Origin: Pseudobdellovibrionaceae bacterium
Lineage (GTDB): Bacteria; Bdellovibrionota; Bdellovibrionia; Bdellovibrionales; Bdellovibrionaceae
NCBI GenBank assembly: GCA_016785955.1
Contig: JAEUWH010000037.1
Span: 1-44,110 of the forward strand
DNA length: 44,110 bases
Direction of reading: 5' to 3'
Shown: positions 1 through 44,110 of the stretch, one piece after another
How the letters are laid out: every line of letters begins with the position of its first letter
Position numbering within the stretch: the first letter of the stretch is position 1
The notes under the pieces: model-generated
Seen by the model: the letters and a program-made list of their open reading frames with translations, nothing else
What the model was told of the DNA's origin: nothing
The model's database searches: none
Position numbers and translations under genes: made by a program

Positions 1-1
1 G

Positions 2-136
2 CATCATTACAAGAAAATCACCAAAATCTATACTCCAAGATATCAGTGTTTAAACTGTAAAAGGTATTTTTCAACACGTACTTTGACGTATACATATAAA
101 CAGAAGCGACCTGATTTAAATAGACTACATCGCTAG
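2..136 (+). pseudogene. N-terminal fragment of a zinc-ribbon transposase
   Basis: An open frame entering from the left edge reads for 44 residues to a TAG at 134-136. It has a Cys-x2-Cys knuckle (YQCLNCKRYFS) followed by KQKRPDLN. The order C-x2-C, RxFS, then basic RPDLN matches the N-terminal zinc-binding part of IS1-like/zinc-ribbon transposases. Such proteins continue well past RPDLN into a helix-turn-helix and a catalytic domain; here a stop follows four residues later and no clear continuation is seen in the other frames. I read it as a decayed or truncated insertion-sequence gene whose start lies outside the window. The family assignment is from motif memory, not a search. Confidence 0.5.
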
Positions 137-229
137 AAATAACAGATACGAATTTATCTAAAAACGAGCCACCAAATGGCGCAGTTTTGAAATAGCATGA
201 GAGCAAATGCCGAATGCAAGTCAATACCC

Positions 230-253
230 TTATCTTTATCTTTATCTTTATCC
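230..253. repeat. Four tandem TTATCT hexamers
   Basis: Three perfect TTATCT copies and one TTATCC copy lie head to tail in the gene-free stretch left of dbpA. The run is a simple sequence repeat that could vary in copy number by slippage. No gene depends on it visibly. Confidence 0.85.
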
Positions 254-364
254 CTCAGCACCCGCAAACTCCTATGCTTGAAATATCGAGAACGGCCAGA
301 GTTGGCTGTCCTTTTCCTGCCCTGACCAACTGTCATTTGCCCTTACCAACCCTCATTTCAATTA

Positions 365-528
365 TTTTCAGAGGAGAGGGGTGTGGGGGGGGGCGGGGGA
401 TCTAGATAAAATCCGGCTCCGCAGGCGCAGGATTCGCGTTCCCCTGCGGCTGCCCGAGGACCAGGAGGGTCCGAGATAGGATTTTATCTAGATCCCCCGC
501 CCCCCCCCTCACCCGTCTCCTCAGAAAA
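365..528. repeat. GC-rich long inverted repeat with structured centre
   Basis: Arms at 365-414 and 479-528 (50 nt each) are reverse complements with three mismatches. Each arm holds a nine-base and a five-base G (or C) run split by one base, next to ATCTAGATAAAATCC. The 64-nt centre (415-478) contains CCGCAGG/CCTGCGG and GGACC/GGTCC arms that can fold on their own. The block is far richer in GC than its surroundings. It starts 43 nt beyond the dbpA stop and could end dbpA transcription, but it has no T-tract; a palindromic mobile repeat is an equally good reading. The rest of 1-570 (137-229 and 254-364) shows nothing I can assign. Confidence 0.9.
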
Positions 529-570
529 CCCCCAGACACTATAAAAATTTATATCTCATAATGAAACAAA

Positions 571-1959
571 CTATTTTAATAACTTAATTTGAAATCGACG
601 ACCCTTAATTTTACCGTCTCGCAATTTTTTTAACACGGTCGTTGCCTGATGGGCCGAAATAGCCACTAAAGATTGGTGATCCATGATCTCGATCTTACCG
701 ACTTCTGACGCCTTTAAACCCACGCTAGGATTCGTGAGAGCCCCCAGAATATCACCCGGACGAAGTTTTTCTTTCCGACCAGCCGAAATCGATAAAGTCT
801 GCATGACTGCGACGCTATGACTGGGCGTAATAGAATGTTGATTTTTAAATCCCAATTTTGGACGAACCATTTTTATGGCGGTGGCTTTCTCGAGTTCCAT
901 AATTTTCAATGTCTCGCTGTGTTTTGCCAAAAGCACCGCCACTCCGGTCTTGCCGGCGCGACCTGTACGGCCAATACGATGAATGTAGGTTTCTACTTGC
1001 AAAGGAAAATCAAAATTTATCACTAACTCTAGATTTTCGATATCAAGGCCTCGTGCGGCCACGTCTGTGGCCACCAAAATTCGATAAGTGTTATTTCGAA
1101 ACAAAGATATCACGCGGTCTCGCTCGCGCTGATCAAAATCTCCATGAAGCGCACCACAGGAAACGCCCTGCTGCAAAAACTCGGTCTGAATATCGTTCAC
1201 TGTGTTTTTTTGATTACAAAATATTAACGTCGAGTTTGCCGGATGTTGTTGCAAAACACGCATTAAAGTATGGAGCTTGTTTTCTGATTCATCGTACTCG
1301 TACAAAACTTGTTCAATCGTCGTATTTGCTTCATCCTGATTTTCAATAGAAATCTCGAGCGGACTTTTTTGATATTTGCGACTGATTGCCTTTAATGCCT
1401 CTGGAAAAGTAGCCGAAAACAAGGCGGTTTGCCGCTGAGAAGGAAGTACGTCTACCAGACTGAGCAGCTCGTCCTCGAAACCCATCTCTAACATCTTATC
1501 AGCTTCATCCAGAATAAATGTCTTCAAATCCGTGAAGTCGAGGGCTCGACGTGAAACGAGATCTAAGATTCGCCCCGGAGTCCCTACTACGATTTGCGGG
1601 CCACTTTGTAAAGACTGAATTTGCTCGCGAGCAGGAACACCTCCGCACAAAACAACGACTTGTAGATCTCCTATCCTTCGTCCCAATTTCCTGGTTTCTT
1701 TAGCAACCTGCGCACTGAGTTCGCGCGTGGGACAAACAATTAAAACTTGCGTCGTGCGCAATCTTAAATCTAATTTCTGCAAACATGGAATCACGAACGC
1801 AGCGGTTTTACCGCTCCCCGTTTTGGATCGACCGATTAGGTCTTTACCTTCTAAAAGTGCAGGAATGGTCTGCTCTTGAATAGGCGTCATATGCATAAAT
1901 CCAAGTTCTTGCACAACTGATAAAATCTCGTTAGAAAGTGACAGTGATGAAAATTCCAA
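571..1959 (-). CDS. dbpA: DEAD-box ATP-dependent RNA helicase, DbpA type
   Basis: An RNA helicase of the DbpA group, which in E. coli acts on 23S rRNA during large-subunit assembly. In order: Q-motif region (FSSLSLS...MTPIQEQ), Walker A SKTGSGKT (about 45-52), PTREL, DEAD (about 151-154), SAT (182-184), and motif VI HRIGRTGRAG (about 327-336). The last ~75 residues match the DbpA RNA-binding domain (RPGDILGALTN, then GRRFQIKLL). At 462 aa it is close to the usual 450-460. The longest frame begins with TTG at 1986 but has no ribosome site there. I prefer TTG at 1959, preceded by GAGG five bases upstream, which places the start just before FSSL as in known DbpA. It is divergent from the ABC-F gene with about 72 nt between starts. 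Confidence 0.92.
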   Translation of the reverse strand: MEFSSLSLSNEILSVVQELGFMHMTPIQEQTIPALLEGKDLIGRSKTGSGKTAAFVIPCLQKLDLRLRTTQVLIVCPTRELSAQVAKETRKLGRRIGDLQVVVLCGGVPAREQIQSLQSGPQIVVGTPGRILDLVSRRALDFTDLKTFILDEADKMLEMGFEDELLSLVDVLPSQRQTALFSATFPEALKAISRKYQKSPLEISIENQDEANTTIEQVLYEYDESENKLHTLMRVLQQHPANSTLIFCNQKNTVNDIQTEFLQQGVSCGALHGDFDQRERDRVISLFRNNTYRILVATDVAARGLDIENLELVINFDFPLQVETYIHRIGRTGRAGKTGVAVLLAKHSETLKIMELEKATAIKMVRPKLGFKNQHSITPSHSVAVMQTLSISAGRKEKLRPGDILGALTNPSVGLKASEVGKIEIMDHQSLVAISAHQATTVLKKLRDGKIKGRRFQIKLLK

Positions 1960-2031
1960 ATCGACCTCGAAAGACCTTTTTATCAACTCGGTCGTTTTTT
2001 GGGAACGAACTTTAAGGAAAATGGTAATTTT

Positions 2032-3855
2032 GTGAATTTACTACAACTCTACGCTGGGACAAAACAATACGGAACAAAGATCTTATTCCAAGATGCTCGG
2101 TTTTCAATCAACGAAGGTGATCATGTCGGTGTGATTGGCCCTAATGGAGCTGGCAAAACCACGCTATTTAAAATCCTTGCCGGTCTGGAGACCTTGGACT
2201 CTGGCGAATTGATCAAATCCAACAAACTGACTATCGGCTATTTAGAGCAAGAGGCCAAAGAACCTGGCGACATTTCATCTGAAGAGTATTTACAACAAAG
2301 CTGCCTTACGCCTGTTTGGGAACTTAAACAACTAGGATTGGATTTAGGACTATCAGAACTCCATTTCAAAGCAACATTCCAACAACTCAGTGGTGGCTAC
2401 CGCATGCGTATGAAGTTGTTGCAGTTGATTGGTCGTCAACCCAATTTGATGTTACTGGACGAGCCGACCAATTTTTTGGATTTAGAAAGTATTTTAACAC
2501 TAGAAAAATTTCTTCAGGGCTACAAAAGCGCATTTCTTTTGATTTCCCACGATCGCGAGTTTTTAAAACGAACGACTGAGCACACACTCGAGGTAGAGTC
2601 TCCCGATATCACTAAATTTCCAGGACATATTGATGACTACTTTGAGCAAAAAGCACAGCTAAGAACAATTCTCGAAGCACAAGTAGCAAATCAGGAAAAC
2701 AAACGTAAGAGTATTCAAGACTTCATCGATCGCTTCGGAGCAAAAGCAACAAAAGCACGGCAGGCTCAGAGCCGTATGAAGATGCTCGACAAAATGGAGA
2801 AAATCGAGATCAAGGACCTACCAGTCAAAGCCAAAATTAAAATTCCCACGCCCATTCATACAGGCAAAGAAACACTCCTACTGACGGCAGCGGACCTTGG
2901 GTACGGGGACAAGAGAATTGTCAGTGATTGTCACGTTCGACTTGAGCGTGGCGATCATTTAGGAGTGGTGGGATTTAATGGCGTGGGAAAATCAACTTTA
3001 TTGAAATCATTGGCTGGCCGATTACCGTTGCTTAAAGGTGAATTGAAAATGGGTTACCAAGTCTCTTTGGCCTACTATGCTCAGCACGTCAGCGAGGACT
3101 TGGACTTGAACGATTCCGTACTAGAAAGCTTACAAAAGTCGGCCCATCCCGATGTGATGGCACAAGATATTTTAAACTTAGCGGGATCTTTGTTATTTTC
3201 CGGCGACAGCATTCACAAAAAAATTCGAGTTTTGTCAGGCGGTGAAAAATCGCGAGTGGCAATCGGCCAAATTCTTCTCAAGCGAAGTCCTTTACTTTTA
3301 CTGGATGAACCAACGAATCACCTCGATTTCGATACAGTGGAAGCCTTAACCGAATCGCTCCGAGAATATCCAGGATCTTTGGTTGTCGTCAGTCATGATC
3401 GCAGTTTTATCGGCCGTATCGCTACGAAAATTCTAGAAGTCCGTGACGGCAAAGCCGAAATCTATCCCGGCACCTACGACGACTATTTATGGAGTCTGGA
3501 AAAAGGAGCACTCCGGGAGCGATACAAATCGTCAATCACCGCACCGACTAAAATCGAAAAAATTGACACGGAAAAAACCTCGAAACCCACACCTAAAAAA
3601 GGTCTAAAACAACTGCAAGTTGAAAAAAAAGAATTTCAGCGCAAGCTCCTTAAATCTGAAGAGATCCTCCATGCAAAAACAAAACGGATGCAAGAACTCA
3701 ATTTCGAAATTATAAGTGCCAAAGGTCCAAAAGCCAACGAACTGGCCAAGGAACTCAGTGAATGCAACGAAGAAATCCAACATTTAGAAGAATCAATACT
3801 AGGCTTTATGGAGGCCATCGAAACTATTGACCAGCAACTTCCTAAGTCAGAGTGA
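2032..3855 (+). CDS. ABC-F family ATPase (Uup/YheS-like)
   Basis: A soluble twin-ABC protein without membrane segments. ABC-F proteins bind ribosomes and relieve stalled or blocked translation. First cassette: Walker A GPNGAGKT (about 36-43), LSGG (119-122), LLDEPTNFLD. Second: GFNGVGKS (about 314-321), LSGGEKSR (401-408), LLDEPTNHLD. A charged linker between them (KATKARQAQSRMK) and a C-terminal lysine/glutamate-rich coiled coil (about 510-600) are typical of Uup/YheS. The frame stays open from TTG at 1999, but GTG at 2032 gives the canonical short N-terminus and has AAGGAAA upstream. I cannot separate Uup from YheS or from a resistance-type ABC-F by eye. The promoter must lie in the short gap shared with dbpA. 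Confidence 0.9.
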   Translation: MNLLQLYAGTKQYGTKILFQDARFSINEGDHVGVIGPNGAGKTTLFKILAGLETLDSGELIKSNKLTIGYLEQEAKEPGDISSEEYLQQSCLTPVWELKQLGLDLGLSELHFKATFQQLSGGYRMRMKLLQLIGRQPNLMLLDEPTNFLDLESILTLEKFLQGYKSAFLLISHDREFLKRTTEHTLEVESPDITKFPGHIDDYFEQKAQLRTILEAQVANQENKRKSIQDFIDRFGAKATKARQAQSRMKMLDKMEKIEIKDLPVKAKIKIPTPIHTGKETLLLTAADLGYGDKRIVSDCHVRLERGDHLGVVGFNGVGKSTLLKSLAGRLPLLKGELKMGYQVSLAYYAQHVSEDLDLNDSVLESLQKSAHPDVMAQDILNLAGSLLFSGDSIHKKIRVLSGGEKSRVAIGQILLKRSPLLLLDEPTNHLDFDTVEALTESLREYPGSLVVVSHDRSFIGRIATKILEVRDGKAEIYPGTYDDYLWSLEKGALRERYKSSITAPTKIEKIDTEKTSKPTPKKGLKQLQVEKKEFQRKLLKSEEILHAKTKRMQELNFEIISAKGPKANELAKELSECNEEIQHLEESILGFMEAIETIDQQLPKSE

Positions 3856-3926
3856 AGTGTTTACTTTTTCAATTCATAAAATGATTTGGGTATCTGGACT
3901 GGACCTAGTCAACGTCGAAATATTTC

Positions 3927-3932
3927 TATAAT
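3927..3932 (+). promoter_or_regulatory. Candidate -10 box before the pilin-like operon
   Basis: TATAAT matches the sigma-70 -10 consensus and lies 16 nt before the ATG at 3948, implying a very short leader. No good -35 hexamer sits 16-18 nt upstream, so this is weak evidence on its own. The leader also lacks a clear Shine-Dalgarno sequence. Confidence 0.3.
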
Positions 3933-3947
3933 ATTACTTAAGAAAAT

Positions 3948-4577
3948 ATGAATAGAAACGGTAGTATTATTTTAGGTTTTACGTTTACGATAATGATCGC
4001 AGCTTCGATCATGTTCTATTTCAAAGAATCTGAAATTCAAAACCAAATGAGCCAGATTAAACGTGAATCTTTGATTATCAATTTGGATATGCTCCGCTAT
4101 ACAATCGAGCGAGCATTCGAAGATCCGCGCGTTGTTTCAAGAACAATTCATGCAGCAGCCAATCAAACGGGCGCGGTTGGTTTATTAGAATGTCTGACGA
4201 ATCCCAACTCGATTTGTGAAAATATTGAAAAAGATTTAACTCTTGTCTCTCAACTTCCTGGAAGGATTATTCTTGATCCGACGGTCCAATCAAATGGGCA
4301 TTTCTTCGGTCTGGCATTTAAGGCGATGGAATGCGCTCTGCCTGCATGCAACAATCTGGTCTTGAAAGATTTTATTTGTGATTCATTTCAAACTTCTAGT
4401 GGCAGCAATGACTGTATTTTCCGACTGCGAACTTCATGGCGACCAATCTGCCCAGCGATCGGCGAATGTCGAAAACCTAAAATCGTATGGATGCTTAAGC
4501 TAGAGCAGAATACGGGAAGTACACTGCGAATAGGATCAATCAATCCAACACGGTACTATGTTGAAAAAATTTTTTAA
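3948..4577 (+). CDS. Minor pilin/pseudopilin-like protein lacking Glu5 (PilX/GspK-like N-terminus)
   Basis: A 209-aa protein with a short polar leader (MNRNG), one hydrophobic segment (about 6-25) and a periplasmic-type remainder. The start resembles class III-type prepilins cleaved after Gly5, but position +5 after the cleavage is Gly rather than Glu. In T2SS GspK and related minor pilins the absence of Glu5 marks the tip subunit; that is family knowledge, and its application here is inference. Residues 143-180 carry a Cys module (C-x3-F, DC-x-FR, W-x-P-x-C, C-x2-P) also present in the next two pilin-like proteins. It overlaps the following gene by 20 nt, so the two are one operon. No homologue is recognised outside the N-terminus. 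Confidence 0.6.
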   Translation: MNRNGSIILGFTFTIMIAASIMFYFKESEIQNQMSQIKRESLIINLDMLRYTIERAFEDPRVVSRTIHAAANQTGAVGLLECLTNPNSICENIEKDLTLVSQLPGRIILDPTVQSNGHFFGLAFKAMECALPACNNLVLKDFICDSFQTSSGSNDCIFRLRTSWRPICPAIGECRKPKIVWMLKLEQNTGSTLRIGSINPTRYYVEKIF

Positions 4578-5712
4578 ACCTAACCATGGATTTACACTTA
4601 TCGAAGCATTGATCGCGATCAACTTGATCGGAATCTCGATCTATTTCGGCTCATCTGCAATAGGCCAACTAACTAAACTAAAAAATAATTCGCAGATGTA
4701 CATGAACGTAAATCTTGCAAAGCGAAATCTTCTTACGATGCTTCAGAACAACACAGCATGGCTGTATTCGATAAATGGCAATGGCAGCGAATTCGATTGC
4801 CTGAAAAATATTACAGGCTCACAAAGCGATCCCGGCTGCGAATTAAAAAATGATCTTAATGGTTATCCTTTCATTCTCTACAATGATTCTAATGGAGTTT
4901 ACTATGACCCGATCAACTCGCCGACGGCTGGTTTTGATAATAACGGCGAAGTTTGCAATACATTTGATTCTGTTAGAGGAAACCCCGGCTGTCCTTATCG
5001 AGCGACATTCCGCTGGAGACCAGTCTGTGACTTTAGTCCAGGTATAAAGTGTCACCAACCATCCGTTGAAATTATCGGTGAAATTTTCATCAAAAAAAAT
5101 ACGAACATATTTAATATTCAAAAGACCAGCTACTCGTTTCAACTGATCCGACCCTTTGTAAATTGTCCTAGCCAAAGTTTAAATTTTCGTCCAGCGGCAG
5201 GGCAGTGGTTTGAAAATCCTGTGTCTTCCAACGGCCAAATAAACGGCACTTTTCTAACTACTTCGGATACGAACTCGCCAACAATCATGTTTTTTGAATA
5301 TCATACACAGATTTTTTCTTGTGAAAACCGCTCTCTAAACTTTCGTTTGAAAACTCAGCTCACTGGGGGAGTCGCCGTCGGCGATGCCGCAAACACCAGC
5401 CGAGTTTGCCTATCTGATCCAAATCAATCCCATATATGTATATACGAATGGCTTCATGAACAAAATAGTTGGTCCCTGTGGCAAAGAAACTCTTCAACAA
5501 ATTTGATGGAACGTGTTTATACAAAACCAGTTGGACCTAAGCCAACATTTAACACGAATACGGTTTTCACGTTCAGTTCGAAAAAAGGAATGATTCAATT
5601 TTATGTCGATTCAGAGTTGTACTATGTATTCACACTGCCTTGGCTAAGAAACTATTCATACAAAATTAGACCGACACCCTCAAACTATTCGCAAGGTATC
5701 GAGCCATTTTGA
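4558..5712 (+). CDS. Prepilin-type N-terminal methylation protein with large C-terminal domain
   Basis: 384 aa. The N-terminus is a textbook prepilin leader: basic MLKKFFKPNHG, then FTLIEALIA, so PilD-like cleavage after Gly11 leaves Phe1 and Glu5. A hydrophobic helix runs to about residue 35. Residues 60-70 (MLQNNTAW) and the Cys module at 125-170 match the giant pilin-like protein encoded on the other strand. The remaining ~180 residues (about 200-384) are rich in Asn, Ser and aromatic residues and look beta-structured; a lectin-like fold is possible but I cannot show it. At 384 aa it is longer than most pseudopilins. Its ATG lies inside the preceding gene, implying translational coupling. 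It converges on the giant gene with 9 nt between. Confidence 0.75.
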   Translation: MLKKFFKPNHGFTLIEALIAINLIGISIYFGSSAIGQLTKLKNNSQMYMNVNLAKRNLLTMLQNNTAWLYSINGNGSEFDCLKNITGSQSDPGCELKNDLNGYPFILYNDSNGVYYDPINSPTAGFDNNGEVCNTFDSVRGNPGCPYRATFRWRPVCDFSPGIKCHQPSVEIIGEIFIKKNTNIFNIQKTSYSFQLIRPFVNCPSQSLNFRPAAGQWFENPVSSNGQINGTFLTTSDTNSPTIMFFEYHTQIFSCENRSLNFRLKTQLTGGVAVGDAANTSRVCLSDPNQSHICIYEWLHEQNSWSLWQRNSSTNLMERVYTKPVGPKPTFNTNTVFTFSSKKGMIQFYVDSELYYVFTLPWLRNYSYKIRPTPSNYSQGIEPF

Positions 5713-5721
5713 AATACGTAT

Positions 5722-8700
5722 CTAGCGAGCCACTAATACCTCGGGAATAATAGTTCCCTTGTTACTCAGAGAGTCATATTGAAAAACTCCGGGGCTGACT
5801 CCACGATTAATAACACCGTTCTCAACTATTTTTTCTTCAGATTTTTGGCCTACACTAAAGTTTCCACGCTCGACTTCTAGTCTTTTAGTCACTTTCATTC
5901 CACAACTATTCAGGTTCAAATTTCCATTTTTAATGGTGACGCTTTCAAACACAAATGTCGACGCCGAACGTTCACGGCAATCTAAGTGTAACACCCCTAC
6001 GGCGCTGCCTACTTTTTTATTGATCTCAATATTAAATGTACCGACCCGTCCACCATCACTGGACATCACGGAATACAGTGTTTGCGTACCCACACCGGAA
6101 AATACCAGTTTCGCTCGGTCTACATCCGAGGTCACACGATCAAAATTACCAGCGTAATATACATTACTATTTCCAATAAGCTTTAGGGTTCCATTAGACA
6201 CGACCCCATTATTATGCGCTCCATTTGGATTAGGTAAATTTAAACCATCCGTAATTTCAATTGTGGAGCTATTTAGATTTAGACTGCGCTGAATATGCAA
6301 TCCTTTTATCCTCAATGTTTTAGAAGGCAAGCCATCTAGATCTAATATGCCATACCCTGGAGAACAACAGTCGTTCGAGTTTGCGAACGCAAGTATGGCA
6401 TTACTTGCGTCAATACCGCCACCTCGCTTCACAACACGAAATCGCCCCATAAAGCCAATAGCACCTGTCATAATCACTTTCCCAGCCCTCTTATTTATCT
6501 CCACGTGAACTAAGTATCCTTTTGCCGCTGGGATGTTTGTCGTGATTTCCGTACTTATATCATCCATATTTAATACATTTTTAAAGTTGTCATCAGAGTT
6601 ACCAATAATACGTTGATTTTTTGTCCCTGTTAGCTCGATAGTAACAAGACCGTTACTATCATAGTCATTTCCGCCAGAATTAGCATAGACATCACCTTCA
6701 ACATAAATTTTATGAGTGTGTGGCCCAAAAGGATAACCACCACACACGGTGGTGTATTTTTTCTTATCTTGAATAAAATCACCCGTGACTCGAATATCAG
6801 TTTCAATATTTATATAAGAACACTGAGGGGCAAATTCCAAATTCGGAAATACCAGCTGTGCAGCTGAGGTATTCCTGATAAACATTTGATTCCACGCGGC
6901 CGAAAACTCGACAACTTGCTTGTCACCTACCGCTCGTTCTTCGTCATCGTAAAACTTCATCGTTCCACGCTTGATATCGATACCTGTGTTAATCCCCAAG
7001 TCACCTTTAATATGAGTGATTCCGGCTGGTTTATCGATCGTCAATATTGGCAAACGACCAATTTTAGTGCGGTCTTTATTTCCATTTAGGTCCAAATTAG
7101 AATAGATGTATTGATCCAAGTTTCCATTCATAATGAAATTTGCATAGCCCCATCCCGGCACACCATTAACCATAAATCCGCCGCTGCCATGCAGATAGAT
7201 ATTACGCGAAACATAGATATTTCCGTCCCCACTATCGATCAAACTGCGTATTTGATTTTCTCCCCCGGTCTGGTACAGATAGAAATCTTTAACATTAAAA
7301 TTTCCTACAATGCCGTACTCATAACCACCACTACCATCGAAGGCAAATTGGCTAAAAGAAACACCATTCGCATCAATCGTGTTTCCGCCATTCCAACGAG
7401 AAAACACGGTGACTCGTCCATTTTGGTTATAAAACTGACTTGCACTCCCAATCAAATTATATCCTGAATACACACTCAAATTTTCAGGAGCATAAAATTT
7501 TCCACCTTCAATTCCCATATGACCGAACCCTTGTAGCATCATAGTCGGACGAACTTGAAAATTTAGCTGCACACTGGTGCTGTACTCATCACGGACAATT
7601 GAAATAGACTTATTTTGCAAATAAACTTCGTCCATTAATAAATTTGCTTTCGAATTTGCACCAATAAACGATCCCCCCCGTTGCCAAAATGCATACTTTA
7701 ATTCGGGATCATCACTTTTACGACTATATGAATTACGCAGAACAACGATATTTAAATCATCAACTTGTTTAATTTCACCAGGGAAATTTTCTGCAATTTC
7801 GATTGCATTTACACGAATAGCCCCGCTGGGAGTAGAGGAATAAAGACCTTTCAATAAAACATCGCATTTTATACAAGTATCATTAAACACCAAACTGGCA
7901 GAATGCATATCAGTGTCTTTAACTAAATCAATTTTCTTAGACGGGTCAGCATCAAAATGTGTGCATTCGCCATTTACCACAGTTCCACACCAGTTTCTTT
8001 TATCGTATAACGAATACCATTTTTTTCCCGTTAAAGAATTTGTTTCCTCGATACTACCTTCACCAATCCATGTGTACGGTGTCATAACTTTAACCCACAC
8101 GACACCATCCGATTTGGTCACCTTATCAAAAAGGTTTTGTTCGATCGTGTAGTAGACTTTATCTATACCGTAAAAATTTGGTTTCGGAGTGTACCTGATT
8201 TTATTTTTTTGAATCGACACCGTAGAACCAATAGCAGATTCCACCGTTTTAACTTTTAGATTGAAAGTATCTACAGCGTAATTTGTCTTAAGAACATTGA
8301 TCTCTACTTGGGGATCATTGATATTCACTAAATATGTCGAATCTCTGGGCGCAATTTCTACACTTTGGGGAAGATTGACATTCAAATTAAATTTTTTTTC
8401 TGCATTAAGAACAGGTTTAGTTTGATACTTTGTGATTTGCTTCACCAAAACGGTTGCCATCGGCTCTGTGCAATTGGCATTTTTCAAACAGGGCAGGTCC
8501 CAAGACACTTCGTAACGTGTCGGGCAGCTATCACTTCCATGAGTTGCATCAAAACCGAAACACTTCACACCTTCAGGTGTAAAACCAACGCTTTGTCCAT
8601 GGTCGTCTTTTTCATTCTGATCATAAATAACCGTCCCAGATCCGTCACCACTGACAATTCTAAATTTATTATCAACTTTAGAGCAATCTACCGGCTCGAC

Positions 8701-8979
8701 AGCATCTGGATGAGGATTTAATGACAACTTACAAGAATAGAATGCATAATTTTGCACATCCAACACGGTCGCCTTCCACATCGTTGGATTATTCATAAGT
8801 TCTAAAAAATCATAATTCTTTCTGGCAGCGATAGTATTGTCAGATAACTTCTTATTTTCAAAATTCATCTGCGTAAAAAAAATGTTCAGAGTCAAAATCG
8901 CCATCGCCGTAATAAACACCGAAAACAACAGTTCGATAGCAGTTAAACCTTTTGAATTATGTACAAAATTTATTCTCAT
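5722..8979 (-). CDS. Giant prepilin-like surface protein with Ig/cadherin-like and repetitive beta ectodomain
   Basis: 1085 aa beginning with a prepilin signal: MRINFVHNSKG, then LTAIELLFS, placing Glu at +5 after cleavage at Gly11, with a hydrophobic helix to about 35. MNNPTMW at about 62-68 and a Cys module at 132-176 match the neighbouring pilin-like proteins. Residues ~214-285 resemble a cadherin/bacterial Ig-like domain (IRYTPKPNFYGIDKVYYTIE). From ~302 (YTWIGEG) to the end the sequence is Gly/Asn-rich with recurring short beta-strand patterns, as in beta-solenoid passenger domains of adhesins. Pilins are normally 120-250 aa, so this would be a fibre or tip subunit carrying a very large extracellular payload. 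Starts at ATG; hypothetical in detail. Confidence 0.75.
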   Translation of the reverse strand: MRINFVHNSKGLTAIELLFSVFITAMAILTLNIFFTQMNFENKKLSDNTIAARKNYDFLELMNNPTMWKATVLDVQNYAFYSCKLSLNPHPDAVEPVDCSKVDNKFRIVSGDGSGTVIYDQNEKDDHGQSVGFTPEGVKCFGFDATHGSDSCPTRYEVSWDLPCLKNANCTEPMATVLVKQITKYQTKPVLNAEKKFNLNVNLPQSVEIAPRDSTYLVNINDPQVEINVLKTNYAVDTFNLKVKTVESAIGSTVSIQKNKIRYTPKPNFYGIDKVYYTIEQNLFDKVTKSDGVVWVKVMTPYTWIGEGSIEETNSLTGKKWYSLYDKRNWCGTVVNGECTHFDADPSKKIDLVKDTDMHSASLVFNDTCIKCDVLLKGLYSSTPSGAIRVNAIEIAENFPGEIKQVDDLNIVVLRNSYSRKSDDPELKYAFWQRGGSFIGANSKANLLMDEVYLQNKSISIVRDEYSTSVQLNFQVRPTMMLQGFGHMGIEGGKFYAPENLSVYSGYNLIGSASQFYNQNGRVTVFSRWNGGNTIDANGVSFSQFAFDGSGGYEYGIVGNFNVKDFYLYQTGGENQIRSLIDSGDGNIYVSRNIYLHGSGGFMVNGVPGWGYANFIMNGNLDQYIYSNLDLNGNKDRTKIGRLPILTIDKPAGITHIKGDLGINTGIDIKRGTMKFYDDEERAVGDKQVVEFSAAWNQMFIRNTSAAQLVFPNLEFAPQCSYINIETDIRVTGDFIQDKKKYTTVCGGYPFGPHTHKIYVEGDVYANSGGNDYDSNGLVTIELTGTKNQRIIGNSDDNFKNVLNMDDISTEITTNIPAAKGYLVHVEINKRAGKVIMTGAIGFMGRFRVVKRGGGIDASNAILAFANSNDCCSPGYGILDLDGLPSKTLRIKGLHIQRSLNLNSSTIEITDGLNLPNPNGAHNNGVVSNGTLKLIGNSNVYYAGNFDRVTSDVDRAKLVFSGVGTQTLYSVMSSDGGRVGTFNIEINKKVGSAVGVLHLDCRERSASTFVFESVTIKNGNLNLNSCGMKVTKRLEVERGNFSVGQKSEEKIVENGVINRGVSPGVFQYDSLSNKGTIIPEVLVAR

Positions 8980-9049
8980 AGGTTTTCTCCCATGAGCTAG
9001 TCTTCGGTCGAGAGCCAGATTTGCTTTAATGATCTCAAATAAACACAGG

Positions 9050-9074
9050 AGAGCGTCTCGGGATGAAACGCTCT
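9050..9074. other. Hairpin between the M28 peptidase and giant pilin-like genes
   Basis: AGAGCGTCTC and GAAACGCTCT form a 10-bp stem (one wobble) around a 5-nt loop. It lies downstream of the peptidase stop and upstream of the giant gene, both reverse strand. Neither direction has a clear T-tract, so it is a poor intrinsic terminator but may be a processing or attenuation element. Confidence 0.5.
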
Positions 9075-9093
9075 ATTTCAAAATGAGGCTGTT

Positions 9094-10329
9094 TTAAATA
9101 TTTGGCGGAACCAAAGTCGTATTTTGACTCAGCTCCATCGCCAATGCAATTGCGTAATGAGTAAATAATAAGGAGTGATCGAAGTTCAACTTTGGAGTGA
9201 TGATGTCATTTCTGGAATGAATTGCGGAATTCATTTTTTTCATCGATGCTTCAAAAGGCATCAAAGTATGAAAGCCTTGACGGTACCAAGATGCATGGTC
9301 TGAACATCCGTACCCACAGCGATCGTCTACAATCTGTGCCTTTACGTAATGCGCATTTAACGACGCCAAAATCGATCTCATCCAAGCACTGGTGTAATCC
9401 GTCATGCTGGCAATCACGCGCGGTCCATCACCTGGGAACAATGTCATATCCAGTTGCAAGACACCTACGACTTTCTTATTCAGCTTTTTATATTCAGCCG
9501 CAATCTCTGCCGAACCCAGAAGACCAGACTCTTCCCCCGCATACCAGAAAATCTCGATGGTACGGGCACCCGCGGGTTGAGACATCAATACCCGCAAAGC
9601 TTCTAACAAATTCGAAGACCCAGAAGCATTGTCATCAACCCCTGGTGCGCGATCGCCATCAAAGCTGATTGAATCCAAGTGCCCACCTAAAACCACAATC
9701 TCGTCGGAACGAGTTGTCCCGGGCAAAGTGACCTTTAAAGATTTTTGCTTGGTTTGTTTATGATCCACCATAGAAACCATTACTTGACGTTTTGATCGTA
9801 AACGCATTTGCTCGATCAAGCCTTTGAGTTGAACAACGTGATTGTTCGGTTCTGCACTTTTATTGTATCGATTGGGAAATGAACTCAGCCAATTCACCCA
9901 TTTTGTAAGCTGCTCTTTATTCGCCGTTTGAATGGCTGAAGCAATCTCTTGACGAAATGGCAATTGCACCGGACTGACGGGGCCAGAAGCCCAAACTTGA
10001 TCACGACGTAAACGCTCTTTAATGTAACTCATTCGTAGGGTGACATTTCGAGTAACAGCCGGGTCAAAATCTTGGATAACTTCAAAACCGCCACATTTTC
10101 CATATCGATGAGCCAGCAAACTTAGACGCCTTTGCGCATCAGGATTGAGATATGTAAATCCCAAATTAATCTGAGGATCTTGAATAATAATTGGAACCCC
10201 GATTCCTCGAAGTAAATGTAAATCGGCCAAGACCGGCAGTGTCTGATTCGAGGTTACAATATGCGCATAGGCACCTGTGTTGACGAAAAATAAGAAGCCC
10301 ATAAATAATTTTATAAAATGCTTTTTCAT
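9094..10329 (-). CDS. Secreted M28 family zinc aminopeptidase (leucyl aminopeptidase type)
   Basis: 411 aa with a signal peptide (about 1-22, ending AYA). The M28 metal set is complete: His217 in GGHLDS, Asp232 in PGVDDNASG, catalytic Glu266 and metal Glu267 in WYAGEESG, Asp294 in LQLDM, and His371 in AIHSRND. Cys338 and Cys342 (CGYGC) match the disulfide near the active site of the Aeromonas/Vibrio enzymes, the best-known relatives. The role is removal of N-terminal residues from peptides in the periplasm or outside the cell. Residues 23-200 form a pro-region-like segment that I do not recognise. ATG is preceded by AGGAAGGG. It is divergent from the transporter-HEAT gene, with about 100 nt between. 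Confidence 0.88.
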   Translation of the reverse strand: MKKHFIKLFMGFLFFVNTGAYAHIVTSNQTLPVLADLHLLRGIGVPIIIQDPQINLGFTYLNPDAQRRLSLLAHRYGKCGGFEVIQDFDPAVTRNVTLRMSYIKERLRRDQVWASGPVSPVQLPFRQEIASAIQTANKEQLTKWVNWLSSFPNRYNKSAEPNNHVVQLKGLIEQMRLRSKRQVMVSMVDHKQTKQKSLKVTLPGTTRSDEIVVLGGHLDSISFDGDRAPGVDDNASGSSNLLEALRVLMSQPAGARTIEIFWYAGEESGLLGSAEIAAEYKKLNKKVVGVLQLDMTLFPGDGPRVIASMTDYTSAWMRSILASLNAHYVKAQIVDDRCGYGCSDHASWYRQGFHTLMPFEASMKKMNSAIHSRNDIITPKLNFDHSLLFTHYAIALAMELSQNTTLVPPNI

Positions 10330-10432
10330 AAACCCTTCCTTGTGTTGAACACTAGACTATGGTCTGTAACTAGAATGTCCATAAAAAAAGTAATTTCCTC
10401 GAGTTTTTTTTAGGTCTTCCGAAGATTTATAC

Positions 10433-12652
10433 GTGCCAGCAAAGTTAAAAAGTTGGGTGTTCAAACTCAACTCGATTGAAACCAAATTTATTTCTCTTGG
10501 ATTACTATTCGGAGCAGCCATCGGCGTTGCACGAGCCCAATCTTACTCGGACTTCTTAGTTCATGTCGATGCGCTGTGGACCTTACCGGCCTTGTTACTG
10601 AGCGAATTAATTTATCTCCCTATCATCCGTGCCCCTAGAGTCAATGAACGTTTGGCTCCCTCGATCGCGACAACGGGACTAGTATTCTCGGTTTTGTTTT
10701 TCCTGAATGGTTTTAATCCCAACGCTATCGTCGCCGCACTGGTTTTCTTTGTAATAACGGGATTAATTCGCAATCTCGTACGCTGGATGTTGACGGAAAT
10801 TTCATTACTCCATATGGGACGACTCAAAGCGAATGAACTTTCCTATTTTATTTCGGCCGCCCTGGACCTGGGATCCATTTTCGCGGTTGGTGCCACCATT
10901 ATTTTCAAAGCCGATACGATCACCAACCTGATGATGGTGGGCCTCTTATGGAGCAGCCTATTTTTATTCACCTGGTATTTATTCAACCATCACGAATCTT
11001 TTGAAATCAAATTAGCCTCGGAAGAATTTCCCGGCAGTTCTCAGGAGCCATTTTTTATTCGCAAAGTGAGCCATGCCTATATTTCACTTTGCCTGCTGAT
11101 TGGTTTTTTTTACGCGATTCAAGAATACGTTTGGCGATCAAATTTACAAGAGCTTGTAACAAACAAGGCGGACTATGTATACTACACCACGGTTTATGTT
11201 ATTGGGTCCAATTTATTGGGCGTGATCAGTGGGTGGTTCGCGGCCCAAGCAACCAGACGGACCAGAATCTCTCCCGAAAAAATTATTCATTATTTCATGC
11301 TCGCCAGTGCGCTGGGACTGTTGGTGTTTTCCATCACTCGTTCGATCTTGGGTGCGGTATTTTTGGGAATCGTTTGCTCGGCAACATTCCGAAATTTCTT
11401 CATCGCGGCCAATACAAATTTGATGTCGTGCTTTGACGACAAAACCCGTAGTGACTTCAGAAAATTGGGACAAATGGCCCTCTTTATCGCCCCTCTGGCC
11501 CCTGTATTCGGGCTCTCTTTCTTGATTCAACAACTGGCACCGGATTCAAAAATTATGGCTCTGGCCATCAGCTTGGGAGGTTTGTTGCTAACCGCAATAT
11601 ATTTTTCCAAACGCTACATTTTGCACCTAACAAATTTGATGTACCTGTTTCTTCACAGTCATGATCGCATTCGTCGAGTCAACGGTGCTATGCTGCTCAG
11701 TTTTCTGCGACCCAAAGGCTATGATCAATGGTTCAAAGATATTTTGGCCCAAAAGCCGAAGACATTGCTGATTAAAACAATTATCGAATCCTTAGCCTTC
11801 CACCCCACCAAAAAATCGATCAAGTTGATCACCTCGCAATTTTCCAATCCAAAAGAAGAAATTAAATTTGCGATTTGCGATGCTCTTAACCGTATCAACA
11901 AACCGCAGTCCATTTCCTTTCTGTTAGGCATTGCCCTAAACAAGAACGAGTCCTTTCGCGTCCGCCAAAAAGCTGTAAAATTATTGTATCGACGCATGAA
12001 AGTACATTTGATATCTGTTTTTTTAAATCGTCTAGAAACCGCAAAAAAAGATGAACGACGTATTATCATCGAAGGCCTTAGTGAAATCCAGAACCCAGAA
12101 TTATTCCATACGTTTCTTAGCAATTTAGATGACACACGACCTGATATTATTAAATTCGCTTTGATTGGTCTTTACAAATCATCGGACAATCGTTTGGCAT
12201 TTACTGAAAAAATTAACGAACTCATTCGCGAAGTCGAAAACCCCATGTTCGGCATCGCTTGCTTTGTCTTGGGAGAAGTGCGAGACGATCGTTGGCTTCC
12301 TACCATCCGCAGTCTAAGATTAAAAAATAAATCTAATATCATTTTTCAATCTTGGTACATGTACCGCATCGACGAGTCTTTGAAGAAAGAACAGATTGTT
12401 TTGATCAGAAATTTGATCAAAGATCAAAGCTTCCAAAAAGAACTCGTGAATTTGTTTGTGTACTTTAATCCACGCGATCGAATTAAAATTCTGTATAGTT
12501 TGGTCGTTAATGCACAACAGTTGGATCTTAGCATTACCAAATTAATCAATTTATTAAAAGACTTCGACTATGACTTTCACGAGGAAGTTCTGTTTCTTTT
12601 GAATTTGAAGAATCGCCAAGGCGACCGCACACTTCTTAGACGTACTGGATAG
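10433..12652 (+). CDS. Membrane transporter-like protein (ATP/ADP translocase or MFS fold) with HEAT-repeat C-terminus
   Basis: 739 aa. The first ~400 residues are strongly hydrophobic, roughly ten to twelve segments, with a layout like nucleotide translocases (NTT/Tlc) or major-facilitator proteins. Residues ~400-735 change to soluble amphipathic helix pairs resembling HEAT repeats (for example IKLITSQFSNPKEEIKFAI and the next units). Translocase-HEAT fusions are known in several bacteria, so the architecture is plausible, but the substrate cannot be read from the sequence. No signal peptide beyond the first membrane segment. The start is GTG at 10433 with no strong ribosome site, so the true start could differ slightly. 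It converges with the cyclase gene, 10 nt apart. Confidence 0.65.
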   Translation: MPAKLKSWVFKLNSIETKFISLGLLFGAAIGVARAQSYSDFLVHVDALWTLPALLLSELIYLPIIRAPRVNERLAPSIATTGLVFSVLFFLNGFNPNAIVAALVFFVITGLIRNLVRWMLTEISLLHMGRLKANELSYFISAALDLGSIFAVGATIIFKADTITNLMMVGLLWSSLFLFTWYLFNHHESFEIKLASEEFPGSSQEPFFIRKVSHAYISLCLLIGFFYAIQEYVWRSNLQELVTNKADYVYYTTVYVIGSNLLGVISGWFAAQATRRTRISPEKIIHYFMLASALGLLVFSITRSILGAVFLGIVCSATFRNFFIAANTNLMSCFDDKTRSDFRKLGQMALFIAPLAPVFGLSFLIQQLAPDSKIMALAISLGGLLLTAIYFSKRYILHLTNLMYLFLHSHDRIRRVNGAMLLSFLRPKGYDQWFKDILAQKPKTLLIKTIIESLAFHPTKKSIKLITSQFSNPKEEIKFAICDALNRINKPQSISFLLGIALNKNESFRVRQKAVKLLYRRMKVHLISVFLNRLETAKKDERRIIIEGLSEIQNPELFHTFLSNLDDTRPDIIKFALIGLYKSSDNRLAFTEKINELIREVENPMFGIACFVLGEVRDDRWLPTIRSLRLKNKSNIIFQSWYMYRIDESLKKEQIVLIRNLIKDQSFQKELVNLFVYFNPRDRIKILYSLVVNAQQLDLSITKLINLLKDFDYDFHEEVLFLLNLKNRQGDRTLLRRTG

Positions 12653-12662
12653 GAACAATTCA

Positions 12663-13754
12663 CTATCCTGCTTTGAACTGTATAATTTCTTGTGCTTCAC
12701 CCACGACATTAAAGGCTTTGACCGTTTTTTCGATGCCTTTCAATGTTATCGAGCCAATACTTTCGGTTTGGAACAAATGTTTATTGACCATTCTCTCTAG
12801 AAATCGATGCGAGACCAGTATCTGACCATTGTTCGCGTAATGACACATGCGTGAAGCAAAATTTGCGACCGGACCAATGACCGAGTATTGCCAGAAACGG
12901 TCAAAGCCAATTCCACCCATCGTCGCGTACCCCTCGGCCAATCCCAATCCAAAATCGATATGATATCCGCGGCTTTTCCAATTCACTTTTTGCTCGTTCA
13001 AAACTTGCCGAATTTCAAGAGCTAATTGCAAGCCGATGTCTTGATGATTAGGTGTGGGATGTGGATCATTCAAAAAAAGCATAATCCCATCACCCGCCAA
13101 ATGTCCCAATGTCGCTTGATATTTCAAAGCGCTGTTGCCAACAACCGTGTAGTAATTATTCAAAACATCTAACACTTCTTCAGGCTCGGCGTTTTCCGAA
13201 AAAGCCGTAAACCCACGCAAATCAGAAAACATCACCGTCACCTGGGCTCGGTGTAATTTCATGGCCCCGGGATTCTGATTTTCAATCACCAAATCGGCTA
13301 TATTCGGAGAAATAAATTTCGTCAAACGGCCAATTTGCTGGCGAGCTTGCATGCGAATGTTCAAAAGTGAATTCACCTTTGCCAGTAGTTCGTCATTACG
13401 AAATGGTTTTTGGATAAAATCGTCCGCTCCCGCATCTAACCCAATGGTTTTTTCATTAACCGCATCATTACCCGTAACCATCACAATGGGGATATGATCT
13501 TGCGAAAAATGACTTCGCACCGTTCGACACAGATCATAACCCGAAGCCCCTGGCATATTAATATCGGTGACAATTAAATCAAATTTTTTCTCTGAAAATG
13601 TGTTCGAGGACAGAAACAAACTTGCCGAGGCAAAGACGACTAACTCGTACCCTTGATGTTGCAATATGCTTGATAAAATATCACGAAACATTTCATCGTC
13701 GTCGACAACACAAATCAATGGCTTATTTTTCAGATCGATACTTCCTACGCTCAT
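12663..13754 (-). CDS. Response regulator with class III adenylate/guanylate cyclase output domain
   Basis: 363 aa. The receiver domain (about 12-133) has the acidic cluster Asp18-20, phospho-acceptor Asp64 (TDINMPG), Thr94 and Lys116. A class III cyclase domain (about 168-355) has metal aspartates Asp178 (FSDLRGFT) and Asp222 (AGDG) and the transition-state residues Asn298 and Arg302. The purine-selecting positions differ from textbook adenylyl cyclases: His replaces the Lys before the second metal Asp, and Pro295 replaces the usual Asp in the later motif, so the product is uncertain. It presumably converts a phosphorelay signal into a cyclic nucleotide. No sensor kinase is adjacent. Starts at ATG; ends 10 nt from the convergent transporter gene. 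Confidence 0.88.
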   Translation of the reverse strand: MSVGSIDLKNKPLICVVDDDEMFRDILSSILQHQGYELVVFASASLFLSSNTFSEKKFDLIVTDINMPGASGYDLCRTVRSHFSQDHIPIVMVTGNDAVNEKTIGLDAGADDFIQKPFRNDELLAKVNSLLNIRMQARQQIGRLTKFISPNIADLVIENQNPGAMKLHRAQVTVMFSDLRGFTAFSENAEPEEVLDVLNNYYTVVGNSALKYQATLGHLAGDGIMLFLNDPHPTPNHQDIGLQLALEIRQVLNEQKVNWKSRGYHIDFGLGLAEGYATMGGIGFDRFWQYSVIGPVANFASRMCHYANNGQILVSHRFLERMVNKHLFQTESIGSITLKGIEKTVKAFNVVGEAQEIIQFKAG

Positions 13755-13924
13755 CTGTCTTTATCTCGACAAAAAGAATTTTGAACTTAATCACAAACCT
13801 GGGACTAAGGTTTTGATATTAATATTTTTTGATCAAATCTTGAACTCCGCTCTTGAACTCCGCCGATTTTTTCATAGATCTTGAAAAATCGGTTTCGTTA
13901 AAATTAGGGTTTGGAAATACCTAA

Positions 13925-14021
13925 TCGCTATAGCCGCCAAGAACTATAATTGTTAAAAGTTAAATCTGTCTAAAGTTTAGACACTTGTTTTTCGTTTTTA
14001 AGAGATGTCAGGTTATAGCGA
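13925..14021. promoter_or_regulatory. Nested dyad symmetries in the cyclase-lipoprotein intergenic region
   Basis: The 351-nt gap 13755-14105 separates divergent genes. A perfect 17-nt palindrome TGTCTAAAGTTTAGACA lies at 13967-13983. TCGCTATA (13925-13932) and TATAGCGA (14014-14021) form an outer inverted repeat with almost the same centre. Nearer the lipoprotein, GTACA (14073-14077) and TGTAC (14087-14091) form a third. These could be operator sites for one or both genes. No confident -35/-10 pair was identified. Confidence 0.5.
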
Positions 14022-14105
14022 CTCTAACTAAATCTTATCGCTTATAAGGCCTTTATTTTAGGCACTCTTTTCGTACAGCCCTAAGTTGTACACAAAGGAT
14101 TAAAT

Positions 14106-14744
14106 ATGAAAAAGATTTTATTTGTATTTGCGATTGGTGCTTTTCTTTTAACGGCCTGTAACAAGGCGAACAATACGACCTCGGTTGCGGCACCGCCCGC
14201 ACCAACAAATCAATGTGTGACTCCAAATACTGTTAATAATGCGTACAATACCTATGGCGTCTACAACCCATACGGAACATACAATGCCTATAATCCTTAT
14301 GGAGTCTACAATACCGCCACTGCGACCGGCACATGCAATCCACAACTTTACAACCAATACTCGGCCTATGGATTTAGTGCGTATCCTTACACTAATTTTT
14401 ATGCCTATAATTGGGGAAATGGATACTCGCAGGTTCCTTTATGTGATTGTCCCGCCAATTCGCGCCCCGTTTATAATAGCACCATAGGCATGGGTTGTGT
14501 GTCTATTCAGTATTTTCAGCCGATTTCCACCGGCGTTTATTACTGGTCTTTAACTCCGAACAACTATCAGTGGGTAAACTGGTCACAGGTTTCGAATACA
14601 ACCGGAACCATCGGAAACTTTAACAATTGCTACCAACAAATCGCCCAGTCCTGTTTTACAGACGTTGCCAATGCCTGCGGCAGCGGCTTTGTTTGCCAGG
14701 CCACAGCAGGCGGATCTCGATTGGGGATTTGCCGCCAACAGTAA
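14106..14744 (+). CDS. Tyr/Asn-rich lipoprotein with YNPYG repeats
   Basis: 212 aa with a lipoprotein signal (hydrophobic core, then LTAC with Cys18). Residues ~45-105 are a low-complexity Tyr/Asn/Gly tract with repeated YNxYGxYN units. The C-terminal half has several Cys residues (CDC, CYQQ, CFTD, CGSGFVC, C near the end) suggesting disulfides in an exported domain. Tyr-rich tracts of this kind often make sticky or structural surface material, but no function is known to me for this protein. ATG follows AAAGGA at a good distance. It is divergent from the response-regulator cyclase and followed by the M3 peptidase gene. Confidence 0.75.
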   Translation: MKKILFVFAIGAFLLTACNKANNTTSVAAPPAPTNQCVTPNTVNNAYNTYGVYNPYGTYNAYNPYGVYNTATATGTCNPQLYNQYSAYGFSAYPYTNFYAYNWGNGYSQVPLCDCPANSRPVYNSTIGMGCVSIQYFQPISTGVYYWSLTPNNYQWVNWSQVSNTTGTIGNFNNCYQQIAQSCFTDVANACGSGFVCQATAGGSRLGICRQQ

Positions 14745-14779
14745 TAACTTCAGTTAGATGTTGATTCAATAATTCGACC

Positions 14780-14807
14780 TGATATCCTTCTATCTCAAAG
14801 GATATCA
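14780..14807 (+). promoter_or_regulatory. Hairpin sequestering the ribosome binding site of the M3 peptidase
   Basis: TGATATCCTT (14780-14789) pairs perfectly with AAGGATATCA (14798-14807) around an 8-nt loop. The second arm contains the AAGGA Shine-Dalgarno sequence of the gene starting at 14810 (spacing 7). Folding would hide the ribosome site, so translation may depend on temperature, a ligand, a protein or coupling. There is no T-tract after the stem, so it is not an intrinsic terminator. Confidence 0.6.
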
Positions 14808-14809
14808 TT

Positions 14810-16843
14810 ATGTCACAAAACCCATTAATAGCACCTTTAAATTTGTTCGATCAGGCTCTTCCATTTGATAAAATTCAGGCCGAGCATTTCATCCCTGCCG
14901 TTGAATATTGGATCATCGAGGCTAAAAAAAATATCCAGCACATCATCGATAATCCCGCCGCGCCAACGTTTGAAAATGTTATTTTCGCCTTAGAAAAAAG
15001 CTCGGAGCGCCTAGATCAAGCCTCGACCACGTTTGGAAATTTGGAGGTGGCTCATGGGGATGAAAAAATTCATGAACTCAGTAAAAAGATTTATCCACTT
15101 TTAGCCAGCTTCAGTTCTGATATTACACTGAACGCGGCTTTGTTTCAAAAAATCAAACATGTTCATGATCACAGAAAAGATTTACAGCTGGACAGCGAAT
15201 CCATGCGCCTGCTTGAAAAGACATATTTAAGTTTTGCCCGCAATGGAGCCTTGCTATCCCCAGATAAAAAAGACTCACTCAGAAAAATTGACCAGGAATT
15301 ATCGACCTTAGGTCCCCAATTTTCCGAAAATGTTTTGAAAGACACGAATGCTTTTGAATTGATTTTAACATCCGCAGATTTGACTGGTCTTCCAGAGTCC
15401 GCCACCGAAGCCGCCAAAGACCTTGCCGAAAGCAAAGGTCATTCAGGTCGATACCTGTTTAATCTGCAAATGCCTAGCTATTTACCACTGATTACATATT
15501 CTTCGCGCCGAGATATTCGCGAACATGTTTTTCGCGCCTACAATTCACGAGCGACTACGGGTGCTCATGCCAACCAAGAACTGATTAAAAAAATTCTGCA
15601 ATTAAAAAGTCAGCGTTCGCAATTGCTGGGCTTTAAAAATCACGCGGACTTCGTTCTGCAAGAACGAATGGCGCAGACAGCAGAACAGGTCACGGGATTT
15701 TTAAAACGTCTACAGAACGTTTCTAAAAGTGCAGCGCAAAAAGACCTGCAAGAAATCGTCGATTTCGCCAAAAACACCGATGGGATTGCCGACTTCAGGC
15801 CTTGGGATTTTGCCTATTATTCAGAGAAATTAAAAGAAAAGAAATACGCGTTTAACGAAGAGGACTTGCGACCCTATTTTCGACTTGAAAATGTAGTGAA
15901 CGGCGTTTTCGAACATGCGCGCCGATTGTATGGCATCGTCTTCAAAGAAAACACGCAGTTACCTGTTTATCACCCGGATGTGAAATGTTACGAAATTTAT
16001 CGTGAAGACAATCAAACCTACTTGGGGCTTTTTTATACGGATTTCTTTCCTCGCCAAACTAAAAAGGGCGGTGCCTGGATGACCTTGTTCCGCTCACAAG
16101 GTTATTTTGAAGGGACCATTCACCGTCCTCATGTCAGCATCGTTTGCAATTTCACCAAACCGACATCAACCAAGCCTTCACTGCTGACGTACGATGAAGT
16201 GCGCACACTGTTTCATGAATTCGGCCACGCTTTGCACGGCATTCTGTCTGATTGCAAGTATCAGTCTTTGGGGGGCACGAATGTCTATTGGGATTTTGTC
16301 GAGCTACCAAGTCAAATCATGGAAAACTGGGTGAATGAAAAAGAAAGTTTGGATTTATATGCCCACCACTATGAAACGAACGAACTGATTCCCAAAGATC
16401 TTGTCGGCAAGCTGGTGTACTCTCAAAAATACCTAGCCGGTTGGGCCAGCCTACGACAAATTCAATTGGGTACTTTAGATATGCTTTGGCACATGACGGA
16501 TCCAAACCTGATTTCAAATGTTGAACAATTCGAAGATCAAGCTGTATCCGATTTTCGCCTATTACCGAAAGTCGAGGGCACGAATGTTTCCTGTTCCTTC
16601 AGTCATATTTTTGCAGGCGGCTATTCGGCGGGCTACTATTCCTATAAATGGGCCGAAGTTTTAGACGCCGATGCCTTTGAGTACTTCAAAGAAAAAGGGA
16701 TTTTTAATCACGAGGTAGCGGCGCGATTTCGAGACAATATTTTATCTCGAGGTGGCAGTGAACACCCCATGGAGTTGTACAAAAAATTCAGAGGGCGTGA
16801 ACCCGATGCGGACGCTCTACTCAGAAGAGACGGTTTGATTTAA
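14810..16843 (+). CDS. M3 family zinc oligopeptidase (Dcp/oligopeptidase A type)
   Basis: 677 aa with no signal peptide, so probably cytosolic. The M3 zinc site HEFGH is at 469-473 and the third ligand Glu498 lies in DFVELPSQ. The N-terminus (PFDKIQAEHFIPA, then PTFENVIFALE) and length fit peptidyl-dipeptidase Dcp or oligopeptidase A; the HEFGH position is almost that of E. coli Dcp, which makes Dcp slightly more likely. It would degrade short peptides. Its stop and the nadK start share one base (TAATG), giving tight coupling. Its ribosome site is enclosed in a hairpin just upstream. Confidence 0.88.
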   Translation: MSQNPLIAPLNLFDQALPFDKIQAEHFIPAVEYWIIEAKKNIQHIIDNPAAPTFENVIFALEKSSERLDQASTTFGNLEVAHGDEKIHELSKKIYPLLASFSSDITLNAALFQKIKHVHDHRKDLQLDSESMRLLEKTYLSFARNGALLSPDKKDSLRKIDQELSTLGPQFSENVLKDTNAFELILTSADLTGLPESATEAAKDLAESKGHSGRYLFNLQMPSYLPLITYSSRRDIREHVFRAYNSRATTGAHANQELIKKILQLKSQRSQLLGFKNHADFVLQERMAQTAEQVTGFLKRLQNVSKSAAQKDLQEIVDFAKNTDGIADFRPWDFAYYSEKLKEKKYAFNEEDLRPYFRLENVVNGVFEHARRLYGIVFKENTQLPVYHPDVKCYEIYREDNQTYLGLFYTDFFPRQTKKGGAWMTLFRSQGYFEGTIHRPHVSIVCNFTKPTSTKPSLLTYDEVRTLFHEFGHALHGILSDCKYQSLGGTNVYWDFVELPSQIMENWVNEKESLDLYAHHYETNELIPKDLVGKLVYSQKYLAGWASLRQIQLGTLDMLWHMTDPNLISNVEQFEDQAVSDFRLLPKVEGTNVSCSFSHIFAGGYSAGYYSYKWAEVLDADAFEYFKEKGIFNHEVAARFRDNILSRGGSEHPMELYKKFRGREPDADALLRRDGLI

Positions 16844-17721
16844 TGGCGACAAAAAAAAATAAATTTATTAACTCGGTGGGCATTGTCTATCGCGAACAAA
16901 CAGAAAAGGCGACTCAGGCAGCCATTGAACTCAGGAATTGGCTGCGTGAAAGAAAATGCACGGTTTATACACTTCCAGAGCAAAAATTAGTTCCTAAAAC
17001 GGCGGCTCTAAAATCCCCTCAAGCCTGGAGAAAATTAGGCTTGGTCGTCGTTCTCGGCGGGGACGGCACCTATCTGCGAGCCGCTTCTCATATTAATGGA
17101 CGAAAAATACCTGTTATCGGATTTAATATGGGATCGCTTGGGTTTTTGACAAATTTTTCTTCGGATCAGATCTTTCCTATTTTAGAAAAGACGTTACAAG
17201 GAGAAATGGAACTTCATCCACGCACGTTGTTGGAAGCTCATATTTATAAAAATCAGAAAAAAATCAAATCGTTCCTGGCGTTAAATGATATCGTCATCGA
17301 ACGCGGCAGTTTTTCCCAGCTGATCAATACCGCTATTTACAGTGAAAAGTTTTTTGTGTCGCAAGTAAAAGCGGATGGATTGATTATTGCCACCCCGACG
17401 GGGTCGACCGCCTATAATTTGGCCGCCGGTGGTCCATTGATTTATCCCGACTCTAAAGCGATTGTCTTGACTCCGATTGCGCCCCATAGCTTGAATTCAC
17501 GACCTATTATTTTTCCTGAAGATCGTACGATGAGCTTTAAGCTGGAAGGAAAAACGCGGCGGGCTCATTTCATCGTCGATGGCCAACATAAAATTGAAAT
17601 TTCAAGCGAGACCGAAATCGTAATAGAAAAAAGTAAACATTTTCATTGGGTCGTGCGTTCACCATCCCACAATTTCTTTCACCTGCTTCGCGAGAAATTG
17701 AAATTTGGTGATCGCGCTTAA
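16843..17721 (+). CDS. nadK: NAD kinase
   Basis: 292 aa. Phosphorylates NAD to NADP in the cytosol using ATP or polyphosphate. Hallmarks are GGDG at 72-75, the glycine-rich FNMGSLGFLTNF region, and the conserved ATPTGSTAYNLAAGGP segment that binds NAD, followed by a PxxPHSLNSRPI motif. Length is normal for the family. The ATG overlaps the stop of the M3 peptidase by one base. recN follows after 29 nt with a clear AGAGG ribosome site, so the three genes are probably co-transcribed; nadK next to recN is a common bacterial pairing. Confidence 0.95.
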   Translation: MATKKNKFINSVGIVYREQTEKATQAAIELRNWLRERKCTVYTLPEQKLVPKTAALKSPQAWRKLGLVVVLGGDGTYLRAASHINGRKIPVIGFNMGSLGFLTNFSSDQIFPILEKTLQGEMELHPRTLLEAHIYKNQKKIKSFLALNDIVIERGSFSQLINTAIYSEKFFVSQVKADGLIIATPTGSTAYNLAAGGPLIYPDSKAIVLTPIAPHSLNSRPIIFPEDRTMSFKLEGKTRRAHFIVDGQHKIEISSETEIVIEKSKHFHWVVRSPSHNFFHLLREKLKFGDRA

Positions 17722-17750
17722 AAACATATTGAACTAAAAAGAGGTAGACG

Positions 17751-19445
17751 ATGTTACTAGAACTAAAAGTGTCCAACTTTGCTATTATCGAAAATGTTCA
17801 CCTGACTTTTAAAGGTGGGTTAAACATTATTTCGGGAGAAACGGGTTCGGGAAAATCGGTTCTATTAAAAAGCTTGTCGTTATTGATGGGCAGCAAGTCA
17901 TCCGCTGATATTATCCGCGGCGGTTCTGGGCAAGCGGTGGTGGAAGGTTCGTTTGATATTTCTGGACGCGAGGATATCAGACACCGACTTCAATCCTACG
18001 GTATCGAGAATGAAGATGATCTTTTGGTTGTACGACGTGTGATCGTTGCGGATAAATCTCGAGTTTATTTGAACGGGCAGCTTTCAAGTTTAAATTTACT
18101 CAAGGATCTGATTTCTCCCCTGGTGGAGGTCACGGGACCATCCGCACCTTTGATTGAACTAACAGGGCAACACGAAAACAAAAGCCTAATGTCGCCGTCC
18201 TATCACTTGGACATGCTGGATCGCTATGCCGGGCTTTGGGATCTTCGCCATCAATTTCAAACTTTGCTAGAGTCATTGCGCAGCCTTGAAAAAGAAATGC
18301 TAGCTATTAATGAAAACAGTAAAGATAAAGAACAACGCTTAGACTATTTGACCTTTCAAAAAAATGAAATTGCCGCGTTGGACCTGGGACCAGGAGAAGA
18401 CGAAGTTCTGGAACAAGAAATCAAACGATTGAAAAGTGGCAATAGAATCATTCAGTTCACAAATCAAATTGAAAGTATGTTAGATGGCGACGAAGATTCG
18501 GCACTGGCCAGAATCAAGTCCGTATTGAAAAAGGGACACGAAATCTCGTCGTTGGATCCCCAGCTGGGGGACAAGCTTTTAGGACTCGAGACCATTAAGT
18601 CCAGCTTGGAAGATGTGCTGTTCGAGGTTCGAACATACATCGATAAAATTGATCTCGACCCTGAAAATCTGGAATCGCTGGAAAGCAAGCTCAGCAGCCT
18701 GCGTAAACTGCAAAAAAAATATGGTCCCAGCCTGAGCGAGATCCTGCAATCTTTGGTTACGATTGAAAATGAAATTCATCAGTTGGAAACGCAAGAGCAG
18801 CGTAAACAAGAAATCGAAAAAGAAATGATCAAAATAAAAAGTGATCTTGAAAAACGCGCACACGAGTTGCACAAGAAACGTGTTCAACATTCTTTACAGC
18901 TGAAATCTTTGGTTAACAAAGAACTTGAAGATCTTAACATGAAGGGTGTGCAATTCGGCGTCCATGCAGAAACCCGCAGTGATTTTTCCCCGACGGGCTG
19001 GTCACATATCGAGTTCACGACCCAAGCAACGACCAAGGATACACCAAAATCGTTGGCTAAATTTGCCAGCGGTGGCGAGTTATCACGAATTTTACTTTCG
19101 CTTAAAAAAATTATTGGCAAATCAGATCTGCCCCGAACTTATCTTTTCGACGAAGTGGACACGGGCGTTTCTGGCGAGACCGCGGAAAAAGTGGGTATTA
19201 AACTTCACTCGATCGCACAAGGGCAACAAGTCATCTGCGTCACGCACTTGCCTCAGGTCGCTGCCCATGGTGATCATCATTATTTGATTCAAAAAGACAC
19301 CATCAATGACAAGGTTGCCATGACCGTCGACGAGCTTAACCATAAAGAGCGCGTGAAAGAACTGGCACGATTAATTAGCGGCGAAAAAATCACAAAAACC
19401 AGCTTGGCCCACGCCGAAGAATTATTAGGGGCTGCCCATGTATAA
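17751..19445 (+). CDS. recN: DNA repair protein RecN
   Basis: 564 aa, an SMC-like ATPase that gathers DNA at double-strand breaks. N-terminal Walker A GETGSGKS, a long central coiled coil (about 160-370) rich in Glu/Lys/Leu, then the ABC signature FASGGELSR and Walker B FDEVDTGVSG, followed by CVTHLPQVA. The order and length are typical. ATG is preceded by AGAGGTAG. It overlaps the next gene by 8 nt. No LexA box was identified upstream, and position within the peptidase-nadK run suggests at least partly constitutive expression. Confidence 0.95.
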   Translation: MLLELKVSNFAIIENVHLTFKGGLNIISGETGSGKSVLLKSLSLLMGSKSSADIIRGGSGQAVVEGSFDISGREDIRHRLQSYGIENEDDLLVVRRVIVADKSRVYLNGQLSSLNLLKDLISPLVEVTGPSAPLIELTGQHENKSLMSPSYHLDMLDRYAGLWDLRHQFQTLLESLRSLEKEMLAINENSKDKEQRLDYLTFQKNEIAALDLGPGEDEVLEQEIKRLKSGNRIIQFTNQIESMLDGDEDSALARIKSVLKKGHEISSLDPQLGDKLLGLETIKSSLEDVLFEVRTYIDKIDLDPENLESLESKLSSLRKLQKKYGPSLSEILQSLVTIENEIHQLETQEQRKQEIEKEMIKIKSDLEKRAHELHKKRVQHSLQLKSLVNKELEDLNMKGVQFGVHAETRSDFSPTGWSHIEFTTQATTKDTPKSLAKFASGGELSRILLSLKKIIGKSDLPRTYLFDEVDTGVSGETAEKVGIKLHSIAQGQQVICVTHLPQVAAHGDHHYLIQKDTINDKVAMTVDELNHKERVKELARLISGEKITKTSLAHAEELLGAAHV

Positions 19446-21525
19446 ACGGCTCTGGCTGGCAATCGTATTACTCACGGAGATCAGTTGTATGACCACCGCA
19501 CCCAAGGAGCCACACTCCACACCAATGGAAAAAAAACTAGAAAAACACGGCCATGTTCGTACTGATAATTATTTTTGGTTGAAAAATCGTGAAGATAAAA
19601 ATGTAGTTCAATATCTTGAAAATGAAAATGCCTATACGGCTTTGACCTTGAAGCCGTATGAAAAAATTGAACATCAAATATTTGAAGAAATGAAGTCTCG
19701 GGTCATCGAAGATGAATCCACCGTCCCGGTTCAACGCGGCGGTTTTGAATATTACTCTCAGTTTACGCCCGGAAAGCAGTATCCCGTTTATTTACGAAAA
19801 TCTATCAGCGACGGCAAAGAGACTGTGTTACTGGACATTAATCACGAGGCCACCGGACAAAGCTTTTACGAATCTTCCGGGCCGATCATGTCCAATGATC
19901 ATAATTTAATGGCGTATGCATACGACAACCAAGGCCGCAGATTTTACACTATCCAAGTAAAAGATTTGCGAACCCAAGAAGTTTTGCCTTTTAAAATTGA
20001 AAATGCGAAAGCCAATATTATTTGGTCCAAAGACAATCGTTATTTTTTCTACACCCAAAGTGATCCCGAAACATTACGCACGTATAAAGTTTATCGTTAT
20101 GATTTGCGGGAAAAAAAATCGACTTTGCTGTTTGAAGAAAAAGATGAAACGTACGAAGTGTATATCTACCAAAATTTAGCCAAAAATTATGTTTTTATTA
20201 TTTCCAACAGCACGTTGACGACCGAAATAAAATACCTTGATACCAGCAAACCTCTGTCCAATTTTGAAACTTTTTTAAAACGCGAACAAGGCCATGAGTA
20301 TGAGGTTTACGACGGTGGAGATCGTTTTTATATTCGCAGCAACTGGCAAGCACCAAATTTTCGCTTATTCGAAACGCCGTTGAACAAAATCAACAAAACC
20401 GCATGGAAAGAAATCATTCCTCACAAAAAAGACTATTATCTTGAAGAAGTCGCGGTTTTCAAAGATTACCTAGTGGTCTCTGGAAAATTCGAAGGTTTAG
20501 ATCAGCTTTTAGTCATCAATCGCCAGACAAAAAAAGAGTACCCTATTCCTTTTAACGACAAAGCCTACACCGCCGAAGCCGATGCCCAAAGCGATTACAA
20601 TTCACACGTTTTTCGCTATGTCTTTGAATCGATGAGGCAACCCGAACAAACATTTGATTTCAATTTAAAGACTCAAGAAAAAGTTTTAAAGAAAGAACGT
20701 CAGATTCCCAACTTCAATCCCGCACTATACAAAACAGAGCGTATCTGGATCTCGGCGCGCGATGGACGTAAAGTTCCGGTGTCACTGCTGATGAAGATCG
20801 ATCAAAAACAAGATGGAACAGCCCCTGTGCTGACGTACGGCTATGGCTCGTATGGGGTTTCGATGACGCCTTGGTATTCACAAACGGTTTTCTCGTTGAT
20901 TGATCGGGGTTTTGTCTATGCAGTGATTCACGTCCGTGGGGGCGCCGAACTAGGACGTTACTGGTACGAAGAAGGCCGAACAACAAACAAAATGAACACG
21001 TTCACAGATTACATCGACGCAACAGAAGCTTTGGTAAACCTGAAGATTGTCGATCGGAATAAAATTTTTGCAATGGGTGGCAGCGCCGGGGGCCTGTTGA
21101 TGGGTGCCATCATGAATATGCGTCCAGATCTGTACAAAGGAATCATAGCACAAGTTCCATTCGTAGATGTACTTACCACAATGCTTGACGACAGCATACC
21201 TTTGACGACGGGTGAGTATGACGAGTGGGGAAACCCTAACGAAAAAAAATTCTATGATTATATTTTGCAATATTCTCCGTACGACAATGTCAGAAAAGCA
21301 AATTATCCACATCTATTGGTAACGACGGGGTTTCACGATTCTCAGGTTCAATATTGGGAGCCGGCTAAATGGGTCTCCCGACTGCGCGAGATGAATACAT
21401 CATCGTCCAAAATTCTGCTGAAGACCGATATGGATTCTGGCCACGGCGGCAGTTCCGGGCGATATCAAAAATTAAAGGAAAAGGCTTTAGAATTTACTTT
21501 TATTTTAATGACCAAAGACCTTTAG
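19438..21525 (+). CDS. ptrB: Oligopeptidase B (S9 prolyl oligopeptidase family), probably exported
   Basis: 695 aa. Strong family resemblance along the whole length: DNYFWLKNR at the start of the propeller, then RGGAELGRYWYEEG, QVPFVDVLTTMLD and HDSQVQYWEPAKW. The catalytic triad is Ser549 in GGSAGG, Asp634 and His669 in SGHGG. Oligopeptidase B cleaves peptides after basic residues. Unlike the usual cytosolic enzyme, the N-terminus is hydrophobic and ends EISC, an imperfect lipobox (Glu at -3), so it may be a lipoprotein or periplasmic. The start overlaps recN by 8 nt and the 3' end overlaps the convergent NUDIX gene by 26 nt. Confidence 0.93.
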   Translation: MYKRLWLAIVLLTEISCMTTAPKEPHSTPMEKKLEKHGHVRTDNYFWLKNREDKNVVQYLENENAYTALTLKPYEKIEHQIFEEMKSRVIEDESTVPVQRGGFEYYSQFTPGKQYPVYLRKSISDGKETVLLDINHEATGQSFYESSGPIMSNDHNLMAYAYDNQGRRFYTIQVKDLRTQEVLPFKIENAKANIIWSKDNRYFFYTQSDPETLRTYKVYRYDLREKKSTLLFEEKDETYEVYIYQNLAKNYVFIISNSTLTTEIKYLDTSKPLSNFETFLKREQGHEYEVYDGGDRFYIRSNWQAPNFRLFETPLNKINKTAWKEIIPHKKDYYLEEVAVFKDYLVVSGKFEGLDQLLVINRQTKKEYPIPFNDKAYTAEADAQSDYNSHVFRYVFESMRQPEQTFDFNLKTQEKVLKKERQIPNFNPALYKTERIWISARDGRKVPVSLLMKIDQKQDGTAPVLTYGYGSYGVSMTPWYSQTVFSLIDRGFVYAVIHVRGGAELGRYWYEEGRTTNKMNTFTDYIDATEALVNLKIVDRNKIFAMGGSAGGLLMGAIMNMRPDLYKGIIAQVPFVDVLTTMLDDSIPLTTGEYDEWGNPNEKKFYDYILQYSPYDNVRKANYPHLLVTTGFHDSQVQYWEPAKWVSRLREMNTSSSKILLKTDMDSGHGGSSGRYQKLKEKALEFTFILMTKDL

Positions 21526-22081
21526 TTATTTTCTCGTACCAGAACAACGCAATCTGAGTTTTTACATCGGTAATTTTATGTCGTTTTGTTTTTTCCATGG
21601 CCGTCTGAAGCGACATCTTTTGGGGAACTAAAAACTCGCCTTCATCCGGAGACGCCCCCACAAAAGTTAAACCTTGCGCCAGATAGATATGAATCACTTC
21701 ATCACCATAACCGATCACCGGGTGAATCGAGGTGACGTATCTCATTTTCTTCGCGACATAGCCAACCTCTTCTTTTAATTCGCGATGAGCTGTGTTCAGA
21801 GGAGCCTCGCCCCGATCTATTTTACCGGCCGGAAATTCCAAAAAAATCTGTTTAACAGGATAACGATATTGTTTGACGAACAGTATCTGGCCTTTTTTTA
21901 TTTCTGGTATGATCAATGCGGCCCCAGGGTGACGAATATATTCTCGGATGGCCGTGCTGCCATCACTGAGTTGAACTTCATCAATTTGCATTTTCAAAAA
22001 TTTTGCTGACTGACGATCTAAGGTGGTCTTTTTTATTTCAATCAGATCTTTTTCTATTAATTTTTTTTTCATATTTTTCAT
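21500..22081 (-). CDS. NUDIX hydrolase, ADP-ribose pyrophosphatase-like
   Basis: 193 aa with an exact NUDIX box: G-x5-E-x7-REL-x-EE-x-G (GKIDRGE, then RELKEEVGY). The preceding LFVKQYRYP and LEFPAGK are characteristic of ADP-ribose/GDP-mannose pyrophosphatases (NudF/NudK group). The likely role is housekeeping removal of ADP-ribose. ATG at 22081 has AGGA just upstream; a second in-frame ATG is three codons in. The 3' end overlaps the ptrB stop by 26 nt tail to tail, so the transcripts are mutually antisense there. Confidence 0.9.
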   Translation of the reverse strand: MKNMKKKLIEKDLIEIKKTTLDRQSAKFLKMQIDEVQLSDGSTAIREYIRHPGAALIIPEIKKGQILFVKQYRYPVKQIFLEFPAGKIDRGEAPLNTAHRELKEEVGYVAKKMRYVTSIHPVIGYGDEVIHIYLAQGLTFVGASPDEGEFLVPQKMSLQTAMEKTKRHKITDVKTQIALFWYEKITKGLWSLK

Positions 22082-22200
22082 ATTTTTCCTACTTCCTCTG
22101 CGCCATTTTTATTTATTAGACAACGCTCAAGAATGGTTGTGTAGGGAATACTATTGACAATACCTGGGGAACCCCTCAGTCTTTTAGTGTATAGAAAACA

Positions 22201-22218
22201 TAAGAGAATATTCTCTTA
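22201..22218. promoter_or_regulatory. Perfect 18-bp palindrome upstream of the TRL-like lipoprotein
   Basis: TAAGAGAATATTCTCTTA is its own reverse complement and ends 24 nt before the ATG at 22243. A second dyad, GGGG-AA-CCCC, lies at 22166-22175. Either could be a regulator site in the 161-nt gap shared with the divergent NUDIX gene. TTGACA occurs at 22154-22159 but without a -10 at the proper distance. Confidence 0.5.
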
Positions 22219-22242
22219 GAAAAACCTTAAAAAAGGATATTT

Positions 22243-22647
22243 ATGAAAATAATGAAATTTATATTAGCATGCAGTTTAGCCCTCGCTTCTGTTTATTTAA
22301 CCGGTTGCGCTTCGGGACAACCTATTAGCGGTTTGTTGTACTCTGATGTTCAAGGTCCGATCAATGCAACAGGCGCGTCTCGCGGTGGCATGCATGGACA
22401 ATCGTGTGCGTCCAGCTACCTTGGCTTAGTTGCCCTTGGTGACGCCAGCATCACGGCAGCGGCCAAAGCTGCAAACGTGACTCAAATTTCTCACGTAGAA
22501 CAATCCTATACGAATATCCTGGGCTTCTGGGCACAGTACTGCACCATCGTATACGGAAATCGAGGCATTACCCCCTCTGCCCCCATGAAAGTTCCTGGCG
22601 GTCAGCCCGCAGCACCAGCTCCGGCTCCAGGTGGCACTGGTCTTTAA
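22243..22647 (+). CDS. TRL-like family lipoprotein
   Basis: 134 aa with a lipoprotein signal ending LTGC (Cys22). The body has GLLYSDVQGPI, then a Cys and LGLVALGDASITAAAKAAN, ISHVEQ and CTIVYG, matching the TRL-like small lipoproteins common in Gram-negatives. Function of this family is unknown. The last 25 residues are a Pro/Ala/Gly tail (PAAPAPAPGG). ATG follows AAAAAGGA. A strong terminator follows 42 nt after the stop, so this is probably a single-gene transcript. Confidence 0.78.
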   Translation: MKIMKFILACSLALASVYLTGCASGQPISGLLYSDVQGPINATGASRGGMHGQSCASSYLGLVALGDASITAAAKAANVTQISHVEQSYTNILGFWAQYCTIVYGNRGITPSAPMKVPGGQPAAPAPAPGGTGL

Positions 22648-22689
22648 TCAAGTTTTATAGCTCGACTTGCACTTAGAAAATAATTATTG

Positions 22690-22727
22690 GAACCTATAAA
22701 GGAAACTTTATAGGTTCTTTTTTTTTT
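22690..22727 (+). terminator. Strong intrinsic terminator with GAAA tetraloop
   Basis: GAACCTATAAAG (22690-22701) and CTTTATAGGTTC (22706-22717) form a perfect 12-bp stem closed by GAAA, followed by ten T residues (22718-22727). It ends the TRL lipoprotein transcript. The T-run abuts the AGGAG ribosome site of the next gene. Confidence 0.95.
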
Positions 22728-22740
22728 AGGAGATGATTAT

Positions 22741-23466
22741 ATGAAACGGATTTTGTTTATCATTCTTTTGTCACTATCTATCGTTATTTTTTCTGCAGAA
22801 GATGTCTTCGCCCGAGGCGGAGGTGGCAGCGGTGGGCATGCGTTGAGTTTTGGTCTGACGACGGTGTCTTCCGACCAAAAAGATATTAACTCGATTATTG
22901 ACCATGTAAATGCCACTCAAGGTGGTGTGTCGACCAAAACCCTGACCTCTGCCTACGATTTCTTTGCTCAATATACTTATCGCTTTAGCGGATCCATCTT
23001 TGCGTTGGCATTTCGCCCCTCATTATTTATGCAATCTGGTAAGGGCTCTGGCGCGACCGTCGGCGATTATTCGCACAGCTTAACTGGATACACCTTCTTT
23101 CCCCTTCTCCGCATCTATCCTTTGGAAAACAGTTTCATTCGTTTCTATATGCAAGGGGGAGTCGGTTTTGGTTACCTGAAAGGTGAAGTTAAACAAGGCG
23201 AAAGCTCTGTCAGCTATGCGGGTTCAAACTTTGGCGCTCAAGCCGGCTTAGGCGCCGAGTTTTGTTTCACCGACAATCATTGCATGTCTCTTGAGGGTAA
23301 TCTTCGTTATCTTCCCATCGAACGAAATATCGCGGACAGCGTAAGTGGCACTCCGACGGGCTTCACCCAAGTGCAAAACAGCCGCGAGGTTGAGTATGAC
23401 CAAAATGACATGGCCACCACAATGTCAGGCATTCAAGGCGTTTTAGCTTACACCTACAATTTCTAA
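22741..23466 (+). CDS. Predicted outer-membrane beta-barrel protein
   Basis: 241 aa with a signal peptide (about 1-25, ending VFA before RGGGGSGG). The remainder alternates polar and aromatic residues (AQYTYRFSGSIFALAF, FIRFYMQGGVGFGYLKG, IQGVLAYTYNF) and ends in Phe, as expected for an eight-stranded OmpW/OmpA-like barrel. No enzymatic motif. The family is not recognised with certainty. Its AGGAG ribosome site begins immediately after the T-tract of the upstream terminator, leaving no room for a separate promoter unless it overlaps the terminator or lies upstream. It converges with lpxH, 2 nt apart. Confidence 0.7.
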   Translation: MKRILFIILLSLSIVIFSAEDVFARGGGGSGGHALSFGLTTVSSDQKDINSIIDHVNATQGGVSTKTLTSAYDFFAQYTYRFSGSIFALAFRPSLFMQSGKGSGATVGDYSHSLTGYTFFPLLRIYPLENSFIRFYMQGGVGFGYLKGEVKQGESSVSYAGSNFGAQAGLGAEFCFTDNHCMSLEGNLRYLPIERNIADSVSGTPTGFTQVQNSREVEYDQNDMATTMSGIQGVLAYTYNF

Positions 23467-23468
23467 TT

Positions 23469-24239
23469 TTATGAATTCTGTGGGCGCGTTTCTGTCGCGC
23501 TCACGGGGTCGATCCAAGTGAAAGTGCCGTCTTTGTATTTTAAGATTTTTGGCACATCCAACCAAGATCCCAAGTTGATCGAGCGCACCGACTTCCCATT
23601 TTTGCTTTGAAATGTAAAATCATCTTTGATGTGCATATGACCAGTGACAATGACATCAAAATATTTTTCGTCCACTGCTTTCTGCGCATGGTTTCGAATC
23701 ATATTGAGGATCGCATTTTTACGATCTTCCTGATAGACATCGCTCATGCGGCGGCTTGTGTGACTCCACTTCTCGCCGAACCAATTCCAAAATCGTCCCG
23801 GCAACCAGTATCCCAGCATCAACATCCAGTCCGTACGTAAAACTCGGCGCAATCTTTGGTAGGCCTGATCTTCCAAATTAATCAGGTCCCCATGCTCTAG
23901 ACGAAACACAAGAGCATCTATAGAAAAGTACTCCACATCAAAGTAAACCTCAAAACCGAGTTCATCTTTCCAAAACCGCTTCAAATGCAAATCATGGTTG
24001 CCTTCAAAGTAAACCACCCGAAAGCCTTTGTCTTTAACGGTTCTGAACTGATCAATCAGTGGCTTATATTTTTTCTTGAAAAAAGAATGATTTGAAACCC
24101 AAATATCAAAAATATCGCCAAGCAAATAAATATCGCCAGGCTCTTGCGCCCACGTTTCTTCAAGAAACAAAAGCAAAAGCCTAGAGGATTTCTCGTCTAG
24201 GCTTTTTAAATGAATATCTGAAAGAAAATAACTGACCAC
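23469..24239 (-). CDS. lpxH: UDP-2,3-diacylglucosamine diphosphatase-like metallophosphoesterase
   Basis: 256 aa calcineurin-fold phosphoesterase. LpxH hydrolyses UDP-2,3-diacylglucosamine to lipid X in lipid A synthesis at the inner membrane face. Metal ligands appear in order: Asp8/His10 (SDIHL), Asp42 (LLGDIFDIW), Asn81-His82 (EGNHD), His116 (HGD) and His201/His203 (GHMH). The DIFDIW spacing and the aromatic-rich insert at 137-160 fit the LpxH/LpxH2 group. Its GTG start shares one base with the ftsZ stop (TAGTG), so it is translated with the division operon. The alternative is a related YbbF-like phosphoesterase. Confidence 0.82.
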   Translation of the reverse strand: MVSYFLSDIHLKSLDEKSSRLLLLFLEETWAQEPGDIYLLGDIFDIWVSNHSFFKKKYKPLIDQFRTVKDKGFRVVYFEGNHDLHLKRFWKDELGFEVYFDVEYFSIDALVFRLEHGDLINLEDQAYQRLRRVLRTDWMLMLGYWLPGRFWNWFGEKWSHTSRRMSDVYQEDRKNAILNMIRNHAQKAVDEKYFDVIVTGHMHIKDDFTFQSKNGKSVRSINLGSWLDVPKILKYKDGTFTWIDPVSATETRPQNS

Positions 24240-25870
24240 TATTCTGATTTATTTTCGGATTCCATGTTTTGACGTTTTCTGATGAACGAAGGAACCTCTA
24301 GATTTTGTCCATGAAAACTGGAAGACAAAACATCACGAGCCATCTTGCGTGCCTCTTCCAAAGATGCAGACTCTGATTCCATCATCATGGATAATTGCTC
24401 GGGACCACGCTCTGAAGTATGCTTACTTTTTAAGTCTTGGCTTTCTTTAAACGCCCGCGCTTTTGCCATCAACATATCCCGGGCGTTTAACAAAGATTCA
24501 TTGGGCACAATGGCTTCCGGAGCCGAGATAGGCGCATGATGAACAGCCGAAGACGCTGGCGGCGTCGGAGGTGTAGAATGCATTTGCGGCGCCTGGACCG
24601 CTACCGGCTGTTGAGTCACTATCGGTTGCGGGGCAACCTGCGGCTGAGCATACACAACATGCGTTGGCTGTTGTGGCGGCATCATCACCGAAGCAACAAC
24701 GTCTTCAACAACGGCTGGCATTTCGTGAGTAAACTGAGTCACCGATGTTTGCACGGCAGAAATAGGAGGTAATTCAAAATTCAAACCCGATCCCGCTAAC
24801 ACCGGGTTCATTGATGGTGGCGGAATATTTAACGAAGGCATTTGAATTGGTTGGGTATTCAAAAAATTTTGCATTCCCGCAAAAGCGTCCTGAACCGTAT
24901 TTTTCTTTTCCACTGGATCTGAAAATCCGGTTGCAATGACAGTTACGCGCACTTCATCACCCAAAGAATCGTCGATGACGGCACCAAAGATAATTTCTGC
25001 ATCTTCATGGGCCGCTTCGGTAATAAGTGTCGAGGCTTCGTTAACTTCGTAAAGACTAAGATCCGCACCACCCGTAACATTGATGATGATTCCTGTCGCG
25101 CCGTCGATTTTGATATTTTCAAGCAGCGGAGACGAAATCGCAAAGGTGGCCGCTTCCACAGCTCGATTTTCACCCTTAGCTGAACCCGTACCCATGATCG
25201 CCATACCTTTTTCTTTCATAACGGTACGAATATCTGCAAAATCCAAATTGATTAAACCACGGATATTAATCAAATCCGAGATACCCTTCACGGCCTGAAG
25301 TAAAACTTCATCGGCTTTCTTAAAGGTTTCTAATAAAGGCGTTTTTTCGCCCGCAATACTTAAAAGTTTTTGATTGGGAATAACGATCAGCGTATCAACA
25401 TTATCTTGCAACTCTTGCAAGCCAGCTTCTGCGTGCTTACCACGCTTTTTTCCTTCGAACATGAAGGGCTTAGTCACTACCCCGATAGTCAAAGCACCCA
25501 ATTCTCGTGCAATTTTTGCGACGACAGGGGCACCGCCCGTTCCTGTTCCGCCGCCCATTCCGGCGGTCACGAACACCATGTCGGCGCCTTCCAGTTTTTC
25601 TACGATTTCATTATAAGATTCGATAGCGGCTCTGCGGCCAATATCAGGGTTCGCGCCCGCGCCCAACCCTTTGGTTAAATCCAGACCTAGTTGAATTTTA
25701 GATGCAGCCTTGTTGGCGTTAAGTGCTTGGATGTCTGTATTTGCGACGATGAACTCAACACCTGACATTGCACCTTCGATCATTGTCGTTACGGCATTAC
25801 TTCCGCCACCACCGACTCCGACCACCTTAATATTTGCCCCTATGCTAATATTCTCTTCGAGTTCAAACAT
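24239..25870 (-). CDS. ftsZ: Cell division protein FtsZ
   Basis: 543 aa tubulin homologue that forms the Z-ring. The tubulin signature GGGTGTG is at 106-112; [10 protein letters not shown] at 18-27 and the T7-loop region (NLDFADI) are present. The globular part ends near 320. A long linker rich in Pro, Gln, Ala and Met (about 330-510) leads to the conserved C-terminal peptide VPSFIRKR (526-533) that docks FtsA, followed by an extra acidic tail of nine or ten residues. Typical FtsZ is 380-450 aa, so the linker is long. GGGAG precedes the ATG. It lies 12 nt after ftsA and is coupled to lpxH. Confidence 0.98.
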
Positions 25871-25882
25871 GACTCTCCCCCA

Positions 25883-27145
25883 TTAAAAAATTTGACCGAA
25901 AAAGTCTTTAATTTTTCTGGTCAGCCCATCCCCAGAATCTGAGCTTTTCATTTCCTGACCAAGTTTGATGTATAAATTTTTATTTTGATTATATCCATAT
26001 TGGATCAGCCCCACCGATGTTGCGTATTCCGATGAACGCACAACGTCGGTCAGACCGCCGACATTTGCAGGAAGACCTCGACGAACAGGAATTTCAAAAA
26101 TATATTCCGCCATCTCAACCAACCCTGCCAATTGACTTGCACCGCCCGTAAGCACCACGCCAGAACCCAGCATAGGAAGCAAGCCACTCATTTTCATATC
26201 ATGATAAATTAAATTCAAAGTTTCTTCGGCGCGAGCTTCAATGACATCGGCTAAATCACGTTTTGGAATTTCACGTGACTTGCGACCACCGACCCCTTGC
26301 ACATCAATCGTTTCATTTTCATCCACTTGCGAGCCAATGGCGTAGCCATGACTGACCTTCAGTGTTTCCGCCGCCAATTGAGGTGTTCGTAAACCAATCG
26401 CCACATCATGAGTAAAATGCTGCCCACCCACCGGGATCACACTGGTATGCGCCACGCTGCCGTTAACATAATAAAGTAAATTACAAGTCCCACCGCCCAT
26501 ATCGACAACACAGACGCCAAGCGATTTTTCATCGTCTGACACTACGGCAATCGAAGCGGCCAAAGGATCCAAAACCAAGTTGTTAATCTTAACCCCAGTT
26601 TTTTCCACACATTTTATTGTATTGTTGATGGCCGTTTGACCACCCGTCACGATATGCACATTGGCTTCAAGACGTATACCCGACATGCCAATGGGATCTG
26701 AAATTCCATCTTGAGTGTCTACTTTGTATTCCCGAGGCAAGACATGCAAAACTTGTCGGTCCGCAGGAACCGCCACGGCCTTAGCGGCTTCGATCACCCG
26801 ATCGATATCCGAGGTCGTGACTTCTTTGTTTTTGATGGCAATCATGCCCTTAGAATCAAATGATTTAATATGCGTACCACTTACGCCCACCCAAGCCTCT
26901 TCCACTTGATATCCGGCCATCAATTCAGCTTCATCTTTTGCTTTCTTGATCGAGTTTTGAGTGGCTTCAATGTTAACAACAATACCTTGTCGAATACCGG
27001 CATTTGGTGCGCGTCCGACGCCAACAATCTCGATCTTGTTGTCTTCATTCACGATGCCAATTACGAAACAAACTTTTGTTGAACCGATATCTATACCGGC
27101 AAGTACGGGAAATTTTGATTTATGTCCACTCTTTAGACCAGTCAT
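25883..27145 (-). CDS. ftsA: Cell division protein FtsA
   Basis: 420 aa actin-fold ATPase that tethers FtsZ to the membrane. The phosphate-1 loop GIDIGSTKVCFVIG opens the protein, VVDMGGGTCNLLY is the second phosphate loop, and LGSGVVLTGGASQL is the adenosine motif. The C-terminus RKIKDFFGQIF is the amphipathic membrane-targeting helix. Length is normal. GAGG lies seven bases before the ATG. The 138-nt gap to ftsQ contains a perfect inverted repeat, so ftsA may have its own control. ftsZ follows after 12 nt. Confidence 0.97.
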   Translation of the reverse strand: MTGLKSGHKSKFPVLAGIDIGSTKVCFVIGIVNEDNKIEIVGVGRAPNAGIRQGIVVNIEATQNSIKKAKDEAELMAGYQVEEAWVGVSGTHIKSFDSKGMIAIKNKEVTTSDIDRVIEAAKAVAVPADRQVLHVLPREYKVDTQDGISDPIGMSGIRLEANVHIVTGGQTAINNTIKCVEKTGVKINNLVLDPLAASIAVVSDDEKSLGVCVVDMGGGTCNLLYYVNGSVAHTSVIPVGGQHFTHDVAIGLRTPQLAAETLKVSHGYAIGSQVDENETIDVQGVGGRKSREIPKRDLADVIEARAEETLNLIYHDMKMSGLLPMLGSGVVLTGGASQLAGLVEMAEYIFEIPVRRGLPANVGGLTDVVRSSEYATSVGLIQYGYNQNKNLYIKLGQEMKSSDSGDGLTRKIKDFFGQIF

Positions 27146-27217
27146 TCCTTGTCCTCAAGCCTCGTTACACTCTATTTGGGATTTTTTAATAAAACGCATC
27201 CAACAGAGCTATTCGGC

Positions 27218-27243
27218 TTTTAAAATCATCCTAGATTTTAAAA
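27218..27243. promoter_or_regulatory. AT-rich perfect inverted repeat between ftsQ and ftsA
   Basis: TTTTAAAATC (27218-27227) and GATTTTAAAA (27234-27243) are perfect reverse complements separated by 6 nt. It lies about 75 nt upstream of the ftsA start inside the only sizeable gap of the division operon. It could be an operator or a leader hairpin; a terminator is unlikely because the stem is AT-rich and not followed by a proper T-tract. Confidence 0.55.
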
Positions 27244-27283
27244 CATACTTAGGGCCTAATACTTTTGACCCTATAACTTTAGC

Positions 27284-28036
27284 TTAGGGACCCTTACGCA
27301 ACCTGACAAGAACTTTCTGAGAAAGATTGGCATCTATGACGCGTGCTTCAATTTGTTTATTCTCGATGTAATCTAAAACTTGTGAAACTCTTAAAGATTT
27401 ACTTTCAAAATTTTCATTTCCTAATTTCACGCGCAATTCTTTATTGAGCAAGTCCGTCCAAAAACCTTCTTTAGAATCATAGCCCACTTCTGAAATTTTT
27501 GCGGACGAGTAGGATCCCTCGGTCGGCAAACTGGAAATCAGTTCAATCGCTTTCTTCCTCACTTTAGGCTCTTCAAATATTTTCTTTTCAACCGTCACGG
27601 CACGGTCAGGCGCCTGCGCCATCGAGAGTGGCTCTAGGGTGCGGTTGTTTTCTAGAATCGGAAAAATTTTTTTTTCATTCATCCAGTACAATAAAACAAC
27701 ATCGTACACATCAATCACAATTTTTAAACGATTGGGCCATTCCCTGTATATCTCGACCGATTTCACCCAATTCTCGGATTCGATTGCCTGTTGCATTTTT
27801 TCAAGATCAACCTCAAACAAGGAAGTCCCTTTGAACTGATCTAACTTTTTAGAAAGCAAATTTATTTCGTTCTCTAAAACAGATCGACCCGTTTGACGTT
27901 CACGTGCTATCTCCGTTTTGAAATTCAATTCCGTCAAATCGAAGAATTTTTTTTCATTAAGATACCAAATTGAACCGATCACTAAACACGGGATAACAAC
28001 AAGACTGAACAAAATTTTTACAAGATTTCTTAACAT
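27284..28036 (-). CDS. ftsQ: Cell division protein FtsQ/DivIB
   Basis: About 250 aa. A short cytoplasmic N-terminus, one membrane segment (VKILFSLVVIPCLVIGSIWY), then a POTRA-like region (about 30-120, FEVDLEKMQQAIESENWVKSVEI, shown in part) and the FtsQ beta domain ending VLVRLRKG. It links early and late divisome proteins. The longest frame starts at GTG 28060; I prefer ATG at 28036 because it leaves a compact N-terminus, though neither start has a strong ribosome site. It is followed by ftsA after a regulatory gap. On its other side is a divergent chemoreceptor gene rather than the usual murB or ddl. Confidence 0.85.
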   Translation of the reverse strand: MLRNLVKILFSLVVIPCLVIGSIWYLNEKKFFDLTELNFKTEIARERQTGRSVLENEINLLSKKLDQFKGTSLFEVDLEKMQQAIESENWVKSVEIYREWPNRLKIVIDVYDVVLLYWMNEKKIFPILENNRTLEPLSMAQAPDRAVTVEKKIFEEPKVRKKAIELISSLPTEGSYSSAKISEVGYDSKEGFWTDLLNKELRVKLGNENFESKSLRVSQVLDYIENKQIEARVIDANLSQKVLVRLRKGP

Positions 28037-28234
28037 GGCTCTTACATTATTATAGATCACTAACTAAATCGCCCTAACATCTTTCTCCATGACCTATTCC
28101 AAGTCTGGACTAGACCTGTTTTGCTCGGGCTGTTTTTACCCTTTCCCTCCCCCAACCTTCTATGTCATTACCAACTTCTATCCATCTACAAGAAAACTTG
28201 AATCAAGTCAAAAATTGAGACGCCGAAGGAATTG

Positions 28235-28266
28235 TACCAAGTTATTGTACCAACTGTTCTTACCAA
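28235..28266. repeat. Three phased TACCAA direct repeats before the chemoreceptor gene
   Basis: TACCAA begins at 28235, 28248 and 28261, exactly 13 nt apart, with partly conserved flanks (ATTGTACCAA in the first two). A fourth copy is at 28169. The array ends 18 nt before the ATG of the chemoreceptor and could be a regulator binding site. The rest of the 248-nt divergent gap shows no clear promoter. Confidence 0.4.
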
Positions 28267-28284
28267 CCTAAGAAAGGCACTGAA

Positions 28285-29889
28285 ATGAGTTTATTTAAAA
28301 AAATCATCTTAGCACTCACACTAGCCGTCATAATCTCTTCAGCCATCCAAATCACCATGTCGTTTCATCAAGTCGCCAAATTAGGGGAACACGACCTGAT
28401 CAGTAAATCGCGCGCCATATTATCCCGATTGGAAAAAACGGCATCATTCATAGCGACCCAAGGGGGACTCGCCGAAGTCATGGGGAAAATGAAAGAAACT
28501 TATCCTAATGGGGACCTGCCAGATAACGCCAAAAAAGTAGTTCTAAATCAGGTTCCCATCTTCGCGGCCCTTATGGTCGGATCTGATGGCGCCAAAGAAG
28601 AAGGCTATGAGTTTCGTGTGTTCAGCCTAAACCCTCGCAACAAAAAGAATATGGCAACATCAAAGGAATCAGAAATTTTACGGGAATTCGAAAAAAATTC
28701 TGACAAGCATGAAATTGTCGAAACAACTTCAGATCAAGTGATCGTCTATCGACCTATTCGTCTGTCCGAAAAAAGAGGCTGTCTCAGTTGCCATGGTGAT
28801 CCCAAAACCTCCCCCTGGAATAACGGAAAAGATATTCTGGGATACACAATGGAAAATTGGTCCGATGGACACTTGCATGCGGTCTTTGCCATTATTCAAT
28901 CCAAAGACGACACCAAGAAAGCCAATATGGATGGTTTGATTCTGGTGATTGGGGCCTGCATTCTGGGTCTATTTATTTCCATTGGAATCGCCATGATCAT
29001 CACCAAGGCTTCGTTTAAAAACCTGGCGCATATCAACGACCAACTCAACAAAGTCGGCATGGAGCTGTTTAGCGCCGGTAAGGAAATACAAAGTTCATCT
29101 CAATCCCTCAGCAATGCAGCCACGCAAGCTGCTGCCTCGATCGAAGAGACCTCGGCATCGACAGAAGAAGTCTCGAGCATGATCAAATTGAATGCGAACA
29201 ATTCATCCCAAGCTAAGGAACTGGCTAATGAATGTCAGAAACAAGCTCAAGATGGGCAAATGCAGGTCAACCAATTGATTCAATCCATGGACGAAATTTC
29301 CAAGTCGTCCAAAAAAATCGAAGAAATTACCGGCGTGATTGACGATATTTCTTTTCAAACGAATTTACTGGCACTGAACGCCGCCGTCGAAGCCGCCCGC
29401 GCCGGCGAACAAGGTAAAGGTTTCGCTGTCGTTGCAGAAGCGGTCCGCAGCCTGGCTCAACGTTCTTCGATATCGGCAAAAGAAATTTCGACATTGATAA
29501 AAGAAAGCGTTGAAAAAATTCAACACGGACACAAAATCGCCAAAGAAAGCGGGGCTTCACTGAATCGGATTGTGACGGCGGTCGAGAAAGTCACCGTTCT
29601 GAATTCAGAAATCGCCAATGCCTCTCAGGAACAATCTGCGGGAATGGAAACGATCAATAAATCGATTCTAGAGCTGGACAAGTTAACCCAAATGAATGCC
29701 GCCAGCGCCGAAGAAACCGCCACATCCAGCGAATCATTGAATCAGCAAGCCGAAAAATTAAAAGAACAAATGCTGAGCCTAACGCATACAATTTTGGGAA
29801 ACAACACGTCTGGACTTAACGTCATGGGCAGTATGAATTCAGACAAACAACACAACACCGCACCAGAGGAAATGAAGAAGACGGCATAA
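28285..29889 (+). CDS. Methyl-accepting chemotaxis protein with c-type haem (Tll0287-like) sensor domain
   Basis: 534 aa. Membrane segments at about 5-27 and 217-239 enclose a periplasmic domain with CLSCH at 166-170, a c-type haem attachment motif, in a context (YRPIRLSEKRGCLSCHGDP, quoted in part) typical of the Tll0287-like/DUF3365 family. No obvious HAMP domain follows; the signalling coiled coil begins near 255 and its tip (QTNLLALNAAVEAARAGEQG) is the canonical MCP hairpin. It likely signals redox, oxygen or nitric oxide to CheA. ATG follows AAAGG. It is transcribed against the division cluster in which it sits. Confidence 0.88.
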   Translation: MSLFKKIILALTLAVIISSAIQITMSFHQVAKLGEHDLISKSRAILSRLEKTASFIATQGGLAEVMGKMKETYPNGDLPDNAKKVVLNQVPIFAALMVGSDGAKEEGYEFRVFSLNPRNKKNMATSKESEILREFEKNSDKHEIVETTSDQVIVYRPIRLSEKRGCLSCHGDPKTSPWNNGKDILGYTMENWSDGHLHAVFAIIQSKDDTKKANMDGLILVIGACILGLFISIGIAMIITKASFKNLAHINDQLNKVGMELFSAGKEIQSSSQSLSNAATQAAASIEETSASTEEVSSMIKLNANNSSQAKELANECQKQAQDGQMQVNQLIQSMDEISKSSKKIEEITGVIDDISFQTNLLALNAAVEAARAGEQGKGFAVVAEAVRSLAQRSSISAKEISTLIKESVEKIQHGHKIAKESGASLNRIVTAVEKVTVLNSEIANASQEQSAGMETINKSILELDKLTQMNAASAEETATSSESLNQQAEKLKEQMLSLTHTILGNNTSGLNVMGSMNSDKQHNTAPEEMKKTA

Positions 29890-29911
29890 GAGAAGGTTCA
29901 ACAACCCGCTC

Positions 29912-30241
29912 TTATTTTTTCACACAGATACCCTGCATGACCATATGGTTTGTCCAAGAAAAGAAACCATGTTCAGAGTAATATTTAGAAGCAATTCCCG
30001 TCACCACTCCGTGCGGGCATTTTCCTTGAAGTTGCTTGTACGCCTGATCAACATAATTTGTTTCACTGGCAAATCCCATCACCACGAACTGTTTAGCATG
30101 AGCATCAATGGGCGTCCCGACCCCTTCTCCCACATAAGGTTTAAAATCAGACAACGGAACTTGATGAACGCTGTATGTACATCCAACCGAAAAAACAAAC
30201 AGGACGGATATGATGGACAGAATCAGACATCGCAAAATCAT
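29912..30241 (-). CDS. Small lipoprotein, paralogue 1 of a tandem trio
   Basis: 109 aa with a lipoprotein signal ending FSVGC (Cys21). The mature part includes FVVMGFASETNYVDQAY, CPHGVVTGI and a final GIC. The same plan (FLGF/VMGF, NYV, a CPxG turn followed by x-x-G, then a terminal G-x-C) appears in the next gene upstream and more loosely in the third. Function unknown. Its ATG overlaps the preceding stop (ATGA), so it is translated with that gene. It ends 22 nt from the convergent chemoreceptor gene. Confidence 0.7.
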   Translation of the reverse strand: MILRCLILSIISVLFVFSVGCTYSVHQVPLSDFKPYVGEGVGTPIDAHAKQFVVMGFASETNYVDQAYKQLQGKCPHGVVTGIASKYYSEHGFFSWTNHMVMQGICVKK

Positions 30242-30669
30242 TGCACGCCCGCTGCTGAGTTTTCATCCACGGACTCGCCGATCTCGCCTTCGCCCGTCTC
30301 GCCACTGTTGATGTCGGTTGGTCGACGCTTTTTAAGTACGTTCGATCCCGACACGACCTTACTGGGTACACAATAACCAGTTGCGGTTACACGACTCTTC
30401 CAAAAGAAAAACAGAAAATAAGCGATGGATTCCGATTTCGTTAAAACGCCGCTGACGGTTCCATTAGGGCATTGATTTTTCAAATCAGAGGTTAGCGAAT
30501 TAACATAGTCATTATCAAAATTAAACCCAAGAAAGATAAAACGCTCGGCCTCGGCTTTCACCCGTTGATTTCGCTCGGCCGGTACGGATGTCAACGACAC
30601 CGAATTCAAAGACACGCATCCACTCAGCATGAATAAACTTACTACCAAGCTCAAAAAACCGGTTTTCAT
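30238..30669 (-). CDS. Small lipoprotein, paralogue 2 of a tandem trio
   Basis: 143 aa with a lipoprotein signal ending LSGC (Cys18). The core repeats the pattern of paralogue 1: FIFLGFNFDNDYVNSL, then QCPNGTVSGV and a late GYC. It adds a ~40-residue Ser/Glu/Gly-rich tail (GETGEGEIGE) absent from the others. No recognised family. Both ends are joined to neighbours by ATGA overlaps, so the three lipoproteins are one translational unit. Confidence 0.7.
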   Translation of the reverse strand: MKTGFLSLVVSLFMLSGCVSLNSVSLTSVPAERNQRVKAEAERFIFLGFNFDNDYVNSLTSDLKNQCPNGTVSGVLTKSESIAYFLFFFWKSRVTATGYCVPSKVVSGSNVLKKRRPTDINSGETGEGEIGESVDENSAAGVQ

Positions 30670-31103
30670 AAATTTTCCTTTTTATTCTTTAAACAGAACC
30701 CTTTGATTTTAACAATTTCCCCTTTTATGATGGGATACTGGGCCGTTTCACGAATGCTCATCAGCCCGGTGATTCGCCCGCTAGGACACTGTTGACGAAT
30801 TTTATTTTCCATATGGTCGACATATGAAATGCTGTATACCCCAGCGCCCGTGTGGGGACCCATTTGAAAATACTGGATGAACGTTAAGACATCATTCGCT
30901 TTATCGGCGTCTCGTTGATTTACCAATATGGAAGACGCAGCTTTGGCATCGTTCAAATCAACTCCAAATTCACTGACTTTAATTTCAAAGGGAACCGAAA
31001 CCCAGTTAGTCGAGCTTTCAATTTCCCCCACTTGAACGTGATGAAGAGCCGCACATCCCGCTAACACCATAATTCCAAAAAATAAGAAAAATATTTTTCT
31101 CAT
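30666..31103 (-). CDS. Small lipoprotein, paralogue 3 of a tandem trio
   Basis: About 145 aa with a lipoprotein signal ending LAGC. It is longer in the middle than paralogues 1 and 2 but shares the C-terminal plan YVDHMENKIRQQCPSGRITG and a late GFC. The first in-frame start is TTG at 31106; the adjacent ATG at 31103 is more natural. It follows the upstream coiled-coil gene after 6 nt and overlaps the next by ATGA. TRL-like families have a similar CPxG turn, but I would not assign it. Confidence 0.68.
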   Translation of the reverse strand: MRKIFFLFFGIMVLAGCAALHHVQVGEIESSTNWVSVPFEIKVSEFGVDLNDAKAASSILVNQRDADKANDVLTFIQYFQMGPHTGAGVYSISYVDHMENKIRQQCPSGRITGLMSIRETAQYPIIKGEIVKIKGFCLKNKKENL

Positions 31104-31109
31104 CAAAAA

Positions 31110-31703
31110 TTATTTCCCAGGCAACTTAATTTCTGGAGCTTTAACCGTCGGCGCGGTTACAACCGGTGCTTTCACTTGGGGAGCTGTCACCGTCGGTGCT
31201 TTGACCTGTGGAGCCGTGACGGTTGGCGCTTTTACTTCGGAAACTTTAGGCACATTGACGTTAGACGGGGCGGAAACAGCGGCTTTCATTTGATCAGCAC
31301 TTTGGTTCAACTTAACTTTTGTATTCGCAGCGGCGTCTTTAATAGGATGAATTTCTTGGCTCGCTTTATCCGCAACACCCTTGATAGGTTTCTGCGCCTC
31401 TAGATGCTTCTGTGCCGCTGCGGCTTTATCCGCATCGGCTTTTTTCTGATCCTCCATTTGCTTTTTTGCCGCGGCCACACGCTCGCTTTCTTGCTTTTGA
31501 CGCTCTTCAGACGCCTTAGCTGCAGCGGCCGCTCGCTCGGCTTCAGCCTTTTGCTTTATTTCGGCTTCTTGTGCTTTTTTAGCGGCGTCCTCTGTGGATT
31601 TGCTGACCGAGTTACCGGCCTTGTTCAAGGCCTTGGCGGCATCGCCAAATGGATTCGCGTATGAAAAACTAATGCATAGTAAAATAGACAAAAAAGATTT
31701 CAT
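31110..31703 (-). CDS. Exported Ala/Lys/Glu coiled-coil protein with VKAPxVTAP repeats
   Basis: 197 aa. Signal peptide about 1-16 (ending SYA). Residues ~30-110 are charged and Ala-rich (repeats of AAAxK, EERQKQE), a TolA-like helical or coiled-coil stretch. Residues ~150-195 are tandem VKAP-TVTAPQ units, a Pro-rich extended repeat able to span the periplasm or cross the cell wall. No enzymatic motif and no close family. AAAGGA precedes the ATG. It is first in a four-gene operon with the three lipoproteins and has a candidate promoter just upstream. Confidence 0.7.
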   Translation of the reverse strand: MKSFLSILLCISFSYANPFGDAAKALNKAGNSVSKSTEDAAKKAQEAEIKQKAEAERAAAAAKASEERQKQESERVAAAKKQMEDQKKADADKAAAAQKHLEAQKPIKGVADKASQEIHPIKDAAANTKVKLNQSADQMKAAVSAPSNVNVPKVSEVKAPTVTAPQVKAPTVTAPQVKAPVVTAPTVKAPEIKLPGK

Positions 31704-31737
31704 ATTATTCCTTTGATAATACTAAATTGACTCTTAA

Positions 31738-31766
31738 ATACTATGTGATGTTTAGTTTTCTATCAA
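31738..31766 (-). promoter_or_regulatory. Sigma-70-like promoter for the exported-protein operon
   Basis: On the reverse strand TTGATA (31761-31766) and TAGTAT (31738-31743) are separated by exactly 17 nt. The -35 matches 5 of 6 consensus bases and the -10 matches 4 of 6. It lies in the short gap after the murC stop and would start transcription about 30 nt before the ATG at 31703, making the four-gene operon separable from the cell-wall genes. Confidence 0.5.
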
Positions 31767-31773
31767 TATGAGA

Positions 31774-33138
31774 CTATTTCGCTGGACCTAACAAACTCAT
31801 TCCCGTCTTCCAATTATCCCCCGCACCTAGGGTCAGAAAGATATCACCTGGTTTCAAGATTTTTTTAAGTGATTCTATTTTAGAACTCGAGTTGGGTAGA
31901 TAGAACTTTCTGTCTATCTTAATCTCGTCATAAAGCCTTTTAGAGTTAATATTGGGGATCGGCGCTTCTCCGCCAGAATATATGTCTGTCAAAACCAAAA
32001 CGTCTGTCAGGTAAAAGCAGTTGATAAATTCATTCCAACAACTTTGTGTGCGAGAAAATCGATGGGGTTGGAACAAGGTCACAAGCCTTTTATCGGGAAA
32101 CTTTTCTTTGAAAGCTTCTAGTACCGCACGTACCTCCGTGGGGTGATGTCCGTAATCATCATAGACTTTGATCGAGTCAACTTCGCCTTTATACTGAAAT
32201 CGACGATCCACACCTTGGAAGTTTTTTAAACCCGCTAAGATTGTTTCAACTGATATTCCACATTGATAAGCAGCTACAAAAGAAGCCAAAGCATTCAAAG
32301 CATTGTGCCGCCCCGGTACCTGCAATGACATATGACCAACACATATCTCCAATTTCGTTTTTCGATCATGAGTGTATATGTCGTATTCGCTCTTTTCACC
32401 TCTTAAATAAAAATCATTTTCACTAGAAAATCCATAGAACAAACAACGTTTCGGATAATTTTCGAATAACTTCTTGGTTACTTTATCATCCCCGCAAATA
32501 ATGACTGAACCATAAAAAGGAATACGCTGCGCAAACTGCAAAAAAGAAGTCTGAACATTTTCAAATGTTTTATAAAAATCTAAATGATCCGCATCTATAT
32601 TTGTAATGATCGCAATTTCAGGCGTCAATTTGTGAAAACTGCCATCACTTTCGTCGGCCTCCGCAATCATCCATTCTCCGTCCCCCAACAAAGCCGTTGA
32701 ACCGATTTTTTCAAATCGCCCACCGACCACAATCGTTGGACTCAGGTTAGCATGTAAAAAAACAGACGAGATCAGACTGGTCGTAGTGGTCTTACCATGC
32801 GTACCCGCAACAGCAATACCTCGCTTAGATCGCATGATTTCACTCAGTGCTTCCGCACGGGGAATCACTGGAATTTGCTTCGCTTTCGCCGCCATCCACT
32901 CGGGATTGTCTTGTTTTACCGCCGAACTATACACGACGACATCCACGTCCCCCAAATGACTTTGGTCATGGCCTATAAATACCTTAACACCTTTTCGTTT
33001 TAGATCTTCCGTATTGGCATTCTCAGACAAATCACTGCCACTGACTTCATGGCCCATATTTTTTAACAATTCAGCCAGGCCACACATGCCAATACCACCG
33101 ATACCAATAAAATGAAATTTTGTTTTTTTAAAAATCAT
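31774..33138 (-). CDS. murC: UDP-N-acetylmuramate--L-alanine ligase
   Basis: 454 aa cytosolic Mur ligase that adds the first amino acid to UDP-MurNAc. The Rossmann start FHFIGIGGIGMCG, ATP loop GTHGKTTTTSL, the metal/nucleotide regions EADESDGSF and HNALNALA, and the C-terminal DDYGHHPTEV are diagnostic for MurC. A longer frame begins at TTG 33156 inside murG, but ATG at 33138, just after the murG stop, fits better. The usual partner murB does not follow; instead an operon of lipoproteins begins. Confidence 0.96.
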   Translation of the reverse strand: MIFKKTKFHFIGIGGIGMCGLAELLKNMGHEVSGSDLSENANTEDLKRKGVKVFIGHDQSHLGDVDVVVYSSAVKQDNPEWMAAKAKQIPVIPRAEALSEIMRSKRGIAVAGTHGKTTTTSLISSVFLHANLSPTIVVGGRFEKIGSTALLGDGEWMIAEADESDGSFHKLTPEIAIITNIDADHLDFYKTFENVQTSFLQFAQRIPFYGSVIICGDDKVTKKLFENYPKRCLFYGFSSENDFYLRGEKSEYDIYTHDRKTKLEICVGHMSLQVPGRHNALNALASFVAAYQCGISVETILAGLKNFQGVDRRFQYKGEVDSIKVYDDYGHHPTEVRAVLEAFKEKFPDKRLVTLFQPHRFSRTQSCWNEFINCFYLTDVLVLTDIYSGGEAPIPNINSKRLYDEIKIDRKFYLPNSSSKIESLKKILKPGDIFLTLGAGDNWKTGMSLLGPAK

Positions 33139-33142
33139 TCGA

Positions 33143-34234
33143 TTACTCGTTATCAAACTGCAAATTAATTAATTTTTCTGCTATCTTTTTTGCAGCTTGC
33201 GGTTGATAGAAATGCAGAACATTCTCACTCATTTTTTTTAGCACCCCAGGCTGCGTACGAAGCTCTACGATTAAATTAAAAAGAGACTCGGGGGTCAAAT
33301 CTTTTTGTTCAATCATGCGTGCGGCGTTTTTTTCTACCAAAGACAATGCGTTCTTTTTTTGATGATCATCGGCCGCTGAAGGCAACGGTACCAAGATACT
33401 TGGTTTCCGAGCCGCCGCTAACTCTGCCAACGTGCTGGCTCCCGCACGACAAATCACCAAATCGGCCCAAAGATAATAGTTTTCAATATCGTACAAATAC
33501 TCCAACGCTTTTATTTGGGATTTCCCTTGATAAGACGCCTCAACACCTTGAAAGTCCACCGGTCCTGTTTGATGAACAATCTCTACGTCTTGAAATTCGA
33601 ATTTATTTATCATGGCCGATACGCATTGATTGATGGCGCGTGCCCCTTGGGATCCACCAAAAATTAAAATTCGAAAATTTTTCCCGTTTTCTTTTTTCTC
33701 CAAACTAGCCACATTTAATTTTTCGATTTCCTCGCGCACGGGCAAACCCAAAACGGCAATTCGTTTAGCTTTCATTTTCTGACGACTTTCTTCAAAAACT
33801 AAAAAAGTTTTTCTGACAAATCGCGATAGTATTCGATTCGTCATCCCCGGGTAAGCATTTGGCTCCCACAACGCAGTAGGAATACCTAAAACAGAACTGG
33901 CTAAAACAAATGGACCAGAGGCATATCCACCAACACCCAACACTAAAATTGGTTTTTTTTCGATCACTAAAGCCAACGAACGCACAAACGCCCACGGCAA
34001 CTGCAAAATAGTTTTAATTTTTTTTAGAAAGCCACCCTTATAGTTTAATTTACCCACCGAGATATAGGTAATTTTAAAACCCGCTTTCGGGATGATTTTT
34101 GATTCCAAACCTTCTGGCGTTCCCACAAATTCCACATGCAGTTCAGGATTCAGGCTTTGGATAGCCTTTGCGATAGTGAGCGCCGGATAGATATGCCCAC
34201 CCGTTCCTCCACCCGCAATAATAATTGTTTTCAA
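33143..34234 (-). CDS. murG: UDP-GlcNAc:lipid I N-acetylglucosaminyltransferase
   Basis: 363 aa GT-B enzyme that converts lipid I to lipid II on the inner membrane face. N-terminal GGGTGGHIYPAL, the central linker, GGSQGARAIN, and the UDP-GlcNAc region CRAGASTLAELAAARKPSI (quoted in part) followed by LVPLPSAADDHQKKNA are all MurG landmarks. The start is TTG, overlapping the ftsW stop as TTGA, so it is coupled to ftsW. Length is standard. Confidence 0.97.
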   Translation of the reverse strand: MKTIIIAGGGTGGHIYPALTIAKAIQSLNPELHVEFVGTPEGLESKIIPKAGFKITYISVGKLNYKGGFLKKIKTILQLPWAFVRSLALVIEKKPILVLGVGGYASGPFVLASSVLGIPTALWEPNAYPGMTNRILSRFVRKTFLVFEESRQKMKAKRIAVLGLPVREEIEKLNVASLEKKENGKNFRILIFGGSQGARAINQCVSAMINKFEFQDVEIVHQTGPVDFQGVEASYQGKSQIKALEYLYDIENYYLWADLVICRAGASTLAELAAARKPSILVPLPSAADDHQKKNALSLVEKNAARMIEQKDLTPESLFNLIVELRTQPGVLKKMSENVLHFYQPQAAKKIAEKLINLQFDNE

Positions 34235-35328
34235 TTCAAACTTCTTTCTGTATTTCGCTCGATGTTTACCAAAACACCAAATAAAAACATAAATACCACT
34301 AAAGAGCTACCACCATAACTTAAGAAAGGCAAAGTGAGTCCCTTTGTAGGAACTAAACCCATAGTAACTCCGGCATTAATTAAAAAATTCAGGCCAAACA
34401 ACACTCCGCTACCGATACAAACAGATTTAAAAAACGGCGATTTTGTCAAAATACCGATCTGAAAAATACGAAATACGATATAGGCATACAGACTCATTAA
34501 AATAAATAAGCCCACAAAACCCAGCTCTTCGCCAAAAACTGCCAGCGTGAAATCAGTATGAGCTTCGGGCAGAAAAAATAACTTTCCCTGACCATTCCCC
34601 AGTCCCGCACCAGACACTCCGCCCGAATGAAAGCTCAGCATAGACTGAATGACTTGAAAACCTTTTCGCTCGGGGTCGGACCATGGATCTATAAATGCCG
34701 CGATACGCGCGCGTCGATAGTCCACTCTCATTACCAAAAAATAAAACACAGGCAACGACAATGCGACACCTGAAGCAATCCATTTCCACGACAATCCAGA
34801 AAGAAAAAACAAGCTCACTGCAGTGGCTAGAAGAATAACAAAACTTCCAAAATCAGGCTGCCTTAAAAGCAAACCGAAAGGAATACACAAAATAACAAAT
34901 CGATTGAAAAGACTTCGCTGCGAGATAAAGTTTTTTTCCGAAAACAGCAGCGTCGACAAAAAAAACACTAAGCTGACTTTTAATAACTCGGCTGGTTCAA
35001 ACCGAAAACCAAATGGCAACTGAATCCAACGAATAGCCCCGCCGACTCTGACACCTATGCCTGGAACCAAAGTCAATGCGACCAGGATGGTTGAAAAAAT
35101 CCACATCGTCCAGCTTAGCTTTTCAAACCAATCTAACCGAATTTTAAAAGCGACAAAAAAAGCGACGAACCCAATAAGCGTAAAAAGAACCTGCTTTTTT
35201 AAGAAGAACAGTCCATCGCCATAGTTTTCAAAAGCAAAGATGTAACTTGAGCTATAAACCTGAACCAATCCCAAGCCCACCAAGGTCAGCAATGCCAAAA
35301 AAAGATTCGAAGATAATGCTCGCAACAT
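34231..35328 (-). CDS. ftsW: Peptidoglycan glycosyltransferase FtsW (SEDS family)
   Basis: 365 aa integral membrane protein with about ten segments. SEDS landmarks are GGAIRWI, FRFEPAELLK, RQPDFGS, the loop LPEAHTDFTLAVFGEELGF, and GLTLPFLSYGGSS near the C-terminus. It polymerises lipid II at the septum with its partner PBP (not in the window). Position between murD and murG favours FtsW over RodA. The ATG follows six bases after the stop of the small lipoprotein and has a weak ribosome site, suggesting coupling. Confidence 0.95.
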   Translation of the reverse strand: MLRALSSNLFLALLTLVGLGLVQVYSSSYIFAFENYGDGLFFLKKQVLFTLIGFVAFFVAFKIRLDWFEKLSWTMWIFSTILVALTLVPGIGVRVGGAIRWIQLPFGFRFEPAELLKVSLVFFLSTLLFSEKNFISQRSLFNRFVILCIPFGLLLRQPDFGSFVILLATAVSLFFLSGLSWKWIASGVALSLPVFYFLVMRVDYRRARIAAFIDPWSDPERKGFQVIQSMLSFHSGGVSGAGLGNGQGKLFFLPEAHTDFTLAVFGEELGFVGLFILMSLYAYIVFRIFQIGILTKSPFFKSVCIGSGVLFGLNFLINAGVTMGLVPTKGLTLPFLSYGGSSLVVFMFLFGVLVNIERNTERSLN

Positions 35329-35334
35329 CCCGTA

Positions 35335-35685
35335 TTATTCTAAACCATCATTTGAGGATGCTGACGACGCTGCTTTAGCATTTGGAGCGGCAGTGGCTTT
35401 ACCTTTTTGGTATCCGCAACAAAAAATCACACCAAAAATATCAGACGCATTTTTGTAGTTAGTCAACGTATAGGGTTTATTCATGTCACATTTTTTCGAC
35501 ATCTGCATCGTCAATTCAACATCCACATCATTATGGGCGTCACCATTCACGAACTCACAGTAATGCCCAGAAGTAGAAGCAATTTTATTTCGCTCTTCTT
35601 GTCTTTGTTTGTATGCGGTAGAACAACCAACAAACATGACCATGCTGACAACTAGGACCCATATCAAATTCCATTTTGATAACAT
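35335..35685 (-). CDS. Small cysteine-containing lipoprotein within the cell-wall cluster
   Basis: 116 aa with a lipoprotein signal (MLSKWNLIWVLVVSM... ending FVGC). The mature part has HYCEF, KKCDM and a CCGYQKG motif, then an Ala/Ser-rich tail. No family recognised. The frame is open from ATG 35703, but ATG 35685 has AAGGAG six bases upstream and gives a normal lipoprotein leader. It sits between murD and ftsW, six bases from ftsW, so its product is made together with division enzymes; a role in the envelope during growth is inference. Confidence 0.7.
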   Translation of the reverse strand: MLSKWNLIWVLVVSMVMFVGCSTAYKQRQEERNKIASTSGHYCEFVNGDAHNDVDVELTMQMSKKCDMNKPYTLTNYKNASDIFGVIFCCGYQKGKATAAPNAKAASSASSNDGLE

Positions 35686-35747
35686 AGACGTCTCCTTATT
35701 CATATATAGATTATAAGTTCACTCAGGAAACGTCTATTAAAAATAGA

Positions 35748-37136
35748 TTACTGGAATTTTTTAATAATCTGTTTGAAATAGTCTCCACGTTCCTCGTAAC
35801 TATCAAACATATCATGAGACGAACACCCCGGACTTAGCAATACGATATCGCCAATCCTAGTCTTATGGAATGCTATCAAAACAGCTTCTTCGAAAGTTCC
35901 AATCAAGAACGTTTCCGAAAAATCACCTAACTCGCGATTGATTCGTTCCTTAGCCTCTCCGACCAGGATCAAAGTCTTGACTTTGCGCTTGATCATATTA
36001 CGTAAAGGTTCATAGTTCAGATTCGTATCTTTACCACCCATGATTAAAATCACATTTTCATCAAAGGTATCTAACGAACGTAATACCGCATGAACATTGG
36101 TTGCTTTCGAGTCATTATAAAAAACAGCGCCACGCACCTTGCGTACGTACTCAATACGGTGAGGCAATCCATCAAACGCATCGATGGTCTTTTGGATCGC
36201 TTCTTTCGTCGCACCATGCTCGCGAGAAACCAGCAATGCTGCCATCACATTTTCCACGCTGTGCTTGCCGCGCATTTTGATACTCTTGACCGAGAATACT
36301 TCTACCTCGGGGCCGGTTCGAACACGGACTTCATCACCAATGTTAACGGCGCCACCAATATTCATAATTTGCGGCTCTAATGCTTGCTTGCGAGAGAAGT
36401 AAAAAATCTTACCGCGCTGAACTGCTGGGTCACGTGCCAATTCAACGACGGCATTGTCATCGGCATTCAAAATCGAAGTCGTCATTTGATTTGTATTTCT
36501 AAAAACACGCCTCTTGGCATTGATATACTCTTCCATTGAACGATAGCGATCTAAATGATTTTCTGCCAAATTTGTAAATACGATATTGGAAGGATTAAAT
36601 GTTTCCGTGTGCTCTAGCATAAATGCGGACACTTCAACAATAACAACCTGTGCCTTTTCGCCAGACCGCAAATAATCAGTGAGCGGACGCTCGTTCGAGC
36701 CCCCCACCCAACAGGAAATTCCACTTTCTTTAAGCATACTTTCAGCCAACCGCGCGACTGTTGTTTTACCATTTGTACCGGTGACTCCCACCATAGGTTC
36801 TTTAATAAAACCTTGAGCAAATTCAAACTCGCCCGTGATTTTAATGCCCTGACTGCGAGCATATTCAAAAATTTTCAAAATTGGCGAAACCCCTGGACTG
36901 AGGATAACAAGATCTTGCTGTAGAAATGTTTTTGGAGAATGCGATCCCAATTCAAACTTGATAGGCATTCCCTCAAGCGGTTCCAATTGTGCCGATAATT
37001 CGGGTTTAGACTTGTGATCAGTGACTGTTACTTGTGCTCCGTGCTGAGTCAGAAAGTGACACAAAGAAACCCCTGTTTTACCCAAACCAACCACTAAAAT
37101 GCGCTTATCTTTTAATTCTGATAACTCTTTATACAT
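35748..37136 (-). CDS. murD: UDP-N-acetylmuramoyl-L-alanine--D-glutamate ligase
   Basis: 462 aa Mur ligase adding D-glutamate to UDP-MurNAc-L-Ala. Rossmann start ILVVGLGKTGVSL, ATP loop GVTGTNGKTTVARL, NLAENHLDRY, then GLPHRIEYV and NDSKATNVHAVLRSL, and the C-terminal LLSPGCSSHDMFDSYEERG (quoted in part) are characteristic of MurD. ATG follows GAGGCAAT. It lies 15 nt after mraY. The length is normal. Confidence 0.97.
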   Translation of the reverse strand: MYKELSELKDKRILVVGLGKTGVSLCHFLTQHGAQVTVTDHKSKPELSAQLEPLEGMPIKFELGSHSPKTFLQQDLVILSPGVSPILKIFEYARSQGIKITGEFEFAQGFIKEPMVGVTGTNGKTTVARLAESMLKESGISCWVGGSNERPLTDYLRSGEKAQVVIVEVSAFMLEHTETFNPSNIVFTNLAENHLDRYRSMEEYINAKRRVFRNTNQMTTSILNADDNAVVELARDPAVQRGKIFYFSRKQALEPQIMNIGGAVNIGDEVRVRTGPEVEVFSVKSIKMRGKHSVENVMAALLVSREHGATKEAIQKTIDAFDGLPHRIEYVRKVRGAVFYNDSKATNVHAVLRSLDTFDENVILIMGGKDTNLNYEPLRNMIKRKVKTLILVGEAKERINRELGDFSETFLIGTFEEAVLIAFHKTRIGDIVLLSPGCSSHDMFDSYEERGDYFKQIIKKFQ

Positions 37137-37151
37137 ATTGCCTCTTTCGTT

Positions 37152-38228
37152 TTATCTAATTTTTAATGTTGCTAAACTTAACACTGCTAACAGAATCGAG
37201 ATGATCCAGAAACGCACAATAATTTTTGTTTCGGTTAGTCCTTTTAATTCAAAATGATGATGAATTGGCGCCATCTTGAAAATTCGTTTACCCGTTAATT
37301 TGAAGGAAATCACTTGCGTAATCACACTCAACGCTTCGACGACAAAAACCCCACCTAAAACAACCATCAAAATTTCATTTTTTGTAATGACGGCCATTGA
37401 GCCTAAAAATCCACCCAAACTCAAACTGCCCACATCCCCCATGAAAACTTGCGCTGGGTACGTATTAAACCATAAAAATCCTAAACCCGCCGCCACAATA
37501 GTCGCCGCGACAGGAGTCAATTCGCTGGCTCCCGACACATGCGGAATTTGCAAATAGTTTGCAATTCCCGCATGCCCTGCTACATAGGCAAATAAACCCA
37601 GTGTCGTCGCAGAAATGATAACAGGCACGATGGCAAGACCATCTAAACCATCTGTCAAATTCACGGCATTCGCCGTGCCCACAATAACAAGTGATCCGAA
37701 TGCAATATAAGCATAGCCCAAATCAAACTGCAGACCTTTAATAAAAGGAAAAACGATGTTTGTTGATAATCCAAAGTGCTCGATCAAAAACCACAAAGTA
37801 ATACCAGCAATTAAAAACTCGCCTAATAAACGAACTTTTCCGGACAACCCTTTGGTATTTTTCTTACTGACTTTCAAGTAATCATCAATGTAACCAATCA
37901 AACCGTAGCCCCAGGTGATCACCAAAACGGCCCACACAAAAGGGTTTCGCATATCCACCCACAAAAAGCAGGGAATCAAAGTCGAAAGTAAAATCAACCC
38001 TCCCCCCATAGTTGGAGTACCTGATTTTTTCTTGTGCGTTTGCGGACCATCATCACGAATCGATTGTCCATAGTGCCGCTCAATCAAACGACGAATAAAA
38101 ATTGGTCCCCAAATTAAACTTAAAAAGAAGGCCGTAAAAAAGGCGACAAAGGTTCTAACGGTAATATATCTAAAAATATTAAGCGCTGAAAATTCGTTGC
38201 TAAGCGAGTAAAGCCACTGGTAAAGCAT
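37152..38228 (-). CDS. mraY: Phospho-MurNAc-pentapeptide transferase
   Basis: 358 aa polytopic membrane enzyme that makes lipid I from UDP-MurNAc-pentapeptide and undecaprenyl phosphate. Landmarks are [25 protein letters not shown] with the catalytic Asp pair, [23 protein letters not shown], and the [11 protein letters not shown] histidine cluster. Length is normal. Upstream murE and murF, which often precede it, are absent: the neighbour is the RelA/SpoT-like gene 120 nt away. A palindrome lies in that gap. Confidence 0.98.
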
Positions 38229-38279
38229 GAGTCCATTTCCTAATCATGATGATTGATTTTCGAGTGCAACTCACAGCTT

Positions 38280-38293
38280 TAGCATAGATGCTA
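38280..38293. promoter_or_regulatory. Palindrome upstream of mraY
   Basis: TAGCAT-AG-ATGCTA, six-base arms around two bases, lies about 52 nt upstream of the mraY start. It may be an operator for the cell-wall cluster. On the forward strand six T residues follow, but the stem is too short to call a terminator and no forward gene ends here. Confidence 0.35.
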
Positions 38294-38348
38294 TTTTTTA
38301 TGCAAGAGAAAACTCTTATGTTACCGGAATAACTGATAAATTTTAAAT

Positions 38349-39467
38349 TTAGAAAAGACGGCCTGGAGCCAGCTCAACAAACAATCGCATCTGCTCGGAC
38401 AAAGGAGTTCCACTTTGAGCCCCAAGAAATCGATCCACACCATTGATGCCATTTTTTTCAGCAACAACAGCATCCAAATCAATCAACCAATTCCAGCTCT
38501 TGTTTTTGAAATGCCCTGAGTAACCAATGTCTATCCCGTACTCGGCGAACAAATTCACAATATCTTGTGAAAAATGTCGAGAGTGCATTTGCTCCTCAAA
38601 CGCACGAATAAATCGAACCCAAAATCGAGAATAACGCTTCAACGAAGCCACATACTGCCCATCAGGATTTTGTGATTTGTAAACCACGGGATGATCCCAA
38701 TGATGCCAAGTCGCTATACTTTTGGACATAATCTGGATTTCAACAGGGGCTCCCGTACCTAACGTCAGTGTTAAATGAAACGCTCGATAGAAACGATTCT
38801 TAGCTTGATCCTCGGCACCTCCACGCAATTCAACTTGCTTGATCGAACCTATCTTTGAAACACCAAGAGCCTTCTCAAAATGTTCTACCAAGGCCTGCTG
38901 ATCCAACGGTTCTGGCCATCGCAAAGGTTCTAACAATTCGGATGTTTTGGACGGTAGCAAACGTATTCCAATAAAATCATCTAGCAGCTCTAAATGAAAA
39001 ACTTTTTGCATTTCAGAGTGCTCCTTTGCACGATCAATGATTTTATTTCGTAACGACTGAATATCCTTGAAACGAGCTTCAACAAGAACCTTATGAAGGC
39101 TCCCATACGATTTAAAATAATCAGACACCCGTTCATAATCTTTCATATAACGATCCACAAAAGATTGCGCGATTAAGCGCTCGTTCTTACCCATATTTCT
39201 ATACAAACCAACCACATCCTCCCAACGTGTGACGGTTCTGTACTCCAAAACCGTGCCCCTCATGGTCTGCTTGGGAACCACTAACTCAAACATATTCCCC
39301 CGGTAACGAACTAAATCCGAAAGATACGAATGCGTGATCAAGCTTGTGGGCGCTTTTGAATCGTAAAAATACAAACAGGCCAACACATCAGCCGCGGAAG
39401 GTCGCGAGACAACGAATCCCATAAATACTATTGAAATAAAAAGTAAATCTTTAAAAAACCGAGTCAT
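38349..39467 (-). CDS. Exported protein with RelA/SpoT-like nucleotide pyrophosphokinase fold
   Basis: 372 aa. Signal peptide at 1-25 (MTRFFKD, hydrophobic core, SRPSA). The central region carries the residue pattern of Rel synthetases: R132-x-K134-x3-S138-x3-K142, Asp163/164 in DDFIGIRL, Tyr227-x3-His231, and Glu243-x-Gln245 in PVEIQI, followed by a His/Trp-rich WHHWDHPVVYK. Tyr-His and Glu-Gln spacings equal those in Rel enzymes. No hydrolase, TGS or ACT domain. Export of such an enzyme is unexpected because its nucleotide substrates are cytosolic; an effector acting in another cell is possible. A longer frame starts at GTG 39497; ATG 39467 is favoured because it overlaps a stop as TGATG and gives a cleaner signal peptide. 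Confidence 0.6.
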   Translation of the reverse strand: MTRFFKDLLFISIVFMGFVVSRPSAADVLACLYFYDSKAPTSLITHSYLSDLVRYRGNMFELVVPKQTMRGTVLEYRTVTRWEDVVGLYRNMGKNERLIAQSFVDRYMKDYERVSDYFKSYGSLHKVLVEARFKDIQSLRNKIIDRAKEHSEMQKVFHLELLDDFIGIRLLPSKTSELLEPLRWPEPLDQQALVEHFEKALGVSKIGSIKQVELRGGAEDQAKNRFYRAFHLTLTLGTGAPVEIQIMSKSIATWHHWDHPVVYKSQNPDGQYVASLKRYSRFWVRFIRAFEEQMHSRHFSQDIVNLFAEYGIDIGYSGHFKNKSWNWLIDLDAVVAEKNGINGVDRFLGAQSGTPLSEQMRLFVELAPGRLF

Positions 39468-39658
39468 CAACAACGACCACTTTCTATGACGAACCACAGG
39501 TAGCCTGTTTCAGGATCTCGTACTGGAACAGACACAAAATTTGTCATACTCCTGTCTACAAATTGGTTAAGGATACCATCACCGCTCCCTACTCGAAAGG
39601 CGTCGTCTGCGTAAAATGCAAATAAAACTGAAAATAATGGATCCTTAAATAAGCCGAT
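39467..39658 (-). CDS. Candidate small protein coupled to the RelA/SpoT-like gene (atypical AUC start)
   Basis: An open reverse-strand frame of 70 codons (from 39679) ends in TGA that shares one base with the ATG of the RelA/SpoT-like gene. It contains no ATG, GTG or TTG until ATG at 39547, which would leave 26 residues with its AGGAG too close. Upstream, a perfect GGAGGT lies six bases before ATC at 39658, giving 63 residues with natural-looking composition (VPVRDPETGYLWFVIESG). ATC is a rare start, so this may be a real gene with an unusual start, a leader peptide or a decayed gene. No family recognised. Confidence 0.35.
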   Translation of the reverse strand: MGLFKDPLFSVLFAFYADDAFRVGSGDGILNQFVDRSMTNFVSVPVRDPETGYLWFVIESGRC

Positions 39659-39717
39659 AGTTCTACCTCCACCCTTAAATTAAAGGGCAAAAGTCGGACC
39701 AACACCGAGTCAATACG

Positions 39718-40092
39718 CTAGGCTGTTTTCTTTAAAAGTTGGCCCTTTTTATCGTCCAAATCAACAGGCAAAGTACGCAGATCTGATTCTGGAAAGCGAC
39801 GAATCAGTTGCCCCGTGGCATCTTTCACCAACACGAATCGCAAATTATTCTCGGTCGCCAGTTCGATTATCCATCCGTGCTCTTTTACGAATGGTAATTT
39901 TTCTAAATGCTCTAAGGCCTGCTGGATTTCGTCTTCACTGAGAGGCTGATTATTCTTTTGATTTTGCTCATAGCCAGGATGGCTGTTGGGGTCGCGGTCA
40001 TGGGTCGAATCCGATTGAATTGTACGTTCGGCTCTTTCAACGTTTTTTACCGTATTAATCGCGTTAGGATTCAAGACACTTTTGATATTCAT
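39718..40092 (-). CDS. FlaG-like small protein
   Basis: 124 aa, no signal peptide. The first ~50 residues are polar and disordered-looking. The C-terminal part, LRFVLVKDATGQLIRRFPESDLRTLP (quoted here as its key span: V-D-ATGQ-IRRFPES), resembles FlaG domains, which read F-x-V-x-D-x-TG-x-VIRxIPxEE. FlaG proteins affect flagellar filament length. No flagellar gene is nearby, so the assignment rests on this motif alone. The start codon lies in the second arm of a hairpin. Confidence 0.45.
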   Translation of the reverse strand: MNIKSVLNPNAINTVKNVERAERTIQSDSTHDRDPNSHPGYEQNQKNNQPLSEDEIQQALEHLEKLPFVKEHGWIIELATENNLRFVLVKDATGQLIRRFPESDLRTLPVDLDDKKGQLLKKTA

Positions 40093-40115
40093 TACTGATC
40101 TTATCGGTCAGTAAT
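40091..40115 (-). promoter_or_regulatory. Hairpin enclosing the start codon of the FlaG-like gene
   Basis: In the reverse-strand transcript ATTACTGA (40115-40108) pairs with TCAGTAAT (40098-40091), leaving a 9-nt loop. The last two bases of the second arm are the A and T of the ATG at 40092-40090. No strong Shine-Dalgarno sequence exists outside the stem, so folding would block initiation. Confidence 0.45.
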
Positions 40116-40158
40116 AAAGCGAACTGAAGTCGGACCTTATGCCCGTCGCAAGACCAAA

Positions 40159-40941
40159 TTACTGGCCTTTGATGGTGTCTTTTACTTGCGTACAAATTTT
40201 AACGGGAAATTTTTGCCCTTGATATTCGGACAAACCCTCGAAACAGTACTCCACCATTTTAAAAAGATACGGCATGTTGTTCACAATTTTAAACGAGATA
40301 ATATTGTTTTGCTTTTTAACTTCGTCCGAGCCATCTTCCTTATAGGAAATACGCACAACAAACGAAACTTTTTTTCCTGACCAACGGCAATCTGGAAACG
40401 AACGACACCCCTTATCGATCATCAGCTGGGGAAGCGCTTCAGTGAAATCTTCTGATTTTAACTTATAACATTCCACCGTCTGATAACTGCACAAGCTAAG
40501 CACATCCAGGAATCCTTCAAACGGCGTCGTCTGAATTTCGTCCTCAATATTTTTTAAACTCAAACTCTTTGTACTTGCCGTTTTCTTGACGGCCAAAACA
40601 CGTTCGCGCGAAGACTGTGCCGCCTCCGTACCATTTTGAACTTCACGCGATTGCACAACCATATGATAACGAACCACCTCGGCGTCTTCAGTGATATTGG
40701 TAACCGTCATGGCCTTTAAAAGCGATGGCTGCATAGGGCCGTAATTTAGCGAGATATTTTTTTCGATATAAGCATAGTCGTTTTTTTTGATAGAAAAAAT
40801 ATCATCGCTGCCCCAGGAATCCACGACAATTTTTTCGAACTGCTCGGCGCTGACTTTTTCTCCTAAATTTTCTTCCAGCTTTTTATTCTGATTACATGAC
40901 GACAAAATAAAGAAAAAACAAATAACAGATAGTGTTTTCAT
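40159..40941 (-). CDS. Predicted lipoprotein, function unknown
   Basis: 260 aa. Lipoprotein signal MKTLSVICFFFILSSC with Cys16. The mature part is mixed alpha/beta with four or more Cys residues in the second half (LCSYQTVEC, KGCRSF, DCRW, EYCF, KICT), suggesting disulfides. No family recognised. The frame is open eight codons further upstream, but ATG 40941 gives the lipoprotein leader and overlaps the preceding stop as ATGA, which fixes the start and shows coupling to the acetyltransferase gene. Confidence 0.72.
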   Translation of the reverse strand: MKTLSVICFFFILSSCNQNKKLEENLGEKVSAEQFEKIVVDSWGSDDIFSIKKNDYAYIEKNISLNYGPMQPSLLKAMTVTNITEDAEVVRYHMVVQSREVQNGTEAAQSSRERVLAVKKTASTKSLSLKNIEDEIQTTPFEGFLDVLSLCSYQTVECYKLKSEDFTEALPQLMIDKGCRSFPDCRWSGKKVSFVVRISYKEDGSDEVKKQNNIISFKIVNNMPYLFKMVEYCFEGLSEYQGQKFPVKICTQVKDTIKGQ

Positions 40942-42032
40942 ACAGAATCCCAACCCCAAATCCACAGCGGCAGCGGCAATATTGCTTTCAATTTCTGAGC
41001 GGTTTCCGGCTTAAATATATCCTGACTATCAAAATCGATCGGGCCAAAAAGTAATGGCACCAAATCTTTTTCTGACTCGATCGTATATAAATCCCCGTTA
41101 CACCCAAAAAGAACAGCTTCTTGATTTTTCTCAAAGACAAAATCAGAAACTCCTATGTTACGAAACGCTTTTTTGACTTTGGCCGCTAGCCCTTCGAAAT
41201 GTGTGATCCGAATCATTCCTAAATACCCTTCATTGACATAGTCGGCATATTTGCGCAACTCACTGATTAAATTGCCAGAATGTTTTGGTGCAATAAAATG
41301 AAAGGGATGATTTTTAATTTGGCTGATATATCCCAGCAGATTTTTCAACGCGGTCACCGATCCGCCCCATTCATGGATGTAATGGCTTAGGTCCGCACCC
41401 TTGCCTTCGATCGCATAGGCCGCCAACGTGCCGTTCACGTTCCACGCCGTATACAGATGCGTATTGGGAATTGACAAAAACTTTCTAAATTCATCCTGAG
41501 AGCGAATGGTCGCCACTGAATGCTGAGCATATATTTTCGACAAAGCTTCGGGAGCCACATTCTTGTCCTTAGAGTATTTAAACAATGTCCCGTCGAACGG
41601 TATCGTTTTTTCAAAACTCAAAGATATTTCGTAGCCCCCCAACTCGAATCCTAATTTTCGGTAAAAATCATACATGTTGGTCCACAAAATAGCGACGTCA
41701 CAATTTTGCTGACGAGCCATATTCAAAGACTCAGCCAAGATTTTATGGGACAAGCCCTGATGACGAAACTCTTCGTGAGTCGCCACCGAACCGATCGCTC
41801 CCACTTTGTATATTAAGTGTGGAGATTTAACGATGAGCGGTTTCAGTACCGCATGGGAAACGACTTGATTTTCATTCACCACAATATTCATGTTATGCCT
41901 ATTGGCTAAATTAAGCGCGGTAGGGTATTCTTTGTCGATCGACCACGCCTGCTGAGGCCGTAAAGTATGGTTTAAAAACTCCAGTACTTTTTCGAATTCT
42001 GATTCACTTGGCACTTTGGGTCCTTCGAGCAT
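40938..42032 (-). CDS. GNAT family N-acetyltransferase, Eis-like
   Basis: 364 aa. An N-terminal GNAT domain has the acetyl-CoA loop at about 88-97 (EEFRHQGLSH, the R/Q-x2-G-x-[GS] pattern) and the late MYDFYRKLGFELGGYE strand-helix. A second, degenerate GNAT-like half follows (from about 160) and a C-terminal portion to 364, an organisation seen in Eis-type and related acetyltransferases. Cytosolic; the substrate is unknown. GAGGG lies four bases before the ATG. It is the first gene of a two-gene coupled unit with the lipoprotein. Confidence 0.75.
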   Translation of the reverse strand: MLEGPKVPSESEFEKVLEFLNHTLRPQQAWSIDKEYPTALNLANRHNMNIVVNENQVVSHAVLKPLIVKSPHLIYKVGAIGSVATHEEFRHQGLSHKILAESLNMARQQNCDVAILWTNMYDFYRKLGFELGGYEISLSFEKTIPFDGTLFKYSKDKNVAPEALSKIYAQHSVATIRSQDEFRKFLSIPNTHLYTAWNVNGTLAAYAIEGKGADLSHYIHEWGGSVTALKNLLGYISQIKNHPFHFIAPKHSGNLISELRKYADYVNEGYLGMIRITHFEGLAAKVKKAFRNIGVSDFVFEKNQEAVLFGCNGDLYTIESEKDLVPLLFGPIDFDSQDIFKPETAQKLKAILPLPLWIWGWDSV

Positions 42033-42163
42033 TGGCCCTCCCGTTCCAGTATAACTAAATTTTTCAGGCTTTAAGAGGTTTTATCCCTCACCCTTTTAAA
42101 TATAAGACCGGAGTCCGTATGCCCTATTGACTCGGATCTGGCCTAAAGTTATAAGGATCCCCT

Positions 42164-42406
42164 ATGGCTGACTTAAAGCAAAAATGGAAAGATAACCATC
42201 CAGGCAAAATGTTTGTTGATCAATCATGCATCGCATGCGATGCCTGCGTTTTGTCGGCCCCAGATAACTTTGCGATGCACCCAGAAGACGGTCATGCCTT
42301 TGTGAAAAAGCAACCAGAAGGCCCAGCCGAAGAAGCCGCCTGCCAAGAAGCGATGAGCGGTTGCCCTGTTGAAGCCATTGGAGACTTTGGCGAAGCGAAT
42401 GCCTAA
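42164..42406 (+). CDS. Single-cluster [4Fe-4S] ferredoxin
   Basis: 80 aa. Cys22-x2-Cys25-x2-Cys28 (CIACDAC) and a distant Cys followed by Pro (SGCPVEAI, about 66) provide four ligands for one cubane cluster, as in Fer4_13/15-type small ferredoxins. An APDNF segment after the third Cys and the acidic middle are typical. It carries electrons in the cytosol; the partner is unknown. AAGGAT precedes the ATG. The 3' end overlaps nth by 8 nt, so the two are co-translated. Confidence 0.9.
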   Translation: MADLKQKWKDNHPGKMFVDQSCIACDACVLSAPDNFAMHPEDGHAFVKKQPEGPAEEAACQEAMSGCPVEAIGDFGEANA

Positions 42407-43049
42407 GAAAAAATACACTCCGGCAAAGAATCCAAAAGATACTCTAAAAATTTTATATAAAACATACCCCAATGCTTATTGCGAACTTAACCACAAGAAT
42501 CCTTACGAACTGTTGATCGCCACTATCTTATCCGCCCAATGCACTGACGAACGTGTAAACAAAGTAACTCCCCAGCTGTTCTTAACTTTTCCTTCGCCTG
42601 ACGACATGGCCCGTGCGGATGTTGAAAAAATTGAACAGCTGATCAAATCAACTGGATTTTATAAAAACAAGGCGAAAAATATCAAACAGTGCTGCGTGGA
42701 TATTTGTGAAAAACACGATGGTCTTGTCCCCCAAAACCTAGAAAATTTAGTGGCTTTGGCAGGTGTCGGGCGCAAAACCGCAAATGTCGTGCTGGGTGTC
42801 GCCTTCAATATTCCAAATGGAATTGTGGTCGACACGCATGTCAGTCGCCTCAGCCAGCGCATGGGATTAAGTAAAAATAAAACTCCCGAGAAAATTGAAC
42901 AGGACTTGCTAGCGATTGTTCCCAAAAAAAATTGGATTCAGTTGTCCCATCAAATGATTTTTCATGGCCGACAGATTTGCAAGGCACGCAATCCTCAATG
43001 TATGACTTGTCCCATGCAGACTATTTGCCCCAAAAATGACTATCAATAA
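42399..43049 (+). CDS. nth: Endonuclease III
   Basis: 216 aa DNA glycosylase/AP lyase removing oxidised pyrimidines. The helix-hairpin-helix LAGVGRKTANVVLG contains the catalytic Lys, and the catalytic Asp is in VDTHVSRLSQRMG. The C-terminal C-x6-C-x2-C-x5-C (from CKARNPQC) binds the [4Fe-4S] cluster. The longest frame begins with TTG at 42369; ATG at 42399 gives the normal length and overlaps the ferredoxin stop by 8 nt. E. coli Nth is 211 aa. Confidence 0.97.
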   Translation: MPKKKYTPAKNPKDTLKILYKTYPNAYCELNHKNPYELLIATILSAQCTDERVNKVTPQLFLTFPSPDDMARADVEKIEQLIKSTGFYKNKAKNIKQCCVDICEKHDGLVPQNLENLVALAGVGRKTANVVLGVAFNIPNGIVVDTHVSRLSQRMGLSKNKTPEKIEQDLLAIVPKKNWIQLSHQMIFHGRQICKARNPQCMTCPMQTICPKNDYQ

Positions 43050-43259
43050 CTGCGTCTACTGAGTGGTTCTAATTATAGAGGATCGCATCCATATTTTGTA
43101 TATTTGAGCTCAAGTTACCTGACTTTATTTTGAATATAAAACTTACTTTTCTTAACGCGAGGAAAGTGATTTGCGCCATCCTCCGAACACTCATGGCTTG
43201 GCATCTCGATCGCACCTGTTATGCCAACAGCGCCTCTTAACGCTTTTGCCGAGGTTTAA

Positions 43260-43982
43260 ATGCAATTTCAAAGAGTTTGGTATGCCTTATTTGGCGCATT
43301 GATTACTTTATCTTCAGGCAATGTCATTGCCATGAATAAAGTTCCCGCGATGAACTCCTGTTTTATTGAATTTCGAGTTAATAATTTCCGAGTTCACTCT
43401 TGTTCTGGAACCGCATTGAGCGGCAAAATGTTACTGACTGCCGGCCATTGTATTCTTTTTGGTAGCGTGTATTTAAACGCTGATGACTATAATACGGTTG
43501 TGCGATGTCCGCACGACCCCCCAGGAACTGAATACTCGGTAATCAAAGCTTACATGCATCCATATTTTGATAAATATTTGGTCAGCAACGCCAGGTCGGC
43601 TCTACCTTTAGCGATTGTAAAAGAATTTGATCGATTACAATTAAAAAATCAAGGGATGGATCCAAACATAGATATTGGATTTATGGAAATCGAATCCTCC
43701 AAGTCTTTTCCAGGTCCATTCGCAAAACTAGCTCTCAGTAAGGCCGACTTTGACGCCGCAATAAAGAATGAATGTTATATTCGTGGGTATCGAGGAGATT
43801 TTTTAAAAAAAGAAGAGGCGATTGATTTAACGTCTTCGATATTTTTAAGAAGAATCTTTGATTTTAAAAAGTCTACTAATGATAAATATGGCTTCACCGT
43901 AGCTACCGATCCTAAAGAATCATACATTTATCAAGGCGACTCGGGTGCAAGCGTAGTATGTATGAATAGACTAGTAGTCTGA
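43260..43982 (+). CDS. Secreted trypsin-like serine protease, C-terminally truncated
   Basis: 240 aa. Signal peptide about 1-24. The chymotrypsin-fold triad is visible: His63 in LTAGHC, Asp138 in NIDIGFMEI, and Ser228 in QGDSGAS. Cys48 and Cys64 fit the usual disulfide around the active-site His. Only 12 residues follow Ser228, whereas family members have about 35-45, including a last strand and helix. The stop lies 4 nt from the end of an IS630-like transposase on the other strand, so the gene was probably cut by the insertion and its last residues may come from the element. GAGG precedes the ATG. Activity is doubtful. Confidence 0.8.
   Translation: MQFQRVWYALFGALITLSSGNVIAMNKVPAMNSCFIEFRVNNFRVHSCSGTALSGKMLLTAGHCILFGSVYLNADDYNTVVRCPHDPPGTEYSVIKAYMHPYFDKYLVSNARSALPLAIVKEFDRLQLKNQGMDPNIDIGFMEIESSKSFPGPFAKLALSKADFDAAIKNECYIRGYRGDFLKKEEAIDLTSSIFLRRIFDFKKSTNDKYGFTVATDPKESYIYQGDSGASVVCMNRLVV
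43968..43980. repeat. Palindrome at the protease/IS junction
   Basis: AGACTA-G-TAGTCT is a perfect 13-nt palindrome at the end of the protease gene. IS630/Tc1-type elements insert at TA, which occurs twice here. The element edge could begin within this palindrome, with TAGTCTGACC as the outer end of its inverted repeat; the other end is outside the window. Confidence 0.4.
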
Positions 43983-43986
43983 CCAT

Positions 43987-44110
43987 TTAAATTTTTCCCT
44001 CATAACCCATTTTTTCTCTTGCATCTAATTTGTTAAACGTCCAGTTAATAGTGATCGCTTTGTCATTAATAAACTCGCCCCATGCACTTGTTTTCTTCTT
44101 TAAAATTTCA
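43987..44110 (-). pseudogene. C-terminal end of an IS630-like transposase (runs off the window)
   Basis: On the reverse strand 40 codons lead to TAA at 43987-43989. The translation contains AWGEFINDKAITINWTF followed by LDAREKMGY, which resembles the conserved end of IS630-family DDE transposases (NWxFTxxDAR-x-K). The gene begins beyond 44110, so whether it is intact cannot be judged; I list it as partial. It lies 4 nt from the stop of the protease gene on the opposite strand. Confidence 0.5.

Follow-up and report, generated by a model that had tools for sequence, protein, structure and literature searches.

A candidate modular pilus-tip cassette with a giant prepilin in a Pseudobdellovibrionaceae bacterium

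The window analysed here is a 44,110-nt stretch of DNA corresponding to contig JAEUWH010000037.1 (C12) of a Pseudobdellovibrionaceae bacterium (GCA_016785955.1), whose draft genome comprises 4.34 Mb in 124 contigs. As proposed in an earlier note made from the sequence alone, it contains three pilin-like genes, one of them encoding a 1085-aa protein. Gene K (3948..4577, plus strand) encodes a small minor pilin of 209 aa that is likely the cap subunit, J (4558..5712, plus strand) encodes a prepilin of 384 aa, and G (5722..8979, minus strand) encodes the giant prepilin. The start of J sits 20 nt inside the end of K, an overlap that is also found in the same-genus relative G061, and the convergent genes J and G have stop codons 9 bp apart. 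All three ORFs are conserved as coding sequences when compared with G061 (57–68% amino acid identity), with differences concentrated at codon position 3. The window contains 37 non-redundant ORFs with a length of 100 aa or above, and only J and G have the strict class III prepilin pattern. A terminator-like hairpin with a 10-pair stem, identified as a consensus match only, lies between the upstream peptidase gene and G (9050..9074, minus strand), which suggests that G is its own transcription unit. The three genes had been described as lying together, and they are adjacent; a single operon for K, J and G in the window is ruled out by the minus-strand location of G and by the hairpin upstream of it. 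The neighbourhood also encodes a 739-aa protein that seems to have many membrane segments in its N-terminal part and has HEAT repeats at its C terminus (10433-12652, plus strand), the gene for which is found near the trio in both genus members, and a protein that joins a response-regulator receiver to the catalytic domain of an adenylate/guanylate cyclase (12663-13754, minus strand).

The leader of K is short (MNRNG) and is followed by a hydrophobic helix. Its mature position 5 is Gly and not Glu, in agreement with the earlier note, and the mature protein would comprise 204 aa (23 kDa) if cut after Gly5. The K sequences of the five genomes in which the trio is found (see below) form one clade (support 98/96). 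The further description of K as GspK-like is not upheld. There are zero matches for K in NCBIfam at E up to 1 and nothing relevant in Pfam, GspK included, nor does K match GspK or PilX profiles. The genome has its own GspK-type gene, located on another contig in a separate type II secretion system (T2SS) pseudopilin operon (GspG-K), where it scores 116 bits, just under the GspK cut-off of 130.

The leader of J is canonical (MLKKFFKPNHG|FTLIEALIAI) and Glu5 is present. A pilin head (residues ~12-200) is followed by a C-terminal domain (residues ~222-361), which in structure comparison aligns best with galectins and other folds of the ConA type (Z ~8, with a model pLDDT of 56). Foldseek places the model in the same class, at E above 0.02, while a PDB sequence search with the domain returned no match at E up to 10. 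An assignment to Laminin_G_3 by sequence is unsupported (hhalign 0.3%). It is the fold search alone that points to a galectin/ConA-like fold, which it suggests for the predicted domain. J has the leader of the prepilin with a large domain that had been proposed, and on the weak fold match it would be a modular pilin.

Gene G likewise encodes a canonical leader (MRINFVHNSKG|LTAIELLFSV) with Glu5, and mature G is a protein of 1074 aa and 118.5 kDa with a pI of 6.2. Residues 1-204 (8368..8979, minus strand, as for all segments of G) comprise the leader, the pilin helix and a six-cysteine head common to J and K. Residues 205-302 (8074..8367) correspond to a Big_9 or Ig/cadherin-like domain, which scores 25.8 bits against the Pfam cut-off of 23.6 (E 2.1e-5) and is modelled with an Ig/cadherin fold (VIA-align Z 9.1, 82 aligned residues, 2.8 A). 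Big_9 is also above the cut-off in the giants of G061 and G035, and is weak in that of G113. From the end of the Ig domain, residues 303-485 (7525..8073) form the region of the signature MTPYTW(T/I)G...N(W/F)CG...C (NWCG in G), which itself starts at residue 299 and has invariant columns in two alignments; the signature also occurs in the lipoproteins described below. The remainder of the arm, at residues 486-1044 (5848..7524), is a region of all-beta repeats spanning ~560 residues after Big_9. Its repeat units (consensus G-x-x-x-Q-x-I ... INK-x-x-G) are found at ~619-648, 785-828 and 962-986, and two of them match each other with an hhalign value of 95.9%. The G model is weak overall (pLDDT 58.8), with repeat blocks that reach 80-89. 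Foldseek returned nothing for G at E below 1e-3, and among solved structures no homologue was found beyond the pilin helix and weak Ig matches. The prepilin-type protein with an Ig-like ectodomain proposed in the earlier note is borne out by leader pattern, Pfam score and model. Of its beta-solenoid-like region, the all-beta repeats are confirmed; no solenoid was matched in the PDB comparison, and a beta-solenoid-like arm is plausible only. Between the window and G061, identity is 65-66% in the head and 47% in the distal half of the repeats, so that the arm diverges faster than the head; the flanking ABC-F and M28 peptidase genes are 87% and 81% identical, respectively.

A separate profile was built for each of K, J and G from its five sequences, and the heads match pairwise by hhalign (K/J 98.8%, K/G 99.5%, J/G 99.6%). 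By this profile comparison, K, J and G clearly carry one homologous pilin head. Across a 28-row head alignment, G11, C133 and C145 (J numbering) are invariant and C81, C94, C157 and C165 nearly so. Among solved structures, the head profile matches type IV pilins in their N-terminal helices, and in several of these its position 9 falls on residue 1 of the mature chain, which is consistent with cleavage after the conserved Gly. A single origin of the giants' heads is neither shown nor rejected (AU p 0.23).

Full-length relatives of J were found among 141 genomes of the order in the window, G061, G035, G042 (two copies) and G113, and each of these five Bdellovibrionales genomes has K, J and a leader-bearing G. 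The gene order is K>J><G in the window and G061, <J<K G> in G035, and G>K>J> in G042 and G113. In G042, G and K overlap by 4 nt and K and J by 8 nt, so a single operon of all three is likely there. The giants comprise 1085 (window), 1084, 770, 1099 and 1023 aa, and the leader is retained in all five, although the +5 residue in G035 is Asp. The flanks shared by the window and G061 (helicase, ABC-F and M28 peptidase genes) differ outside the genus, being aromatic/quinone genes in G113 and an unrelated block in G035. As the trio has been kept together through rearrangements and changed flanks, a joint function is the best explanation, and the linkage in five genomes supports the interpretation of K, J and G as a functional unit.

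The payload of G is found on another carrier. A payload-only query, with the head removed, was searched against 369 genomes of the phylum and recovered the five pilins together with proteins that have N termini of signal-peptide and lipobox-like type in G113, G107, G136, G064, G058 and the window's own genome. Two of these, a 1473-aa lipoprotein on contig C17 of the same genome as the trio (L134:4367-8788) and a 994-aa lipoprotein in G113 (L126:5907-8891), have the Ig domain, the MTPYTWTG signature and the beta-repeats without a pilin helix. The payload of the G113 pilin shares 42.5% identity over 788 columns with that of the 994-aa lipoprotein, against ~22-32% with those of other pilins, and the two group together in the payload tree (100/100). 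The AU test rejects a tree in which all pilin payloads form one clade (p 6e-6), a result to be taken with caution because some branches are long. The G113 pairing and the rejection of a single clade indicate that the payload changed carrier at least once; the nesting of the G113 payload is weakly supported (63/52) and decides neither for a move from pilin to lipoprotein nor for the reverse. The earlier note had named relatives with an unlinked or leaderless giant as counter-evidence. No full-length giant of either kind was found, all five being linked and leader-bearing, and it is the payload alone that occurs elsewhere, on lipoproteins.

Among the matches listed at E up to 1e-15, the head profile is found in ~43 of 242 Bdellovibrionota genomes, and many further weak matches cover the helix only. 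Head pilins commonly lie side by side in twos or threes, and many of these clusters have a member in which the +5 residue is none of Glu, Asp and Gln. The C-terminal modules found on the same head elsewhere comprise RCC1 repeats (twice in G065), Laminin_G_3 (G065), TSP1 (contig C22 of the window's own genome) and Calx-beta (G127). In G065, two cassettes contain RCC1-repeat pilins (L041:6218-8155; L042:6619-8535, 8575-9813), one of which lies beside the Laminin_G_3 pilin. On C22, a second head-family pilin trio (L032:4915-8125) has as its third member a 540-aa protein with TSP1 repeats (Pfam TSP1_spondin, 3e-12). Contig C11 of the same genome encodes an 817-aa prepilin with a C-terminal Peptidase_S74 chaperone domain (L094:409-2862), a domain that is used by Bdellovibrio MAT fibres (PMC10769870). 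In G035, G046 and G048 (L035, L039 and L043), cassettes of head pilins that differ in their modules are located close to shared, conserved neighbours (44-76% and 60% identical), as if a single chromosomal site hosted different tip cassettes in these genomes.

The genome that harbours the trio encodes a PilB (733 bits; cut-off 676), a PilM (185 bits; cut-off 133), a PilQ (317 bits; cut-off 284) and a PilC-type protein. A PilT-like ATPase and, upstream of pilM, a prepilin-peptidase-like gene were identified by inspection only. Between pilB and pilC on contig C7 is a gene for a 240-aa PilT-family protein (L107:4286-5008) that looks degenerate: its match to the PilT model is confined to the C-terminal two thirds and scores far below the cut-off. 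Tad-like genes are found elsewhere in the genome (L110, L111), and none lies beside the trio. From this complement we infer that the machine of the trio would be a type IVa pilus. No PilY1 gene is found in the trio or its neighbours, and PF05567 (PilY1) was found in none of 290 phylum genomes, in a search run without a working positive-control genome.

The assembly of type 4 filaments begins with a complex of minor pilins that has a Glu5-less cap subunit (PMC10191384), and the tip of the Streptococcus sanguinis pilus comprises a Glu5-less PilA with the modular pilins PilB and PilC, the latter bearing a lectin together with an Ig-like module (PMC9934059). We consider it probable that K, J and G form a PilABC-like modular minor-pilin tip complex of a type IVa pilus, with K as the cap and J and G as adhesive modules, because the trio shares the plan of PilABC in its sequence features: a small Glu5-less pilin and two large modular pilins with linked genes (PMC9934059, PMC8179133). 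The modules of PilABC are a ConA-like lectin and an Ig-like domain on PilC and a vWA domain on PilB. The likeness is one of plan, with no claim of homology, and there are differences. The host of PilABC is monoderm and that of the trio diderm; the giant of the trio bears an Ig domain and long all-beta repeats and may be transcribed separately; and in the trio the three heads show clear mutual homology. In the HIJK minor pilins with PilY1, a Glu5-less cap and an adhesin-bearing tip complex are likewise found (PMC10191384), whereas the payload here is part of a pilin. As the earlier note proposed, the payload is fused to the pilin, and the trio's neighbourhood has no PilY1 gene.

If the tip assembles in this way, a prepilin peptidase would cut the leaders and the Glu5-less K would be placed at the very tip, with J and G stacked below it via their homologous pilin helices and heads. 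The lectin-like domain of J and the Ig/all-beta arm of G could then extend outward at the end of the pilus and serve as binding modules, and retraction would draw whatever surface or cell is bound towards the bacterium. Adhesion, and any role of the trio in predation, are inferred; prey or other glycans as the ligand would be a guess from the lifestyle of relatives. The tip complex suggested in the earlier note is supported, in that three homologous minor pilins, one of them Glu5-less, occur together in five genomes despite rearrangement.

Other explanations could account for parts of this pattern. Thermus ComZ, a large minor pilin bearing a beta-solenoid module, has been suggested to bind DNA (PMC8179133), and the distal part of G consists of all-beta repeats, so that G could act like ComZ in a DNA-uptake tip serving natural transformation. 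We regard this as quite unlikely, since mature G is not basic, the modules found in sister cassettes are of the lectin, TSP1 and RCC1 kinds, and the occurrence of the payload on lipoproteins fits a general surface binding module better. The absence of Glu5 from K, as from GspK, and the comparable tip built by T2SS minor pseudopilins (PMC10191384) would also fit a trio that caps the T2SS pseudopilus or forms another secretion pseudopilus instead of an adhesive pilus. That the genome has its GspG-K operon on another contig, that K matches no GspK model, and that pseudopilins do not typically bear large exposed modules make this very improbable.

The cassette could also be real with G outside the K-J complex, either because the main role of its helix is to anchor or export the ectodomain or because G tips a different filament. 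Some 20 prepilins are encoded in the genome, along with several machines for type 4 filaments, and G appears to be transcribed separately from K and J in the window and in G035. Against this, the linkage survives rearrangement in all five genomes and the three genes overlap in G042, and we consider a separate G unlikely.

The earlier note knew of no adhesion system with this composition, a view that is contradicted by S. sanguinis PilABC, which has the plan (PMC9934059), and by the wide occurrence of modular pilins, of which one survey counted over 1,200 in 264 architectures (PMC8179133). As in CofB and Thermus ComZ, among other modular pilins, the non-pilus module of G is C-terminal to the pilin module (PMC8179133). 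Giants of 1085-1099 aa exceed the 860-residue example that PMC8179133 singles out as most extreme, a distinction given there for domain number. Compared with modular pilins generally, the trio belongs to recurrent cassettes with a common six-cysteine head. The Tad/Kil pilus of Myxococcus also has tips of three pilins that can be interchanged, with several KilLMN clusters in one predator genome and one member large with a variable domain (PMC12075869), much as here; unlike KilLMN, the trio has class III leaders of the T4aP/T2SS type and no Tad genes nearby. In the same phylum, Bdellovibrio MAT fibres also combine a conserved anchor with swapped adhesive ends and S74 domains (PMC10769870), but these are trimeric fibres with ordinary signal peptides and not pilins. 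Among the open-access papers searched, none pairing modular pilins with Bdellovibrio was found. With the PilABC-like plan already known, we rate as the new part the diderm, T4aP-type cassettes with a common head and exchangeable payload.

More tentatively, the Bdellovibrionota may possess interchangeable tip cassettes with six-cysteine heads, in which payloads are traded between pilus tips and surface lipoproteins, yielding evolvable recognition heads on retractable filaments; we hold this to be possible, at somewhat less than even odds. If the interpretation of the trio is correct, a PilABC-type adhesive pilus tip with swappable cassettes would occur in a diderm phylum known for predators, and the same binding module would be borne either by a pilin or by a lipoprotein. 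The trio and its relatives would then be concrete candidates for pilus-based recognition of cells or surfaces, a step that is poorly understood.
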